From Halogeometricum sp. S3BR5-2 (GTDB taxonomy: Archaea > Halobacteriota > Halobacteria > Halobacteriales > Haloferacaceae), in contig NZ_JAMQOQ010000005.1 of the NCBI RefSeq assembly GCF_031624635.1, positions 62,001 through 126,000 of the forward strand: DNA of 64,000 nucleotides, in the 5' to 3' direction. Every line of letters starts with the position of its first letter. The first letter of the stretch is position 1. The notes under the pieces are model-generated. The model did no database searches, was not told the origin of the DNA, and saw nothing but the letters and a program-made list of their open reading frames with translations. Positions 1-64,000 of the stretch are shown here, piece after piece. Both the position numbers and the translations under genes were made by a program.

Positions 1-91
1 TGACCTCCTCGTCGACGAAGCGCCGCGCCTCGTCGCGGATCATCCGCTCTTCGGTCGTCAGGTCCGCCTCCAAACCCAGATAATCGAGCAT
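1..91 (-). CDS. Acyl-CoA dehydrogenase, N-terminal fragment
   Basis: Only the first 30 codons lie in the window; the gene runs off the left edge. The translation starts MLDYLGLEADLTTEE and continues with an RDEARRFVDEEV stretch. This matches the first helix of acyl-CoA dehydrogenases, flavoproteins that oxidise acyl-CoA esters. The opening is especially like the glutaryl-CoA or short-chain type, but substrate cannot be judged from 30 residues. The ATG is on the minus strand and a 138-base gap separates it from the upstream amidotransferase. Confidence 0.75.
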   Translation of the reverse strand, partial: MLDYLGLEADLTTEERMIRDEARRFVDEEV

Positions 92-229
92 GAACGACTC
101 TCTGCGGCGGGCGGCAAAAGGTGTTCGCTCGGCCCCGCGGGGCGCCGCCGGCGGAGCGTCCGAGCGAAGCGGAGAGACGAGGAGAGAAGCGAGGGGAAGA
201 GAAGAGGGGGAAGAACCGTCGCGGGCGCC

Positions 230-964
230 TCAGGACGCCGTCTCGGCGTCGGTGCCGATGTCGGGCGCGGCGCCCGCGCGCACCCGCCGCGCGTAGGAGA
301 CGAAGTTCTCGAACAGGCGCTTGGCCTCGCAGGCGGCGCCGTAGTTCTCCTCGTCGATACCGTCCAGAACCGACCGAATCCGCTCGTCGGGGAGGTCCTT
401 CCCCATCGTCACGTCCCGGGCGGTGTCGGGGTCGTACTCGGGGTGGAACTGCACGCCCCACGCGTGCCGCTTCCGGAAGGCGTGGACGCCGTACTCGTTC
501 TCCGCGAGGAGGTCCGCGCCCGCCGGGAGTTCGGTCACCGCGTCCGAGTGCGTCGTGAAGACGGTGAACCGGTCGCCGATTCCCTCGAACAGTTCGCTGT
601 CGGTCGTCTTCCGTACCTCTCGGTAGCCGATTTCGTACTCGCCCATCCCCTCGACGGTGCCCCCGAGCGCCGTCGCGAGAATCTGGTGTCCGTAGCAGAC
701 GCCGAGAACCGGCACGTCGCGTTCGGCGGCGTCGCCCACGTACGTCACGAGGGGCGGAATCCACGCCTCGTCCCAGTAGACGGACGCGCGCGACCCCGTG
801 ACGACGACGCCGTCGAAGTCGAAGTGCGAGGGGAGTTGCCCGCTCGTGACGTCGAATTCGACGAGGTCGGCGTCGAGTTCGCGGCGGAAGTTCCGCCGGG
901 TGTTACTGTCCCCGTGCGACGCGTCGAGAAGAGCGAAACGGAGTCGCTCGGTGCCCTGACTCAT
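230..964 (-). CDS. Class I glutamine amidotransferase (GATase1) domain protein
   Basis: A 244-residue single-domain class I amidotransferase, the fold that releases ammonia from glutamine. The nucleophile elbow GVCYGHQ places the catalytic cysteine at residue 90, and FHPEY supplies the His174/Glu176 pair, so the triad is intact. There is no synthetase domain. It resembles stand-alone GMP-synthase-like amidotransferases or gamma-glutamyl hydrolase-type enzymes rather than a subunit of a known complex. The ATG at 964 follows an AT-rich stretch typical of a leaderless haloarchaeal promoter. The real substrate is unknown. Confidence 0.85.
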   Translation of the reverse strand: MSQGTERLRFALLDASHGDSNTRRNFRRELDADLVEFDVTSGQLPSHFDFDGVVVTGSRASVYWDEAWIPPLVTYVGDAAERDVPVLGVCYGHQILATALGGTVEGMGEYEIGYREVRKTTDSELFEGIGDRFTVFTTHSDAVTELPAGADLLAENEYGVHAFRKRHAWGVQFHPEYDPDTARDVTMGKDLPDERIRSVLDGIDEENYGAACEAKRLFENFVSYARRVRAGAAPDIGTDAETAS

Positions 965-1065
965 TGTTGAATACGAAGAAATCCGTCGTGAAGAGAGTTG
1001 TGCTCGTGGTACGTGTTGTCACCACGAAAACCGTCGTCGGGCTGACAAGCGACAACCGATTTCAG

Positions 1066-1830
1066 TTATTCTTCGAGAAATCCAGCCAGTTCGTCGTTCA
1101 CGCGCTTCGAACGTTCGACGTGCGCGAGGTGTCCCGCATCGTCGACGCCGACGAACTCCCCGCGGGGCAGGTCCGCCGCGAGCGTTCGGGCGTCTTCGAC
1201 GGGCCACGCCGCGTCGTCGGCGCCGTGGACGACCAGCGTCGGCGCCGTCACCTCGTACGGCGCGTCGAGCGAGTACCCGCGGACGGCGGCGGCCTGCGCC
1301 TCCCACGCCGCCGGGTCGGCGTCCTCGGCGGCGCGCCACTCGGTGATGTCCCGCACCGCCTCGGGGTGGTCGTCGACGAACTCGGTCGAAAGCGCCGCCT
1401 TCGTCGTCCGCCGCAGGGCGTCGCGGTCCGTCGGCGGGGCGTACAGCGATTCGAGGTCGACGCCCGACCCCGAGGGGGCGGTCCCGAGGCAGACGAGGCG
1501 CTCGACGCGCGAGGTGGTCCGGGCCGCTTCGAGGCCCACCATCCCGCCGAGGCCCGCGCCGACGACGGCCGCCGAGTGGAGGCCGGCGTCCGAGAGGACG
1601 GTCGTGAGGTCCGAGACGAGGTCGGGGATAGAGTAAGGGCCCGGCGGAGCGTCGGAGCGACCCGCGCCGCGCACGTCGGTGACGAGGCTCTCGAACGGCC
1701 CCGCGACGGCCGCGTGCTGCCACCCCCACTGCCACGCGCCGTACCCGGCGTCGCCGACGAAGACGACCGGGTCGCCGTCGCCGTCGCGTTCGTAGTAGCA
1801 GGCGACGCCGCCGTTCGAAGCCACTGGCAT
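1066..1830 (-). CDS. Alpha/beta-hydrolase fold protein with altered nucleophile elbow
   Basis: A 254-residue alpha/beta-hydrolase fold protein. A GRSD loop, a VVHGADD strand carrying the acid, and GHLAHVE carrying the histidine are all recognisable. The nucleophile elbow, normally G-x-S-x-G, reads GAGLGG, so the serine position (residue 93) is glycine and simple ester hydrolysis is doubtful. I chose the ATG at 1830 because a TATA-like GATAAAG lies about 28 nt upstream; a GTG at 1884 is also in frame and would add 18 residues. It lies just downstream of the DUF7504-type gene on the same strand. Confidence 0.8.
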   Translation of the reverse strand: MPVASNGGVACYYERDGDGDPVVFVGDAGYGAWQWGWQHAAVAGPFESLVTDVRGAGRSDAPPGPYSIPDLVSDLTTVLSDAGLHSAAVVGAGLGGMVGLEAARTTSRVERLVCLGTAPSGSGVDLESLYAPPTDRDALRRTTKAALSTEFVDDHPEAVRDITEWRAAEDADPAAWEAQAAAVRGYSLDAPYEVTAPTLVVHGADDAAWPVEDARTLAADLPRGEFVGVDDAGHLAHVERSKRVNDELAGFLEE

Positions 1831-1887
1831 GGTACGGTCGTAGTCGGCGGGGCGTCCCTTTATCGGCACCGACACGACTCTCACTGC

Positions 1888-2526
1888 CTACTGCGTCCGC
1901 AGTCGCCACCCGCCGTCGCCCTCGTACGACAACACGCCGTGAAAGAGGCTCTCCAGCGTCGTCACCGTCGTCTCCTCCTGGGTCGACGGGTCGAGGAAGA
2001 ACAGACCTCGAGCGCCGAGTCGCGGTCCGTCGGCGCTCTCGGCGCCCCGTTCGTCGAACCCGAGAGTGTCGAGGCGGCCGACGAGGACGTGCAGGAACCG
2101 GTAGAGCGCCTTCAGCGACACGTGCCGAAGCAACGCGTCGAGCGAGTCCACCGAGACGATTATCTCCGCGTTCGAGTCGTCGGCCCACGAACCCGTGTAG
2201 CGCGTCGCCCGCATGCCGATGCTCGTCAGGTCGGCCGGCGTCGGCACCGTCTCGACGGCGACGCCGTCGGGCAGTTCGTCCGTCGCTTGATCCGGCGTCG
2301 TCACGACGGCGGCGTTCGCGGGCGGACCGTCGAGGGCCGCCACCCAGTCGTCGTACCACCGCGCGGGCGGCCGCGAGAAGCAGACGCCGAAGAGGTTGAC
2401 GGGGCGCGACCCGCCGGCGAGGAGGCGCCTGCACGTCGCGTCCGAGTCGGACTCGGACGCGGGTCTGAGGACGAGGAGGCCGGCGGCGTCCCGCGTCTCG
2501 CGGGTCACCCGTTCGGTGAGTTCCAT
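1888..2526 (-). CDS. Conserved haloarchaeal protein, DUF7504-like
   Basis: A 212-residue soluble acidic protein that resembles the haloarchaeal DUF7504 family, a degenerate RecA/KaiC-like fold often found near sensor kinases and HTR-type genes. No Walker A lysine motif is visible, so ATP binding is not supported. The central SVDSLDALLRHV and RFLHVLVGRL segments look like the helices that follow the family's degenerate Walker B strand. Its stop is 57 nt upstream of the preferred start of the alpha/beta-fold gene, so the two may be cotranscribed. Function is unknown. Confidence 0.65.
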   Translation of the reverse strand: MELTERVTRETRDAAGLLVLRPASESDSDATCRRLLAGGSRPVNLFGVCFSRPPARWYDDWVAALDGPPANAAVVTTPDQATDELPDGVAVETVPTPADLTSIGMRATRYTGSWADDSNAEIIVSVDSLDALLRHVSLKALYRFLHVLVGRLDTLGFDERGAESADGPRLGARGLFFLDPSTQEETTVTTLESLFHGVLSYEGDGGWRLRTQ

Positions 2527-2684
2527 CTACCGAGTAGGCACGTCGACAGCTAGCCTTAATTGTTTGTCGTGTCCGCGGGGCGTAACCGAACCGCGGCGGG
2601 GACGGATGAGAGGCGGAGGACGGAAGACGAGAGGAGAGTCGCCGTCGAATCGGGGCGGTTCAGGTTCGGATTCGGGACCCGGTC

Positions 2685-5453
2685 TCAGGCGTCGAGGACC
2701 TGACGGAGCACGTCGGGCGCTTCTTCGAGGATGTCGTCGAGGGCGTCGACGTCGGGGCCGCCGCCCTGCGCGAAGTCCGGCGGGCCGCCGCCGCCGCCGC
2801 CGACGCGGGAGGCGAGTTCGCCGACGACTTCGCCGGCGTTGATGCCCACGCCGTCTGGGACGCCGACGACGAACTGGGCGCTGCCGCCCGCGGCGGACCC
2901 GAGGACGGCGACTTTGCCCTCGCCGACGATGGCGTTGGCCGTCGCGCGGAGTTCGTCGGCGTCGCCGTCGACGCGTTGGACGACGGCGGGCGTACCGTCG
3001 ACGTCTATCTCTTCGGTCTCCGCGGCGGCGCGCGCCTCCGCGAGTTCGGACTTCAGGCGGTCGACGGTCTTGCCGCGCTCCTTCCACTCGGTGAAGAACC
3101 GCTCGGCCGTCTCCGGCACGTCCTCGGGGTTGACGTCGAGGACGTCGGCCGCGTCGTAGAGGGCGTCCTCGGTGCGCTGGGTCGCGGAGATGGCGGCGTC
3201 GCCCGCGGCGAAGACGATGCGCTCGACGCCGTCCTGCACGGGTTCGGTGTTCAGAATCTTGATGGCGCCGATGTCGCCCGTCCGCTTGACGTGCGTGCCG
3301 CCGCAGGCCTGCACGTCGTCGCCGACGGTGATGACGCGGACGTTGCGTCCCGGCGGAATCCCGCCCTGATAGAGGTCGAAGCCGTACTTCTCCTCGGCCT
3401 GGTGGCGGTCCGGCCACTCGGCCCGCACCGTGCTGTTGGCCATCACGATGTCGTTGGCGACGTGTTCTATCTCTTTGACCTCCTCGCGGGTGATGCGCTC
3501 GTAGTGGGAGATGTCGAAGCGCGCCCGGTCGACGCCCTTCTGCGCGCCGGCCTGTCGGACGTGGTCGCCGAGCACCTGCCGCGCGGCGTGGCCGACGACG
3601 TGCGTCGCCGTGTGGTGCCGCATCAGACGGCGGCGTCGCTCCACGTCGAGTTGCCCGCGGACGAACTCGCCCTTGCCGGGGTCGGCGTCCGTGCGGTGCA
3701 GGACGACGCCGTCGCGAATCTGCACGTCGGACACCTGTACGGTCGCGTCGTCCGTCGAGAGCGTGCCGTGGTCGGCGGGTTGACCCCCGCCCTCGGGGTA
3801 GAACATCGTCTGGTCGAGCACCACGTCGTAGCCCTCGTCGCGTTCGATGACGTCGAGGACGACAGCCTCGAACTCCGTGCGCTCCTGGTCGTCGTAGTAG
3901 AGCTTCTCGGTGTCGGGCAGGTCCGCGAGTCGCTGCTCGCGCTTCTCGGCCTCCTCGGAGGCGCCCTCGCCCTCGTGGCGGTCCGCGACGAGCGAGTAGA
4001 AGTTGTCCGGCACGTCCACCGTCGCGCCGCGTTCCTCGGCTATCTCCCGCACCATGTCGGGTTGGATGCCGTGGGAGTCGTACAGTTCGACGAGTTCGTC
4101 CAGCGGAATCGGCTCGTCCCGCCCGGCGTACTCGTCGGCCAGCGACTGCACCTTGCGCGTGCCGCGTTCGAGCGTCTCGCGGTACTTCCGCTCTTCAGTT
4201 CGCACGATGTCGCGGATGGTGTCGCGGTTCTCGTAGTCGAGTCGCTCGGCCTGCATGTCCACGAGTTCGTCGAGGGGCGCGTCGACGCCGACGTTGTCGA
4301 CGAGTCGCTTCGTCCGGCGGAGCACCATGCGCGCGAGGTAGCCCGTCCCGACGTTCGAGGGGACGATGCCGTCGCCGAACATGTATGCCAGAGTGCGGCA
4401 GTGGTCGGCGATGGCGTAGATGTCTTCGAGGGGACGCAGGAGGCTCGTGAGTTCGTCGACGTCGACGCCGAGTTCGTCGGCGATGTCGCCGCGGGCCTCG
4501 TACACGTCGTCCACCTCGTCGATGTCGAGGTACCCGGACAGTTTCGCCGCGCGGTGGACGAGTTCCTCGTCCTCTTCGGAGAGGGAGACGTTGGCGTTCT
4601 CCTTCAGGAACTCGATCATGTCGGGGTACACCGCCTCGTAGACGGTGGCGGTGCCCTGCGACACCCACGCCCAGCGTTCGAGGCCGTACCCGGTGTCGAC
4701 GATGTAGGTGTCCATCGGCGAGTACCGGTTGCCGTCCTTCATCTCGTAGTCGCCGTCGGGGTCCTGCTCCATCGACATGAAGACGAGGGTGGCGAGTTCG
4801 GCGCCTCGGTACAGCACCTCGAAGGCGGGGCCGGCGTTGCCGCCGCCGACCCACGGGTCCTCGATGTACGTTATCTCCTCCAAATCGGCGCCCATGTGCT
4901 CGAAGAACTCGTCGCAGAGTTCGACCGTCTCGTCCTTCCAGTACACCTCGCCGGAGTAGGCGTACTCGTCGCCCACCTCCTCGCGGGCGTTGAAGGCGTG
5001 GTGGGCCATCATCTCGAACGCCATCGTGTGCCGGCCCGTCTTCCCCACGTTGTCGATGTCCTGCATCCGGATGCAGGGCTGGGAGATGGTCAGGGGGTTC
5101 GCCGGCGGCGGCGTCTGACCGCTGGTGACGAGGGGTTGGAAGTCGTAGATAGAGGCCTGCGTCAACAGCACGTCGTCGCGCCAGCGGTTCGCCGCGACCG
5201 GGTAGGGTTCGATTCGCTCGTGCCCGTGCTCCTCGAAGAACGAGAGGAACTCCTCTCGCATCTCCTCTAAGGTGTACTCCTCGGCGAAGCCCGGGTTGTC
5301 GATGAACGAGTAGTCGTCCGCGGGCGGTTCCCCGCAGGTCTCCCGGTCGGGGTCGCGCGTCCAGAAGTACGCGTCGGTCACCGGGCACTGCTTCCGGTGG
5401 AATCCCTCCTCCTCGAAGTAGTCGAGGCGGTACTCCTCTTCGAGTTCGCTCAT
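2685..5453 (-). CDS. alaS: Alanine--tRNA ligase (archaeal type)
   Basis: Alanyl-tRNA synthetase, 922 residues, which charges tRNA-Ala. The class II catalytic core is followed by the editing domain with HHTATH near residue 612 and CGGTH near residue 717, the zinc-binding and editing signatures. The C-terminal part ends in a glycine-rich DHHA1-type segment ([10 protein letters not shown]). The length matches archaeal AlaRS. The reading frame stays open upstream, but the ATG at 5453 ([13 protein letters not shown]) matches the family start and has a GTTTTAC promoter element about 27 nt upstream. Confidence 0.97.
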
Positions 5454-5622
5454 TACACCAGATTGACCCACGGCCGGGTAAAACAGTTCCGGGTAAGCGG
5501 CGCGGGAGGCGCCGATTTCGGCCTCGTTTCCCGCCGCCGTCGGGCGAAAAGAGCGTCGGACGCGCGGACGACGACTCGTCGCCGTCGACACCGCTAACGT
5601 CGCCGCGAGCGTCCTTTCGTTC

Positions 5623-6111
5623 ATGGAGATACGCGAGTCCATCCGGCGGAGACCCGTCGTCGAGTGGGCGGCATGGGTACTGCTCTCGGAACTGGCCGGC
5701 GTCGTCGGCGGCGTCGCGACGGCGTCGGCCGTCGGAACGTGGTACGCGACGCTCGCGCAACCGTCGTTCGCCCCGTCGAGTTGGGTGTTCGGACCCGTGT
5801 GGACGGCGCTGTACGCCCTCATGGGGACGGCGGCGTTCCTCGTCTCTCGCTCCGCGGACCCGCGCGCCCGAACGGCGCTGTACGCCTTCGTCGGCCACCT
5901 CCTCCTCAACGCGGCGTGGTCGTTCGCGTTCTTCGGCCTGCGGTCGACGCTGTACGGCCTCGTCGTCATCGTCCCTCTCCTCGGCGCCGTCGCCGCGGTG
6001 ACCGCCCTGTTCGGACGCGTCGACCGCCGGGCCGCGATTCTCATGCTGCCGTACCTCGGGTGGGTGGCGTTCGCGACGGCGCTCAACTACCGGTTCTGGG
6101 CGCTAAACTGA
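5623..6111 (+). CDS. tspO: TspO/MBR family membrane protein
   Basis: A 162-residue integral membrane protein with five predicted hydrophobic segments. It carries TspO/MBR signatures: [15 protein letters not shown] in the first loop and [11 protein letters not shown] in helix 4, with LNYRFW near the C-terminus. TspO proteins bind tetrapyrroles and are tied to porphyrin or light/stress responses. The gene is divergent from alaS, with 169 bases shared between them, and is followed at once by the sensor kinase gene on the same strand. Confidence 0.9.
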
Positions 6112-6195
6112 ACGGGCGTGGGATATCCCACCGCGGCACGCGGGAACGTCCCGCAACAGTTATATGAATTCTGGGTCTCCCTTAGTCAGACCGAC

Positions 6196-8478
6196 GTGCA
6201 AGACGTTGAACACGTACGACTCGCGGCGGACGACGCGGCCGCCCTCGGCGGCGTCGCGTCGAACGCCACGACGGGGGTGGGGATAGCGACGCTGGCGGCG
6301 GCCGAAACCGGCGAACGCGCCGTCGACGTCGCCGTCGTCACCGACCCGGAACGGGAGTTCGACCTCGACGTTCCCGTCGTCTGTTACGCCGACTGCGACC
6401 CCGAGTCGGTGCCGCGGCCCGAGCGATTCGACGCGTTCGTCCCGCGGGGCGACGAGGCGTCGCTCCGCACGCAGATCCGGTGGCTCCGCTCGCGCGCGGA
6501 ACGGTGCGACCACGGTCGGAGCCGACTCAAGCGACTGTACGAGGGCACCTCGACCCTCATCGCCGCCGAGACGACCGACGAACTGTTCGCGCGGACGATA
6601 GACATCGCAGAGCGCATCCTCGCGTTCGACAACTCCTCTATCAGCATCGACGTGGGCGGGAGTTTCCGCGTCTCCGCCACCGACACCGCCACCGACGAGG
6701 GCGACCTGATTCCGCTGGGTCAGGGAATCCTGGGGGAGACCTACCGGACCGGCGAGTCGAAACTCGTCGACGACGTCCGCGAACACGGCGCCGCCGCGCC
6801 GGACGACCCCGCGTTCCGCTCCGTCGTCAGCGTCCCCATCGGAGATATCGGCGTCTTTCAGGCCATCTCGACGGAGGTCGGCGCGTACGACGAGACGGAC
6901 CGCCAACTGGCGGAACTGCTCGTCTCCTACGTCGCCGAGACGGCCGCGCGCATCGAATCGGAGGCGGCGCTCCGGGAGAGTCGCGGGCGCATCGAGGCGC
7001 TCCACCGCGGGACGGTCGAACTCGCCGCCGTCACCGACCTCGCGGAACTGTTCGAGCGGACCGTCGGGATAACGGCCGAGATTCTCTCGTTCGACCTGAG
7101 CTATATCGGCGTCGTCGAGGGGGGGTACATCGTCCCCGCGGCCACCTCCGAGGAGTTCCCCGAGGACGGCGCGGAGGTGAAACCGCTGGAGGACGGCGGC
7201 GTCGCCGCGCACGTCCACCACACCGGGCAGACGCGCCTCGTCACAGACATGGCCGAGGCCGAGGACGCCCGGCCGACGAAGGACGACTACCGCTCGGGGG
7301 TGAGCGTCCCCGTCGGAGACATCGCCGTCTTCCAAGCGGCCGCGTACACGCCGAATGCGTTCGACGAGGCGGACGTGGAACTCACCGAACTGCTGATGGC
7401 GCACGTCGCCGTGACCGCCGAGCGCATCCGCGCCGAGGAGAGCCTCCGCGACGAGCGCGACCGCTCGACGGCGCTCTTCGAACACGTCTCGGACGCCGCC
7501 GTCGCCTACGAGGTGGACGACGGAGGCACCGCGCGCGTCCAGAGCGTCAACCGCGCCTTCGAGGAGCGGTTCGGACGCCGCGCGGTCGACGTCGTGGGCG
7601 GCGACCTCGTCGACGAAATCGTTCCCGACGACGAGGCGGACCCGCTCGAACTGCGCGTCGCCGGGGGAGAGCGTCACCGGGGGGAGGTGCGGCGACTCGC
7701 CGCCGACGGCGCGCGGGAGTTCATCCTCAACGTCGTCCCCCTCGACCCCGACGCGAGCGACGGCCGGGGGTACGCGCTGTACACCGACATCACCGAGCGG
7801 AAGCGCCGCGAGTCGGAGTTGGAGCGGCAGAACGAGCGGTTGGAGGAGTTCGCCAACATCGTGAGCCACGACCTGCGGAACCCGCTGGCCGTCGCGCAGG
7901 GCCACCTCGACCTCGCCCGCGAGACCGACCGCGAGGAGTCCTTCGAGACGGTCGCGAACTCCCTCGCGCAGATGGAGCGGCTCATCGACGACCTGCTGTC
8001 GCTCGCCCGGCAGGGGAACGTGGTGGGCGAGACGGACGCCGTCGACGTGGCGACGACCGCCCGGCGCGCGTGGGCGACCGTCGAGACGCCGGGAGCGTCG
8101 CTGGAGGCGACGCCGACGACGGTGGAGGCCGACGAGGAGCGACTCGCCGAACTGCTCGGGAACCTCTTTCGGAACGCGCTGGAACACGGCGCGGCGGACG
8201 GCGACCGGCCCATCGCCGTCCGCGTGGGTCCGCTCGGCGGCGACGACGCGGGCGACGGAAAAGAAGGGAGAGACGGGTTCTACGTCGAGGACGACGGCGT
8301 CGGCATCCCGCCCGACCGCCGCGAACGCGTCTTCGACCCCGGCGAGACGACCGGCGAGGACGGCATCGGCTACGGACTCGCCATCGTCTCCCGCATCGGC
8401 GACGCGCACGGCTGGTCGGTGTCGGTGACGGAGTCGGAAACGGGCGGCGCGCGCTTCGAGTTCCGGACCGGGTCTTAG
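6196..8478 (+). CDS. Sensor histidine kinase with tandem GAF and PAS domains
   Basis: A cytoplasmic sensor kinase of 760 residues. A degenerate receiver-like N-terminus (about residues 1-100) is followed by two GAF domains (about 130-260 and 285-400), a PAS domain (about 415-530), HisKA with the phospho-acceptor in SHDLRNPLA (His558) and a HATPase_c domain with [11 protein letters not shown] and DDGVGIP. There are no membrane segments, so it should sense a soluble signal. The GTG at 6196 is preferred because GTTATAT lies about 35 nt upstream; translation could also start at 6118. No response regulator is adjacent. Its stop overlaps the convergent rfcA stop by 4 nt. Confidence 0.88.
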
Positions 8479-9455
8479 TCGTCGGCCGCCGCCAGCGACG
8501 CGAGCAGCGCCTCCAACTGCACCTGCTCGTTGGCCCCCTCGGTGATACGGTAGTCCGCCTCGCCGATGCGCTCCATCAGGCGGACGGTGGCGCGTTCGTC
8601 GAGGTCGAACTCCCACACCGAGCGGTGGAGTTGGTCGATGATGTCGCCGCCGGCCATCCCGGTGTCGACGAGGAGCGTCTCCAGTTTCGACCGCGCGGCG
8701 AGGAAGTCGCCGTCGATGGCCGACTGAACCATCTCCTCGATGTCCTCGGGGCGGGCGGTGGAGGTGATGAGGTAGACGGCCTCCTCGTCGACCACCTCGC
8801 CCGTCGTCGCCGCCGCCTGCAGGGAGTTGATGGCGCGGCGCATGTCGCCGCCGGCGGCGTAGACGAGGGCGTCGAGGCCGTCCTCGGTGAGTTCGATGTC
8901 CTCCTCGTCCGCGACGACTTCGACCTGCTTGCGGACGGCGTCGTCGCCGAGCGGCGAGAAACGGAAGACGGCGCATCGGGACTGGATGGGGTCGATAATC
9001 TTCGAGGAGTAGTTACACGAGAGGATGAAGCGCGTGTTGTCGGAGAACTGTTCCATCGTCCGGCGGAGCGCCGACTGCGCGTCGGAGGTGAGCGAGTCGG
9101 CCTCGTCGAGGAAGATGATGCGGTAGTCGTAGCCGCCGAAGGAGGCGCGGGCGAAGTTCTTTATCCTATCTCGCACCACGTCGATGCCGCGCTCGTCCGA
9201 GGCGTTGAGTTCGAGGAAGTTGCCGCGCCAGTCGTCGCCGTAGACGGCGCGGGCAATCGCGGTGGCAGAGGTGGTCTTGCCGACGCCCGCCGGCCCCGCG
9301 AACAGCAGGTGCGGCAGGTCGTCCTGCTCGATGTAGGAGCGGAGTCGGTCGACGATGTCCTCCTGCCCGTAGACGTCGTCGAGCGTCTGCGGTCGGTACT
9401 TCTCGATCCAGATTTCGCGACCCGTCGTCCCCTCCGCGTCCGCGGCCTCGCTCAT
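8475..9455 (-). CDS. rfcA: Replication factor C small subunit A
   Basis: Clamp-loader small subunit, 326 residues, which loads PCNA onto primed DNA with ATP. It has Walker [10 protein letters not shown], Walker B FLDEAD and the SRC arginine-finger motif in PIQSRC. No intein interrupts the Walker A region, unlike several archaeal RFC genes. This is the canonical active small subunit; a second, divergent one lies at 54617-55672. The start MSEAADAEG at 9455 faces the samp2 gene on the other strand. Confidence 0.96.
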
Positions 9456-9592
9456 ACCTCGGAGTCGGTCCCGGCGAGTGATAAAGCACCCGCGTTGGAC
9501 CCGACGCGGGGTCGCGGCCCGCCCGCGACGGCGGCCGCCCGCCGCGCGCCGGGGAGCGAAACGGGGAAAACCGCGCCGCGCGGAGAGGGGGT

Positions 9593-9799
9593 ATGCACGT
9601 CACCGTCGAAGTCGTCGGCGAGGGGGTCGAGGAGGTGTCCGTCGGCGCGGACGGCACCTACGCGGACCTCGTCCGCGCCGTCGACCTCAGCCCCCACGAG
9701 GTGTCCGTCCTCGTCGACGGGTCCCCCGTCCCCGAGGACCAACCCGTCGAGGCCGACCGCGTGAAGGTTCTGCGCCTCATCAAGGGCGGGGCTGCCTGA
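9593..9799 (+). CDS. samp2: Small archaeal modifier protein 2 (ubiquitin-like, SAMP2)
   Basis: A 68-residue beta-grasp protein closely resembling Haloferax SAMP2 ([33 protein letters not shown]). SAMP2 is adenylated by UbaA, conjugated to lysines of target proteins, and also supplies sulfur for wobble-uridine tRNA thiolation. The known Haloferax protein, as I recall it, ends at the diglycine; here two alanines follow (GGAA), so the reactive glycine carboxylate would be buried unless the tail is removed. It lies between rfcA (divergent) and an acetyltransferase gene 10 nt downstream. Confidence 0.93.
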
Positions 9800-9809
9800 G
9801 AGCCGAAAC

Positions 9810-10211
9810 GTGCCCGAAGGACCCGAGATACGCCCCGCCCGCCCCGCCGACCGGGACGCCGCCGTCGAACTGCTGGACGCCGCGATGCTCGAAGTCGACC
9901 CCGGTCGGGTTCGCGAGCGAATCGAGGCCGGCGGCGTCCTCGTCGTCGACGCCGGGAGTCGACTCGTCGGCGTCTGCGTGCTGGCACCGGGCGACGGGGA
10001 GACGGAGGCGGAGACGGAGATAATCCACATCGCCGTACACCGCTCGCGTCGGGCGCGGGGGCTCGGTCGAGAACTGGTCGAGGCGGCCGCGGCGCTGAGC
10101 GAGGGACCGTTGACGGCGACGTTTCGAGGACAGGTGCGGCCGTTCTACGAGGCGGTGGGGTTCGAGATAACGGAGGCCGGAGACGGCAGGTTCCGGGGTC
10201 GACTCAGATGA
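9810..10211 (+). CDS. GNAT family N-acetyltransferase
   Basis: A 133-residue GNAT acetyltransferase. The acetyl-CoA-binding core is visible in IIHIAVHRSRRARGLGRELV (motif A, R/Q-x-x-G-x-G/A type) and the C-terminal FYEAVGF. It starts with GTG 10 nt after samp2 and is probably translated from the same transcript. The substrate is unknown; cotranscription with a protein modifier makes a protein or small-amine substrate possible, but nothing in the sequence proves it. The stop overlaps the stop of the convergent phosphohexomutase gene by 8 nt. Confidence 0.85.
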   Translation: MPEGPEIRPARPADRDAAVELLDAAMLEVDPGRVRERIEAGGVLVVDAGSRLVGVCVLAPGDGETEAETEIIHIAVHRSRRARGLGRELVEAAAALSEGPLTATFRGQVRPFYEAVGFEITEAGDGRFRGRLR

Positions 10212-11577
10212 GCGGTGCGACCAGTTCCCGACCCGCCTCCAGCAGTTCGCGGACGTCCTCCTCGCTGGACGCCTCGGCGTAGACGCGCATCTTCGGCTCC
10301 GTTCCCGAGGGCCTAACGAGAAGCCACGAGCCGTCTTCGAGGAGGAGTTTGAAGCCGTCGAGCGTGACGACCTCCGCGATGTCGCGACCGGCGACCTGTT
10401 CGGGGAGTTCGTCGTCCAACTCGTCGATGACGCGGTCTTTCTCCGCGTCGGGGCACTCCAGGCCTATCTTGTCCGCGACGATGTCGCCGTGGGTGTCGAG
10501 GAGTCGGTCGACGCGTTCGTCCATCGGTTCCTCGGCCGTGGCGGCGGCACCGAGCAGTCCCATGAGGACGCCGTCCTTCTCGCGGACGTGGTTCCGGATG
10601 GAGAAGCCGCCGGACTCCTCGCCGCCCATCAGCGCGTCGTGCTCTTTCATCCCGTCGGCGACCCACTTGAAGCCGACAGCCGTCTCGAACACCTCCTCGC
10701 CGTGCGCCTCGGCGATGCGGTCGATGAGGAACGTCGTCGAGACGGTGCGGACGGCCGGCCCGGAGTCCGATTCGAGCATGTAGTCGTAGGCGGCCGCGAA
10801 GAAGAGGTTCTCGTCGAGGTGACCGCGCTCGGGGGTGACGAACGCGACGCGGTCGGAGTCGCCGTCGTTGGCGACGCCGAGGTCGGCGTCGTGCTCCTCG
10901 ACCGTCTCCACGAGGCGTTCGAGGTTCTCGGCGCTCGGTTCCGGCGGCGTGCCGCCGAAGTCGGGGTCGCGTTCGTCGCGGATGGAGACGACCTCCGCGC
11001 CCGCCGATTCGAGGAGGGCGTCGGTGACGCCGCGACCGCTGCCGTGCATGGCGTCGTAGGCGACCGTCAGCCCCGAGAGGTCGGCGTCGACGAGTTCGCG
11101 GGCGTGCTCGAAGTGCGGCGCTACGATGTCGACCTCTTCGATGGACCCGCGTTCGTCCTCGGGGAGCAGGTCGGGTTCGGCGAGGCGTTCCTCGATGGCC
11201 TCGGTGACCTCCGGGAGGGCGGGGGCCCCGTCGGAGGGGATGAACTTGACGCCGTTGTACTCCGCGGGGTTGTGCGACGCCGTGACCATCAGCGCGCCCG
11301 AGAGGCCGCGGTCGACGATGGCGTGGGCGACGAGGGGCGTCGGTCGGTCCCGGTCGGGGAGCAGCACGTCGAAGCCGTTGCCGGCGAGCACCTCCGCGAG
11401 CGACTCCGCGAACCCGGGCGACGTCTCGCGCGCGTCGTAGCCGACGAGGACGGGCGCGTCGTACCCCTCGTCGGAGAGGTAGTCGGCGACGGCCTGCCCC
11501 ACGATGCGGACCCGGTCGTCCGTGAACGTGTCCAAGGTCGCGCGCCAGCCGTCGGTTCCGAAGGAGATGGCGTCCAT
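10204..11577 (-). CDS. Phosphoglucomutase/phosphomannomutase family protein
   Basis: An alpha-D-phosphohexomutase of 457 residues. All four family signatures are present: the phosphoserine loop TASHNPAEYNGVK (Ser101), the metal loop DGDSDR, the sugar loop GGEESGG and the phosphate-binding RPSGTEPK. It interconverts hexose 1- and 6-phosphates for glycan or glycogen-type metabolism; glucose versus mannose versus glucosamine cannot be settled by eye. The ATG at 11577 (MDAISFGTDGWRA) is preferred over an in-frame TTG at 11604. Confidence 0.92.
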   Translation of the reverse strand: MDAISFGTDGWRATLDTFTDDRVRIVGQAVADYLSDEGYDAPVLVGYDARETSPGFAESLAEVLAGNGFDVLLPDRDRPTPLVAHAIVDRGLSGALMVTASHNPAEYNGVKFIPSDGAPALPEVTEAIEERLAEPDLLPEDERGSIEEVDIVAPHFEHARELVDADLSGLTVAYDAMHGSGRGVTDALLESAGAEVVSIRDERDPDFGGTPPEPSAENLERLVETVEEHDADLGVANDGDSDRVAFVTPERGHLDENLFFAAAYDYMLESDSGPAVRTVSTTFLIDRIAEAHGEEVFETAVGFKWVADGMKEHDALMGGEESGGFSIRNHVREKDGVLMGLLGAAATAEEPMDERVDRLLDTHGDIVADKIGLECPDAEKDRVIDELDDELPEQVAGRDIAEVVTLDGFKLLLEDGSWLLVRPSGTEPKMRVYAEASSEEDVRELLEAGRELVAPLI

Positions 11578-11727
11578 GCGGGGACCGACGCCGCCGTCGC
11601 TCAAAAAGGTACGCGACCCCGTCGCTCGCGACCGCGACGCGAACCGGCCGACGGTCGGGACGGCCGAAACCGGCCGCCTCGACCGGAAGCCGACGGGCTT
11701 TTGCTCGTCGCACCCTCAGCGACGGTA

Positions 11728-12288
11728 ATGGTACGTATCGTCGCCGTCTGCGGCAGCAGACGCGAGGGGAGTCACACGCTGAAGTCGCTCGGAATCGTCC
11801 TCGACGCCGCCGCGGAGGCCGGCGCCGAGACGGAGATGCTCGACTTGGGCGACGTGGACCTCCCGCTCTACCACCCCGACGAGGACGAACAGGGCGACTC
11901 CGAACGCCTCACCCGACTCGTCCGCGAGGCGGACGGCCTCGTCATCGGGTCGCCGGTCTACCACGGGTCGTACTCCTCGACGTGGCGGAACTTCCACGAC
12001 TACTGCTCGAAAGACGAGTTCGAGAACACCGCCGTCGGCCTCCTCGCCACCGCGGGCGGGGGGTCCTACGGCGCGACTTTGGAGCACATGCGCAGCACCG
12101 TCCGCGGCGTCCACGGCCGCGTCGTCCCCGAACAGGTCGGCGTCCGCGGCGCCTACAACGTCTACGACGGCGAGGAACTCACCGACGAGGACGTGCGCCG
12201 CCGCCTCGTCTCCCTCGCGGAGTCGGTCGTCGAGGAGGCCGAACGCCTCCAGGGCAAGCGGAAACGCGCCGCCAGCGCCGGCGACTGA
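11728..12288 (+). CDS. NADPH-dependent FMN reductase family protein
   Basis: A 186-residue flavodoxin-fold reductase. The FMN phosphate loop CGSRREGSHT follows the first strand, and GSPVYHGSYSSTWRNF and ATAGGGSYG form the remaining flavin contacts typical of the NADPH-dependent FMN reductase family (SsuE, azoreductase, chromate reductase relatives). It transfers electrons from NAD(P)H to FMN or small oxidants. It is divergent from the phosphohexomutase with about 150 bases between the starts. Confidence 0.88.
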   Translation: MVRIVAVCGSRREGSHTLKSLGIVLDAAAEAGAETEMLDLGDVDLPLYHPDEDEQGDSERLTRLVREADGLVIGSPVYHGSYSSTWRNFHDYCSKDEFENTAVGLLATAGGGSYGATLEHMRSTVRGVHGRVVPEQVGVRGAYNVYDGEELTDEDVRRRLVSLAESVVEEAERLQGKRKRAASAGD

Positions 12289-12382
12289 GTCGCGTTCGCG
12301 TCGCGGCCGACGCGCGAGGTCCGCAGCGCCCGCATCGACCAGTTCTTTTCCGTGCCTCGTAACAGCACGACTCTCGGAAACG

Positions 12383-12388
12383 TATATC
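12383..12388 (+). promoter_or_regulatory. TATA element, distal promoter of the cupredoxin gene
   Basis: TATATC begins 30 nt before the ATG at 12413, the spacing expected for a leaderless archaeal transcript. A second copy of the same six bases lies 44 bp downstream, before a second in-frame ATG. Confidence 0.6.
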
Positions 12389-12412
12389 TCGGTCCGAGTG
12401 GTGGGAATAGTG

Positions 12413-13189
12413 ATGGTTCGAAATGGTATATCATCCGATACGAGTGGCGACGGCGGACACATGGCCCGGCGCGGGTTCCTCGCGACGGTGGGCGCCGGCG
12501 CCGTCGGACTCGCCGGATGCGTGGGAGGCGACGGAACGGCCGCGGCGGACACGCCGACGCCGACGGAGAGTGAGGGGGGGAGCGGGACCGAGACACCGAC
12601 CGAGACGGGGTCGGAGGGGTGGACCGGTCTCGACCCGCAGTTCGGCTTCGTCGGCGCGACGCCCGAGGCGCCCGCGCCGGTCGAACCCGACGCCGAGGTG
12701 CAACTGCTCATCGGCGAACGCGAGGGCGCGCCGATTCCGGAGTTCTACTTCGAGCCTTCGGGCCTGTTCGTCGAGGCGGGGTCGGTGGTGAAGTTCGCCC
12801 TCGCGACGCCGGACCACACGGTGACGGCCTACCACCCGTCGCTCGGCCGGACGCAGCGGATTCCCGACGGCGTGCCCGCCATCTCCTCGCCCGTCCTCGG
12901 CGGCGGCACCTACTGGCTGTACCGCTTCGAGACCCCCGGCGTCTACGACCTCTACTGCGCGCCCCACGAACCGTACGGGATGGCGATGCGCCTCGTCGTC
13001 GGGGAGGCGACCGGACCGGGCGCGGAACCGGTGTCGACGGCGGAACCCGCCCACGGCGACCCGCGCCCGCCGTTCCAGACGTCGGCGACGGTGCTGTCGG
13101 ACCCGGCGCTGGACCCCGAAACCATCGTCGAGGCGGGGAGCGTCCCGTGGGAGGATATCTCCGCCGAGAGCAAGCGGTTGCAGATGTGA
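12413..13189 (+). CDS. Halocyanin-like blue copper (cupredoxin) protein, Tat/lipobox signal
   Basis: A 258-residue exported cupredoxin. The signal segment ARRGFLATVGAGAVGLAGC combines a twin-arginine motif with a lipobox, so it is probably a Tat-exported lipoprotein; a Thr/Glu-rich linker follows. The copper site is formed by His in TPDHTV and by Cys, His and Met in CAPHEPYGM (C-x2-H-x4-M), the type 1 blue copper pattern of halocyanins. It should carry electrons at the outer membrane face. Two in-frame ATGs, 12413 and 12461, each have a TATA element; the shorter form would start immediately before the twin-arginine motif. Confidence 0.87.
   Translation: MVRNGISSDTSGDGGHMARRGFLATVGAGAVGLAGCVGGDGTAAADTPTPTESEGGSGTETPTETGSEGWTGLDPQFGFVGATPEAPAPVEPDAEVQLLIGEREGAPIPEFYFEPSGLFVEAGSVVKFALATPDHTVTAYHPSLGRTQRIPDGVPAISSPVLGGGTYWLYRFETPGVYDLYCAPHEPYGMAMRLVVGEATGPGAEPVSTAEPAHGDPRPPFQTSATVLSDPALDPETIVEAGSVPWEDISAESKRLQM
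12427..12432 (+). promoter_or_regulatory. Second TATA element inside the cupredoxin gene
   Basis: A second TATATC lies inside the first codons of the long form and 34 nt before the ATG at 12461. That ATG starts the protein directly at MARRGF, giving the minimal Tat signal. Position and identity to the distal element suggest an alternative leaderless start. Confidence 0.45.
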
Positions 13190-13197
13190 ACTGAGGG

Positions 13198-13440
13198 CTA
13201 CTCCACTAACCGCTCCTTCTGCGGCCGCGAGAGCTGTTTTATCTCGTACTCCCGCGACATCGCCGCCGACTTCGACTCGTAGGACTCGGTGTGAACGAGT
13301 TCGACGGGTGCCCGACCGCGGGTGTACTTCGCCCCCTCGCCGGCGTCGTGTTCCGCGACGCGGCGCGCCACGTCCGTGGTGTACCCGGTGTACAGCGAGT
13401 CGTCCGCGCAGCGGAGGACGTAGACGTAGTGCGCTCCCAT
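13198..13440 (-). CDS. GIY-YIG domain nuclease-like protein
   Basis: An 80-residue GIY-YIG domain of the UvrC-N/YhbQ type. The motif appears as [19 protein letters not shown] with the catalytic arginine in ARRVAEH and the glutamate in [10 protein letters not shown]. Stand-alone proteins of this size act as structure-specific DNA nucleases or are uncharacterised. It lies 4 nt downstream of surE on the same strand, so the two are likely cotranscribed. Confidence 0.88.
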
Positions 13441-13444
13441 TCTC

Positions 13445-14287
13445 TCACTCGACTTCGAGCGTCTCCACCACGTCCGCGAGGCGGGCGCTGTCGGGGACGG
13501 CGTGAGTGACCGTCAGCGGCGAGACGCTGACGGCGGCGTCGACCATCGCGCGGCGGTCCGACCCCACCGGGTAGCGGTCGCGGTGCGTCTCCGCGAGGGG
13601 GAAGGGGTTCTCCCACCCGACGGCGTCGGGCCACGTCCGGTCGTGGAGTTCGACGCGGTGCTCGTCCGGCGCGAGTTCGTCCTCCCCGTCCTCCTCGTCG
13701 ACGCGAACGACCTCCTGCCCGTAGTCGTGGTGCGGTTCGGTGAGCATCACCGGCGGTTCGGGCGCGTCGACGGGCGCGTTGACGTTCAGCAGGTCCACGT
13801 CGTCGTAGACGCCCGAGGCGAGGGCGCGTTCGACGAGGGCGACGGCGACGCGGGCGGGTCGGGCGAAATCGTACTCCTCGGGCGGCGAGAGGAAGAAGTC
13901 CGTCGAGTGGTACGCGGAGACGGCGAAGGCGGGCGTGCCGAGGAAGGCGGCTTCGATGCCCGCGCCGACGGTGCCGGAGCGACCGACGACGTAGTTGCCG
14001 GCGTTCGGGCCGTCGTTGACGCCGGAGACGACGACGTCGAACTCGGTGTCGAGGCCGCGGAGGCCGTAGGCGACGCAGTCGGCGGGCGTGCCGCCGAGGG
14101 CGTACCCCCACGGGTGCTCGCGGACCACGGCGGCGTGGTTGCGCGTGCGGCCGACGCCGCTCTGGTTGCCGTCGGGGGCGACGACGGTGACGTCGCCGAG
14201 GGCGGTGAGTTCCTCGCGGAGGGTGGCGATGCCCGGCGCGTCGATACCGTCGTCGTTCGTCAGCAGGATGGACCGTCCGTCACTCAT
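13445..14287 (-). CDS. surE: 5'/3'-nucleotidase SurE
   Basis: A 280-residue SurE metallophosphatase. The metal site is in [12 protein letters not shown] (adjacent aspartates) with the downstream serine and asparagine in GVGRTRNH and VNDGPNAG. SurE removes phosphate from nucleoside 5'- and 3'-monophosphates and from polyphosphate. It starts [14 protein letters not shown] at 14287 and precedes the GIY-YIG gene with 4 nt between them. Confidence 0.93.
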
Positions 14288-14382
14288 CGATTACCGGAGG
14301 GTACGCGGGGAGCCAAGTAGCGCTTCTGGTCTGCGCGGCGCGGGGACGTCTCCCCGGAGCCGTCGCTTACGGGTCGAAGACG

Positions 14383-14403
14383 GGCCGGTGGTTCAGGCCG
14401 GCC
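14383..14403. repeat. Hairpin-forming inverted repeat
   Basis: A perfect 6-bp inverted repeat, GGCCGG and CCGGCC, with a 9-base loop. It lies 53 bases beyond the stop of the small zinc protein gene on the minus strand and upstream of surE. It could help end transcription of that gene, but there is no T-tract, so the role is open. Confidence 0.35.
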
Positions 14404-14455
14404 GCGTACAAGAGGTTACGGCTTCGCGTGGTGGTCTTTCCTCCGCTTCAGCGGC

Positions 14456-14605
14456 TCAGGCAGTGCGGGTTCGGTGTCGCGCGACTTCAGCGATGCCCGC
14501 GTTCGCCGAGCAGTTTGGACAGGCGAGCAGACGCCCGTTACCGTCGGTGAACACGCGCGCGAAGCGCTCAGACACGTGCGACCCGCAGTGGTCGCAAGTT
14601 GGCAT
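14456..14605 (-). CDS. Small zinc-finger protein, DUF7563-like
   Basis: A 49-residue protein on the minus strand in what otherwise looks like an intergenic gap. It reads MPTCDHCGSHVSERF, then a short loop, then LLACPNCSANAGIAEVAR. The two Cys-x2-Cys knuckles about 25 residues apart form a probable zinc ribbon. The sequence strongly resembles a small haloarchaeal family (DUF7563 in my recollection) with no known function. Such proteins may bind RNA or other proteins. ATG start at 14605; no cotranscribed partner is evident. Confidence 0.82.
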   Translation of the reverse strand: MPTCDHCGSHVSERFARVFTDGNGRLLACPNCSANAGIAEVARHRTRTA

Positions 14606-14799
14606 TGTTGAGTCCGGCAGCCACCACGTGTGCCGGTATCTCGGCTACGGCCGCCGCACGTAAAGGCCTTCGCGCGCGTGCGCGTCGCCTTGCGAAACGT
14701 CCAGTGAAGGGGTACGGAATCGGACGCGTGTCTGATACTGTGTGGCACGACCGTGCGAACCGCCGGCGCTCCGCAGTGGCCGACCGACCGGTCGGGCCC

Positions 14800-15615
14800 T
14801 CAGCGCCCGCTGGCGTCGCTCAGGTCGCTCCGGTCGCTCTCGTCGCCCCCGTCCTCGTTCGCCGCGCGTGCGTCGCTCACCGCACGGGCGACGAGGCCGG
14901 CCTGCGCGCCGGCGACGAACCCGGCGTCGATGTTGACCGCGGAGATGATGGTACAGGACTGGAGCATCCCCGCGAGGGCCGCCTCGCCGTCGCCGCCGTA
15001 GCCGTACCCCGTCGAGACGGGGAGGCCGATGACCGGGGTGTCCACGAGTCCGGCGACGACGGTGGGGAGGGCGCCCTCGCGGCCGGCGGCGACGACGAGG
15101 ACGTCCGCGTCTCGCAGGGTATCGAGGTGGTCGAGAACGCGGCCGAGGTGGGCGACGCCCACGTCCTCGACGCGCGTCACCGTCGCCCCCATCGCTTCGA
15201 GGATGACCGCCGCCTCGCCGGCGGCCTCCGCGTCCGAGGTGCCGCCCGTTACCAGACCGACCGTCGCCTCCAGCGTCGGTGGCTCGTAGTCGGGCGCGCG
15301 CGCGACGAGCGTCCTCGCCCGGTCGTCCCGGTCGAACGTCGCCGTCTCGTCCAACGCGTCCACGACGGCGTCGACGTGGGCGTCGGCCGCGCGCGTCAGA
15401 ACGGCCCGTCCGGTCGACCGGACGGCCGCCGTCGCCAGCGTCGCCGCCTCCTCGGGCGTCTTCCCCTCGGCCAGGATGGCCTCGGGAACGCCGCGCCGCG
15501 TCTCTCGGGCGGCGTCGAACCGCCCGGCGCCCGTCGTCGCGTACCCCGAGAGGCGCGCTTCCGCGACGGCCGGGTCGAGGTCACCCGCCGCGACGGCCTC
15601 CAAGATGTCTCGCAT
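14800..15615 (-). CDS. larB: Nickel pincer cofactor biosynthesis protein LarB
   Basis: A 271-residue LarB, a relative of PurE/AIR carboxylase. LarB carboxylates and hydrolyses nicotinic acid adenine dinucleotide as the first step of the nickel-pincer nucleotide cofactor used by lactate racemase (LarA) and related enzymes. The PurE-like core is visible in LVTGGTSDAEAAGEAA, RVEDVGVAHLGR, VVAAGREGALP and LPVSTGYG. The ATG at 15615 (MRDILEAVAAG) is chosen over a farther in-frame start. LarE is encoded 9.4 kb away at 25060; no LarC or LarA is visible here. Confidence 0.88.
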   Translation of the reverse strand: MRDILEAVAAGDLDPAVAEARLSGYATTGAGRFDAARETRRGVPEAILAEGKTPEEAATLATAAVRSTGRAVLTRAADAHVDAVVDALDETATFDRDDRARTLVARAPDYEPPTLEATVGLVTGGTSDAEAAGEAAVILEAMGATVTRVEDVGVAHLGRVLDHLDTLRDADVLVVAAGREGALPTVVAGLVDTPVIGLPVSTGYGYGGDGEAALAGMLQSCTIISAVNIDAGFVAGAQAGLVARAVSDARAANEDGGDESDRSDLSDASGR

Positions 15616-15745
15616 GGACGGGCGTTCGCGGCCGAGGCCCACCTACCTATCGCTTCGGGCCGGCGGTCGCCCGAAACCGACTTCGCGGGCGTCTCGGACC
15701 CCGTGGCGCCCGTGAACGGGCGAACCCCCTTATGCGACCTCCCTC

Positions 15746-15754
15746 TATATAAAT
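15746..15754 (+). promoter_or_regulatory. Strong TATA element upstream of the histone-fold gene
   Basis: TATATAAAT is the best TATA match in this intergenic region. It lies 103 bp before the histone-fold ATG and 41 bp before a 13-codon ORF, so on the plus strand it would give a leader RNA. Its near palindromy means it could instead serve larB on the minus strand. Confidence 0.5.
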
Positions 15755-15786
15755 CCGTCCCCTCCCAAAGGCCATATCTCGCGGAT

Positions 15787-15828
15787 ATGAGCGGAGAGGC
15801 GGCCGATTTGGGAAATCTTATTAAGTAG
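15787..15828 (+). CDS. Possible 13-codon leader ORF (MSGEAADLGNLIK)
   Basis: A short ORF, ATG to TAG, lies between the strong TATA element and the histone-fold gene. Its end overlaps the proximal promoter element (15817-15825). It has no recognised relatives. It may be a translated leader or simply chance; coding evidence rests only on the placement behind a promoter-like element. Confidence 0.2.
   Translation: MSGEAADLGNLIK
15817..15825 (+). promoter_or_regulatory. Proximal TATA element of the histone-fold gene
   Basis: CTTATTAAG begins 32 nt before the ATG at 15849, correct spacing for a leaderless transcript of the 55-residue histone-fold protein. Confidence 0.55.
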
Positions 15829-15848
15829 GCCCTAGAACTGGTGGCTGT

Positions 15849-16016
15849 ATGGCAGACCTTATTGTCAAGGCAGCCGTCAAGGAAGCGCTCAACGACAAGA
15901 ACGTCGCTTCTGACTTCTACGACGCGCTCGACGAGGAAGTGAAAGAACTGCTCGAAGACGCCGCCCGCCGTGCGGAAGAGAACGACCGGAAGACGGTCCA
16001 GCCCCGCGACCTGTAA
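15849..16016 (+). CDS. Minimal histone-fold protein, DUF1931-like
   Basis: A 55-residue protein, MADLIVKAAVKEAL onward, ending RKTVQPRDL. A short first helix, a long acidic second helix and a terminal R-K-T-x-x-x-x-D-L/I turn match the histone fold; HMf-type archaeal histones end in RKTIKAEDI. Helix 3 is largely missing, so it looks like a half-size DUF1931/histone-fold protein. It may bind DNA or dimerise, but the high acidity argues against ordinary DNA wrapping. Codons are less GC-extreme than those of its neighbours, as expected of a highly expressed gene. Confidence 0.8.
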   Translation: MADLIVKAAVKEALNDKNVASDFYDALDEEVKELLEDAARRAEENDRKTVQPRDL

Positions 16017-16133
16017 TCCGGGTCCCCAAACCCCGTATCTTTCTTTCGACGCCGCCCGCGTAGCCCTGCCGCCGCTCGGCAGACGCGTCACCGCACCGAC
16101 AGCTACAGAAGCCGCCTCCGCGTAGCGTCGCTC

Positions 16134-16946
16134 GTGTCCCGCCCGCCGAAGTTCGCCCTCGGTCTCGCCGCGTTCGCCGCCGGCACGGTCGTAGCGCCCG
16201 TCGTTGCCGCCCTCTTCCTCGTCGGTGCGGGTTCCATCGCCGTCGCCACGGCCGTCGTCGGAGGGTCGCTCGTCGCCGGCGGCGCCGGCTACGCCCTCGG
16301 CACCGATGACGCCGCCGCCCGACTCGGCGCGTCGCGGGTCGGTCCGGTCCTACTGTGGATTCCCGCCGTCTTCGCCGTCTCGACGGTCACCCTGGTCGAA
16401 CTGGACGTCCCCGGCCGAGTCGTCTTCGTCGCCCTCGCCGGCGTCGTCGTCGGATGCGTCGGCAGCGCGGCCGCGTGGACCGTCGCCGCGACCGAACGGG
16501 CCGAACGAGCGACGGCCGGGCGGACGCCCGCGACGACGTGGGAGGCGCGTCCGCGGAGAAGGTGGTGGCACGACGAACAGACGGTCGGAACGCTCGCCGT
16601 CGCCGCCTTCGTCGCGTACTTCGCCCTCTCCTTCACCGTCCTGCCCGATTCGTCCTCGCTCCAGATGGCGTTCACCGCGGCGCTCTCGGGACTGTTCGGC
16701 CTCGAACTGCAGAAGAACCGTCGCCGGACCTTCCGGGCGTACGACCGCGGCGTCGCCGTCGAGTCGGGGAAGACGACGACGTTCTACGAGTGGGACCGGA
16801 TTCGGGGGGTGGAGCGGGTCGAAGGCGGACTGATTCTCCGTCGCCGATGGGGGCCGCTGACGGACCTCGACGCGCGCGCCGACGACGTGACGGACCCGGA
16901 CGGCCTCGTCAGGACGCTCCGCGGACTGCGCGAGTTCCCTCAATAG
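16134..16946 (+). CDS. Multi-pass membrane protein of unknown function
   Basis: A 270-residue membrane protein starting at GTG. Four or five hydrophobic helices cover roughly residues 8-115 and a sixth covers 150-168. The C-terminal ~90 residues are soluble, with a beta-rich AYDRGVAVESGKTTTFYEWDRI segment like the PH-like domains of bacterial membrane proteins (DUF304-type). No catalytic motif was seen. The stop overlaps that of the convergent rpiA gene by 7 nt. I do not recognise the family. Confidence 0.72.
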   Translation: MSRPPKFALGLAAFAAGTVVAPVVAALFLVGAGSIAVATAVVGGSLVAGGAGYALGTDDAAARLGASRVGPVLLWIPAVFAVSTVTLVELDVPGRVVFVALAGVVVGCVGSAAAWTVAATERAERATAGRTPATTWEARPRRRWWHDEQTVGTLAVAAFVAYFALSFTVLPDSSSLQMAFTAALSGLFGLELQKNRRRTFRAYDRGVAVESGKTTTFYEWDRIRGVERVEGGLILRRRWGPLTDLDARADDVTDPDGLVRTLRGLREFPQ

Positions 16947-17635
16947 GTCCGCACGTCCACGCCGTCCTCGGTGCCGACGTACGCCTCGTCCGCAAGTCCG
17001 ACGAACAGGCCGTGTTCGACGACGCCGGGCGTCGCCGAGAGGTCGTCGGCGAGCGATTCGGGGTCCTCGACGGCTCCGAAGTCGCAGTCGAGCACGAGGT
17101 TCCCGTTGTCGGTGACGACCGGTCCGTCCTTCCGCTCCGCGGTCCGGAGCACCGGGTCGCCGCCGAGGTCCGCGACGCGCCCAGAGACGAGCGTTCGAGC
17201 GGCGGGGAGCACTTCGAGCGGCACCGCCCGGTCGAGCGTTTCGGCGACCTTCGAGGGGTCGGCGACGACGACGAAGCGGTCGGCCGCCGCGTCGACCACC
17301 TTCTCGCGGGCGTGGGCCGCGCCGCCGCCCTTGATGAGATTCCCGTCCGAGTCGACCCGGTCGGCGCCGTCGATGGCGATGTCGATGGTCTCCACCTCGT
17401 CGAGGTCGAGGAGGGGAATCTCGGAGTCGCGGGCGAGTTGGCGCGAGGCGAACGAGGTGGCGACGCCGCGGACGCCGTCGAGTTCGCCCGATTCGAGTTT
17501 CCGGCCGAGGGCGCGGACGGCGAACGCCGCGGTGCTTCCGGTGCCGAGTCCGACCGTCTCGCCCGCGGAGACGAGGTCGGCCGCGCGTTCGGCCGCGCGG
17601 CGCTTCTGGTCGTCGCTTCCGCCGGTCGTCTTCAT
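16940..17635 (-). CDS. rpiA: Ribose-5-phosphate isomerase A
   Basis: A 231-residue RpiA, which interconverts ribose 5-phosphate and ribulose 5-phosphate for nucleotide synthesis. The phosphate loop GLGTGSTAAF, the catalytic block DIAIDGADRVD, KGGGAAHAREK and DNGNLVLDCDF are all typical. In archaea lacking the oxidative pentose pathway this enzyme feeds ribose from ribulose phosphate. ATG at 17635; the adjacent SDR gene is divergent. Confidence 0.96.
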   Translation of the reverse strand: MKTTGGSDDQKRRAAERAADLVSAGETVGLGTGSTAAFAVRALGRKLESGELDGVRGVATSFASRQLARDSEIPLLDLDEVETIDIAIDGADRVDSDGNLIKGGGAAHAREKVVDAAADRFVVVADPSKVAETLDRAVPLEVLPAARTLVSGRVADLGGDPVLRTAERKDGPVVTDNGNLVLDCDFGAVEDPESLADDLSATPGVVEHGLFVGLADEAYVGTEDGVDVRTY

Positions 17636-17735
17636 ACCCGGTGGGTCGCGGTAGGCCCGCACAAGCGTTGCGCTCTCGCGTCGCCCGCGCACGCCCCGCC
17701 CACCGTTTTGGTGCTGGCCGCCTTCCCCCGAAAGT

Positions 17736-18464
17736 ATGACACGCGTCGCCGTCGTCGCCGGCGTCGGTCCGGGACTCGGAGCGTCCATCGCCCGCAGATT
17801 CGCCGCGGAGGGCTGTTCGGTCGCCCTTCTCGCGCGGTCGGCGTCGTACCTCGACGAACTCGCCGCGGAGTTGGAGGAGGGGCCGGGCGAGGCGCTCGCG
17901 GTGCCGACGGACCTCGCGGAACCGGACGAGATTCGGGCGGCGTTCGGCGAGGTGCGCGAAGCGTTCGGTCCGGTCGACGTGCTCGTCAACCACGCCAGCA
18001 GCGGTTCGTGGAAGGGCCTGCGGGAACTCTCCGTCGAGGAACTCGACCACGCGACGGCCGTCGGCGTCCGCGGCGCGTTCGTCTGCGCGCAGGAGGCCGT
18101 CGACGACATGCTGGAGCGAGGCGAGACGGAGAGCGACGAGAAGGCCGGGACGGTGCTGTTCACGGGCGCAACCTCCGCCGTCCGGGGACGCGAGGGAGCG
18201 CTGGCCTTCTCCGCGGCGAAGTTCGGCGCGCGGGGGATGGCCGAGTCGATGGCGAAGGAACTCGGCTCGGAGGGCGTCCACGTCGCGCATGTCGTCCTCG
18301 ACGGCGGGATTCTCCCGCCGAACCGGGCGGTGGACGACGAGTCCGCCTACCTCCACCCCGACGACATCGCCGAGACGTACTGGCGTCTCGTCGAACAGGA
18401 CGTGAGCACGATGACGTTCGAGGCGCACGTCACGAACGGGCCGGGCGACATCGAGTTCCTGTGA
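17736..18464 (+). CDS. SDR family protein with Phe in place of the catalytic Tyr
   Basis: A 242-residue short-chain dehydrogenase/reductase fold. The nucleotide loop GVGPGLGASIA, the NHASSG loop and the serine in FTGATSA (Ser147) are recognisable. The catalytic Y-x3-K is F158-SAA-K162, so the general acid/base tyrosine is absent while lysine remains. Similar FxAAKF proteins with HVVIDGGI-type C-termini form a distinct bacterial and haloarchaeal group of unknown activity. The promoter element ACCGTTTTGG begins about 34 nt before the ATG. Confidence 0.85.
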   Translation: MTRVAVVAGVGPGLGASIARRFAAEGCSVALLARSASYLDELAAELEEGPGEALAVPTDLAEPDEIRAAFGEVREAFGPVDVLVNHASSGSWKGLRELSVEELDHATAVGVRGAFVCAQEAVDDMLERGETESDEKAGTVLFTGATSAVRGREGALAFSAAKFGARGMAESMAKELGSEGVHVAHVVLDGGILPPNRAVDDESAYLHPDDIAETYWRLVEQDVSTMTFEAHVTNGPGDIEFL

Positions 18465-18485
18465 ACCCCGGCAGGGGCCGCCGCC

Positions 18486-19190
18486 TCAGACGCTCCGCGT
18501 CAGGCCGCCGTCGACGCGGACGTTCTGACCGGTGACGTAACTCGCGGCGGGCGAGAGCAGGTACGCCACCGTGTCGGCTATCTCGGCGGTGCGCGCCGGT
18601 CGGCCCATCGGAATCCGCTCGCGGGTCGCCTCCTCGACGTCGTAGCTGTCGACGAATCCGGGGAGGACCGCGTTCATGCGGATTTCGTCGGCGGCGTAGC
18701 GGTCGGCGTACAGTTTCGTGAACGCGCCGAGGCCCGCCCGGAGGACGGAGGAGACGGGGAACTCCGCGCTCGGTTCGTACGCAGAGAACGTCGAGATATT
18801 CACGAACGCGCCGCCGCCGTTCTCGCGCATCACCGGCGTGACGAGTCGCGCCGTGCGGACGGCGTTCAACAGCACGAGGTCCAAGCCGTCGTGCCACGCC
18901 TCGTCGTCGATGTCGAGGAGGTCGCCCGTCGCCGGGTGGCCGGTGTTGTTCACCACCGCGTCGATGCGGCCGTACCGCTCCGTCGCGGCCTCGACGAGGG
19001 CCGCCAAGTCGTCGGAGTCGGTGACGGAACCCTCGAATCCGACGCCGCCGAGGTCCTCGGCCACGTCCACCGCCGCGCCCGACTTCGAGAGGAGGACGGG
19101 CACGTAGCCGTCCTCGGTCAGTCGTCGCGCGCACGCCTCGCCGATACCGCGTCCGGCCGCCGTCACGACGGCGACTCGCTGGTCGTCCAT
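18486..19190 (-). CDS. SDR family protein lacking the Tyr/Lys catalytic pair
   Basis: A 234-residue SDR-fold protein. The cofactor loop [12 protein letters not shown] and the NNTGHP loop are intact, and the C-terminus ends in [15 protein letters not shown]. Alignment by eye with the canonical SDR at 19301 puts Ser147 where tyrosine should be and Arg151 where lysine should be, so classical hydride-transfer chemistry is unlikely. It may bind NAD(P)H as a sensor or act on a substrate needing no proton relay. The ATG at 19190 is preferred over a start 22 codons upstream. Confidence 0.83.
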
Positions 19191-19300
19191 GGCCGAATAT
19201 CGGCGGGAGAGATGATGTAAGTCGGCCCCGCTCGGTCGCTCGTTCCGGCGAGCCAACGTGTGCTCACAGATACATTACGGGGCGCGTGCTAGCGCTATCC

Positions 19301-20086
19301 ATGCGAGAACTACTGACGGACGAGACGGCGGTCGTGACGGGCGGGGCGAGCGGAATCGGACGCGCGATATCGCTGCGCTTCGCCGAGGAGGGCTGTGACG
19401 TGGTCGTCGCGGACATCCAGGAGGACCCGCGCGAGGGGGACGAGCCGACTCACGAGCGAATCGAGGCCGAAACGGACGCGAGCGCCGCGTTCGTCGAATG
19501 CGACGTGAGCCGGTACGACGACCACCTCGACGCGATGGACGCCGCCGACGAGTTCGGCGGAGTCGACGTGATGGTGAACAACGCGGGCATCTTCCGCGCC
19601 GAGGAGTTCCTCGCCGAGGACGACGAGGTGTTCGACGGAACGATGGACGTCAACGTCCGCGGCGTCTACTACGGGGCGCGCGCGGCGGCGAACCGGATGG
19701 TCGAGGACGGCGGGGACGGCGACGGCGGCAGCATCATCAACCTCTCCAGCGTCGCCGGTCTGCGCGGGTCGGCCGACTTCGTCAGTTACTGCACCTCGAA
19801 GGGCGCGGTCCGCCTGATGACGTATGCGCTCGCGGCCCGCCTCGGTCCCGAGGGCGTCCGCGTCAACGCCGTCCACCCGGGGCTCATCGAGACGACGATG
19901 ACCACCGACGACGTGCCGATATTCGGCACCGAGGCCGAGAGCGGGTTCACGGAGGCGAACCCGACCCGCCGCAACGGGACGCCCGACGACGTGGCGGGCG
20001 CGGCGCTCTACCTCGCCTCCGACCTCTCGGGGTACGTGAACGGCGAGTCGATTTCGGTGGACGGCGGGATGGCGAACACGCAGTAA
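19301..20086 (+). CDS. SDR family oxidoreductase (canonical active site)
   Basis: A classical SDR of 261 residues. It carries [11 protein letters not shown] for NAD(P) binding, NNAG, the serine in NLSSVAG and a complete Y-CTS-K dyad. The aspartate in VVADIQ suggests NAD(H) preference. The C-terminal [17 protein letters not shown] matches FabG/glucose dehydrogenase-like reductases; the substrate is not predictable. The ATG at 19301 is preferred over the GTG at 19286 because GATACATTAC lies about 30 nt upstream. It ends 19 nt before the stop of the convergent Orc gene. Confidence 0.88.
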
Positions 20087-20105
20087 GAGCCGGTCTGAGC
20101 CGAGC

Positions 20106-21230
20106 TCAGAGCCTGTCGAGGACGGCGTCGGCGTCGTACGCCAGTGAGAGCGACCGGGAGCGCCCGCGCCCCTCTATCTCGGCGTACTCGGTGTCGATGA
20201 CGCCGAGTTGGTCGAGTTTGGTGACGATTTCGGAGTAGCGCGTGTAGCCGAGGTCGGTCTCCTCGCGGAACGCCTCGTAGACGGTCCCGGCCTGTTCGCC
20301 GTCGTACTCGGCGATGACGCGCACGAGGGCGCGTTCGGAGTCGGAGAGGCCGCGGAGACAGCGCGAGAGGTGGACGTACTTCGATTTGTCGTAGGCCGCC
20401 TCGACGTCCTCCAGCGTCACGGTCCGACTGGCGCGCATCTCGGCGTGGAGGCCGGCGCGGCGGAGCAGGTCGATTCCAACTCTCAGGTCGCCGCTCTCGG
20501 CGGTGAGTTCGGCCACCCGGTCGAGTTCGGGGGCGCCGACGACGCCGTCGTGGAACCCGCGCTTGGCCCGCCCGCGGAGGATGTCGACGATTTCGTCGAC
20601 GCCGTACACCGGGAAGTACACCTCCTCGGGCCGGAAGACGCTCTGGACGCGCCCGTCGAGTTCGTCGATGACGTCCAAGGCGAGGTCCGAGGAGACGATG
20701 ATGACGCCGATGCGCGCCCCCGAGTGCGTCTCGTGGGCGCGGAGCAGCGAGTAGAGGGTGTCGGAGGCCTCGTTCTCGTAGAACAGGTAGTTCACGTCGT
20801 CGAGGGCGACGGCGAGCACCTCGTCCTCCTCGACCAACCTGTCGGTTATCTGTCCGAACAGCTTCTTGAACGAGATGCCCGAGGAGGGCGGTTCGTACTC
20901 GAAGATGTGCTCGAAGATGCGCGAGAAGACGGCGTACCGGGTGGAGTCGACCTGACAGTTGACGCGGACGGCGCGGACGCCCGACTGCGCGCCGAGTTCG
21001 CCGTACAGTTTCTGGACGGCGGTGGTCTTGCCCGTCCCCGGCGGACCGCGGACGGTGGTGTTGAGCGGGCGGGACCCCCGGACGGCCGGACGCAGCGCGT
21101 ACTTGAGGCTCTGCAACTGCGTCTCGCGGTGGTTGAACGTCTCCGGAACGTAGTCTATCTCGAAGACGTGCTCGTCGCGGAACACCGTCTCGTCCCACGA
21201 CAGCATCCCCTCTTCGGGGTCCTCGCTCAT
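20106..21230 (-). CDS. Orc1/Cdc6 family replication initiator
   Basis: A 374-residue AAA+ Orc1/Cdc6 protein. Walker A is GPPGTGKTTAV and Walker B is ALDDVNYLF, the DD form used by some archaeal Orc paralogues. A winged helix occupies the last ~80 residues (LGYTRYSEIVTKLDQLGVI). It would bind origin repeats or regulate replication. I recall a similar paralogue, orc6, at the equivalent Haloferax position. No clear origin repeats flank it. ATG at 21230; an in-frame GTG at 21242 is possible. Confidence 0.92.
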   Translation of the reverse strand: MSEDPEEGMLSWDETVFRDEHVFEIDYVPETFNHRETQLQSLKYALRPAVRGSRPLNTTVRGPPGTGKTTAVQKLYGELGAQSGVRAVRVNCQVDSTRYAVFSRIFEHIFEYEPPSSGISFKKLFGQITDRLVEEDEVLAVALDDVNYLFYENEASDTLYSLLRAHETHSGARIGVIIVSSDLALDVIDELDGRVQSVFRPEEVYFPVYGVDEIVDILRGRAKRGFHDGVVGAPELDRVAELTAESGDLRVGIDLLRRAGLHAEMRASRTVTLEDVEAAYDKSKYVHLSRCLRGLSDSERALVRVIAEYDGEQAGTVYEAFREETDLGYTRYSEIVTKLDQLGVIDTEYAEIEGRGRSRSLSLAYDADAVLDRL

Positions 21231-21376
21231 CGGTTGAATCACGCAGAGCAGTCTACTTAACCGTTCCCCAGCGCCGGAGTGAAAGTGAAATCGAGGACGA
21301 AATCGGCCGACGGAGGCGGGCGTCCACTGCCGTCAGACTTCGGTCGGCGCGCCGACACGACTCGACCGAGGCGACC

Positions 21377-21730
21377 TCACTCCGTGGCGAGAACGTAGAC
21401 GCGGTAGACCGAGAACAGGCAGACGGCCAGTCCGACGAGACCGATGGCGACGGCCGTCGGACCGATGCCGAACCTCAACCCAGTCCACGCGACGGAGAGA
21501 CCGATGCCCGTCAGAGCGAGATAGAACAGGACGAGCGTCGCGGTTCCGACCACGTCCCACATCGCGTCCCGCGTCGCGCGGTAGACGACGTCGTACGTCG
21601 GGTCGTCTCGCGGGTCGGCCGCCGTCGACCCGCCGTCGGTCGTCGCGGAGGTCGGGTCGACAGCGGTGCGGTCGTCGCGCGAGGCATCGTCTGCGTCGGC
21701 GGGAGGAGAGGAGTCCGTATCGGAGACCAT
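21377..21730 (-). CDS. Small two-helix membrane protein, unknown
   Basis: A 117-residue protein. An acidic, Ser/Thr-rich cytoplasmic N-terminus of about 50 residues is followed by two hydrophobic helices (about 60-82 and 88-110) ending VYRVYVLATE. No family is recognised. GATTATCAC lies about 25-30 nt upstream of the ATG, a typical leaderless promoter. It lies between the Orc and MutS genes on the same strand. Confidence 0.7.
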   Translation of the reverse strand: MVSDTDSSPPADADDASRDDRTAVDPTSATTDGGSTAADPRDDPTYDVVYRATRDAMWDVVGTATLVLFYLALTGIGLSVAWTGLRFGIGPTAVAIGLVGLAVCLFSVYRVYVLATE

Positions 21731-21783
21731 ACCGCACCTTCGACCGGGAGACGTGATAATCCTTTGTCAGTATCACGGGACGC

Positions 21784-23781
21784 TCAGAACTTCTCCAGCA
21801 GTCGGTCGTAGAAGCCCGAGGTGTCCTCGCCGGCGAGTTTCTCCACGATGAGTTCCGGCGTCGACCGCGCGAGGTGGTTCTTCACCGGCGAGCGGTTCAC
21901 GACGAGTTCGCCGTTTTCCAACCCCACGGCCTCGATGCCGTCGACGGCGACGGGGAACCCCGCCGCCTCGCGTATCTCGTCGGCGAGGTGGGAGACGAAC
22001 ACCGCCGTGGTGGACTGGTCGTCGAGGGCTTCGAGGATGCCGGCGATTATCTTCGCGGAGGCGCCGGGTTCGGTGATGCTCTCCAGTTCGTCGACGAGGA
22101 CCAGTCGATTGGTCTCGCCGTCGACGAGTTCGCGGAAGTCCCGGAGCGTGCTCTCGAAGGCGCCGGCGTCGAGCGTCCCCTGCGACTTCGCGTAGTAGTG
22201 TAACTCCGAGAAGCGTTCGAGTTCGACGCGGTCGGCGGGGACGGGCAGACCCGCGTGCGCGAGGACGACGACGAGGGCCACCAAATCGAGCGTCGACGTT
22301 TTCCCGCCGGAATTGACACCCGAGAGCAGGGTGACGCCCGAGACGCCGTAGTCGACGGGGTCGGCCGCCTCGAACGGCACGTCGAGGAGGGGCGAGCGAC
22401 CGGCCTCGATTTCGAATCCCGCCGGGCCGCCCCTTCCGCCCTCGCCGCCGTCGACGAACTCCGGCATGGTGCAGTCGAACTCGCGGGCGAACCGCGAGAC
22501 GGCGAGTTCCACGTCGAGTTCGAGCGCGTCGGTCACCATCTCGGTCACGGGGTCGCGGAGCGCCGAGAGGTCCGCGGCGAGTTCGCGCTTCAGGCGGACG
22601 GCGCGGCGGTCCCGCCCCGCCTTCAACTCCGTGCGGAGGCGCGAGAGCGTCTCCTCGTCGTAGCCGACGGGAAAGGAGGGGTCGTCGGAGAAGACGCGGG
22701 CGGCGATGTCGGCCTCCTCCGGACGGAGCGAGAGCGACTCGACGAGGTGGTCGCGCGCCGCCGCGACGGCCCCGGCGTACTGGTCTTCGAGTTCCCGCGA
22801 GAGCAGCGAGTCGACGCGGGCGCCCTGTTCGACGAGAGAGAGGAAGTCCGTCCCCTCGATGGTCACGTCGCGTTCGCGGATGGCGTCGCGGAGGTGGTCG
22901 TTGGCGACCGACTCGGCGGTGGAGGCGGCGGCGTCCACGTCGTCGACAGCGTTCGTCAGGCGGTCGAGTTCCTCGTCGCCGACGACGGTGCCGTCGTCGT
23001 CCAAGCGGGTGAGCGCGTCGCGGAGCGAGTCGAGGTCGCAGGGCGCCTCCATTCCCGCCGCCTCGTGCACGTCGGCGGCGGCGCGGATGCGCCCGCGGTT
23101 CTGCGCGAAGAAGGCTAGCGCTCGTTCTGGGACGATATCGTCGGGGTGTTCCTCGGCGTCGGGGCGGACGCGCACGTCGCCCTCGACGTCGACGCCGGCG
23201 AACTCCTCGTCGAGGGCGACGACGGTGGCGTACGAGCGGGCGAGTTCGGCGAGGCCGCGGGCGTCCTCGACGACTTCGACGGAGAGTTCCGGGAAGGCGT
23301 CCTTCGCGGCGGCGTAGCGCTCGGCGTCGGCGGTGGCGAGACAGCGCTCCCTGACGCGGATGCCCGAGGCGGGTTCGAGCGACCCGACGCCGTCGAGGGC
23401 GTCCAGCACCGTCGGGTCGGGGTCCCGCTCCATCGCCGTCTCGGCGAACCCACGCACCTCCTCGATTCTGGACTGCGAGGCGGTGGGAAAGAACGTCTCC
23501 AGTCGCTTCTCGGCGTAGGTCGTGACGGTCCGCTCGCGGAGCAGGGAGAGGACGTCGCGGTAGACTTCGCGGGCGCGGTCGGTGGCGAGGAAGCCGCCGT
23601 CGTCGCCGTGACGGCGGCGGATGGCGCCGCGGGCGATGGCCGCCGCGCGACCCTCGGTGAGTCCCGGGGCGCGAGCGAGCGCGGCCACGTCGCCGGCCGC
23701 GAGGGCTCGCTCGGCGTCGTCGAGTTCCGACAGCGACTGCGCCGTCTTCTCCCCGACGCCCGGGATGGCCTCGAACTCCAT
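21784..23781 (-). CDS. mutS5: MutS-family ATPase, archaeal MutS5 type with N-terminal HhH
   Basis: A 665-residue MutS-related ATPase. The N-terminus has helix-hairpin-helix repeats (IPGVGEKTAQSL and RAPGLTEGRAAAI). The C-terminal ATPase has Walker A SGVNSGGKTST near residue 485 and Walker B LVLVDELESITEPG near 565, followed by FVSHLAD. The mismatch-recognition domain of MutS1 (Phe-x-Glu) is absent, so a role in recombination or branched DNA is more likely than mismatch repair. It is on the strand of the membrane gene at 21377, 53 bases apart. Confidence 0.88.
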   Translation of the reverse strand: MEFEAIPGVGEKTAQSLSELDDAERALAAGDVAALARAPGLTEGRAAAIARGAIRRRHGDDGGFLATDRAREVYRDVLSLLRERTVTTYAEKRLETFFPTASQSRIEEVRGFAETAMERDPDPTVLDALDGVGSLEPASGIRVRERCLATADAERYAAAKDAFPELSVEVVEDARGLAELARSYATVVALDEEFAGVDVEGDVRVRPDAEEHPDDIVPERALAFFAQNRGRIRAAADVHEAAGMEAPCDLDSLRDALTRLDDDGTVVGDEELDRLTNAVDDVDAAASTAESVANDHLRDAIRERDVTIEGTDFLSLVEQGARVDSLLSRELEDQYAGAVAAARDHLVESLSLRPEEADIAARVFSDDPSFPVGYDEETLSRLRTELKAGRDRRAVRLKRELAADLSALRDPVTEMVTDALELDVELAVSRFAREFDCTMPEFVDGGEGGRGGPAGFEIEAGRSPLLDVPFEAADPVDYGVSGVTLLSGVNSGGKTSTLDLVALVVVLAHAGLPVPADRVELERFSELHYYAKSQGTLDAGAFESTLRDFRELVDGETNRLVLVDELESITEPGASAKIIAGILEALDDQSTTAVFVSHLADEIREAAGFPVAVDGIEAVGLENGELVVNRSPVKNHLARSTPELIVEKLAGEDTSGFYDRLLEKF

Positions 23782-23873
23782 TCGGCGTGGAGTATCGCCC
23801 CCTCGGAGAAAACGTTACGGGTCCGGTCGGGGCGTCTTCGGGCCGAGGTCCGTCGGTTGCGAACGGCTCTCGA

Positions 23874-24956
23874 CTACCCGTAGCTCTCCACGTCGAGGAA
23901 CTCCTCGCCGACGCCGAGGGAGGCGACGACGTTCTCGATGGGGTCGCACATCGCGCCGATACCGCAGACGTACACCTCCATCGCCGAGGGGTCGACGCGG
24001 GCGCCGCCGTCGACGTCCACCGTCGGTTCCTTCTCGGCGTAGTCGACGAACTCCTCGGGGAGGGCCTCGAAGTCCGTCGCCTCCCGGTCGAGATACCGGA
24101 GCAGGCAGTACTGAACGTAGTCGGTCTCGCCTGCCCAGTCGGTGAGGTAGTTCTCGCGGGAGAGCGTCGGCACGTAGTGGAAATTTTCTCGCTCCTCGTC
24201 CAACTGGCGGAACTCCTCGTGGTAGGGGAGGTGGTCCTCCCACGACGACCCGAGGAACAGCCACACGTCCCGGTCCTCGCCCTCGTACTCGTCCATCCCC
24301 TCCTCGAAGACGTAGTTGATCATGCTCTTGAACGGCGCGACGCCCGTCCCGGTGGCGATGAAGACGAGGTCTCGTTCGGAGGGTTTCTCCAGCATGAGTT
24401 CGTCGCCGTACGGGCCGCGGACGAACAGCGAGTCGCCCGCCCGCGTCTCGGTGCACAGGTGCGGCGTGAGTTCGCCGCCCGGCACCCGCCGGATGCAGAG
24501 TTCGACGTAGTCGCGGTTGGGCGAACTGGCGATGGAGTAGACGCGCGGTTCCTCGTCGTCGTAACTGATACGGGCGTACTGGCCGGGGACGTACGGAAAG
24601 GAGGTGTCGTCGGGGTCGTCCGCCGCCTCGCCCACCTCGAAGCGGATGCGGACGAGCGAGGGGAAGGGGCGTTCGAGCCGCTTTTTCAGCGCCTCTATCT
24701 CTCCGCCGAGTCCCTCCTCGCCCTGCGCCGAAAGCTCCGCGGTCACCCGGTCCCAGGCGTCCCCGCTCTCGCCTAAGGGTCCGAGCGTGTCCTCGATGTC
24801 GAGCCGCTTCCGTATCGCCTCGCGGTGGGTGTCGACCGCCGCCTCGATCTCCTCCTCGCGGTCCCGGTCCATCACGGTCACGTCGGTGACGGTGGCGTCG
24901 TGGTCCTCTATCTCCGCCTCGGCCGCGCGCGATTCGATGGCAGGGTCAACCGGCAT
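23874..24956 (-). CDS. FAD/NAD(P)-binding oxidoreductase (ferredoxin reductase family)
   Basis: A 360-residue flavoprotein of the ferredoxin-NADP reductase superfamily. A ~100-residue N-terminal charged helical region precedes the FAD domain (RVYSIASSP, with LCIRRVPGGELTPHL) and the NAD(P) domain (FIATGTGVAPFKSMI and VYVCGIGAM). No iron-sulfur domain is fused. It passes electrons between NAD(P)H and an unknown one-electron partner. The long N-terminal extension is unusual for a plain FNR. Confidence 0.88.
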   Translation of the reverse strand: MPVDPAIESRAAEAEIEDHDATVTDVTVMDRDREEEIEAAVDTHREAIRKRLDIEDTLGPLGESGDAWDRVTAELSAQGEEGLGGEIEALKKRLERPFPSLVRIRFEVGEAADDPDDTSFPYVPGQYARISYDDEEPRVYSIASSPNRDYVELCIRRVPGGELTPHLCTETRAGDSLFVRGPYGDELMLEKPSERDLVFIATGTGVAPFKSMINYVFEEGMDEYEGEDRDVWLFLGSSWEDHLPYHEEFRQLDEERENFHYVPTLSRENYLTDWAGETDYVQYCLLRYLDREATDFEALPEEFVDYAEKEPTVDVDGGARVDPSAMEVYVCGIGAMCDPIENVVASLGVGEEFLDVESYG

Positions 24957-25059
24957 TACCCGCCGGTTCGGCGGCGAGCGTTGTTATCCTGACGGCGGAG
25001 AGCCGGCGGCCCCGGCCGAGGACAACGTACTTTTGCCGCTCCGGGGGAAACCCCACCGT

Positions 25060-25998
25060 ATGTCAGACGCGGACACGCCCGAGGACACGGCCCCCACGCT
25101 CGCGGAGAAGACCGCGGCGGCGCGCGCGTCGCTCCGAGAGCGAGACGGCGCGCTCGTCGCGTTCTCCGGCGGCGTCGACTCCGCCGTCGTCGCCGCACTC
25201 GCCCGCGACGCCCTCGGCGACGACGCCGTCGCCTGCACGGCCAAATCTGAGACGCTGCCCGCCGAGGAGTTGGACGACGCCCGCCGCGTGGCCGAGGAGA
25301 TAGGAATCCGCCACGAGGTCGTCGAGTTCTCCGAACTGGACAACCCCGACTTCGTCGAGAACGACGGCGACCGCTGCTACCACTGCCGGACGATGCGCCT
25401 CGGCCGGATGTACGACGCCGCCCGCGAACGGGGAATCGAGACGGTCTGCGACGGGACGAACGCCTCCGACCCCGGCGAGGGCCACCGACCGGGCCTCCGC
25501 GCCGTCGAGGAGTTGGAGGTGTTCTCTCCCCTCCTCGCGCACGACATCTCGAAGAAGGAGGTGCGCGAAATCGCCGACGACTACGGCCTCTCGGTCGCGG
25601 AGAAGCCGTCGATGGCGTGTCTGTCCTCGCGCATCCCGACGGGCCTAGAAGTCACCGAGGAGCGTCTGAGCCGCGTCGAGAAGGCCGAGCGCGCCGTTCG
25701 GCAGTGGGGGTTCTCGCAGTTCCGCGTCCGCGACCACGACGGCCTCGCCCGCATCGAAATCGCCCGCGAGGAGTTGGAGGCGGCGCTGGACCCCGACTTC
25801 GCCGCCGCCGTCCGCGAACGCCTCTCCGAACTCGGCTTCGACCACGTCACGCTCGACCTGCACGGCTACCAGACGGGGAGCGTCAGTCCGGCCGCGGAGG
25901 CGGACGCCGAAGACGGCGCCGACGGCGACGCCGCCGAGTCCGCGGACGACGAACCCCTCGTCGAGGACGTGTTCGCCTCCGAGTACCCGACGAAGTGA
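25060..25998 (+). CDS. larE: ATP-dependent sacrificial sulfur transferase LarE
   Basis: LarE, 312 residues, a PP-loop enzyme that adenylates the LarB product and gives up sulfur from its own cysteine to build the nickel-pincer cofactor. The PP-loop is SGGVDS (36-41). The candidate sacrificial cysteine is Cys187 in MACLSSR; Cys106 and Cys109 in RCYHCR may serve a cluster or zinc. An acidic tail follows residue ~285. ATG at 25060. It is divergent from the flavin oxidoreductase gene and is not cotranscribed with larB. Confidence 0.9.
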   Translation: MSDADTPEDTAPTLAEKTAAARASLRERDGALVAFSGGVDSAVVAALARDALGDDAVACTAKSETLPAEELDDARRVAEEIGIRHEVVEFSELDNPDFVENDGDRCYHCRTMRLGRMYDAARERGIETVCDGTNASDPGEGHRPGLRAVEELEVFSPLLAHDISKKEVREIADDYGLSVAEKPSMACLSSRIPTGLEVTEERLSRVEKAERAVRQWGFSQFRVRDHDGLARIEIAREELEAALDPDFAAAVRERLSELGFDHVTLDLHGYQTGSVSPAAEADAEDGADGDAAESADDEPLVEDVFASEYPTK

Positions 25999-26062
25999 CG
26001 CGCGGCGACGGGGTGACAGGGCGCACGCGAGGGTTATCGGCTCAGCGCGCGTCAGGGGACGC

Positions 26063-26536
26063 ATGAAGGAGATTCTGACGAGCATCGAGATAGCCGCGGC
26101 GCCCGAGCGAGTGTGGGACGTGCTCACCGACTTCGAGGCGTACGACGAGTGGAACCCGTTCCTCCGCGTCGTCGGACGACCGAACGTCGGAAGCCGGCCG
26201 CGGGTGCGATTGACGCCGCCGAACGGCCGTTCGATGGCGTTCCGTCCCGAGGTGACCGTCGTCGAACCGAACCGCGAACTCAGATGGCTCGGTCACCTGT
26301 ACGTCTCGGGGCTGTTCGACGGCGAGCACCGTTTCGTCCTCGAACCGCTCGACGGCGGGGCGCGGACGCGGTTCGTCCACGCCGAGACGTTCGGGGGCGC
26401 CCTCGCCGGTCCGCTTCTCTGGATGGCCCGCGACGACACGCGGGCCGGCTTCGAGGCGATGAACGACGCGCTGAAGCGCCGCGCGGAGTCGGACGCCGTC
26501 GTCGGCGGAGCGACGGCCGCGACGGCCGCGGAGTGA
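26063..26536 (+). CDS. SRPBCC (START-like) domain protein
   Basis: A 157-residue SRPBCC/polyketide cyclase-like protein. The start IEIAAAPERVWDVLTDFEAYDEWNPF is the hallmark of the helix-grip fold that makes a deep hydrophobic ligand pocket. Ligand and partner are unknown. It follows larE in the same direction after 64 bases. Confidence 0.85.
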   Translation: MKEILTSIEIAAAPERVWDVLTDFEAYDEWNPFLRVVGRPNVGSRPRVRLTPPNGRSMAFRPEVTVVEPNRELRWLGHLYVSGLFDGEHRFVLEPLDGGARTRFVHAETFGGALAGPLLWMARDDTRAGFEAMNDALKRRAESDAVVGGATAATAAE

Positions 26537-26603
26537 GCGTCGTCGGCACGTGGGCGGAGCGGCCGCGTAACGGTTAATCGGGCGCGCGCCGACGTTCCCG
26601 GCG

Positions 26604-27248
26604 ATGGTCGACAAAGACGCCGTTCGTCGGTCGTACGACGAGTTGACCGACGCGTACGCCGCACAGCGGACGGAAGACGGCCGAGACGCGGCTCTCCTCA
26701 CGACGTTCCTCGATTCGCTTCCCGACTCCCCCCGCGTCCTCGACGCGGGGTGCGGGCGGGGGACGCCGGTGCTCTCGCGGGCGAGCGCCAAGGGGGACGC
26801 CGTCGGACTCGACTTCTCGCGGGGGCAACTGCGGGCGGCGGCGGAGAACGCTCCCGGGGCGTCCCTCGTCCGCGGGGACATGGCGGCGCTCCCCTTCGCG
26901 GACGACGCGTTCGACGCCGTCGTCGCCTACTGGTCGCTCATCCACCTCCCGGCGGACGAACACCCGGCGGTCCTCGACGAGTTCGCGCGGGTCCTCCGCC
27001 CCGGCGGCCGGGTGCTCCTCTCGGAAGGGACGACGGCGTGGGACGGCGAGAATCCGGATTGGCTCGACACGGGCGTTCCGATGGAGTGGAGCATCGCCGG
27101 GGCGGCGGCGACGCGCGAGCACCTGCGGGAGGCGGGGTTCGCCGTCGTCGACGAGTGGGGAACCCGGTCCTCTCTGAAAGCGGACCGCGCGGAGGAGGCC
27201 GAGGACCGGACGCCGTGGACGTTCTTCGCCGCGCGACTCGAATCGTAG
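26604..27248 (+). CDS. Class I SAM-dependent methyltransferase
   Basis: A 214-residue Rossmann-fold methyltransferase. Motif I is VLDAGCGRGTPVL, the acidic loop is VGLDFSRGQL and motif IV is FDAVVAYWSLIHLP, all of the Methyltransf_11/25 type. The substrate is unknown. GGTTAATCG lies about 30 nt before the ATG at 26604. It ends 13 nt before the stop of convergent tatCo. Confidence 0.87.
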   Translation: MVDKDAVRRSYDELTDAYAAQRTEDGRDAALLTTFLDSLPDSPRVLDAGCGRGTPVLSRASAKGDAVGLDFSRGQLRAAAENAPGASLVRGDMAALPFADDAFDAVVAYWSLIHLPADEHPAVLDEFARVLRPGGRVLLSEGTTAWDGENPDWLDTGVPMEWSIAGAAATREHLREAGFAVVDEWGTRSSLKADRAEEAEDRTPWTFFAARLES

Positions 27249-27261
27249 TTCGACGCGCCGC

Positions 27262-28728
27262 TCAGTTCCCGGTCCAGCGCAGGAGGAACAGCGTCCCCTC
27301 GAACAGCGTTATCATGGTCACCGCGATGATGATGGGCGCCATCCCCGTCGGGTCGGGACTGACGAAGAACGCCAGTCCGAGGAAGGAGGCCCAGAAGATG
27401 AGGCGGCGCTGGACCAACCACTCCCGCGTGACGAGGTTCATCATGATTGCGAGCATGATGAACAGCGGAATCTGGAAGATGACGGCGTTGTACCCCATCA
27501 GGATGAGGATGAGGTTGAACGTCTCCTTCAGGCCGAAGGCGACGACGGCCGTCCCGGTGGTGTAAGAGGTGAAGTACGCGAAGATGGCCGGGAGGACGAT
27601 GAAATGTGCGAAGGCGACGCCGACGAAGGCGAGGATGAGACTCGTCGGCACGGCGGCGAGGTAGTAGCGGCGCTCCCGGGGGAACAGACCGGGGCGCATG
27701 AACAGGTACGTCTGGTAGACGAACACCGGCAGACCGACGATGAGGCCGGCGAGACCGGCCACCTTCAGTTCGGTCAAGACGAGTTCGAGGGGGCCGTACA
27801 CCCGCGGCCGGCGGTCGACTATCTCCGGTGCGCCGGGGATGTGTCGGTTCCACAGGAAGTTGATGACGTCCGCCGAACTCACGAAGTTCAGGTTGAGCGC
27901 CGAGTTGGCCAGGTCGGCGCCGGGGTAGAGCAGGAGGGTGATGAGGCCGCCGACGAGGAACACCGCCGCGAGGCGGTTAACCATCTCCTCGATGTGCTCG
28001 GCCAGCGGCATCTCCTGGTCGGACTCCGGGCCGTCGCCGAACATCCCCTCGTCGACATCGTCGTCCGCGAAGTCGTTTCGGGACTGCCCGGGAGCGGTGG
28101 AGGCGGAGGCTGAGGCGGGGGCGCCGCCGTCGGTGTCGGCGACTGCTCCCTCCCCGACCGGTCCGTCGTCGGACACCTCCCGTCGCTCGGCCGCCTCGGT
28201 GTCGGGGTACTCGTGGCCCTCGGGCCAGAGGGGTTCGTCGGCGTCGTCGGAATCGTCGGAATCGGAGCCGTCGGCGCTGTCGGCGTCGGAGTCGTCGGAG
28301 GACGAGGTGGCATCCGTCTCCCGGTCCTCCTCCGGCGGCGGGACGAGTCCCTCGCGTTCGAGGTTCACGTCGTCCACCTCGTCCGGGTCGACCTCCGCGC
28401 CGGGGCGGCCGTCGGACGTCGCGGCGATGTCGGGGCCGTCGTTCGCGTTCCGGTCCTCGTCTTCGTCCTCGGAGTCGCCGTCGGTTCCGTCGGCTTCGTC
28501 CGCGTCCGCGTCCGCGGCGTCGGTGTCGGTACCGCTTCCGTCGGTCCCGTCCTCCCTCGCGTCCGCGTCGTTCTCGCCGGAGACGAAGCCGTCGCTCTCG
28601 GCGTCGTCCGCATCCCCGCCTCCGTCGGTCGGCGTCTGGGACGACTCGGTCTCGTCGGCGTCCGGGGTCGAATCGTCGGACTCGTCGGGGTCCGTCGGCG
28701 GACGCTCCGACTCCGAATCGTCGGCCAT
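27262..28728 (-). CDS. tatCo: Twin-arginine translocase TatC with long acidic N-terminus (TatCo)
   Basis: A 488-residue TatC. The six-helix TatC core occupies about residues 245-488 and opens with the conserved EMPLAEHIEEMVNR; FVYQTYLFMRPGLFPRERR and YNAVIFQIPL are typical. Before it lie some 235 residues made almost only of Asp, Glu, Ser, Thr and Gly, a disordered cytoplasmic tail. TatC binds twin-arginine signals, which matters because haloarchaea export most proteins by Tat. The promoter CCTATAAG lies ~30 nt upstream and faces tatCt. Confidence 0.92.
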   Translation of the reverse strand: MADDSESERPPTDPDESDDSTPDADETESSQTPTDGGGDADDAESDGFVSGENDADAREDGTDGSGTDTDAADADADEADGTDGDSEDEDEDRNANDGPDIAATSDGRPGAEVDPDEVDDVNLEREGLVPPPEEDRETDATSSSDDSDADSADGSDSDDSDDADEPLWPEGHEYPDTEAAERREVSDDGPVGEGAVADTDGGAPASASASTAPGQSRNDFADDDVDEGMFGDGPESDQEMPLAEHIEEMVNRLAAVFLVGGLITLLLYPGADLANSALNLNFVSSADVINFLWNRHIPGAPEIVDRRPRVYGPLELVLTELKVAGLAGLIVGLPVFVYQTYLFMRPGLFPRERRYYLAAVPTSLILAFVGVAFAHFIVLPAIFAYFTSYTTGTAVVAFGLKETFNLILILMGYNAVIFQIPLFIMLAIMMNLVTREWLVQRRLIFWASFLGLAFFVSPDPTGMAPIIIAVTMITLFEGTLFLLRWTGN

Positions 28729-28752
28729 TCACCAGAGATTCACTCGCCGGTT

Positions 28753-28760
28753 CTTATAGG
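28753..28760 (-). promoter_or_regulatory. TATA element of tatCo
   Basis: CCTATAAG on the minus strand ends 25 nt before the tatCo ATG at 28728. An AT-rich GAAAAAGATTGATAAC stretch on the plus strand at 28815-28830 takes the same position for tatCt, giving two back-to-back leaderless promoters in a 124-bp gap. Confidence 0.6.
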
Positions 28761-28852
28761 CCTTTCCGGATGGCCGCGCCGGCGGGACGCCGCGAGCGAC
28801 CGCGCCGACCGTATGAAAAAGATTGATAACCGCGAGTCGGCTTTCGTCGGGT

Positions 28853-31033
28853 ATGTCTAGCGCGTTGGACGGCGATACTCGCCGCGCACTCGACGAGGGT
28901 CGAGAGACCGCGGGGGCGATGCTCCGCGCGGCGCAGAAGGACCTCCAGAAGGTCTTTATCGTCTTTCTCGTCGGGTTCCTCGGTACGTTCTACGCGCTTC
29001 GGCTGTACGTCTGGGGCTTTCTGAAGGCCATCACGCGGCAGAACATGCAGCAGACCATCAGCGAGGAGGTGCAGATCATCGCTCAGACGCCGTTCGACGT
29101 GGTTCTCCTCCAAGCGAAAATCGGGATGGTGACCGGTCTCATCGTCGCCGCGCCCGTGTTCATCTACTTCTCGCGCGACGCCCTCAGAGAGCGCGGCTAC
29201 TGGCCGGAATCGCCCGTTCCGCGGTGGAAGCTCGCGCTCGTCGTCGGCGGGATGGTCGCGCTGTTCGCTCTCGGCGTCGCCTACGGCTACCTCTTCTTCT
29301 TCCCCATCACCTTCGCGTTCCTCGCGCAGAGCACCGTGAACATCGGCTTCGCGCCGACCTACTCCATCGTCAAGTGGGCGCAGTTCATGTTCCTGCTCAC
29401 CGTCTCGTTCGGGCTCGCGAGCCAACTACCGCTCGCGATGACGCTCCTGTCGTACACCGAAATCGTCCCCTACGAGACGTTCCGCGACCAGTGGCGCTAC
29501 GCCGTCGTCGCCATCTTCCTCGCCGGCGCGCTGTTCACGCCGCCGGAACCGTTCACGCAGATTCTGTGGGCGATTCCGGTGCTGACGCTGTACGGGTTCA
29601 GCCTGTACCTCTCGAAGGTGCTCGTCACGGCGCGGCGCGGGAGCGAGCGAATCGACGTGCGCGCCGGCGTCTCGAAGCGCTGGAACGTCGTCGCCGGCGC
29701 GGGCGTCCTCGGCGGCGCGGCCGTCTACCTGTTCTACACCGTCGGCGGTCCCGCGGCCGTCGACGGCGCACTCCGCCTCGCCGGGAGCGACTACCGCTTC
29801 CCCGCCCTCGACGGGATGCTCGGTCTGCCGGCGCAGAGCGCCCTCCTCCTCCTGGCGGTTCTCGGCGGCCTCGTCTTCCTCGTCCTCGGCGTCTGCTACG
29901 CCGTCTACAAGGACTTAGAGGAGTCGGTCGGACCGCTCGAACGCGGCGTCGGCGACCCCAGTAGCATCGACGTCCGCGAACTCGACACGGCCGGCGTCCG
30001 CGCCGCGCCGCCCGAGGCGTTCGCCGACCTGAGCGAGGAGGAGGCGATGGCGATAGCGGGCGACGCGCTCGACGAGGGCGACAACGAACGAGCGCAGGCC
30101 GTCCTCGACCGGTTCGACGAGGCCGAGGCGACGCGCGAGGCCGAAGAGCAGGGCGGAGAGGGGACCGACGACGAACCCGGCGAACTCGAAGACCGGGCGA
30201 CGCGCGCCGGCGGGACGCTGTTCGAGGGCCTCACCGACGGCGAGACGGACGAGGACGACATCGGCGGCTACTACAAGGACATCTCGTTCATCGTCGAGTC
30301 GCTCACCTCGAAGACGTTCTGGATCGTCGGCGTGTTCATGACGACGATGGCGCTGGCGTTCACGGCGCTGTACGTCGGCGGTCTGCGGGTCGTCTACGAG
30401 CAGTTCCTCAGCCGACTCCCCGCGCAGGTGACGCCCGACGAGGTGCTGAACGTCGTCGCCCTCCACCCGATGGAGGCGCTTCTGTTCATGGTGAAGTTCT
30501 CGGTGCTCGTCGGCGCCATCGTCACGCTCCCCCTCGTGGCGTTCTTCGCGTGGCCCGCCCTGCGCGAGCGAAACATCGTCCGCCGTCGCCGCCGCACGGT
30601 GTTCCTCTGGACGGGGTCGCTCGTCGGCGGCCTGCTCGGCGGGTTCGTCCTCGGCTACTTCTACGTCGCCCCCGCGGTCATCTCGTGGCTGGTCAACGAC
30701 GCGGTGCAGTCGAACATGATAATCTCCTACCGCATCACCGACTTCTTCTGGCTCATCTTCTTCACCACGGGCGGCATCGGCATCCTCGCCGACATCCCCA
30801 TCCTGCTGTTGCTGCTCAACGGGTCGGGCGTCTCCTATCAGTCGCTCCGCGGCCGCTGGCGGGAAGTGACCGTCGGCGTCCTCGCGTTCGCCGCGGTGTT
30901 CACGCCCGCCGGCATCCTGACGATGTTCCTCGTCACGATTCCGCTGATGGCCGCCTACGGCATCGGACTCGGCCTCCTGTTCGTCGTCACCTTCGGGGGG
31001 CGACGCAACCTCGCCCCCGCCCGGACGACCTGA
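28853..31033 (+). CDS. tatCt: Duplicated twin-arginine translocase TatC (TatCt)
   Basis: A 726-residue protein made of two TatC cores in tandem. The first covers about residues 25-260 (FPITFAFLAQSTV, YTEIVPYETFRDQWRY) and the second about 480-720 (VGGYYKDI... then FYVAPAVISWLVND, SYQSLRGRWREV). They are joined by extra hydrophobic helices and an acidic linker (about 360-470). This fused TatC is a known halophile-specific translocase component, essential in Haloferax as I recall. ATG at 28853. Confidence 0.93.
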   Translation: MSSALDGDTRRALDEGRETAGAMLRAAQKDLQKVFIVFLVGFLGTFYALRLYVWGFLKAITRQNMQQTISEEVQIIAQTPFDVVLLQAKIGMVTGLIVAAPVFIYFSRDALRERGYWPESPVPRWKLALVVGGMVALFALGVAYGYLFFFPITFAFLAQSTVNIGFAPTYSIVKWAQFMFLLTVSFGLASQLPLAMTLLSYTEIVPYETFRDQWRYAVVAIFLAGALFTPPEPFTQILWAIPVLTLYGFSLYLSKVLVTARRGSERIDVRAGVSKRWNVVAGAGVLGGAAVYLFYTVGGPAAVDGALRLAGSDYRFPALDGMLGLPAQSALLLLAVLGGLVFLVLGVCYAVYKDLEESVGPLERGVGDPSSIDVRELDTAGVRAAPPEAFADLSEEEAMAIAGDALDEGDNERAQAVLDRFDEAEATREAEEQGGEGTDDEPGELEDRATRAGGTLFEGLTDGETDEDDIGGYYKDISFIVESLTSKTFWIVGVFMTTMALAFTALYVGGLRVVYEQFLSRLPAQVTPDEVLNVVALHPMEALLFMVKFSVLVGAIVTLPLVAFFAWPALRERNIVRRRRRTVFLWTGSLVGGLLGGFVLGYFYVAPAVISWLVNDAVQSNMIISYRITDFFWLIFFTTGGIGILADIPILLLLLNGSGVSYQSLRGRWREVTVGVLAFAAVFTPAGILTMFLVTIPLMAAYGIGLGLLFVVTFGGRRNLAPARTT

Positions 31034-31203
31034 GGCGGCGGTGGGAAGGCGGCTCTACTGAAATCCTCCGCTGTTGATATTTTCCCGAGGCAGTGCCGAA
31101 CGGAGCGTGCGCATCGGTCGCTGATACGACACCGGCGCGAGAGAATCGCTCGGAACGGGGGAGCTACAAATCGTTCAGTGCACCTAAATTAGCATTCGGT
31201 CTC

Positions 31204-31222
31204 AAGTAACAGTTTGCTACTT
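31204..31222. repeat. Imperfect inverted repeat in AT-rich leader
   Basis: AAGTAAC and GCTACTT form a 7-bp stem with one mismatch around a 5-base loop. It lies in the AT-rich part of the long gap and could be an operator or an RNA hairpin. Confidence 0.35.
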
Positions 31223-31510
31223 AGTGACAACATTTACCCGTATCCGCCGTCGACGTTGAAATACGGAACCAGGACCGCACACTGTGCGTTTGCGCCCCAA
31301 TCATGAAGGGGCCGTCTGAACCGGGATACCCGGTCGAGCAGGCAGTCTCCTCGTTCTTCTCGCGTGGTCGTCACGCGGAGCCCACCACACGGCACACACG
31401 TTCCGCAACGCCGACCAGTCACACATGAGAGAAGCCACGCCCTCAGCCCGCGAGACGCGTTTCACATCTCGACTGTCAGAAACACCGTTTACTCGGCCCG
31501 TTCCTCCCTC

Positions 31511-31517
31511 GGAGGTG
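31511..31517 (+). promoter_or_regulatory. Shine-Dalgarno sequence of the HTH-10 gene
   Basis: GGAGGTG ends 8 nt before the ATG at 31526, a full ribosome binding site. Most genes in this window lack one, so it decides this start over in-frame upstream codons. Confidence 0.75.
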
Positions 31518-31525
31518 CGGGCCCG

Positions 31526-32203
31526 ATGAGCGTTGTCGTCGAGTTCGCGCTCCCCGCCGAGTCGTTCCCGTTCGGACGGTCGACCAGCGGAGACCCGAGC
31601 GTCCGGGTCCAACTCGAACGTCTCGTCCCGCTCAACAAGTCCCGCATTCCCTTCCTCTGGGCGACGGGCGAGGACTTAGAGCAGTTCGAACGGCATCTCC
31701 GCGAGAGCGAGGTGGTCAAGCGCGTCGAGGCAGTCACTCGAGTCGGCAACAGCGTCCTCTATCAGACGGAGTGGGACACGGACAAGGAGACGTTCCTGAA
31801 CGGGATCAGCGACCAGGACGGGGCGATAATGGAAGGCCACAGTAACTCCGAGTGGTCGTTCACCGTCCGCTTCCCGAACCACGCCGCCCTCACCGGATTT
31901 CACCAGTTCTATCAAGCGCACGACTACCCCGTTCGCATCGACCGAGTGTACTCCCCCGGCGAAGCTTCCCGAAGGGAGTACGGCTTCGGACTCACGCCCG
32001 AACAGCGCGATACGCTGATGATGGCCGTCGAAGACGGGTACTTCTCGGTTCCCCGGGGTACGACCCTCAGCGAGATTGCCGACGAGGTGGGCGTCACCAA
32101 ACAGGCGGCGTCCGAACGCGTCCGGCGCGGGACCGAGACGGTGCTTCGGAAGGCGCTGATTGGTCTGATTGCTGATGACTTTGAGCCGGCGGACGAAGCG
32201 TGA
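31526..32203 (+). CDS. HTH-10 (bacterio-opsin activator type) transcriptional regulator
   Basis: A 225-residue regulator. An N-terminal ligand/ACT-like region (about residues 1-150) is followed by the HTH-10 domain: LTPEQRDTLMMAVEDGYFSVPRG and the recognition segment TLSEIADEVGVTKQAASERVRRG. This haloarchaeal family includes the Bat activator. Codon choice is looser than in neighbouring core genes. The gene begins a small regulator group with the DUF7344-type and zinc-ribbon genes that follow. Confidence 0.9.
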   Translation: MSVVVEFALPAESFPFGRSTSGDPSVRVQLERLVPLNKSRIPFLWATGEDLEQFERHLRESEVVKRVEAVTRVGNSVLYQTEWDTDKETFLNGISDQDGAIMEGHSNSEWSFTVRFPNHAALTGFHQFYQAHDYPVRIDRVYSPGEASRREYGFGLTPEQRDTLMMAVEDGYFSVPRGTTLSEIADEVGVTKQAASERVRRGTETVLRKALIGLIADDFEPADEA

Positions 32204-32214
32204 TGCTCGATTGA

Positions 32215-32224
32215 CTTAAAGAAA
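32215..32224 (+). promoter_or_regulatory. TATA-like element before the DUF7344-type gene
   Basis: CTTAAAGAAA would place transcription start near 32243, inside the first of two inverted repeats and about 45 nt before the ATG at 32288. Confidence 0.45.
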
Positions 32225-32231
32225 CTTTCTA

Positions 32232-32255
32232 TGTCCGGCACGAAAACTCCGGACA
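32232..32255. repeat. Inverted repeat TGTCCGG-N10-CCGGACA, candidate operator
   Basis: A perfect 7-bp inverted repeat lies over the predicted transcription start of the DUF7344-type gene, just after the HTH-10 stop. The position suits an operator or the terminator of the HTH-10 gene; no T-tract follows. Confidence 0.5.
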
Positions 32256-32260
32256 GAACA

Positions 32261-32273
32261 TGTCAGCCTGACA
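32261..32273. repeat. Palindrome TGTCAG-C-CTGACA, candidate operator
   Basis: A perfect 6-bp inverted repeat with a single central base lies 6 bases after the first dyad and 15 bases before the ATG at 32288. Both dyads begin with TGTC and end in GACA, which suggests one regulator recognising both. Confidence 0.5.
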
Positions 32274-32287
32274 GTTGAATAGAAGGG

Positions 32288-32650
32288 ATGGACTACCTGG
32301 GGACGATGCGAACGAAAGAGCCCACCCCCGATTCGGCCTTCCAGTGCCTCGCCAACGAACGACGGCGGTGCGTCCTCGACTACTTTCGGAACAGCGACGG
32401 CGATACCGCGTCGTTCGGCGACCTCGTCGACCACGTGATCGAACGGGAGGGACCGTCGTCGACGCCGGACAGAGAACAGGTCGTCATCGACCTGTACCAC
32501 CGCCAGCTTCCCGTACTGGCCGACCACGGCGTCATCGACGTCGATGGCCGGGCCGAGCGGGTCCGGTACAACGGCGACGAGGAGATAGAGACCCTGTTGG
32601 GCCGCGGGCGCCGCGGGCCGAACGTCCCTGCGGGGACAGTGGACAACTGA
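32288..32650 (+). CDS. DUF7344-like winged-helix protein
   Basis: A 120-residue protein. DSAFQCLANERRRCVLDYFRNS followed by a helix and LYHRQLPVLADHGVIDVDG is the pattern of the haloarchaeal DUF7344 winged-helix family, small putative transcription factors. There is no sensor domain. An alternative ATG at 32306 would remove six residues. Two inverted repeats lie just upstream, so it may regulate itself or be regulated by the HTH-10 protein. Confidence 0.78.
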   Translation: MDYLGTMRTKEPTPDSAFQCLANERRRCVLDYFRNSDGDTASFGDLVDHVIEREGPSSTPDREQVVIDLYHRQLPVLADHGVIDVDGRAERVRYNGDEEIETLLGRGRRGPNVPAGTVDN

Positions 32651-32734
32651 TGCCCTGCCTCCAGCGTGCGGCGTCGCGTCTCGCTTGACGAACGCTACCG
32701 GCGATTGACCGCTCAACAGTCACCTCGTACAACA

Positions 32735-32950
32735 ATGTCAAAGACGACACCAGGATGGCCGGAACGGGATGGAATGGTACTCAGACACTGCTCGAACTGC
32801 GGGGGGGAACGAGAACACAAGATTTCGCTGACGATTACGGCGGCGATACGGCGGGACAACGTGAAGCCGGAAAACCAAAAGTGCGCCAGAACGCCCCATC
32901 GAGTCTACGAGTGCGCATACTGCGGTCACGCGCAACCCGAACGAGTGTAA
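32735..32950 (+). CDS. Small zinc-ribbon protein, DUF7835-like
   Basis: A 71-residue protein with two Cys-x2-Cys knuckles, Cys19/Cys22 (CSNCGGEREHKI) and Cys60/Cys63 (CAYCGH), plus Cys50, forming a probable zinc ribbon. It resembles a haloarchaeal family I recall as DUF7835; function unknown. Codon usage is less GC-biased than in core genes (AAACCAAAAGT segment). The ATG at 32735 follows AACA with no clear TATA box. Confidence 0.7.
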   Translation: MSKTTPGWPERDGMVLRHCSNCGGEREHKISLTITAAIRRDNVKPENQKCARTPHRVYECAYCGHAQPERV

Positions 32951-33211
32951 ACGGTTACACTGTCGCAGACGTTGGCACTACTGTTTCTCGGTTCGGTCCC
33001 ACTCAGCGGTTGGTTCGGCGCGGGTGAGATGAAACGAACGAACCCGCAGCGATGCATGCGTCCTCTCGATTCAGCACGCGGAATCTCTCGAGCGACGAGT
33101 GTTTCAACAGAGCCGATGGGGTGAAGATTCTCACAGTCCGCTCGGACGCCGATGTCGCCCCGCCGACAGACCATTGAAAAGCCGTAAATATGCGCCTGAG
33201 AATCCACGAGT

Positions 33212-33385
33212 ATGTCCAAGATAAGCGTCGAGATACCCGACGAACTGCTGGCGGACTTAGACGAACACGTGGGCGACGACAAGAAGTTCGTCAACCGCAG
33301 CGACGCCATCCGCGCGTCGGTCCGCAAGACCCTCGACTTGCTCGACGAGATAGACGCCCGTCACGACCGGATAGACGATGAGTGA
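33212..33385 (+). CDS. Ribbon-helix-helix (CopG/MetJ-type) regulator
   Basis: A 57-residue RHH protein. The N-terminal strand KISVEIPDELLADLD is followed by a helix-turn-helix pair (NRSDAIRASVRKTLDLLDE), typical of CopG-like repressors that bind DNA as dimers. GTAAATATG lies about 25 nt before the ATG, a leaderless start. The gene overlaps the downstream transporter by 8 nt (ATGAGTGA), so the two are translationally coupled and the RHH protein may control that transporter. Confidence 0.87.
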   Translation: MSKISVEIPDELLADLDEHVGDDKKFVNRSDAIRASVRKTLDLLDEIDARHDRIDDE

Positions 33386-34097
33386 GCGGGGGTTCGAAAC
33401 CGGACAGGTCGTCCTCCTCGCCCTGTTCGTCACCGCCCTGACGACGGCGCAACTCACGGCGTCGAAACTGCTCGCCGTGCCCGTCCCCGACGCTATCGGG
33501 ACGCTCCCCGTCGTCGGCGCGACGGTGCTCATGCCCGGCGCGGCCGTCGCGTACGCGCTGACTTTCTTCGCCTCGGACTGCTACTCGGAACTGTACGGCC
33601 GGCGGCCGACGCAGGTGATGGTCAACGTCGGTTTCGCGATGAACTTCGTCCTCCTCGCCCTGGTGTGGGTCACCATCCTCCTGCCCGCCGCCGACCCCGA
33701 GTTCGCCGGGCAGTTCCGAACCGTCCTCGCCTCGGGGACGAACGTCGTCGCCGGGAGCCTCCTCGCGTACCTCGTGAGCCAGAACTGGGACGTGGTCGTC
33801 TTCCACCGCATCCGCGCGGCGACCGGTCGGGACCACCTGTGGCTTCGGAACGTCGCCTCGACGGCGAGCAGTCAGGCCATCGACACGGTCCTCTTCGTCC
33901 TCGTAGCTTTCTCCGTCGCGCCGCGGGTGCTCGGTATCGGCGACGCCCTCCCGTGGAGCGCCCTCCTGTCGCTCATGGTCGGCCAGTACCTCCTGAAACT
34001 GCTCATCGCCGTCGTCGACACGCCGTTCGTCTACGGCGTCGTCGCCGCCCTCGGCGGCGGCCGCCCCGACGAGCGTGACCCCTGGGCGCTGGAGTAA
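33378..34097 (+). CDS. Queuosine/archaeosine precursor transporter (VUT/YhhQ family)
   Basis: A 239-residue membrane protein with about six helices of the VUT/YhhQ (DUF165) family. Family marks include ASKLLAVP, FFASDCYSELYGRRPTQVMV and SQNWDVVVFHRIR. Relatives import queuosine precursors such as preQ0 or queuine; in Archaea, preQ0 is the precursor of archaeosine in tRNA. The 8-nt overlap with the RHH gene ties it to that regulator. Confidence 0.9.
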   Translation: MSERGFETGQVVLLALFVTALTTAQLTASKLLAVPVPDAIGTLPVVGATVLMPGAAVAYALTFFASDCYSELYGRRPTQVMVNVGFAMNFVLLALVWVTILLPAADPEFAGQFRTVLASGTNVVAGSLLAYLVSQNWDVVVFHRIRAATGRDHLWLRNVASTASSQAIDTVLFVLVAFSVAPRVLGIGDALPWSALLSLMVGQYLLKLLIAVVDTPFVYGVVAALGGGRPDERDPWALE

Positions 34098-34162
34098 CAC
34101 GGATTCTGACCGGTCAGCGGGGAAGCTAACTATCTTATGCAGGACGGTATCGTACGGCATAC

Positions 34163-34345
34163 ATGGCCGTAGAGCGACGCGTTCGCCTGACAGAGGGGGA
34201 CACGATGGAGAACGGGCTTCGGTGCCCGGAGTGCGGAACGTACACGACCATCTCGGACATCATCGCGACGGGGCAGTGCCGGCGGGGCGGCGGGCGAGGG
34301 GAGTGCGATGTCCGACTTCACGTCGACGTGGTCGTCGAGGGGTGA
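34163..34345 (+). CDS. Small Cys-rich protein, unknown
   Basis: A 60-residue protein with Cys21-x2-Cys24 (CPECGTYTT), Cys39 and Cys48, a likely treble-clef or ribbon zinc site. No family is recognised with confidence. CTTATGC lies about 25 nt before the ATG at 34163; a later ATG at 34205 is also possible. Confidence 0.6.
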   Translation: MAVERRVRLTEGDTMENGLRCPECGTYTTISDIIATGQCRRGGGRGECDVRLHVDVVVEG

Positions 34346-34427
34346 CGGGCGGGGAGAGCGTCGGAAGGCGAGAAGCGACGAGCGACGAACGAGGAGCGGA
34401 CGGCGGCGGCGACGTCCGTCGGCGCGC

Positions 34428-35201
34428 CTACTCGTCGACGACTTCGGCGAACCCGAAGTTCGGCTTCAGGTCGGTGACGCGGACCCGAACCTCGTCGCCG
34501 GCCTCGGTGTCGGGGACGAACAGCGTGTAGCCGTCGACCTTGGCGATGCCGTCGCCCTCGCTGCCCACGTCGTCGACGACGACGTCCAGTTCCTCCCCCT
34601 CGGAGACGGGCGCAGTGATGCGGTGTTTGCCCACGAGGTACTGCTCGGAGGACTCGTCGCGCGAGGCGTCCGGGCGGACCGAGCGGACGTACTGGAACTC
34701 TTTCTCCATATCGGCGCGAAAGTCCGCGAGGTCCTGTCCGTCGAACACCTTCACGGCGAAGTCGCCGCCGGCGGGCAGGAGGTCCAGTGCCACCTCGAAC
34801 GCCTGTCGGGCGAGGTGGATAGAGCGGGCGTGGTCCAGCGAGTACTCGCCGGTCATGTTCGGTGCCATGTCCGAGATGACCACGTCCGCTCCCTCCGCGC
34901 CGATTCGCTCGCGGAGTCGCTCCTTCGTCCCCTCCTCGGTCATGTCGCCCTTGATGGTCTCGACGTTCTCGGCGTCGAGGTCGCGGATGCGCTGGAAGTC
35001 GACGCCGACGACGGTGCCGCGGTCCCCGACGGCCTCCGCGGCGACCTGAAGCCACCCGCCGGGGGCGGCCCCGAGGTCGACGACGGTGTTGCCGGGGCCG
35101 AACAGCCCCGTCTCCTCGTCCAACTGCTGCAGTTTGTACGCCGAGCGGGTGCGGTACCCCTCCTGTTTCGCCTTGTTGTAGTAGTGGTCCTTTCGGGCCA
35201 T
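34428..35201 (-). CDS. rlmE: 23S rRNA (uridine-2'-O)-methyltransferase RlmE with TRAM domain
   Basis: A 257-residue RrmJ/RlmE enzyme that 2'-O-methylates a uridine in the ribosomal A-loop. The SAM site is VVDLGAAPGGWLQVA. The K-D-K-E tetrad is visible as the N-terminal lysine (RSAYKLQQL), the aspartate in SDMAPN, the lysine in VKVFDG and the glutamate in SSEQYLV. A TRAM RNA-binding domain (about residues 195-257) is fused at the C-terminus, as is usual in haloarchaea but not in bacteria. Confidence 0.95.
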   Translation of the reverse strand: MARKDHYYNKAKQEGYRTRSAYKLQQLDEETGLFGPGNTVVDLGAAPGGWLQVAAEAVGDRGTVVGVDFQRIRDLDAENVETIKGDMTEEGTKERLRERIGAEGADVVISDMAPNMTGEYSLDHARSIHLARQAFEVALDLLPAGGDFAVKVFDGQDLADFRADMEKEFQYVRSVRPDASRDESSEQYLVGKHRITAPVSEGEELDVVVDDVGSEGDGIAKVDGYTLFVPDTEAGDEVRVRVTDLKPNFGFAEVVDE

Positions 35202-35351
35202 GGTCGGTTGCCTGCTCTACTCGGTTCAGACGGATAGGGATAGCGGGACGGAACGCGCGTGCGACGCGATTTCACGCGTTCTCGCGTTCACGCTCCGCGT
35301 CGCTCCGCCGGCCGCGGGGATTCGACCGATGCCGACGGCGAGGCGCCGGCG

Positions 35352-36230
35352 CTACGCGGGCTTTCTCGCCTCGATGGTCGCCGAGACGATGTACTCCTCC
35401 AGGGGGAGCGAGTCGTCCCACTCGCCGATGAACTCGGCGCTCTCCTCCTTCGGGGAGATGTCCACGTCCTCGAACCCCGCGTCGGCCAGCATCGCGTCGA
35501 GGTCGTCGACGGTCGACGCGCCGGCGACGCAGGCGGCCACGGAGTCGGGGTCGTGGCGGACGCCCTCGGGGAGCGACGCGGTCAGCACCACGTCGGAGAC
35601 GGCGAGTCGGCCGCCGGGGCGGAGCGCCCGGTACGCCTCGCGGAACACCCGCGGTTTGTCCGGCGAGAGGTTGATGACGCAGTTCGAGACGACCACGTCG
35701 GCCGCCCCGTCGGACACGGGCAGGTGCTCTATCTCGCCGAGGCGGAACTCGACGTTCGTCGCGTCGTTCTTCCGGGCGTTCGCGCGGGCCTTCTCGACCA
35801 TCTCGGGCGTCATGTCGACGCCGACGACGCGCCCCGACTCGCCCACCTCGCGGGCGGCGAGGAAGCAGTCGAACCCGGCGCCGGACCCGAGGTCGAGAAC
35901 CGTCTCGCCGGGTTCGAGGGCGGCGAGGGCGTTCGGGTTGCCGCACCCGAGTCCGAGGTCCGCCCCGTCGGCGACGGCGGCCACGTCGTCGTCGGTGTAG
36001 CCGAGGGCCGTCGAGTCGGCGCCGTCCGTCGCGTCGGGGTCGGCGTCACAGCATCCGCCCTCGCCGCAGTCGGACGAGTCGGAGTCCGACTCGGCCGCGG
36101 TGTCCGACGCGGTATCGGAGGCGGCGATTCGGGCGTAGCGCTCGCGGACGGCGCGTCGCTGTTCGTCGGGGTCGAGGCCGGACGTCGCCTCCGCCGCGTC
36201 CGCCGACCCGTCGTTCCGGGCGTCGCTCAT
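35352..36230 (-). CDS. arsM: Arsenite methyltransferase ArsM
   Basis: A 292-residue ArsM that methylates As(III) with SAM. Motif I is LDLGSGAGFDC. The three family cysteines correspond to Cys96 (LGLGCGNP), Cys184 (VSNCVINLSPDK) and Cys234 (AACVAGA). The N-terminal region carries an extra Cys55/Cys60/Cys61 cluster (DCGEGGCCD), probably for binding arsenic. Its ATG overlaps the arsC stop (ATGA), so it is the last gene of an arsR-arsC-arsM operon. Confidence 0.92.
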   Translation of the reverse strand: MSDARNDGSADAAEATSGLDPDEQRRAVRERYARIAASDTASDTAAESDSDSSDCGEGGCCDADPDATDGADSTALGYTDDDVAAVADGADLGLGCGNPNALAALEPGETVLDLGSGAGFDCFLAAREVGESGRVVGVDMTPEMVEKARANARKNDATNVEFRLGEIEHLPVSDGAADVVVSNCVINLSPDKPRVFREAYRALRPGGRLAVSDVVLTASLPEGVRHDPDSVAACVAGASTVDDLDAMLADAGFEDVDISPKEESAEFIGEWDDSLPLEEYIVSATIEARKPA

Positions 36231-36697
36231 GCTCCCTCCGCCCTCGCCTCTATCTCGTCGAACAGGGCGACGACCCGCTCTTCTATCTCGTCGCGGACGG
36301 CCCGCGCGTCGTCCTCGTCGGCGCCGTCCGGGTCGTCGAGCGCCCAGTCGCGCACGTCGACGCCCGAGGAGGTGTCGAGTTCGAGCGTCGAACACCCCAT
36401 CGTCGCCACGAAGTCGCACGTCTCCAACTCCGCGGTGGATATCTCCCGCGGGGTCCGGTCCGAGAGGTCGAACCCCTCCTCGTCCATCAGTCGGACGACG
36501 ACGTCGTGGACGTGGTCGGCGGGGTGCGTCCCGCCGCTCAGAATCTCCACGCGGTCCTCGAGTCCGCGGCGGTCGCGCTCCCGTTCGGCGAAGGCGGCCG
36601 ACATCTGGCTCCGACCCGCGTTCTGCACGCAGACGAAGGCGACGCGGACGGCGTCGACAGGGTCCTCCTCGGGGGCGGCGCGGTCGGCGTCGCTCAT
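36227..36697 (-). CDS. arsC: LMW phosphatase-family arsenate reductase (ArsC-like)
   Basis: A 156-residue low-molecular-weight phosphatase fold. The P-loop is C-x5-R in VCVQNAGRSQ (Cys23, Arg29), and the acid is in WALDDP. Thioredoxin-linked ArsC needs two further cysteines; here only Cys94 and Cys102 (TCDFVATMGCS) follow, and the usual distal cysteine seven residues after the second is missing. It probably reduces arsenate with a different thiol. It overlaps both arsR and arsM by 4 nt. Confidence 0.85.
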   Translation of the reverse strand: MSDADRAAPEEDPVDAVRVAFVCVQNAGRSQMSAAFAERERDRRGLEDRVEILSGGTHPADHVHDVVVRLMDEEGFDLSDRTPREISTAELETCDFVATMGCSTLELDTSSGVDVRDWALDDPDGADEDDARAVRDEIEERVVALFDEIEARAEGA

Positions 36698-37068
36698 CGT
36701 TCCTCACCCCGCGTGGCGTCGAGGGCATCGACGAGTTTCGTCGCCCGCTCCGTCGGTCGGTAGTACCGCCACGTCCCCTGCTTTCGGCGCGAGATCAAGC
36801 CGGCCTCGGCGAGGTCCGACAGCGCGTGGCTGACGGCGCTGTCGCTCACCTCGAACCGCGGCGTTATCTCGCAGACGCACAGTTCCTCCTCGGCCGCGAC
36901 GAGGAGCCTGACGACCCGATAGCGGGTGTCGCTCCCGAGCGCTTTCAGCGTCTCCACGTCGCGCTCGACCGTCCGGTCGTTCACCCCCGTCGAACCCACG
37001 TCCGCCGTCCCGCAGCAGTCCCCGCTCTCCTCGACCGCCTCGCCGTCGAACTTCGCGCCTTGTACCAT
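36694..37068 (-). CDS. arsR: ArsR-type metalloregulator
   Basis: A 124-residue winged-helix repressor. The DNA-binding core runs TLKALGSDTRYRVVRLL to LISRRKQGTWRYY. ELCVCEI supplies Cys64 and Cys66, the classical ArsR As(III) site, and an N-terminal Cys18-Cys19 pair may be a third ligand. The ATG at 37068 has the promoter CCTATATG about 25 nt upstream with a palindromic operator between them. It is the first gene of the ars operon. Confidence 0.92.
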   Translation of the reverse strand: MVQGAKFDGEAVEESGDCCGTADVGSTGVNDRTVERDVETLKALGSDTRYRVVRLLVAAEEELCVCEITPRFEVSDSAVSHALSDLAEAGLISRRKQGTWRYYRPTERATKLVDALDATRGEER

Positions 37069-37089
37069 ATCTGAATAGATGAACAGATA
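37068..37089. promoter_or_regulatory. Candidate ArsR operator, TATCTG-N10-CAGATA
   Basis: A perfect inverted repeat overlaps the arsR start codon and the expected transcription start, just downstream of the TATA element. A repressor bound here would block polymerase, consistent with autorepression relieved by arsenite. Confidence 0.65.
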
Positions 37090-37091
37090 CT

Positions 37092-37099
37092 CATATAGG
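37092..37099 (-). promoter_or_regulatory. TATA element of the ars operon
   Basis: CCTATATG on the minus strand ends 23 nt before the arsR ATG, correct for a leaderless transcript. Confidence 0.65.
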
Positions 37100-37273
37100 T
37101 GTTTTGTCGCCCGAAAAAGACAGAGCGACCGACAGGACGGAAGGGAAGTGGGGAGGGGCAGGCGAGAACGGACGGGCGCAGGAGAGGAACGGACGAGGGG
37201 AGGAGAGATGGGAGAGCGGCGATGCCTCGCGTGGGCGTGCGAGAACACACTTAGTGAGCGGGCGAATCAAGGG

Positions 37274-37283
37274 TATTTTTATG
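37274..37283 (+). promoter_or_regulatory. TATA element of pcn
   Basis: TATTTTTATG begins 33 nt before the pcn ATG at 37307, correct for a leaderless transcript and one of the strongest TATA boxes in the window. Confidence 0.7.
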
Positions 37284-37306
37284 CCCGCTGTCGTAGCTGA
37301 GTCCAC

Positions 37307-38050
37307 ATGTTCAAGGCCATCGTGAGCGCCTCCACGCTCCGGGACGCGCTGGATTCGGTGAGCGTGCTCGTCGACGAGTGTAAGATCCGACTGAACGAGG
37401 ACGACCTGTCGATTCGGGCGGTCGACCCCGCGAACGTCGGCATGGTCGACCTGACGCTCGACGCCGCCTCGTTCGAGTCCTACGAGGCCGACGGCGGCGT
37501 CATCGGCGTCGACCTCTCGAAACTCGAGGACTTCGTCGGCATGGCGAACTCCGACCAGTTGGTCGAACTCGAACTCGACGAGGAGACGCGGAAACTGCAG
37601 ATTCGCATCGACGGCCTCACCTCGACGCTCGCGCTCATCGACCCCGACTCCATCCGGCAGGAACCGGACATTCCGGACCTCGACCTCGCCGCCGAAATCG
37701 TCCTCGAGGGCGCGCAACTGGACCGCGGCATCAAGGCCGCCGACATGGTCTCCGACCACGTCCGCCTCCGCGTCGACGACGAGGAGGACTCGTTCCACAT
37801 CCAAGCGCAGGGCGACACCGACGACGTCGACTTCCAACTCGACGCCGAGGACCTCATCGACCTCGCCTCGGGGACGGCCGACTCGCTGTTCTCCTTGGAC
37901 TACCTGAAGGACATGAACAAGGCCATCCCGAAGGACGCCGAGGTCACCATGGAACTCGGCGAGGAGTTCCCCGTGAAACTCCACTACCGCATCGCCGAGG
38001 GGCAGGGCAACGTCACGTACATGCTCGCCCCGCGCATCCAGAGCGACTAG
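37307..38050 (+). CDS. pcn: DNA polymerase sliding clamp (PCNA)
   Basis: PCNA of 247 residues, the homotrimeric clamp that tethers polymerase B/D, ligase and FEN1 to DNA. Typical segments are the N-terminal [27 protein letters not shown] and the C-terminal [19 protein letters not shown]. The window also holds both RFC small subunits that load it. It has its own leaderless promoter and is divergent from the ars operon. Confidence 0.97.
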
Positions 38051-38158
38051 GCGGGCGCGTCTCGGGGCGTTCGACCGGTCCTCGCTCTCGTCTCACTCTC
38101 TCCCTCTTTCTCTCCGACCCGGTCCCCGCCGCAGTCGTCCGCGGCGCCCTACGTCGTC

Positions 38159-39538
38159 CTACTTCGACTCGTTCGGCGCCGAGGGCGGCGTCGCGACGCC
38201 GAGCGCGCGTCCCGCGAGGATGGCGACGATGGGGAGCGCCAACAGCGCCCCGGCGACGAACGGCGACCAGTAGACGAGGACGTACAGCGCCGCCATCAGC
38301 GGCGGGCCGACGGTCCGTCCGAGGCTGCCGGCCCCCTGCGTGACGCCGAAGGCGTTCCCCTGCCTATCGGCCGGCACGGCCCGCGAGACGAGCGCCGACA
38401 GCGCGACGTTCAGGAGGCTGTTGCCGACCGAGAGACAGGCGAGGACCGTCAGGAGCACCGCCACGGGGCCGGTGAACCACGCCGGGCCGACGCCGGCCAG
38501 CGGAACGGCGCCGCCGACGATGTGCGAGAAGGGTATCGCGGCGAGGGCGGCGACGAGGAGGACGGCGCCGGCCAACGCGATGCGGCGCTCGGGGTAGCGC
38601 CGCGAGAGGCGGCCGACGAGGACGCCCTGATTCAGCACGCCGAGGACGCCGATGTAGGTGAGCAAGAGCGCCGTCTGCGTCTCGTCGTAGCCGAACAGGT
38701 CGGCGGCGTACGGGATGAACATGACCTGCACGCCCGAGAACGCCAAGGAGACGAGGAAGAAGGCGACCACGAGGCCGCGCAGCGACGGGTCGCGCAGGGC
38801 GGAGGTAAACTGGCCGACGAGCGTCGTGCGACCCGCCGTTCCGCGCTGTCTGTCGGGTTCGGGGAGGAACGCCGCGGTGGCGGCCAAGGCGAGGAGACTG
38901 AGACCGGCGGCGACGAAACTCGGCAGGGAGAAGCGCGTCGCCGGCACGAACGACGGGAACGCGGACCGCGCGAACGCGACGGCGGCGTCGCTGGCGGCGG
39001 CGCCGCCGATGGCCGGGCCGAAGACGAACCCGAGGCCGAACGCCGCTCCCACTAAACCGAGGGCGGCGGCGCGGCGTTCGGGGGTCGTCACGTCGGCGAT
39101 GTACGCCTGCGCGGTGGCGATGTTGCCGCCCATCGCCCCCGCGAGCATCCGGGAGGCGAACAGCGTCGAAAGCGCCGCCGTCGTCCCGAGGAGGAGTCCG
39201 ACTTCGGCGGCGAGGCCGAAGACGGTCCACGCGACGACGTTGCCGAAGAGGGACAACATGAGGACGGGTCGCCGGCCGCGCGCGTCCGAGAGGCGGCCCA
39301 GAAGCGGCGCGAAGAGGAACTGCATCAGCGAGTACGACGCCGCGAGCAGTCCGATGAGCACGTCGCTCACCGCGAAACTGCGGACGTAGAACGGGAGGAC
39401 GGGGATGACGACGCCGAACCCGAGCAAGTCGACGAACACGATGGCGACGACGATGGCGAGGGCGCGGCGGGGGGAGTCGACCGTCTCCGCGGCGGGCGTC
39501 GGCGCCCCGTCTCCGCTCGTCGCCTTCGATTCGCTCAC
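38159..39538 (-). CDS. MFS transporter, TetA-like
   Basis: A 459-residue major facilitator with 12 predicted helices. The N-half shows DLLGFGVVIPVLPFY and the loop 2-3 motif GRLSDARGRRPVL, with RMLAGAMGGNIATAQAYIAD, all of the drug:H+ antiporter (TetA-like) group. It probably exports a hydrophobic compound. The start is GTG at 39538, supported by CCTTTTAGTT about 27 nt upstream (39560-39570). Confidence 0.88.
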   Translation of the reverse strand: MSESKATSGDGAPTPAAETVDSPRRALAIVVAIVFVDLLGFGVVIPVLPFYVRSFAVSDVLIGLLAASYSLMQFLFAPLLGRLSDARGRRPVLMLSLFGNVVAWTVFGLAAEVGLLLGTTAALSTLFASRMLAGAMGGNIATAQAYIADVTTPERRAAALGLVGAAFGLGFVFGPAIGGAAASDAAVAFARSAFPSFVPATRFSLPSFVAAGLSLLALAATAAFLPEPDRQRGTAGRTTLVGQFTSALRDPSLRGLVVAFFLVSLAFSGVQVMFIPYAADLFGYDETQTALLLTYIGVLGVLNQGVLVGRLSRRYPERRIALAGAVLLVAALAAIPFSHIVGGAVPLAGVGPAWFTGPVAVLLTVLACLSVGNSLLNVALSALVSRAVPADRQGNAFGVTQGAGSLGRTVGPPLMAALYVLVYWSPFVAGALLALPIVAILAGRALGVATPPSAPNESK

Positions 39539-39559
39539 GGCGGAGAGACGGCCGGGGAG

Positions 39560-39570
39560 AACTAAAAGGG
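39560..39570 (-). promoter_or_regulatory. TATA element of the MFS gene
   Basis: CCCTTTTAGTT on the minus strand ends 22 nt before the GTG at 39538, supporting the non-ATG start. Confidence 0.5.
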
Positions 39571-39640
39571 CGCGAGCGGCGTGCGAGCGGTGCGCTCGGG
39601 AAGAGACGAATAGGCGAGGAAGGGCGGGACGGACCGCGTG

Positions 39641-40228
39641 TCAGCGGTGGCGGTCGATGACGCGCTTTGCCGACTGGGCTTTCTCCTTCCACCCGTAGCC
39701 GGCCTCGTAGACGTGGCGCTTGCTGTCGACCAGTTGACCGGGCGTGGCCTCCTCGAACCCGCCGCGGGACCACGTTCCGCTCTCTTCGAGCCACGACACG
39801 ACCTTCTCCCGCGTCTCCGACCACGAGAGACCGACCATCTCGTACCAGGCTATCATGGCGAAGACGGCGTTGTCGTGACACCCGGGGACGCTCCCGCGGC
39901 GGTAGATGGTCTTCATCGGTTCCGCGGTCGGTTCCGACACCTCCTCGCGGAACTCCTCGGCGGTCAAGAGGCGGAGCACGCCGTTGGCCTCCGACACCCG
40001 GCCGTCGCGCTTCAACCGTTCGAGGGCGGCGCGGTGGAGGTTGTCCCAGTCGCCGTGGACGTCGGATTCGAGGTCGTCCTCGGCGACGGGGCCGGCCGTG
40101 AGTCGCGCGACGGCGTCGACGTAGGCCTTCTCGACGGCGGGCCACGGTGTCCCCTCGAAGCGGCAGTCCACGTCGTGGAGGCTGTTGGTGGCCCGGCAGT
40201 CGGGGCACGGGTAGTCGAACTGCGGCAC
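39641..40228 (-). CDS. Conserved haloarchaeal protein with N-terminal zinc knuckle
   Basis: A 195-residue protein starting at GTG. The first residues FDYPCPDCRATNSLHDVDC hold three cysteines as a likely zinc knuckle, followed by helices and a region with CHDNAVFAMIAWYEMVGLSW. I do not recall a family function; it recurs beside priL in haloarchaea, as far as I remember. It is divergent from priL with 159 bases between the starts, so the pairing may be regulatory or incidental. Confidence 0.7.
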   Translation of the reverse strand: MPQFDYPCPDCRATNSLHDVDCRFEGTPWPAVEKAYVDAVARLTAGPVAEDDLESDVHGDWDNLHRAALERLKRDGRVSEANGVLRLLTAEEFREEVSEPTAEPMKTIYRRGSVPGCHDNAVFAMIAWYEMVGLSWSETREKVVSWLEESGTWSRGGFEEATPGQLVDSKRHVYEAGYGWKEKAQSAKRVIDRHR

Positions 40229-40387
40229 GTCGTCGGGGAGGGCGCGCGCCGTCTTAGGTGGTGCGGTGTGGGTTCGCGGCCGTTCGAGGGCCGGGTCGGG
40301 CGGGTCGGGAGACGGAGACGGAACCGGAACGGACCCGAGCCAATCGTCGTGTTTATTCGGTCAGACCGGCAACGACGAGCCGAACCG

Positions 40388-41524
40388 ATGGACCCGCACT
40401 TCGCCCGCTATCCGTTCTTCGACGGCGCGCGCGCCGCCGTCGGCGACGCGGACATCTCGCCGGCGGAACTCATCGCGGAGGACGCGCCCGCCGTCGAGCG
40501 GGGTCTAGAGCGGGTCGAACGCGCGCTGATGGAGGGCACCGTCGCTCCCGAGGACGACCGGCGCTGGACCGACCGCGAGGAACTGCTCTCCTACCCCATC
40601 GCGCGCATCCTCGTCTCCCTCGTGGACACCCCCGCCGCCGTCGACAAGTACGCCGCCGCGGAGGCCGCGACGGCGCACGGCCGCTTCCGGACGGACTTCG
40701 AGGCCGACGACGAGGGCCTGCGGAGCACGGGAACGCGAACCGTCTCGCTGGACGACGTGCTCCGCGAGTTCGACCTCTCCGGCGACGTGCGACCGGAGCG
40801 GGACGGACCGGGCGGAACGGGCCGAGAACGGCGGGGCGGCCGCGACCCCTCGCACTACTGGGTGGACGTGGGCGCGTACCTGACGCTCTCGACGGCCGAG
40901 TGGGGCGAGCGCTGGCGCCTCGTCAACCGCGAACTCGCCGCCGGCGACGTGCGCGTGGCCGACGAGGAACTCCGGCGACTGCTGGAGGAGGCGGTGCGCC
41001 GCCGCGTCGCCGAGGGCCTCCCGTTCTCGGTGCGCGAGAGCGCCGCGGGCGAGGAGATAGCCGACGCCCTGGAGGAAGAAGTGGCCGCGCTGCGGAACCT
41101 ACTGAACGACCACGACGCGGCCGGGGGCGCCGAGGTGGACGCCGTCGTCCCGGGTCTGTTCCCCCCATGCATGAAGGAGTTGGTCCAACGGGCCCGCGGC
41201 GGCGAGTCGCTCCCCTCCCACAGCGAGTTCTCGCTGGTCTCCTTCCTCGTCGCCCTCGGCATGGACGCGACGGAGGTGACCACGCTGCTCGGGGCCGACG
41301 GGGAAGCGGCGTCGCGGATGGAGACGCGCGTGGAGTACCTCGCCGACGCCGAGGGGGCGCAGTTCGCGCCGCCCTCCTGTGCGAGTATGCAGTCGTACGG
41401 CGACTGCGTGAACAGGGACGAGCGCTGCGAGACCATCTCGCACCCGCTGTCGTACTACGCGGGCGTCCTGCGGGACGCCGGCGAGGTGCGCGACTGGCGC
41501 GAGGCGGTCGCCGACGGGGACTGA
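40388..41524 (+). CDS. priL: DNA primase large subunit PriL
   Basis: The 378-residue regulatory subunit of archaeal primase, which with PriS makes RNA/DNA primers. Four cysteines for the [4Fe-4S] cluster are present: Cys261 (FPPCMKEL), Cys331 (PPSCASMQSYG), Cys340 (GDCVN) and Cys347 (ERCETISHPLSYY). The ATG at 40388 (MDPHFARYPFF) has GTTTATTCG about 35 nt upstream. The catalytic subunit PriS is not in the window. Confidence 0.95.
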   Translation: MDPHFARYPFFDGARAAVGDADISPAELIAEDAPAVERGLERVERALMEGTVAPEDDRRWTDREELLSYPIARILVSLVDTPAAVDKYAAAEAATAHGRFRTDFEADDEGLRSTGTRTVSLDDVLREFDLSGDVRPERDGPGGTGRERRGGRDPSHYWVDVGAYLTLSTAEWGERWRLVNRELAAGDVRVADEELRRLLEEAVRRRVAEGLPFSVRESAAGEEIADALEEEVAALRNLLNDHDAAGGAEVDAVVPGLFPPCMKELVQRARGGESLPSHSEFSLVSFLVALGMDATEVTTLLGADGEAASRMETRVEYLADAEGAQFAPPSCASMQSYGDCVNRDERCETISHPLSYYAGVLRDAGEVRDWREAVADGD

Positions 41525-41574
41525 CCCGCGAGTCGCTCCGAGAGAGGAGAACCGAACGACCGGGAGCGCCGCGC

Positions 41575-41772
41575 TCAGCGGTCAAGAACGAAGCCGATGA
41601 TACCCATCACCAGTACGAACAGCGCGAGGATGCCGACGAGCAGGAGGCCGCCGTCCCCGACGAGTCCGCCGTCGTTGTAGGTCGCACCGACGCCCACAAC
41701 GAGCGCGATGAAGAAGCCGACTGCGACGACGGAGACGACGATCTTGCGACGCATCTCCGCTTCGAGAGCCAT
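41575..41772 (-). CDS. Small two-helix membrane protein, DUF7472-like
   Basis: A 65-residue protein with two hydrophobic helices, VVSVVAVGFFIALVVGVGA and LLLVGILALFVLVMGIIGF, separated by a short glycine-rich turn. It resembles a small haloarchaeal membrane family (DUF7472 as I recall) with no known function. GCTTTTAG lies about 25-30 nt before the ATG at 41772. It is convergent with priL. Confidence 0.7.
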   Translation of the reverse strand: MALEAEMRRKIVVSVVAVGFFIALVVGVGATYNDGGLVGDGGLLLVGILALFVLVMGIIGFVLDR

Positions 41773-41916
41773 GCACCTGCCTTCCGCCGGCCGTTCTAAA
41801 AGCGCTTCGAAGAACGGTCGGTACTCCACGCGAAACGAGGGTTTACCTCCGTCGGGAACGTAGGAGAAGGTAACGAGAGAGCGGCCAGAGAGACGCTCTC
41901 TCGGCACGAATCACCC

Positions 41917-42654
41917 ATGACGCACACCCGAAACACACCCGCGTCGACAGCCCGTTCCGCACCCGCCGTCCGCCCCGTGAGGGGGATGACCACCTTCCCC
42001 GCCGAGGGGTTCGCCGGCCGCGCCCGCCGCGCCCGCGTCGAGGCGATGGCCATCCGACCGCTCAGAGACGGGCGGTACGTCGTCGAGACGGCCGGCGGAA
42101 CGTACGTCGTCGACGTGGAGACCGGAACCTGCACCTGCCCGGACAGCGCCATCAGACACGCCCGCTGTAAGCACCTGCGCCGCGTCGCCATCGAGATAAA
42201 CGAGGGGCTGATTCCGGCCCCCGGCGAGCGAACGAGCGTCTGCGCCGTCTGCGGTCGCCGGACGTTCGTCCCGATGTTCGATCCAGCGCCCGCCCTCTGC
42301 GAACGGCACGACCACGCCCCCGGCGACTTGGTGCGCGACAGGGAGACGAAGAGCCTCCTCGTCGTCGTCCGCGCGACGGGCGAACGGGCCGACGAGTCGG
42401 CCACCGGGGGCGGAAAACTCGTCGCCGACTACGAGAGCAACGCGAACTACGGCGGACACGAACCCGTCTTCGAGGCCGTCTACGTCGACTCGCTGCCCCT
42501 CTCGGGCGGCGTCGAGGACCTGGCGGGGCGGACGCGCTACCGCTTCCCCGCCTCGCGCCTCCGCCCGGTCGAGTCGGGGTTCGCCGACGCCGACGCGGTC
42601 CGGCATGCGACGGCGTCCGACCGGCCGGAGACGAGGCAAGCGTCGCTGGTCTGA
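41917..42654 (+). CDS. SWIM zinc-finger domain protein
   Basis: A 245-residue protein. The SWIM finger reads CTCPDSAIRHARCKH (C-x-C-x(n)-C-x-H), and a second pair CAVCGRR follows some 35 residues later. SWIM domains bind DNA or proteins; stand-alone haloarchaeal SWIM proteins are uncharacterised. The C-terminal half has no known domain. A second in-frame ATG at 41986 would give a shorter product starting MTTFPAEGF. Confidence 0.85.
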   Translation: MTHTRNTPASTARSAPAVRPVRGMTTFPAEGFAGRARRARVEAMAIRPLRDGRYVVETAGGTYVVDVETGTCTCPDSAIRHARCKHLRRVAIEINEGLIPAPGERTSVCAVCGRRTFVPMFDPAPALCERHDHAPGDLVRDRETKSLLVVVRATGERADESATGGGKLVADYESNANYGGHEPVFEAVYVDSLPLSGGVEDLAGRTRYRFPASRLRPVESGFADADAVRHATASDRPETRQASLV

Positions 42655-42738
42655 GGTCCAAGGGGCGTCAGACGCACGTCAGCGTACAGTGGAAACGAAG
42701 GGGTTCGAACCGAGCGCCGTCCGGCGTTCGGTGGCGCT

Positions 42739-43185
42739 TCAGTCGTCGTCGGCCGACTCCTCGCTCACGTCCGTCAGCCTGCTCTGGGCGGGGCCGCCGA
42801 CGAACGACTCGAACGCTTCCCCCTCCGCCAGCGCCGTCTCCTTTTTGACTCGGTAGTTGCCGCCGTCGGTCGTGTAGAGGTCGCCGGGGTGGAAGAAGTA
42901 CCAGTCCTCGCGGTCGAACCGGACGGCGATGCGGGCCTTCGCGCCGAAGTTCTGCGAGAAGTAGATGAGCGCCTCAACCTCCTCGCCCTGGAGATAGATG
43001 GGTCGACCGGAACTCGCCTTGGCCTCGATGGCGTAGAACACCTCGCCGTTGCCCGCGAGCACGTCCGGGAGTTCGCGGTCGGTCGCGCTCCCCGACGCCG
43101 GCGCGCGCATGACCGCGAACCCGGCCTCGTCGAGGCGGTTGACGAGTTCGCGCTCCCTGCGGTCGCCCTTTCGATTCGAGGACAT
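42739..43185 (-). CDS. hjc: Holliday junction resolvase Hjc
   Basis: A 148-residue archaeal Hjc, a dimeric nuclease that cuts four-way junctions in recombination. The catalytic set is [12 protein letters not shown] (Glu11 or Glu13), LPDVLA (Asp41) and YAIEAKA (Glu54, Lys56), the E-D-ExK pattern of the restriction-enzyme fold. ATG at 43185 ([10 protein letters not shown]); about 100 bases separate it from the divergent FNT channel gene. Confidence 0.94.
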
Positions 43186-43282
43186 GGACGACTCTCGACC
43201 GCCGCCGCTCTTAAATGAGACGAACGGCGTCGAACCGGACGGCAAGAGCACCTATCATCCCTCAACCCGAGAAGATTAACAG

Positions 43283-44107
43283 ATGAGCGAGACGGAAGGA
43301 AATGGCAGCGCGTCGTCGGACGAGCAGACGCCCAAGAGCGCCATTCTCGAGTCGGAGATAGAGCACGGATTGAACGAGCTACAGCGACCCTCGGGCGGGT
43401 TGTTCCTCTCGGCGCTGTCGGCGGGGCTGGACATCGGCTTCGGCCCCCTCCTGATGGCGACGGTGGCGACGCTCGCGGTGGGCGTCTGGACGGAGGTGAC
43501 GAGCACCATCGTCCTCGCGAACCTCTACGCCATCGGGTTCATCTTCGTCGTCCTCGGTCGGTCGGAGCTGTTCACCGAACACACCACGCTGGCGGTGATT
43601 CCGGTGCTCAACGGCGACGCCTCCGCCATGGAACTCGGCCGCCTGTGGGGCATCGTCTACGCCGGGAACGTCGCCGGCGCCGGCGTGTTCTCCGTCATCG
43701 CCGTCACCGTCGCCCCCTCGTTCGGCATCGTCGAACCGAGCGCGTTCGTCGAACTCGGCAAACAGCTCGTCGACCACCCCGTGGAGGCGAAGTTCACCGC
43801 CGCCATCCTCGCCGGGTGGCTGATGGGGCTGCTCTCGTGGCTGGTCTCCGCCGCCCAAGAGACCATCAGCCGGACGTTCTTCGTCTGGCTCGTCGCCACC
43901 ACCATCGGTATCGCCCACCTGCCGCACTGTATCGCCGGCATCGTCGAGGTGCTCCCGGCGATGCTGTTCTCGCCCGAAATCGGGTTCGTCACGTTCGCGG
44001 AGTTCATGCTCGTCTCCACGGTGGGGAACGCCATCGGCGGAACCGTCTTCGTCGCCCTCCTGAAGTACGGTCACGTCGTCCGCGGCACGGCCGACACCTC
44101 TCGGTGA
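43283..44107 (+). CDS. Formate/nitrite transporter (FNT) family channel
   Basis: A 274-residue pentameric-channel protein with six helices. FNT marks include GFIFVVLGRSELFTEHT, GNVAGAGVF and the central histidine region IAHLPHCIAG. The family moves formate, nitrite or hydrosulfide across the membrane; which anion is used here is unclear. An acidic cytoplasmic N-terminus of about 35 residues precedes helix 1. Confidence 0.9.
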   Translation: MSETEGNGSASSDEQTPKSAILESEIEHGLNELQRPSGGLFLSALSAGLDIGFGPLLMATVATLAVGVWTEVTSTIVLANLYAIGFIFVVLGRSELFTEHTTLAVIPVLNGDASAMELGRLWGIVYAGNVAGAGVFSVIAVTVAPSFGIVEPSAFVELGKQLVDHPVEAKFTAAILAGWLMGLLSWLVSAAQETISRTFFVWLVATTIGIAHLPHCIAGIVEVLPAMLFSPEIGFVTFAEFMLVSTVGNAIGGTVFVALLKYGHVVRGTADTSR

Positions 44108-44155
44108 CGCCGCGGCGACCCTAGGGTTAACTCCCGCGCCGTGCTATTCGGCGGC

Positions 44156-44353
44156 ATGGCCCTCCGACTCCTCGAACGCCTCCGCGCGTTCGTCTCGGCG
44201 GACCGGGACGCGAACTCCGTCTGGGACGCCATCCCGCGGCGGCAGTACGACGGCCGCCACGCCGAGTCCGGCGGCATCGCGCGCGGCGAACAGGAGAAGG
44301 CGCTGAGCGACGTGAGTCGGCAGGCGGACGAGATAGACGACCGAACGCGGTAG
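44156..44353 (+). CDS. Small protein of unknown function
   Basis: A 65-residue protein, MALRLLERLRAFVSADRDANSV onward, charged and probably helical, with no hydrophobic segment. No family is recognised. GGTTAAC lies about 30 nt before the ATG at 44156; an in-frame GTG at 44141 is possible. Coding is supported by the promoter position and by normal GC-third codon bias. Confidence 0.6.
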   Translation: MALRLLERLRAFVSADRDANSVWDAIPRRQYDGRHAESGGIARGEQEKALSDVSRQADEIDDRTR

Positions 44354-44401
44354 CGGACCGGCGCCGCCCCCGAGCCGCTCCCCCTGCGACTCCGAGTGAG
44401 G

Positions 44402-44410
44402 TTTTTATAG
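44402..44410 (+). promoter_or_regulatory. TATA element of a 53-codon gene
   Basis: TTTTTATAG begins 31 nt before the ATG at 44433 and is among the best TATA matches in the window. It makes the short gene downstream credible. Confidence 0.6.
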
Positions 44411-44432
44411 TTGGAAATCTGACTAATGGTCG

Positions 44433-44594
44433 ATGTACACGATGTCGAGCGACGACTTCACGATGCACACGAGCGACTGCGAGACGGTGGGCGGCGGGAT
44501 GCCGGTGTCCAGCCTCCCGGACGAGGTGACCTCCCTGGACGATTTGGACTGCGAGTGCTGGGACGCGTTCGACTCGTTCGACGAAGTCGAGTGA
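44433..44594 (+). CDS. Small acidic Cys-containing protein, unknown
   Basis: A 53-residue, very acidic protein reading MYTMSSDDFTMHTSDC at the start and LDDLDCECWDAFDSF near the end. Cys16, Cys40 and Cys42 could bind a metal or form disulfides. No related family comes to mind. The ATG at 44433 lies directly behind a strong TATA element; an ATG three codons later (44442) is also possible. It lies between an unknown small gene and ahcY. Confidence 0.65.
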   Translation: MYTMSSDDFTMHTSDCETVGGGMPVSSLPDEVTSLDDLDCECWDAFDSFDEVE

Positions 44595-44627
44595 GAAGCG
44601 CGGCGGCGTCGTCGTCGGTCGTTTACC

Positions 44628-45911
44628 TCAGGTCCCGTGGCTCCAACTCCCCATGTATTCGCGCTGTTGTTCGGAGAGCGCGTCTATCTCGACGCCTTCG
44701 GCGGCGAGTTTGATCTCGGCGACTTCCTTGTCCAACCCGTCCGGCACGTCGTGGACCCCCGCCTCGTAGTTGTCGCCGTTCTCGACGAGTTCGCGGACGC
44801 AGACGGCCTGCACGCCGAACGACTGGTCCATCACCTCGATGGGGTGGCCGAGGGCGATGGGCGAGGCGAGGTTGACGAGGCGCCCCTCCGCGAGCACGTT
44901 GATGCGGCGGCCGTCGTCCATCTCGTAGGCGCGGACGCCGTCGCGGGCGTCGTACTCCTCCGTCGCAAGGTCCGAGAGCGTGTCGAGGTCGATTTCGATG
45001 TCGAAGTGGCCCGCGTTCGAGAGGATGGCGCCGTCCTTCATCGCCTCGAAGTCCTCCTCGGTGATGATGTCCCGATTTCCGGTCGTCGTCACGAAGATGT
45101 CGCCTATCTCGGCCGCCTCCTTCATCGGCATCACGTCGTAGCCCTCCATGTGCGCTTCGAGGGCGCGGCGGGGTTCGACTTCGGTAACGACGACGTTGGC
45201 GTTCTGCCCGGACGCCTTCTTGGCGACGCCCTTCCCGCAGTAGCCGTAGCCGGCGACGACGACGTTCTTCGAGGCGAAGGAGACGTTCGTCGTCATGGCG
45301 ATGTTAGCGAGGGAGGACTCGCCGGTGCCGTGGACGTTGTCGAACAGGCGCTTCATCGGCGTGTCGTTGACGGCGAAGACGGGGTAGTTCAGCGCGCCGT
45401 CCTCGTCCATCGCGCGGAGGCGGTGGACGCCCGTCGTCGTCTCCTCGCACCCGCCGACGATGGTGTCGATGAGTTCGGGGTGCTCCTCGTGGATGGCGAA
45501 CACCATGTCCATCCCGTCGTCGACGGTGAGGGTGGGTTCGTGGTCGATGACCGACTCGATGGCCGCGTAGTAGTTGTCGTCGTCGACGCCGCGGACGGCG
45601 TAGGAGGTGATATCGTCGTTGGCGTCGAGGGCGGCGCTCACGTCGTCGTGCGTCGACAGCGGGTTGCAGCCGGTGATGGCGACTTCCGCGCCGCCGAGGG
45701 CCAGCAGTTCCACGAGGTTGGCCGTCTTCGCCTCGACGTGCATCGCCATCCCGATAACTTCACCTTCTAAGGGTTTCTCCGCCTCGAACTGCTCGCGGAG
45801 TTCCGTCAGGATGGGCATGTGCTGGAGCGCCCAATCCATCTTGCGTCGTCCCTCCTCGCGAGCGGCGTCGACGTCGTCGAGATGCTCGCTCACGGGGGCA
45901 TAGTCACTCAT
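44628..45911 (-). CDS. ahcY: Adenosylhomocysteinase (SAH/SIH hydrolase family)
   Basis: A 427-residue NAD-dependent S-adenosylhomocysteine hydrolase family member. The Rossmann site is VVAGYGYCGKGVAKK, with VTTTGNRDII, SNAGHFD and VNDTPMKRLFDNVHGTGES typical of the catalytic domain. It cleaves SAH to homocysteine and adenosine; in some archaea a homologue prefers S-inosylhomocysteine. A probable SAH/MTA deaminase lies next upstream on the same strand, so both steps of the alternative route may be present. Confidence 0.94.
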   Translation of the reverse strand: MSDYAPVSEHLDDVDAAREEGRRKMDWALQHMPILTELREQFEAEKPLEGEVIGMAMHVEAKTANLVELLALGGAEVAITGCNPLSTHDDVSAALDANDDITSYAVRGVDDDNYYAAIESVIDHEPTLTVDDGMDMVFAIHEEHPELIDTIVGGCEETTTGVHRLRAMDEDGALNYPVFAVNDTPMKRLFDNVHGTGESSLANIAMTTNVSFASKNVVVAGYGYCGKGVAKKASGQNANVVVTEVEPRRALEAHMEGYDVMPMKEAAEIGDIFVTTTGNRDIITEEDFEAMKDGAILSNAGHFDIEIDLDTLSDLATEEYDARDGVRAYEMDDGRRINVLAEGRLVNLASPIALGHPIEVMDQSFGVQAVCVRELVENGDNYEAGVHDVPDGLDKEVAEIKLAAEGVEIDALSEQQREYMGSWSHGT

Positions 45912-46127
45912 GAGCGAGGATTTGGGGAGGCGATTCAAATCAGTACCGAACCGGCTTTTTCCTGACTCGCCGAACGGAGCGAGGCTCGATGGACGCAGAG
46001 CGTCCACCGATGGACCGAAAACGGGCCGCGACTCGCTCGCTCCGGAAGAACTCCGTTCGCTCGCCGCGGTACAGTTCCTCGAACGGGGCTATCGTCGCCG
46101 CAACGGGGTCGAGTCGGCTCGCGGTCC

Positions 46128-47426
46128 TTACTCCGCTCGCTCCACCAGCGACGCCGCCCGCTCTCTCGCCGTCTCCACGACTCGCTCCTCGTCCAGCGTC
46201 TGTACCTCTCTATCTTCCATCAGCACCCGCCCGTCGCAGACGGTGTGGCGCACGTCGGACCCGCGGACGGCGTAGGCGAGGTGGCTCACGACGTCGTGGG
46301 CGGGCGCGAGGTGCGGCGCGTCGAAGTCCACCACGATGAGGTCCGCCGCGCCGCCGACCTTGATCCGACCGCCGGGGAGGCCGATGGCGTCGGCGCTCCC
46401 CGCGGTGGCGGCGGTGACGGCGGCGGCGGCGGGGACGGCCGCGGCGTCGTCGGCGCCGAGTTTGCCTATCATCGCCGCGTCCCGCAGTTCGTCGAACACG
46501 TCGAGGTCGTTGTTCGAGGCGGCGCCGTCGGTGCCGATGCCGACGGTCACGCCCGCGTCCAGCATCTGCTGTACGGGCGCGATGCCGGAGGCGAGTTTCG
46601 TGTTCGAGGCCGGGCAGTGAATCACGCTCGTGCCGCGCGCGGCGAGGAGTTCTATCTCCTCGGCGTCGGTGTGGACGCCGTGCGCGACGAAGTCTTGTTC
46701 AGAAAGCATCCCGAGGTCGTCGGCGTACGACAGGGGGCGCTTCTCGTAGTCGTCGACGATGGGCGACACCTCGTCGGTCGTCTCGTTCGCGTGGAAGTGC
46801 AGCGGAATCCCCTCCTCGCGGGCCGTCGCGGTGGCCTCCCGCAGGAACTCCTCCCCCACCGTCGTCAGCGAGTGAGGCATGAACGCCGTCCGCACTCTCC
46901 CGTCGGCGGCGCCGTCGAACTCGCGGGCGACGCGGAGGCTCTCTTCGACGTCCTCGGCCGCGTCTTCGTCGTCTTTGGCGACGGTGACGACGCCGTGGCC
47001 GAGGCGGGCGCGCATCCCCGACTCCTCGACGGCGGCGGCGACTTCGGGCACCTCGAAGTACATGTCCGCGAAGGCCGTCGTCCCCGAGCGAATCATCTCC
47101 ACGATGCCGAGTTCGGTGCCGGCGCGCACGTCCTCGGGTTCGAGGGCGGCCTCCGCGGGCCAGATGTCCTCGCGGAGCCACGACCCGAGCGGTTTGTCGT
47201 CGGCGTACCCCCGCAGCAGGGTCATCGCCGCGTGCGTGTGGGCGTTGACGAGTCCCGGCATCACCACGCCGCCCGCGGCGTCCAGCGTCTCGCCGTCGTA
47301 CTCGGCCGCGATTTCCTCGCCCACGTCGTGGACGTTGCCGGTGTCCCGGTCGACGACCACGTCGGCCGCCTCGACGGAGCAGTCGGGCCGGAGCACCCGG
47401 CCGCCCGCGATGCAGAGCGCGTTCAT
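46128..47426 (-). CDS. mtaD: 5-methylthioadenosine/S-adenosylhomocysteine deaminase family
   Basis: A 432-residue amidohydrolase of the ATZ/TRZ-MtaD/DadD group. Metal ligands are seen in NAHTHAAM, LHFHANET, HGVHTD and IGTDGAASNN. The family deaminates MTA, SAH and 5'-deoxyadenosine to the inosine forms. It lies 216 bases upstream of ahcY on the same strand, which supports a role in recycling SAH. ATG at 47426 (MNALCIAGG), replacing an in-frame start ten codons upstream. Confidence 0.88.
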   Translation of the reverse strand: MNALCIAGGRVLRPDCSVEAADVVVDRDTGNVHDVGEEIAAEYDGETLDAAGGVVMPGLVNAHTHAAMTLLRGYADDKPLGSWLREDIWPAEAALEPEDVRAGTELGIVEMIRSGTTAFADMYFEVPEVAAAVEESGMRARLGHGVVTVAKDDEDAAEDVEESLRVAREFDGAADGRVRTAFMPHSLTTVGEEFLREATATAREEGIPLHFHANETTDEVSPIVDDYEKRPLSYADDLGMLSEQDFVAHGVHTDAEEIELLAARGTSVIHCPASNTKLASGIAPVQQMLDAGVTVGIGTDGAASNNDLDVFDELRDAAMIGKLGADDAAAVPAAAAVTAATAGSADAIGLPGGRIKVGGAADLIVVDFDAPHLAPAHDVVSHLAYAVRGSDVRHTVCDGRVLMEDREVQTLDEERVVETARERAASLVERAE

Positions 47427-47662
47427 GGACGGGCGTACCGACGGCGGGCGTATCACTCCATCGGGTTCCGCCGCGCCGACGTGTTCGCCGGCCGACTCGT
47501 GCGCCGAATCGCGCGACCCTATTTCGGCGCGTGGGAGGCCGTAGAGCGCCGAGAGAGCCGATTCCCGAACTCCGAGAATCGTGAACCCATCTTACCGTCG
47601 GAGCGGACCGAGTGTAGGACTAACACGTCGGCGCGTCCCCCGGCGCGCCGGTGGAGCGACAG

Positions 47663-48184
47663 ATGACCGAAACACGAACTCAGATCCGCACGTACGTCGA
47701 CTCGCACCCGGGCGTCCACTTCAACGGCCTCGTCCGTTCGCTGGACCTCGCACCCGGCCAGGTCCAACACCACGTCCGCCGCTTGGTCGAGGCGGAGGCG
47801 GTCGTCCGCGAGGAGTTCTACGGCCGGACGCACTACTACTCGCCCGGCCTCACCGAGTGGGAGCGCGCGACCGTCGCGCTCTACCACCGCGGGACCGCCC
47901 GCGAGGTGCTCGAAACCCTCCTCGAAGACGAGGAGGCGCGCCCGGCGGCCCTCGCGGAGAGACTCGGCGTCGCCCGGAGCACCTTAGAGTGGCACGTCGG
48001 CCACCTCGAAGCCGAGGGCGTCGTCGAGAAGGAGCGCGACATCAGAAACCGCGTGACGCTGGTGCTCGACCGGCCGGCCGCGACGGCGGCGCTGCTCTCC
48101 CGCCTCGACGCCGACGCGGTGGCGGCGACGGAGCGGAACGCCGACGTCGCCGGTCCGGGCGAGACGCCCGTGGACGCCGACTGA
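47663..48184 (+). CDS. Tandem winged-helix transcriptional regulator
   Basis: A 173-residue protein with two winged-helix domains: HFNGLVRSLDLAPGQVQHHVRRL (about 20-45) and RPAALAERLGVARSTLEWHVGHLEAEGVV (about 93-125). This two-domain MarR/ArsR-like form is common in haloarchaea. There is no sensor domain, so the ligand is unknown. GGTGGAG, 6-12 nt before the ATG at 47663, may be a weak ribosome binding site. Confidence 0.85.
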   Translation: MTETRTQIRTYVDSHPGVHFNGLVRSLDLAPGQVQHHVRRLVEAEAVVREEFYGRTHYYSPGLTEWERATVALYHRGTAREVLETLLEDEEARPAALAERLGVARSTLEWHVGHLEAEGVVEKERDIRNRVTLVLDRPAATAALLSRLDADAVAATERNADVAGPGETPVDAD

Positions 48185-48314
48185 ACCCGAACGGAGCGAA
48201 GCCCCCGCTGACGCCACCCCTCCCTCCCCGGACCCGTCCCGCTGACGCGACTCCCTCCTTCCTTCCGTCCGGCGCGAGCGAAAGGCGTAGGTTCCGCCGC
48301 CGAGACGGGGACGT

Positions 48315-49160
48315 ATGCGTATCGCCGTGCCCAACAAGGGGCGCCTGCACGACCCGACCGTCGAACTCCTCGAACGCGCCGGCCTCCACGTGAAGAACGG
48401 GGCGAACCGGAAACTGTACGCCGACACCGTCGACCCCGAGGTGACGGTGCTGTTCGCCCGCGCGGCCGACATCCCCGAGTACGTCCGCGACGGCGCCGCC
48501 GAAGTCGGCGTCACCGGCCTCGACCAGATGCGCGAGTCGGGCCACGACCTCGAAGAACTCGTCGACTTGGAGTTCGGCTCCTGTCGGTTGGTCCTCGCGG
48601 CGCCGGAGGACGGCGACATCGCCTCGGTCGAGGACGTAGCGGGTAAGACCGTCGCCACGGAGTTCCCGACTATCGCCCGCGAGTACTTCGCCGAGAAGGG
48701 CGTCGACGCCGAGGTGGTCGAAGTCACCGGCGCGACCGAACTCACCCCGCACGTCGAGATGGCCGACGCCATCATCGACATCACCTCCACGGGAACGACG
48801 CTGCGCGTGAACCGCCTCGCCGTCGTCGACGAGGTGCTCGACTCGTCGGTGCGCCTGTTCGCGCACCCCGACGCCGTCGACGACCCGAAGGTCGAACAGT
48901 TGGTGACGGCCTTTCAATCAGTTCTCGCCGCCGAGGACAAGCGGTACGTGATGATGAACGCCCCCCGCGACCGACTCGACGACATCCGCGAGGTGCTCCC
49001 GGGCCTCGGCGGCCCGACGGTGATGGACGTAGCCGGCGACGACGCCGTCGCCGTCCACGCCGTCGTCGACGAGCGACACGTCTTCGAGGTGGTGAACGAC
49101 CTGAAGGCGGTCGGCGCCTCGGGCATCCTCGTCACGGAGATAGAGCGACTGGTGGAGTAG
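48315..49160 (+). CDS. hisG: ATP phosphoribosyltransferase (long form)
   Basis: A 281-residue HisG catalysing the first step of histidine synthesis, joining ATP and PRPP. The two-domain PBP-like core shows [25 protein letters not shown] and the PRPP loop [12 protein letters not shown]. The last ~75 residues are the regulatory ACT-like domain that binds histidine, so this is the self-contained long form not needing HisZ. No other his gene is nearby. Confidence 0.96.
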
Positions 49161-49185
49161 CGGCGGACTCGGGGTCGGCGGAGAC

Positions 49186-50190
49186 TCAGTCGCGCCAGCG
49201 CAGGTCCGGGACGAAGAGGCCGGGCGCGAGTCGCGCCTCGCCGTAGCGCCACCGGACGTAGGCGACGACGGCGACGGTCCCGACGACGACGGCGCTCATC
49301 CCGAGCAGTCCGGCCTCGGGGCCGAACGCGCCGCCGGTGAAGACGTCGGGACCGGTCTCCGCCGTGTCGACGACGTTCGCGTCGATTCCCAGTCCGCTGA
49401 CCGCGAAGCCGTACACGCCGCCCTGAAACAGGTTCCACGTGATGTGCAGACCGATGGGGATGGCGAGTTCGTCGGTCAGGACGTACCCCGCGGCGAGAAA
49501 GATTCCCGCCAGCGAGATGCCGAGCGTGCTCACGAGCGTCGCGTTCGGGTTCTGGAGGTGCGCGAGGCCGAACACGACCGAAGAGACGAGAACCGCGACG
49601 CCGGCGGCGACGGCCCGGGAGGTGTAGCCCGCCAACCCCTCCGCGACGTTCGTGAGGAGGTAGCCCCGCGAGAGCACCTCCTCGCTCACGCCGACGGCGA
49701 GGAACGTGAGCGTCAGGAGGGCGAACCCGGCGAGGAAGCCGCGCGACCCGCCGGCGAACGTCCCCTCGACGCGGAACCAGCCGACCGAGACGCCGAGGAC
49801 GAAGACGCCGGTCATGAGCGCCGCACCGAGAAGGAGACCGAAGCCGAGGTCGAGCCACCAGTCGCGGTCGAGGCCGAGTCCGAGGTCCGCGACGGTCCGC
49901 CTGTCGACGGCGACGGCGAGGCCGACGGCGACGAGGCCGGGGAGGAGGATGGAGGCGAAGGTGGCGACGAGGCCGTCGAGCGGTCCCGGTCCCCCGACAA
50001 CGAAGGTGAGGACGAACCCGACGAGGACGATGGTGAGGAGGAGGAGAGCGACGCCGAGACCCAGTCGGACCGGGGCGCGCGGGCGTCGCTCCTCTCGGTT
50101 CCAGACGGCGCTGACGACCCAATTCCAGACGACGAGAAACCAGCTCCAAACGACGCCGAGAGCGGAGCGTACGGCGGACGGGAGGTTCAC
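49186..50190 (-). CDS. CPBP family intramembrane protease-like protein
   Basis: A 334-residue membrane protein with about eight helices of the CPBP/Abi group. Motif 1 is SEEVLSRGY (EE-x3-R), motif 2 is FGLAHLQNPN and motif 3 is HITWNLFQGG, all glutamate/histidine residues of the active site. Relatives process prenylated or signal peptides or give immunity to bacteriocins. The start is GTG at 50190. Confidence 0.88.
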   Translation of the reverse strand: MNLPSAVRSALGVVWSWFLVVWNWVVSAVWNREERRPRAPVRLGLGVALLLLTIVLVGFVLTFVVGGPGPLDGLVATFASILLPGLVAVGLAVAVDRRTVADLGLGLDRDWWLDLGFGLLLGAALMTGVFVLGVSVGWFRVEGTFAGGSRGFLAGFALLTLTFLAVGVSEEVLSRGYLLTNVAEGLAGYTSRAVAAGVAVLVSSVVFGLAHLQNPNATLVSTLGISLAGIFLAAGYVLTDELAIPIGLHITWNLFQGGVYGFAVSGLGIDANVVDTAETGPDVFTGGAFGPEAGLLGMSAVVVGTVAVVAYVRWRYGEARLAPGLFVPDLRWRD

Positions 50191-50241
50191 GTCGGCCGTT
50201 CGGACCGGCGGCGCAAGAAAGTGAGCGGTCGGTTCGCGTCG

Positions 50242-50628
50242 TCACCCCGGCGCCGACGCCCACAGCGCGAGGACGCCGTACAGCACCGTCCCGAGGAGGA
50301 TGGAGACGACGACGTGGATGAAGGTGATGTACGCCGTCAGCCGTCTCGACTGGCCGTAGAGGTAGCTCACGGCGACGCCGTCGAGGAGAATCGCCAAGAG
50401 GATGCCGAGGAGGGGGTTCAGCCCGAACGCGGTGACGACGACGGCGACGGCGGCCGGGATGGGGCCGACGACGAAGGCGTACCGCACCGGGACGTCGCCG
50501 AGGACGTTTCTCGCCGCGATGTGCGCGGTCAGGGAGAGAAACAGCGCCAACGAGGCGAACGTGCCCGCGACGGCGACGGCGCTGCCGCCGGCGGTGCCGG
50601 ACTGCAACGGAGTCAGGCGTATCGACAT
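50242..50628 (-). CDS. Small membrane protein, DUF7473-like
   Basis: A 128-residue protein with four hydrophobic helices. LTAHIAARNVLGDVPVRYAFVVGPIPAAV resembles a haloarchaeal membrane family I recall as DUF7473, of unknown function. ATG at 50628 (MSIRLTPLQSG). It is 51 bases upstream of the CPBP gene and on the same strand. Confidence 0.7.
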   Translation of the reverse strand: MSIRLTPLQSGTAGGSAVAVAGTFASLALFLSLTAHIAARNVLGDVPVRYAFVVGPIPAAVAVVVTAFGLNPLLGILLAILLDGVAVSYLYGQSRRLTAYITFIHVVVSILLGTVLYGVLALWASAPG

Positions 50629-50690
50629 ACCGGGGGCCACGGGCGCCGGCGACTTAGGCGCGTACATTCCGGTCGAAAGAAGAGACGGAG

Positions 50691-51254
50691 TTATCCGTCG
50701 TACAGGCCGAGGTCGCTGAGTCGGGAGACGATTTCGTCGACCGCTTCCTCGGCGTCGGAGGGCTGTTTGCCGCCCGTGATGACGAGTTTGCCCGACCCGA
50801 AGAGAAGCGCGACCACGTCCGGCGAGTCCAGACGGTAGACCAACCCCGGGAACTGCTCGGGTTCGTACTCGATGTTCTCCAATCCGAGACCGATGGCGAT
50901 GGCGTTGAGGTTCAGATTGCGGCCGAGGTCGGCCGACGTGACGATGTTCTGCACCGTGATCTCGGGGTCGTCCTCGACGGGAATCTGGAGGGCGCGAAGC
51001 TTCTCGAACACGAGTTCGAGGCTCTCGTGCACGTCGTCGGTCGACTTCGCGCCGGTGCAGACGATTTTGCCTGAGCGAAAGATAAGCGCCGCAGATTTCG
51101 GTTCTTGCGTCCGGTAGACGAGTCCGGGAAACTGCTCGGGGTCGTAGTCCGCACCCTCGAGGTCCATCGCCACGCTCTGGAGATCGAGTTCCTGACCGAT
51201 ACCGGTCGAGGCGACGACGTTTTCGATGTTGATAGTATCCTTGGGGTCGGTCAT
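50691..51254 (-). CDS. tbp: TATA-box-binding protein
   Basis: TBP of 187 residues, the general transcription factor that binds archaeal promoters with TFB. The two direct repeats each end in a YDPEQFPGLVYR / YEPEQFPGLVYR block and a GSGKLVITG-type strand. The tail is acidic and short. Haloarchaea carry several TBPs, so this need not be the only one. Its own promoter has an excellent TATA box (51271-51280). Confidence 0.97.
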   Translation of the reverse strand: MTDPKDTINIENVVASTGIGQELDLQSVAMDLEGADYDPEQFPGLVYRTQEPKSAALIFRSGKIVCTGAKSTDDVHESLELVFEKLRALQIPVEDDPEITVQNIVTSADLGRNLNLNAIAIGLGLENIEYEPEQFPGLVYRLDSPDVVALLFGSGKLVITGGKQPSDAEEAVDEIVSRLSDLGLYDG

Positions 51255-51270
51255 GCGACGACTTAAATGA

Positions 51271-51280
51271 CGATATAAAG
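51271..51280 (-). promoter_or_regulatory. TATA element of tbp
   Basis: CTTTATATCG on the minus strand lies about 18-26 nt before the ATG at 51254. TBP would bind its own promoter, allowing direct feedback. A second AT-rich block (TCATTTAAGT, 51261-51270) sits between it and the start. Confidence 0.65.
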
Positions 51281-51300
51281 GTTGAAAAAGGTTAGTGCAG

Positions 51301-51660
51301 TCACCGAGGCGGCGAGCGGCGGGCGCTCAGGACGCGGACGTTCTGTGCGGTCACGAGGGCGCCGACGGCCGCGACGAGCGCCGGAACGAGGGGACGGAAC
51401 GGCGGCGCGTCGACGGAGAGATACCCCGCGGCGAAGCAGGCGAACGCGACGAGTTTGAGGGCCGCAAAGGAGACTGACGGCGGGAGCGGAACGACGTCGA
51501 ACAGGCGGCGGACGAACGGGTTGCGCTCTCGCGCGCCGGGTCGCGTCACGGCGGCGACGGTGGTGACGTAGTCGCCGACGCCGTAGAGGGCGACGGCCGA
51601 GAGCCAGAGAGCGGCGTCCAGCGCCGGGACGGGGAGGGAGGGGACGGTGACCGGAAGCAT
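51301..51660 (-). CDS. Small membrane protein, DUF5658-like
   Basis: A 119-residue protein with three or four hydrophobic helices. The GDYVTTVAAVTRPGARERNPFVR region resembles the D-x2-TT and E-x-NP marks of DUF5658 membrane proteins, unknown in function. CGTATAAGTC lies about 27-36 nt upstream of the ATG, a leaderless promoter. Confidence 0.65.
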   Translation of the reverse strand: MLPVTVPSLPVPALDAALWLSAVALYGVGDYVTTVAAVTRPGARERNPFVRRLFDVVPLPPSVSFAALKLVAFACFAAGYLSVDAPPFRPLVPALVAAVGALVTAQNVRVLSARRSPPR

Positions 51661-51684
51661 GCCCGAGACGACTGCGTCCGGCGA

Positions 51685-51692
51685 CTTATACG
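51685..51692 (-). promoter_or_regulatory. TATA element of the DUF5658-like gene
   Basis: CGTATAAG on the minus strand ends 25 nt before the ATG at 51660, correct for a leaderless transcript. Confidence 0.6.
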
Positions 51693-51782
51693 ATACCCCC
51701 GGACGGGTCGCAGACGCCCGCGTCGACGGCCGGCGACGGCCCGAGTCGACACGCTGATACCCGCGGCCGGGAAGGTCCGAGC

Positions 51783-52772
51783 GTGTACTGCCTCGAACTC
51801 GCCGGGCAGGCCGGCGACGAACCGCTCGCCCGCCTCGAAGCCGAACGCGCCGCCGCCTCGGCCGTCGAGCGGGCCGCTCCCGGACTGGCGACGGCCCGCG
51901 GCGCCCGCCTCAACCGGGTGCCGACGCTCGCGTACACCCACCGCGTCTCGGAACTGCTCGGGCGAACCGACGCCGACGTGGAGAGCGCCGCCGCCCTCCT
52001 CTCGGCCGCCTCGTTCGAGAAAGAAGGAAGCGTCGCCGTCCGCGCCCGCGACGTGCGCTCCTCTTCGGGGGTGAGCGCCTCCGCCGCGGAGCGAGCGCTC
52101 GGCGGCGTCCTCGTCGACAGGGGGTTCGCGGTCGACTTGGACGACCCCGACAACGTCCTGTGCGCCCTCTTCTCGGAGGACACCTGCCTGCTCGGCTGGC
52201 GGGCCGCCGAGAGCGTCCGCGACTTCGGCACCCGCGCGCCCACCGACCGGCCGTTCTTCCAACCGGGGAGCATGAACCCGTTGGACGCCCGCGCGTACGT
52301 CAACCTCGCCGCCGGTCCCTCGTTACCGAACGCGACGGTGGTCGACCCGATGTGCGGCACCGGCGGCCTCCTCGTCGAGGCGGGTCTGGTCGGCGCGCGC
52401 GTCGTCGGCAGCGACGCCCAGTGGAAGATGGCCCGCGGGACGCAGACGAACCTCGCCGCGTACCTCCCCGACGCCGACTGGGAGGCGGTTCGCGGCGACG
52501 CCACTTCCCTCCCCCTCCGCGACGACTGCGCCGACGCCGTCGCGTTCGACGCGCCGTACGGCCGGCAGTCGAAGGTGGCCCGGCACGAACTCGCGGACCT
52601 GGTGGGCGGCGCGCTCTCGGAGGCGGCCAGAATCGCGCCGTCGGCCGTCGTCGTCGCGGACCGGTCGTGGGAGGCGGCGGCCGAGGACGCCGGGTGGCGC
52701 GTCGACGCTCGGTTCGAGCGCCGCGTCCACGGTTCGCTGGACCGGCACGTCCACGTGCTGTCGCGGGTGTGA
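51783..52772 (+). CDS. trmG10: tRNA (guanine-10-N2)-methyltransferase, Trm-G10 type
   Basis: A 329-residue archaeal Trm11-like enzyme that methylates G10 of tRNA. A THUMP-like region (about 1-150) precedes the Rossmann domain with motif I DPMCGTGGLL and the N-methyltransferase motif DAPYGRQS (D-A/P-P-Y). It starts at GTG; a CTGATACC element lies about 25-30 nt upstream. It is divergent from the DUF5658-like gene. Confidence 0.9.
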   Translation: MYCLELAGQAGDEPLARLEAERAAASAVERAAPGLATARGARLNRVPTLAYTHRVSELLGRTDADVESAAALLSAASFEKEGSVAVRARDVRSSSGVSASAAERALGGVLVDRGFAVDLDDPDNVLCALFSEDTCLLGWRAAESVRDFGTRAPTDRPFFQPGSMNPLDARAYVNLAAGPSLPNATVVDPMCGTGGLLVEAGLVGARVVGSDAQWKMARGTQTNLAAYLPDADWEAVRGDATSLPLRDDCADAVAFDAPYGRQSKVARHELADLVGGALSEAARIAPSAVVVADRSWEAAAEDAGWRVDARFERRVHGSLDRHVHVLSRV

Positions 52773-52785
52773 GTCGGCGGCCGGG

Positions 52786-53487
52786 TCAGGCGAACGTGTC
52801 CCGCAGTCTGCGGCCCCGGGCGGCCCACGTCTCCGTTCCCGGCCGAGTCGCGAGGACGCCGTCGACGCCCGCGGTGCCGACGGCCGCGGCGACCGCCCGC
52901 GATTTGACCGGCCACGCGTACACGTCCATCCCCTTCGCCTTCGCTCGCTCGACGATATCGGTGCCGAGGCAGAACGACCAGTGGACGTTCACCCGAGCGC
53001 AGTCGAGCAGTTCGGCGGTGTGTAGGTTCCTGTCGAGTCGGACGTCGAAGTTGTACGCCAGTTCCACCTTCTCGGACGCCGACCGGGCCTCCCAGAGCGT
53101 ATCCGAGTAGAAGGAGGTGAGCACGGCGTCGTTCTCCACCGCGTCCGTCGCGTCGAGGACGTCGTCGACGAGGCCGGGTTCCTTCAGGTCGACTTCCACG
53201 GTGATGTGCGAGGGGATGGCCGCTAACGCCTCCTCGAACGTCGGGATACCGTACTCGGACCCGGCGACGGAAACCGACGCCAGCGTCTCGACGGAGTAGT
53301 CGGCGACTCGACCCGACATGTCGGACACCAAGCGTAGGTGGCTGAAGTGACTGGCGACCAACTCCCCCGACCCGCACCGTCGGACGTCCACCTCGATGGC
53401 GTCGGCCTCTCGACTCGCGTTCTTGGCGGCGAACGCGGTGTTCTCGGGGTATCGGTCTCCGAATCCGCGATGGGCGATGACTTTCAT
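52786..53487 (-). CDS. Glycerophosphodiester phosphodiesterase
   Basis: A 233-residue GDPD TIM-barrel protein that hydrolyses glycerophosphodiesters to glycerol phosphate and an alcohol. The N-terminal MKVIAHRGFGDRYPENT and the metal motif AIEVDVRR are clear. The usual HD after the second strand reads SHFSHLRL here, so one catalytic residue is changed or shifted. The C-terminal AVGTAGVDGVLATRPG is typical. ATG at 53487. Confidence 0.88.
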   Translation of the reverse strand: MKVIAHRGFGDRYPENTAFAAKNASREADAIEVDVRRCGSGELVASHFSHLRLVSDMSGRVADYSVETLASVSVAGSEYGIPTFEEALAAIPSHITVEVDLKEPGLVDDVLDATDAVENDAVLTSFYSDTLWEARSASEKVELAYNFDVRLDRNLHTAELLDCARVNVHWSFCLGTDIVERAKAKGMDVYAWPVKSRAVAAAVGTAGVDGVLATRPGTETWAARGRRLRDTFA

Positions 53488-53553
53488 CACCGACAACGAG
53501 GAAATCGAGCGAAAGAAAACCTACGGCTGAACCGCCCGACGGCGACGACGCGG

Positions 53554-53976
53554 TCAGGCGGCCCGCCGCCCGTCGCCGTACCGTCGATAGACGTAGTACG
53601 ACAGCGTCGGCACCGAGACGACGAGGGCGGGGGCGAAGACGGCCCCGGCGAGGTGTGCGAGACCCGCGAGCGTCCACGCGAGACTCGGCGTCCGGGCCGC
53701 CGGTTCCGTCTTGCGAAGCGTCCGCACGTCCAGAGCGAGACAGACGAGGACGACCAGAGCCGCGAGGATACCGAGCCACGAGGCGAGCGTAACGAGGACG
53801 AAGGAGCCGAGCGCCGTCCCGGCCTGCACGTCGGCGTTCGCCGGGGCGACGGCCGGGTCGCCGCCGGCGGAGACGGACGAGACGAACAGGAACAGCGCGA
53901 GATACTGGACGGCCGTCGTGAGGACGACGCCGGGGAACAGGGCGACGCCGTACCACCATCTGGAGGGACTGGACAC
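53554..53976 (-). CDS. Four-helix membrane protein, unknown
   Basis: A 140-residue membrane protein with four hydrophobic helices (about residues 10-32, 55-82, 98-118 and 118-132) and no soluble domain. It starts with GTG; GTTATCTCG lies about 24-30 nt upstream. No family is recognised. It is 67 bases upstream of the GDPD gene on the same strand. Confidence 0.65.
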   Translation of the reverse strand: MSSPSRWWYGVALFPGVVLTTAVQYLALFLFVSSVSAGGDPAVAPANADVQAGTALGSFVLVTLASWLGILAALVVLVCLALDVRTLRKTEPAARTPSLAWTLAGLAHLAGAVFAPALVVSVPTLSYYVYRRYGDGRRAA

Positions 53977-54011
53977 GCCGGAGCCTCGTTCGCCGACCGA
54001 GATAACGTTAG

Positions 54012-54617
54012 CTACTCGTCACGTCGCGCGACCACCGACTCGCCGGCCCGCAGTCCGTCGCCCACCTCGACGGTCACGTCCTCCGAGTCGTAACACGGCG
54101 GCAGGAGTACGTCCGCGCGACTGCCGAAGTCGATGTGTCCGATTCGACAGCCCCGAGAGAGAGTCTCGCCCTCCTCGACGTACGGGTGGATGCGCCGGGC
54201 GAACGCGCCCGCGATGAGCGACAGTTCGGCCGGTCCCTCCGGCGTCGACACGTCGACGTCCACCCGCTCGTTTCGCTCCGACTCCTTCGAGAACGCCGGG
54301 CGGTGCGCCCCCGGGCGGTGGGTGACTCTGTCCACCCGGCCGTCGAACGGCGCGCGGTTGACGTGCACGTCGGTGACGTTCATGAACACTCCAATTCGCA
54401 CTTGTTCGCCCTCCTCGCGGACGACGGAGACGCGGCCGTCGGCGGGGGAGACGACGCCCGGCGCGGACGGGGTTCGCTCCGGGTCGCGGAAGAACCAGAG
54501 GACGAACCCGCCGAGGAGAAGCGAGAGGGCGGAGAGCGGCGGCGCCAGGACGGCGAGGGGAATCGCCGCGAGGAACGCCGGGAGCGCGAACCGACGGACG
54601 CCGGGCGCGTAGCGCAT
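54012..54617 (-). CDS. asd: Archaetidylserine/phosphatidylserine decarboxylase proenzyme
   Basis: A 201-residue PSD-A type proenzyme that makes archaetidylethanolamine from archaetidylserine. Helix 1 (about 10-40) anchors it in the membrane, and the self-cleavage site is Gly165-Ser166 (FGSRADVLLP), giving a pyruvoyl group on the alpha subunit. ATG overlaps the rfcC stop by 1 nt (TGATG), so it is translated with rfcC. Confidence 0.9.
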   Translation of the reverse strand: MRYAPGVRRFALPAFLAAIPLAVLAPPLSALSLLLGGFVLWFFRDPERTPSAPGVVSPADGRVSVVREEGEQVRIGVFMNVTDVHVNRAPFDGRVDRVTHRPGAHRPAFSKESERNERVDVDVSTPEGPAELSLIAGAFARRIHPYVEEGETLSRGCRIGHIDFGSRADVLLPPCYDSEDVTVEVGDGLRAGESVVARRDE

Positions 54618-55672
54618 CAGACGGTCCGCTCCCGGTTCGGTTCCTCGTCGAGTTCGCGCTGTCCGGTCGCCCACGCCGACAGCAGGTGCGTGAGGTGGAG
54701 TCGGTCGTCCAGTCCCTCGGCGAGGTCCAGGTCGGCCGCGCCGGCGAGGCGATGCAGGCGAACCACGTCCCCCTCTCCGAACTCCTCGGGGTAGGTATCC
54801 GCGACGCGCAGGAGGTCCTGAAGCAGTTCCTGTCCGTCGAAACCCTCGTCGTCCAAGAGCGTCGTGAGCGACTTGCGCGCGTCCTTCAGGTCGCCGTCGC
54901 GGGCCGTCTCCAGAACGTCCTTCAACTCCTCGTCGTGGCCGACGTCCGAGAGGGCGGCCTGTGCGGATTCCGTCGTTATCTCGCCGTCGCCCTCGACGGC
55001 GGCGCTCTGGGCGGCCAAGATGGCCTCGCGGAGGTCGCCGTTCGCCTTCGAGGCCACGATGTCCAGCGCCATCGCCTCGTACTCGACGCCCTCCGCCTCG
55101 GCGACGTCGCGGAGGACGGCCGTCGTCTCCTCCGTCGAGGGGGCGCGAACCGGGACGGGGAAACAGCGCGAGCGAATCGGCGGGATGAGTTTCGTCGGTT
55201 GCCGGGTCGTGATGACGAACTGCGTCGTGCGGTGGTGCTTCTCCATCACGCGGCGGAGCGCCTGCTGGAAGTCCTCGCGGATGTGCTCGGCGTTGTCGAG
55301 GAGGATGGTCTTGTAGTCGCCGGAGACGGGGGCGTAGCCCGCCGACTCCTTCAGCACGCGGCTTATCATGTCGCGCTTGGCCATCCGGCTCCGTCCGGTG
55401 AGAAACTGCTCGAACCGCGGGTCGGTCCGAATCTGCTTTTTCGTCCGGGAGAAGAAGTCGGCGACGTTTATCTCGACGAGGTCGTTGTCCGGGTCGTCGT
55501 GCGCCTCGCGGGCGAGCGCTCGGACGGCGGCCGTCTTGCCGACGCCCGGCGGCCCCTGCAGCAGGAGGTTCATCGGTTCGTCCACCGTGCGGCCCAGTCG
55601 GTCGCGGACCTCCGATTGGGGCAGGTCCGACAGCGACGGGGCGTGCGCGTCGGTCCACAGGGGCGCGTCCAT
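54617..55672 (-). CDS. rfcC: Replication factor C small subunit C (divergent)
   Basis: A 351-residue clamp-loader subunit. Walker A GPPGVGKTAAV is intact, but Walker B reads ILLDNAEHI, so the second acidic residue of DEAD/DEVD is replaced by asparagine, and IPPIRSRC keeps the arginine-finger region. It differs clearly from rfcA at 8475 and may bind ATP poorly, as a regulatory subunit of the loader. It overlaps asd by one base, an unusual replication-lipid pairing. Confidence 0.92.
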   Translation of the reverse strand: MDAPLWTDAHAPSLSDLPQSEVRDRLGRTVDEPMNLLLQGPPGVGKTAAVRALAREAHDDPDNDLVEINVADFFSRTKKQIRTDPRFEQFLTGRSRMAKRDMISRVLKESAGYAPVSGDYKTILLDNAEHIREDFQQALRRVMEKHHRTTQFVITTRQPTKLIPPIRSRCFPVPVRAPSTEETTAVLRDVAEAEGVEYEAMALDIVASKANGDLREAILAAQSAAVEGDGEITTESAQAALSDVGHDEELKDVLETARDGDLKDARKSLTTLLDDEGFDGQELLQDLLRVADTYPEEFGEGDVVRLHRLAGAADLDLAEGLDDRLHLTHLLSAWATGQRELDEEPNRERTV

Positions 55673-55705
55673 CGGACTCGCCTAGCCGCCGGAGCGTAAG
55701 AAACC

Positions 55706-56215
55706 CTACGTCTCCCGCTCGAGAGACTCGCGCTCGCGTTCCTCCCGTTCCCGCTCCTCGCGCCGTCTATCCGCTCGCTCCCGCGCGTTCTCGGGCGTAT
55801 CCGTCTCCAGCAGCACTTCGAGTTTGCGCTCGAACTGCTCGTCGGAGAGGTCGCCGCGGGCGTAGCGGTCGCGGAGGCTGTCGAGGGCGTCGGCGACGGA
55901 GTCGTCCTCGTCGGCGGCGCGTTCGGCCCGGGTTCGGACCTCGGATTCGGGCGGCACCGCCGGCTCCGAATCCCTCCCGTACCGCGATTCGAGCACGGCG
56001 ACGATGGGGACGACGACGGCGAACCCGATGGCGAAGATGGCCCAGAACGGACCGATGGGGACCAGTCCGAACAGCGACGCTAACCCGAGACCGAGAACGA
56101 GAAGCGAGGCGATGCCGGCCCAACTGTCGTCCTCTTCGTCCTCGTCCCACCAGTCGGTCCACGACTCCCCGTCGTCGGAGGCGTCTCCCTCTCCATCTCG
56201 GCGTCGGCGGTGCAT
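55706..56215 (-). CDS. SHOCT domain membrane protein
   Basis: A 169-residue protein. An acidic N-terminus is followed by two hydrophobic helices (about 33-72), a linker, the SHOCT helix SLRDRYARGDLSDEQFERKLEVLLE (about 108-133) and a highly charged Arg/Glu C-terminal helix. SHOCT domains often mediate oligomerisation of membrane proteins. The ATG at 56215 is preferred over an in-frame TTG at 56236. Confidence 0.82.
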   Translation of the reverse strand: MHRRRRDGEGDASDDGESWTDWWDEDEEDDSWAGIASLLVLGLGLASLFGLVPIGPFWAIFAIGFAVVVPIVAVLESRYGRDSEPAVPPESEVRTRAERAADEDDSVADALDSLRDRYARGDLSDEQFERKLEVLLETDTPENARERADRRREEREREERERESLERET

Positions 56216-56305
56216 GGGGGTGATATTCGCTTTCAAACCGCAAAAGCGTGCGTCCCGGCCGGGCGATTCGACACGCGTTTACCCCGTCACCCTCTCTGTC
56301 GTCAC

Positions 56306-57262
56306 ATGTCGATTCGCGTGACGTTCCTCGGAACCGGCGGCGCGGTGCCGACGACCGAACGGGGTCCGAGCGCCCTCCTCGTCAACCGCGAGGGCGAGCG
56401 GTTGCTGTTCGACTGCGGCGAGGGCACCCAGCGGCAGATGATGCGCTTCGGGACGGGCTTCACCGTCTCGCACCTGTTCGTCACGCACCTGCACGGCGAC
56501 CACGTCCTCGGCATCCCGGGCCTGATACAGACGTGGGACTTCAACGACCGCGAGGAAGCGCTCGCGATACACGCCCCGCCGGGGTCGAAGCGGCACCTCC
56601 GGAGCCTCGTCGAGGCCGGCGGCTACCGACCGGGATTCCCCGTCAACATCCACGAGGTGAAACCCGGCACCGTCGCCCTCTCCGGCGACGACTACGAGGT
56701 TCGGACGTTCGAGACCGAGCACAGGAACGTCCGCTCGATGGGCTACGCGCTCCTCGAAGACGACCGACGGGGGCGGTTCGACAGGGAGCGAGCCGAGGAA
56801 CTCGGCGTCCCCGTCGGTCCGGCGTTCGGCCGCCTGCACGAGGGCGAGGCGGTCGAACTGGACGACGGCACCGTCGTCCGGCCCGAACAGGTCGTCGGCG
56901 ACGCTCGGCCCGGTCGGAAACTCGTCTACACCGGCGACACGCGCCCCGTCGACGCCACCGTCGAGGCCGCCGACGAACCGGACCTCCTCGTCCACGACGC
57001 GACGTTCGCCTCCGACCGCGCCGACCGGGCGCGCGGTACCGGCCACTCGACCGGGAGGGAGGCCGCCGAAATCGCCGCGCGCGCCGGGGCGAAGCACCTG
57101 GCGCTGACGCACATCTCCTCGCGGTACGCCGGCGACGCCTCCCCCATCGAACGCGAGGCGCAGGCGGCGTTCGACGGCGAGGCGTTCGTCCCCGACGACG
57201 GCCAGAAGTTCGAGGTGCCGTACCCCGACGGCGGCGGCGACACCGAGGGCGGGAGCGAGTAG
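56306..57262 (+). CDS. rnz: Ribonuclease Z (tRNA 3'-processing)
   Basis: RNase Z of 318 residues, the metallo-beta-lactamase endonuclease that cuts the 3' trailer from pre-tRNA. Motif I is LGTGGAVPTTERGPSALL, motif II is VTHLHGDHVLGIPG, followed by TEHRNVRSMGY and HSTGREAAEIAARAGAKHLALTHIS. An acidic tail of about 15 residues ends the protein. ATG at 56306. Confidence 0.95.
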   Translation: MSIRVTFLGTGGAVPTTERGPSALLVNREGERLLFDCGEGTQRQMMRFGTGFTVSHLFVTHLHGDHVLGIPGLIQTWDFNDREEALAIHAPPGSKRHLRSLVEAGGYRPGFPVNIHEVKPGTVALSGDDYEVRTFETEHRNVRSMGYALLEDDRRGRFDRERAEELGVPVGPAFGRLHEGEAVELDDGTVVRPEQVVGDARPGRKLVYTGDTRPVDATVEAADEPDLLVHDATFASDRADRARGTGHSTGREAAEIAARAGAKHLALTHISSRYAGDASPIEREAQAAFDGEAFVPDDGQKFEVPYPDGGGDTEGGSE

Positions 57263-57322
57263 CGAGACACGGACTCGCACGCTCACCGTAGCCTTTTGTC
57301 CGAAGCCGACGCAGCAGGTCGT

Positions 57323-58201
57323 ATGGCGGGGGTTCCCTTCCACCTCGTGGACGTGTTCGCCGAACGGCGCTACGCCGGCAACCAACTCGCCGTCGTCGAG
57401 AGTCGCGGGTCACTGAGCGACGAGGAGATGCTCGACATCACTCGGGAGATGAACTACTCGGAGACGACGTTCGTCGAGGGCGACCCCGTCGACGGCGCGT
57501 GGCCGGTGCGCATCTTCACGCAGAAAGAGGAGATACCGTTCGCCGGCCACCCGACGCTCGGCACCGCGGCGGTCCTCCGGGAGCGGTTCGGCGCCGGCGA
57601 CGACGTGACCCTGCGCCTCGGCGCGGGCGACATCCCCGTCGAGGTCCGACCCGACGGCAGCGAGGGAGCCGAAGCCTACTGGATGACGCAGAACGCCCCC
57701 GAGTTCGGCGCGGAACTGGAGCACGCCCGTCTCGCCCGCGTGCTCGGACTCGACGAGGGCGACGTGGACCGCGAGTGGCCCGTACAGGTCGTCTCGACCG
57801 GTCTTCCCTCGATTCTGGTTCCGCTGACGGGCCGCGACGCACTCGGACGGGTGGACGTCGACCGGACGGCGTACCACGCCCTCTACGACGAGACGGGCGT
57901 CGAGAACGTCTTCCCGTTCTGCGCCGACCCGCGCGAGGACGACCACCACCTCGCCGCGCGGATGTTCTCGCCCGGTCACGGTCTGTACGAGGACCCCGCG
58001 ACCGGCAGCGCCAACGGGAACCTCGCTGGCTACCTCGCCCGGCACCGCTACTTCGGCGACGGCGAAGTGGCCGTCTCCGTCGAACAGGGGTACGAGATGG
58101 GTCGACCCTCGGTTCTCCACCTCGAAGCCGAGGACGGCGAGGAGGTCAGCGTCCGCGTCGGCGGGCGCGTGGAGTCCGTCGCCGAGGGGGAGTTGCTGTA
58201 G
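57323..58201 (+). CDS. PhzF family isomerase/epimerase-like protein
   Basis: A 292-residue PhzF-fold protein. The N-terminal VDVFAERRYAGNQLAVV, the EEIPFAGHPTLGTA loop with its catalytic glutamate region, and DPATGSANGNLAGYLAR are family hallmarks. PhzF isomerises a phenazine precursor; archaeal members are uncharacterised and no phenazine genes are nearby. Its stop is directly followed by that of the convergent zinc-ribbon membrane gene. Confidence 0.88.
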   Translation: MAGVPFHLVDVFAERRYAGNQLAVVESRGSLSDEEMLDITREMNYSETTFVEGDPVDGAWPVRIFTQKEEIPFAGHPTLGTAAVLRERFGAGDDVTLRLGAGDIPVEVRPDGSEGAEAYWMTQNAPEFGAELEHARLARVLGLDEGDVDREWPVQVVSTGLPSILVPLTGRDALGRVDVDRTAYHALYDETGVENVFPFCADPREDDHHLAARMFSPGHGLYEDPATGSANGNLAGYLARHRYFGDGEVAVSVEQGYEMGRPSVLHLEAEDGEEVSVRVGGRVESVAEGELL

Positions 58202-58555
58202 TCAGTCCAGGCAGTCCGCGCAGTAGCGGTTCGTCCCGTCGTCGAGGAGGACGAGGGGAACGCCCAGAACGACGAACTCGCGGACGTAGCGGCGCGTCGT
58301 CGTCGCGGGCGCGCCGCAGTCGACGCAGGCGGCGTCGCCGCTCTCGGCCGGCGAGTCCAGCAGTCGGGTGCGGGTCCCCAAAGTCGTCCGCGCGTAGGCG
58401 GCCTCGCGAGTCAGCAGGTACGCGAACCCGCCGAGGACGGCGAGGCTCGCGAACGGGAGGACGACCCGTCCGGCGGGCGTCCGCGCGAGGGCGCCGACGG
58501 CGGCGAAGACGGCGAACAGGGCGACGGCGAGCAGCAGTCCGTCTCGGGACGCCAT
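58202..58555 (-). CDS. Membrane protein with C-terminal zinc ribbon
   Basis: A 117-residue protein with two hydrophobic N-terminal helices (about 5-22 and 30-48) and a cytoplasmic tail holding VDCGAPATTTRRYV and a terminal YCADCLD pair, two Cys-x2-Cys knuckles of a probable zinc ribbon. It starts one nucleotide after the SPFH gene stop, so they are translationally coupled and probably act together at the membrane. Confidence 0.75.
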   Translation of the reverse strand: MASRDGLLLAVALFAVFAAVGALARTPAGRVVLPFASLAVLGGFAYLLTREAAYARTTLGTRTRLLDSPAESGDAACVDCGAPATTTRRYVREFVVLGVPLVLLDDGTNRYCADCLD

Positions 58556-58556
58556 C

Positions 58557-59558
58557 TCAGGCGCTCGCGGTGGTCGTCGAACCGCTCGAATCGCCCGACT
58601 CGCTCGAACCGCTCGCGGACGAACTCGACCCCGAGGTGTCCACCGTCACGTTCGCCGCGTCGCCCGCGTTCGACCCCGGCTCTATCGACCGGACGAACTG
58701 CGGGTAGCCGCCCTCGCCGACGGGGATGTACACCGTGTCGGTCTCGTCGAGTTTGTCGATGTACTTCTGCGTCAGGATGCGCTGGTCGAGCGACTGCGAG
58801 ATGATGCGGTTGGCGTCGGCCTCCCCCTGCGCGGCGATGCGCTTTCGGTCGGCTTCCAGTTTCTCGACCTCTAACTCGTCCTGCTTCTGCTGGCGGCGCT
58901 GCTCGGTTATCTCCTTCTGCTCGACGGCCTGGGCGTACTGCGCCGGCAGTTCGACGTTGCGAATCTGGACGGCCTCGAGGATGAGGCCCGCCTCGGCGAA
59001 CTCCGCGCCCAGTTCCCGTTCGGCGGCCTGCTTCAGCCGCGTTTGTCCTTCACCCGTGTAGATGTCCGTGACGGGGAGGCGGCCGGCCTCGGTTCGGAGC
59101 ACCGACCGAATCGAGGGCCGAATCAGGCGCTCCTCGGCCGACCCGAGCGTCCGGTACTGCTGGTAGAACGTGACGGCGTTCCCGGCGTCGACGCGGTAGC
59201 GGATGGTCACGTCGATGTCGGTGCGGAGGCCGTCCTCCGTGAGGACGGTGATGGCGTCGTCGCGCCCCGCCTCGGCGCCCTCGCCCGACTGCGAGGACAT
59301 CGTGTAGGACTGCGGGCGGACCGAGAGGGACGTGGTGGACTGCGAGACGGGGTTGACGAAGTGCGCGCCGGGGCCGAACACCTCGCCCGTCGTCGCGCCC
59401 CACTTCTTCACGACTTTGACGTTCCCCTCCTCAACGGGTTCCCAGGCGAGGAGGCCGGCCACCGGGGCCGCGAGGAGGAGGAGGGCGATACCGCCGACGA
59501 GAGCCATCCGCGCCAGCGACTGCGGCGACGCGGAGGGCGGCGAGATGTCTGCGCTCAC
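58557..59558 (-). CDS. SPFH (prohibitin/stomatin-like) membrane protein
   Basis: A 333-residue SPFH protein. One N-terminal helix (about 17-38) is followed by the SPFH domain (EPVEEGNVKVVKKWG, DVTIRYRVDAG) and a long charged coiled coil (YAQAVEQKEITEQRRQQKQDELEVEKLEADRKRI), then a Ser/Gly/Ala tail of about 35 residues. SPFH proteins form membrane microdomain scaffolds or regulate proteases. The GTG at 59558 has CATATCC ~25 nt and GGAGGG ~12 nt upstream. Confidence 0.9.
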   Translation of the reverse strand: MSADISPPSASPQSLARMALVGGIALLLLAAPVAGLLAWEPVEEGNVKVVKKWGATTGEVFGPGAHFVNPVSQSTTSLSVRPQSYTMSSQSGEGAEAGRDDAITVLTEDGLRTDIDVTIRYRVDAGNAVTFYQQYRTLGSAEERLIRPSIRSVLRTEAGRLPVTDIYTGEGQTRLKQAAERELGAEFAEAGLILEAVQIRNVELPAQYAQAVEQKEITEQRRQQKQDELEVEKLEADRKRIAAQGEADANRIISQSLDQRILTQKYIDKLDETDTVYIPVGEGGYPQFVRSIEPGSNAGDAANVTVDTSGSSSSASGSSESGDSSGSTTTASA

Positions 59559-59649
59559 GAACGAACTCCGCCCTCCGGGGATATGTTAGTATCGAATCAA
59601 ATGTTCGGAGAGAGTCGACCGTCGAGGAAAACTCGCCCGGCGTGGGATT

Positions 59650-59656
59650 CATATCC
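59650..59656 (+). promoter_or_regulatory. TATA element of the DUF460 gene
   Basis: CATATCC begins 28 nt before the GTG at 59678 and lies inside the longer alternative reading frame, which argues for the shorter start. Confidence 0.5.
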
Positions 59657-59677
59657 ACACACGACCAACCGTCGTCC

Positions 59678-61657
59678 GTGAACGACCGGACGAGCGCACT
59701 CGACTCTCTCGTCTTCGGCGTGGACATCCAGAGCGGCGACGTGCGCGGCGACGCCCCCTCGTACGCCGTCGTGGCCTTCGACGGCGAGAACATCGACCGA
59801 GACGTGGTCTCACACCGGAAGCTTCGGCGACTCGTCGAACGGGAGCGGCCGGCCATCCTCGCGACCGACAACATGTACGAGTTGGCCGCCGACAAGGACG
59901 AACTCGTCCGCTTCCTGCGCTCGCTCCCGGCCGAGACGAAACTCGTGCAGGTGACCGGAGCCGAGCGCCCGGAACCGCTCTCCCGGGTGGCCTCCCGCCA
60001 CGGCGTCCCCTACGGGAAGAAACCGATGAAGGAGGCGGAGGCGGCCGCCCGACTCGCCGCGGTCAACGTTGGCTACGAGGTGTCCGCCTTCACCAACACC
60101 ACGACGCTGAAGGTGTCTCGGGGGCGCTCGACGGGGAAGGGCGGGTGGAGTCAGGACCGCTACACCCGCCGCATCCACGGCTCCGTGAAGCGCCGGAGCC
60201 GCGAGGTCGAGGACCGACTGAAGCAGGCGGGATTGGAGTACGACGTCAACGTGACGGAGAAGTACGGCGGCTACTCGAACGCGGTGTTCACTATCGAGGG
60301 GCGTCCGTCCGACATCCCGGTTTCGAGCGGCCGCGCTGGCGACACGCGGGTCGAGATAGACAGAGAGCGGCGCGACGGCATCGAGTTCGAACCGCTCGTG
60401 AAGCGCCGCGACCACGTCATCGTCGGCATCGACCCCGGGACGACGACGGCGGCCGCGGTCATCGATTTGGACGGGAACAAACTCGACGTCCACTCGACGC
60501 GCACCGCCGACACCGCCGACGTCATCGAGTGGCTCATCGAACGCGGCCGGCCGGTCATCGTCGCCGCCGACGTGGAGCCGATGCCCGAAACCGTCGAGAA
60601 GTTCCGCCGGAGCTTCGACGCCGCCGGGTGGGAACCCGAGAAGGACCTCCCGGTCGACGAGAAACTCCACCGCACGCGCGACGCGGGGTACGAAAACGAC
60701 CACGAACGAGACGCCCTCGCGGCGGCGCTGTTCGCCTTCGACGCCCACGAGGACCAGTTCGAACGCATCTCGCGGAAGGTGCCGCCGAACATCGAGCGCG
60801 GCGAGGTCATCTCCCGCGTCGTCGCCGGCGAGGAGTCCGTCGAGGCGGTCCTCCGGGAGATGACCGGCGACGACGGCGGAGAGGAAGAGGAGGAGTCGAC
60901 GCACGAGGAGCGCGAACTCACGGAGGAGGAGAAGAAGATAAAGCGGCTTGAGCGCCGCGTCGAACGCCTCGAATCGCACACCGAGAGCCTCGAATCCACC
61001 GTCGAGGAGAAGGATGAGACCATCGAGAAGTACAAAGATGAACTCTCGGAAGCCAAGCGCGAGGAGCGCCGAGAGGCCCGCGAACGACGGGAGGTCCAGC
61101 GTCTCGAACGCGACAACGGCCGCCTCGAACGGGAACTGGCGTCGCTGGAGGAGGAGAACGAGGAGCTATCGAACAAGCTCGAACGCCTCAAGCGCCTCTG
61201 GAAACTCGACCACTCGAACTTCGCGGACGTGAACACGAACAAGAACCTCGTCCCCGTGAAGGTCGTCGAGCAGTTCACCAAGGACGCCATCGACAGCGCG
61301 GACGAGGCGTACGGCCTCTCGACGGGCGACGTGGTCTACCTCCGGGACGCCTCCGGCGCGGGTCGGTCGACGGCCGAGCGACTCGCGGAGACGAACCCGC
61401 GGGCGGTCCTGCGGACGGGCGGCCTCTCGGACGCGGCCGACGAGGTGCTGTTCGAGCACGGGATACCCGTCGGCCCGGCGGCGGACGTGACGATGCAGGA
61501 GATAGACGAACTCGCCGTCGCCCGCGAGGCGGACGTCGGGGCGGTCATCGACGACTGGGAGCGACGCGCCGAGGACAGGCGGAAGGAAGAGCAATCGGAG
61601 ATGGTCGACCGAATCATCTCCGAGCACCGGGCCGAGACGCGCAGCGAGGGTCGCTGA
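59678..61657 (+). CDS. DUF460 protein with RNase H-like folds and coiled coil
   Basis: A 659-residue DUF460 protein. An N-terminal block VFGVDIQSGDVRG and a central block HVIVGIDPGTTTAAAVIDLDG each look like the first strands of an RNase H/RuvC-type fold; HERDALAAALFAF could give a later acidic residue. Residues about 400-520 form a strong coiled coil of Arg/Glu, and a final ~130-residue domain follows. Archaeal members are uncharacterised; a nuclease or RNA-binding role is an inference. GTG at 59678 is preferred over GTG at 59642. Confidence 0.85.
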   Translation: MNDRTSALDSLVFGVDIQSGDVRGDAPSYAVVAFDGENIDRDVVSHRKLRRLVERERPAILATDNMYELAADKDELVRFLRSLPAETKLVQVTGAERPEPLSRVASRHGVPYGKKPMKEAEAAARLAAVNVGYEVSAFTNTTTLKVSRGRSTGKGGWSQDRYTRRIHGSVKRRSREVEDRLKQAGLEYDVNVTEKYGGYSNAVFTIEGRPSDIPVSSGRAGDTRVEIDRERRDGIEFEPLVKRRDHVIVGIDPGTTTAAAVIDLDGNKLDVHSTRTADTADVIEWLIERGRPVIVAADVEPMPETVEKFRRSFDAAGWEPEKDLPVDEKLHRTRDAGYENDHERDALAAALFAFDAHEDQFERISRKVPPNIERGEVISRVVAGEESVEAVLREMTGDDGGEEEEESTHEERELTEEEKKIKRLERRVERLESHTESLESTVEEKDETIEKYKDELSEAKREERREARERREVQRLERDNGRLERELASLEEENEELSNKLERLKRLWKLDHSNFADVNTNKNLVPVKVVEQFTKDAIDSADEAYGLSTGDVVYLRDASGAGRSTAERLAETNPRAVLRTGGLSDAADEVLFEHGIPVGPAADVTMQEIDELAVAREADVGAVIDDWERRAEDRRKEEQSEMVDRIISEHRAETRSEGR

Positions 61658-61853
61658 CGCCGATTCGGGCCGGAGCGCGGACCGTCGGGCGTCGGCCGTC
61701 TCCGCGGCACCCACCGCGACGGGGGAGTCGAAACCGAGGTCGGAGCCCGCAACCGGGGACGCCGACTCGTCCCTGCTCCCCGTCGGAGAAACGCCGCGCG
61801 AGGTAATAACGTACGTCGGTGCCGCGGAGTCCCGAATCTTTCGCGAAGGGAGC

Positions 61854-62153
61854 TTACCCGTTCGCTCTCACTCGGTCGAGGACCATCCCGACGAGGAGGT
61901 AGAGGACCGCACCCAGAATCGGGAGGACGAACGCCAGTCCCGTCCACGCGAGGACGGCGTCGCGCCCGTTGGCGCGGGCGTGGAAGTACACCCGCGCGGG
62001 AACGAGCACCTGGAAGACGACGAAGAAGAGCGCGAACCCGATCAGGTAGCCGATTTCGCCCCACCCGGAGACGGCGACCCACATGACCACCAGCGGCACG
62101 AACGCCGCGAGGACGAGGAGCGCGAGGAGCGACAGCGGTGAACGCGTAGCCAT
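61854..62153 (-). CDS. Small membrane protein with three helices
   Basis: A 99-residue protein with three hydrophobic helices (about 5-27, 33-53, 66-92) resembling the short membrane module (PLDc_N-like) found in many prokaryotic proteins. No catalytic residue was seen. It lies alone between DUF460 and the GIDE-domain gene. Confidence 0.7.
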   Translation of the reverse strand: MATRSPLSLLALLVLAAFVPLVVMWVAVSGWGEIGYLIGFALFFVVFQVLVPARVYFHARANGRDAVLAWTGLAFVLPILGAVLYLLVGMVLDRVRANG

Positions 62154-62266
62154 CTCTCGGAGCTAGCGGCGGTGCGGTGATGAGGGTTTCTCTTCCCCCG
62201 TTTCGTCGGGTGCACTGCGGCGCGTCGTACCCGCGAGAACCCGATGCCGACGAAACGGCTCTCGTT

Positions 62267-63139
62267 CTATACGAGACCCGCACCGACGGCGAGGGCGGCG
62301 ACTCCGACGACGGCCGCGACGGCGGCGCCGAGGTACGCGTACCTGTACTGGCCGAAGGAGTCCGCGAGTTCCGCCTCGGATTTGTCGGAGATGATAAACT
62401 GGCCGTCGTCGGGCGGCGTGACGACGACGTCCTCGGGTTTCAGGGGACGCGTCGCGTTCTCGACGGCGCGGGACCGGCCGAGGAGGTAGATTTCGTCGCC
62501 CGGACCGAGCGTCCCCTCGTAGTAGCGTCGCTCGCCGTGTTCGTTCCCGACGTCGAGGACGTTGGTGATCGAATCGGTCTGCGTCGAGAGTCCCGCCTCG
62601 CCGCGGACGAACTCCGCGATGCGCTCCGGGGGTTCGCTGTCCGGCGGGACGCTGGTCTCGACGGAGAAGCCGTCGAGCGGTGCGAGAACGTTGTCTGCGG
62701 TCACGCCCGTCGAGAGGAGTCGGTCGACGTCGACCGCCCCCACCTGGATGTCGTGAATCCCGGTGCCGGAGGACGCGTCGTTCACGTGGTCGCCGACGTC
62801 CACGCGGACGCGCCCGGTTCCGTCGTCGAGTTCGAAGGGGGTCGCGTAGACGCCCGTGGCGCGCGTCTCCCACATATCGGACCCGCCGCGCTCGTCCCAC
62901 TCCTCGACTTCCCACGCCGAGAGCACGCTCTGCGCCCCCGTTATCGGAGCGTCGAACGGGTCGCTGGCGCGGACGGTCCCCTTGAGTTCGACGAGGCCCT
63001 CGCTTTTGATGTCCCGTACGTCGGTCGTCTCGGTGTCGCCGACGAGGGCGCTCCTGCGGTGTTGACGGCGACCGTAGACGCCCGCGAAGGCCGCGACGAC
63101 CAGTAGGACGGCGCCGACGGCGAGTAGTAGGGTGGACAT
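62267..63139 (-). CDS. GIDE domain (MUL1-like) membrane protein
   Basis: A 290-residue protein with one helix at each end and a GIDE domain between (VELKGTVRASDPFDAPITGAQSVLSAWEVEEW ... PLKPEDVVVTPPDDGQFIISDKSE). GIDE is the intermembrane-space domain of the mitochondrial ubiquitin ligase MUL1; prokaryotic members lack the RING finger. It should be anchored with the domain on one membrane face, possibly sensing lipids or ligands. ATG at 63139. Confidence 0.85.
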   Translation of the reverse strand: MSTLLLAVGAVLLVVAAFAGVYGRRQHRRSALVGDTETTDVRDIKSEGLVELKGTVRASDPFDAPITGAQSVLSAWEVEEWDERGGSDMWETRATGVYATPFELDDGTGRVRVDVGDHVNDASSGTGIHDIQVGAVDVDRLLSTGVTADNVLAPLDGFSVETSVPPDSEPPERIAEFVRGEAGLSTQTDSITNVLDVGNEHGERRYYEGTLGPGDEIYLLGRSRAVENATRPLKPEDVVVTPPDDGQFIISDKSEAELADSFGQYRYAYLGAAVAAVVGVAALAVGAGLV

Positions 63140-63298
63140 GTCTCGAACGCGTGTCGAGTCAATCCGCTGCCATAAGAGAGTGTTCAATCGGCGCGCGACC
63201 GGCCGCGTAGTTCCGACGCGGGAAGGCTAACTTCGCTCGCCGCAGCGCCGTCCGCGCGGTTCCAGAAGTCATATCCTCCCCCCCGGACACGAAGGGGT

Positions 63299-64000
63299 AT
63301 GGACGCGTACGACCTGATCACCCGGAACGCCGCCGAGGTGGTCACGGAGGACGAGGTACGTTCGTTAGCCGAGGACCCCGACGGGAAACGGGCCTACGTC
63401 GGCTACGAACCCTCTGGCGTCCTCCACATCGGTCACATGCTGACGGCGAACAAACTCATCGAGTTGCAGGAGGCCGGCTTCGAAATCGTCGTCCTCCTCG
63501 CGGACGTCCACGCCTACCTCAACGGGAAGGGGACGTTCGAGGAGATTCGCGAGACGGCCGACCGGATGCGCGAGCAGTTCGTCGCCTACGGCCTCGAGGA
63601 GTCGGACACCGAGTTCGTCCTCGGGTCGGAGTTCCAGTTGGACGAGGAGTACACGCTCGATTTACACGCCCTCGAACTGGAGACGAACCTCTCGCGGGCC
63701 GAGCGAGCGATGGCCGAGATACAGAGCGGCGACACTGCGACGGTGGCGCAGGCCGTCTACCCGCTGATGCAGGCGCTGGACATCGTCTACCTCGACGTTG
63801 ACCTCGCCATCGGCGGGATGGAACAGCGCAAGGTGCACATGCTGGCGCGCGACACCCTGCCGAGCATCGGCGCGGACGCGCCGACCTGTCTGCACACGCC
63901 GCTCATCGCCGACCTGTCGACGGGCGTCGGCAAGATGTCCTCCTCCGCGGGCGTCTCCATCTCGATGGAGGACTCGGAGGAGGAACTCCGCGAGAAGGTG
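63299..64000 (+). CDS. tyrS: Tyrosine--tRNA ligase, N-terminal part
   Basis: The first 234 codons of archaeal TyrRS; the gene runs off the right edge. The HIGH motif is PSGVLHIGHMLTANK and the KMSKS equivalent is VGKMSSSAG. GGMEQRKVHMLARD is typical of the tyrosine-binding site. CATATCC lies about 25-31 nt before the ATG, a leaderless start. It charges tRNA-Tyr. Confidence 0.96.
   Translation, partial: MDAYDLITRNAAEVVTEDEVRSLAEDPDGKRAYVGYEPSGVLHIGHMLTANKLIELQEAGFEIVVLLADVHAYLNGKGTFEEIRETADRMREQFVAYGLEESDTEFVLGSEFQLDEEYTLDLHALELETNLSRAERAMAEIQSGDTATVAQAVYPLMQALDIVYLDVDLAIGGMEQRKVHMLARDTLPSIGADAPTCLHTPLIADLSTGVGKMSSSAGVSISMEDSEEELREKV

Follow-up and report, generated by a model that had tools for sequence, protein, structure and literature searches.

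The sulfur carrier QbsE is made with residues past its C-terminal diglycine (GG), and these are removed by the JAMM protease QbsD. Precursors of ubiquitin-like proteins (Ubls) and the JAMM proteases that act on them are already known. By established E1/Ubl chemistry, a Ubl can be adenylated by its E1 only if the carboxylate of its terminal glycine is free (PMC4048286), and bacterial sulfur carriers capped by one or two residues past the GG are stated to require a protease, QbsD being one example (PMC6006322). Among archaea, Caldiarchaeum CsUb loses a tail of nine residues to CsRpn11, and CsJAMM cleaves the SAMP precursors of C. subterraneum (PMC6043591). In Haloferax volcanii, HvJAMM1 was found to cut an engineered SAMP1-MoaE fusion exactly after the GG in vivo, restoring function, and this cleavage occurred only with jamm1 and only with the GG (PMC4443979). 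JAMM1 has so far been described as a deconjugating enzyme.

The window analysed here, a stretch of 64,000 nucleotides from Halogeometricum sp. S3BR5-2, encodes a SAMP2 that belongs to the same family as Haloferax volcanii SAMP2 (HVO_0202; 2L32, 4HRS) over residues 1-66 and has the same core end. However, whereas the Haloferax protein ends at GG, the window SAMP2 has Ala-Ala beyond it (Table 1).

Table 1. Coordinates of samp2, its terminal codons and its neighbours in the window.
Feature	Positions	Strand	Basis
samp2 (putative pro-SAMP2), 68 aa, ends LIKGGAA	9593..9799	+	matches to NF041919 and PF21965; only copy in genome
SAMP2 diglycine codons GGC GGG (G65 9785-9787, G66 9788-9790)	9785..9790	+	sequence
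SAMP2 tail codons GCT GCC (Ala-Ala; A67 9791-9793, A68 9794-9796), predicted to be removed	9791..9796	+	sequence; variable within genus
GNAT acetyltransferase gene, directly downstream of samp2	9810..10211	+	Pfam PF13508, E 7.9e-11
Replication factor C small subunit-like gene, divergent upstream neighbour	8475..9455	-	ORF list; name from its sequence alone

Results

A SAMP2 with residues beyond the diglycine

The samp2 reading frame starts with ATG and stops with TGA (9797-9799), and its last codons, GGC GGG GCT GCC TGA, encode the end GGAA, as the sequence-only reading had stated. Its naming of the protein was borne out as well: the model of the NCBIfam equivalog NF041919, which runs to Gly66 and no further, matches residues 1-66 of 66 at 116.2 bits against a cut-off of 70, Pfam PF21965 matches with an E-value of 3.7e-31 (107.7 bits, cut-off 27), and the best PDB matches are the Haloferax SAMP2 structures. 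Judged by these sequence matches, the reading frame is a true SAMP2, present once in the 4.66 Mb genome. The diglycine of the family lies at residues 65-66, two residues inside the C-terminal end, and the order GG-AA-stop gives the protein the extra residues past GG that mark a capped Ubl.

The same C-terminus, which the sequence-only reading had proposed to look for in relatives, recurs in a second species of the genus (G004), whose SAMP2 is 97% identical and has the codons GGC GGG GCT GCC TGA followed by different DNA past the stop. Tails are present in all five congeneric genomes, the window's included, the other three ending in GGTGG (G001), GGAP (G003) and GGAE (G002), whereas over the 66-residue core the four congeners share about 87-97% identity with the window SAMP2. 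That the last codons reflect a sequencing error, which had been named as a caveat, or a fault of assembly found no support; because a second species has the same codons, the tail is not an error, and we rejected this explanation as having next to no probability.

The genome also encodes the machinery expected around a capped Ubl. A JAMM1 with the catalytic motif is present at C2:674141-674590 (PF14464, 60 bits; matching the Pyrococcus JAMM1 structures 5LD9 and 5LDA), with the metal-binding and catalytic residues E26, H99, H101, S109 and D112, all of which are invariant in 16 orthologues. UbaA is present (L124, 270 bits to ThiF), and SAMP1 (L120) ends in FPPVSGG-stop, without a tail. The JAMM2 gene (L122) is directly followed by a cytidylyltransferase-like gene, and an association of Jab proteases with cytidylyltransferases in archaea has been reported (PMC2948915). 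A third JAB domain of the genome, on contig C12, was set aside, as it belongs to a 778-residue CBASS-type E1-E2-JAB protein (L123/L125; PADLOC E1-E2, PDLC00835, 1629 bits).

Tails on SAMP2 across haloarchaea

We surveyed 391 genomes drawn evenly from the class and found SAMP2 in 383. Genomes were classed from match tables that show whether the stop directly succeeds the GG, and sequences were read for the doubtful and the tailed cases; in 20 further loci read as a control, 19 of them classed as GG-stop, all agreed with the table. SAMP2 ended exactly at GG in 256 genomes, about two thirds, and was tailed in 127, where 1-28 residues or an entire AhpC/TSA or GNAT domain stand past an intact GG. 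The tail, which had at first appeared to be a peculiarity of the window SAMP2, is therefore found on about a third of haloarchaeal SAMP2s, and Ala-Ala is one of more than 100 tails. In genus g6, three genomes (G009, G333 and G336) gave no SAMP2 match despite a JAMM1 match; the SAMP2s of their relatives are tailed.

The GG was present at the junction in 279/279 SAMP2 loci read, a set that includes extra named records beyond the survey; in one of them (L253) the pattern of the script had missed the end, yet it too reads TKGG at this point. The script counted 149 tails, which represent 115 distinct forms and, by locus, comprise 1-3 residues in 59, 4-30 residues in 61 and whole domains in 29, the last being AhpC/TSA redoxin or GNAT acetyltransferase domains past an intact GG. 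The tail thus evolves fast, whereas no tailed protein has lost the GG, internal though it is. Since 12 genera contain both tailed and untailed species, tails have often been gained or lost.

The residue directly past the GG was Ser or Ala in 76/115 distinct tails, compared with 105/472 at later tail positions, and was Pro in none of the 115. This preference fits a protease site but may be partly mutational: the first tail codon is one substitution from a stop in 37/115 tails (TCG, for instance, differs from TAG by one base), and the tails of one genus have a common ancestry. We therefore regard it as suggestive only and have dropped it as proof of a protease site.

Natural fusions of SAMP2

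SAMP2 is fused in frame to GNAT in several reading frames (L094, L144, L180, L213, L218, L230, L236, L244, L258 and L266). These fusions are universal in genus g25 (8/8 genomes) and otherwise sporadic, with one genome of g14 and one MAG (L094/L146), a spread suggesting that they probably arose more than once. The fused GNAT is of the kind encoded beside samp2 in the window, where the two genes are adjacent; the SAMP2-GNAT neighbourhood in Halobacteria has been reported before (PMC2948915).

Fusions to AhpC/TSA (redoxin) domains were observed at L043, L045-L048, L050, L009, L019, L028, L172, L176 and L250. Their hosts are Halorussus and three further genera, all of the Haloferax family; the genus names rest on loci that coincide with named records, by which g44 was taken as Halorussus (for example G172 and L043) and g28 as Haloferax (G282 and L041). 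Halorussus is counted apart from these three. The junction GG is kept, and in the surveyed genomes all of these fusions are in JAMM1-bearing hosts. In some of the AhpC/TSA fusions (L016, L159), the first cysteine of the CxxC is lost.

Tails are confined to genomes with JAMM1

The JAMM1 of the window's genome was searched against the same 391 genomes, and an orthologue was present in 295 and absent from 96. Tails were found in 127/288 of the JAMM1-bearing genomes with SAMP2 but in 0/95 of those lacking JAMM1 (Fisher 2e-20, for genomes that are related), so that the dependence of tails on the protease that marks capped Ubls is seen across genomes. Because of this relatedness, the count was repeated by genus, giving tails in 29/67 JAMM1-bearing and 0/19 JAMM1-less genera (P 1.8e-4). 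When JAMM1 status was permuted among genera within families, the association persisted (P 3.5e-4), and at family-specific JAMM1-bearing rates 7.8 tailed JAMM1-less genera would be expected, where 0 were observed. The JAMM1-less genera are spread over seven families, although genera are not fully independent and the contrast comes mostly from three of the families (f1, f4, f12). Many JAMM1-bearing genomes are untailed, indicating that JAMM1 is permissive rather than predictive of tails. With 127/383 genomes tailed and a distribution that follows JAMM1, the tails are not a matter of chance.

The absence of JAMM1 was rechecked with a profile of 16 diverse JAMM1 sequences on 80/96 JAMM1-less genomes; the other 16 belong to genus g46, except for one genome without SAMP2. 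The best matches in the 80 genomes were at most 30 bits and mostly fell on the JAMM2 gene at the same coordinates. JAMM2 itself was present in 80/80 of these genomes (E below 1e-56), indicating that the association is specific to JAMM1 and not to JAMM proteases generally. Partial JAB-like matches of 25-30 bits away from JAMM2 were also seen in a few JAMM1-less genomes, among them genomes of genus g46, where the JAMM1 profile scored 25-28 bits (L293, L295, L298 and L299).

Discussion

The explanation that we consider quite probable, judging from sequence comparison, is that the window SAMP2 is a pro-SAMP2 that would be trimmed by JAMM1 before activation by UbaA, and that drift of the stop codon is tolerated where JAMM1 is kept. 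Since E1 adenylation depends on an unmasked glycine carboxylate, the translated protein with its GGAA end should not be activated, and the Ala-Ala past Gly66 would block UbaA. JAMM1, encoded elsewhere in the genome, would then hydrolyse the Gly66-Ala67 bond, which in the gene corresponds to a predicted cleavage point at 9790/9791, directly after the diglycine, and would yield mature SAMP2-GG for sampylation and tRNA thiolation. Both the cleavage of the Ala-Ala tail by JAMM1 and the inactivity of the uncut form are predictions. If JAMM1 trims after the GG largely whatever comes next, the samp2 stop codon could drift in lineages that keep the enzyme, and diverse tails, even whole fused domains, could build up; in lineages without JAMM1, SAMP2 would have to end exactly at GG.

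The sequence-only reading had left a choice between a precursor and a protein that is not conjugated, and the kept GG, the fast-evolving tails and the restriction of tails to JAMM1-bearing genomes favour the precursor, with the cleavage itself still a prediction. Its suggestion that an enzyme such as HvJAMM1 does the trimming gains from the co-occurrence and from the published cleavage of a SAMP1 fusion after the GG (PMC4443979). The other half of that choice, that tailed SAMP2 is never activated or conjugated, having lost its E1-dependent function or acting through non-covalent binding only, appears very unlikely. Adenylation at Gly is impossible when the C-terminus is blocked, and the SAMP1 of the window's genome, with its free GG, could carry conjugation; however, every tailed protein retains the GG in its internal position, the window's tailed protein is the only SAMP2 of a genome with an intact UbaA, and a lost function would not be expected to track the presence of JAMM1.

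It is also unlikely that the tail is removed by another protease, such as a carboxypeptidase, JAMM2 or the proteasome, with JAMM1 as a bystander. A general carboxypeptidase might readily remove Ala-Ala, but such an enzyme would be unable to free SAMP2 from fused domains of 130-220 residues. JAMM2 was found wherever it was sought and has been implicated in SAMP2 recycling, yet recombinant HvJAMM2 was reported to be inactive (PMC4895103); as JAMM2 also occurs in the checked genomes that lack JAMM1, all of them untailed, its candidacy as the trimming enzyme is unsupported. Finally, the JAMM1-less clades might descend from ancestors whose SAMP2 ended at GG, so that the association would be a phylogenetic coincidence, and 55/95 JAMM1-less genomes do lie in one family (f4). 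The spread of JAMM1-less genera over seven families, the within-family permutation and the 12 genera with mixed ends make this quite unlikely. Trimming by JAMM1 thus remains the reading that we prefer for the window SAMP2.

On balance, and with some reserve, we extend this to the view that haloarchaeal SAMP2 is often a pro-protein or an AhpC/TSA or GNAT fusion, with JAMM1 acting also as an obligatory maturase. A maturase function would be a second role for JAMM1; how much SAMP2 is available for sampylation and tRNA thiolation would then depend on JAMM1 activity, and only lineages with a samp2 that stops exactly at GG could lose the enzyme. Haloferax volcanii cannot reveal such a function, because its SAMP2 has no tail. 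The Ala-Ala tail by itself is a minor curiosity, and it is the JAMM1 pattern that gives reason to test it: the finding of tails only where JAMM1 exists is a genome-wide pattern that backs the maturase role and is testable in culturable species. For about a third of the surveyed haloarchaea, annotation that presumes a terminal GG on SAMP2 would go wrong. A literature search for haloarchaeal SAMP2 tails or fusions, or for their co-occurrence with JAMM1, found none; most subscription journals lay outside its coverage, which makes this weak evidence of novelty.

Among the known systems, cleavage of SAMP1-MoaE by HvJAMM1 is alike in that a haloarchaeal JAMM1 cuts exactly after the GG and frees a functional Ubl in vivo, but that fusion was man-made, whereas the tails and fusions on SAMP2 are natural and their cleavage is predicted (PMC4443979). 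CsUb with CsRpn11, and the SAMP precursors with CsJAMM, are natural archaeal Ubl precursors trimmed by JAMM proteases, and for CsUb the cut was shown to fall exactly after the GG; Caldiarchaeum subterraneum is, however, of another phylum, CsUb is nearer to ubiquitin, and the number and spread of tails lay outside the subject of that paper (PMC6043591). PtmS2, which ends in GG-MV, resembles the window SAMP2 in having residues past its GG; in PtmS2 these are removed by a JAMM protease, PtmS1, before sulfur transfer (PMC6006322). The bacterial capped carriers belong to biosynthetic clusters with the protease beside the carrier, whereas the SAMP2 and JAMM1 genes lie apart and SAMP2 serves as a protein modifier as well as a carrier. 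The likeness to eukaryotic ubiquitin and SUMO precursors and to ubiquitin-ribosomal protein fusions would lie in an inactive tail or partner past the GG and its release by a specific protease; in haloarchaea this protease would be a metalloenzyme of the JAMM type, and SAMP2 is fused to AhpC/TSA or GNAT domains. Tailed and fused SAMP2s would thus be natural archaeal counterparts of the ubiquitin precursors and ubiquitin fusion proteins.
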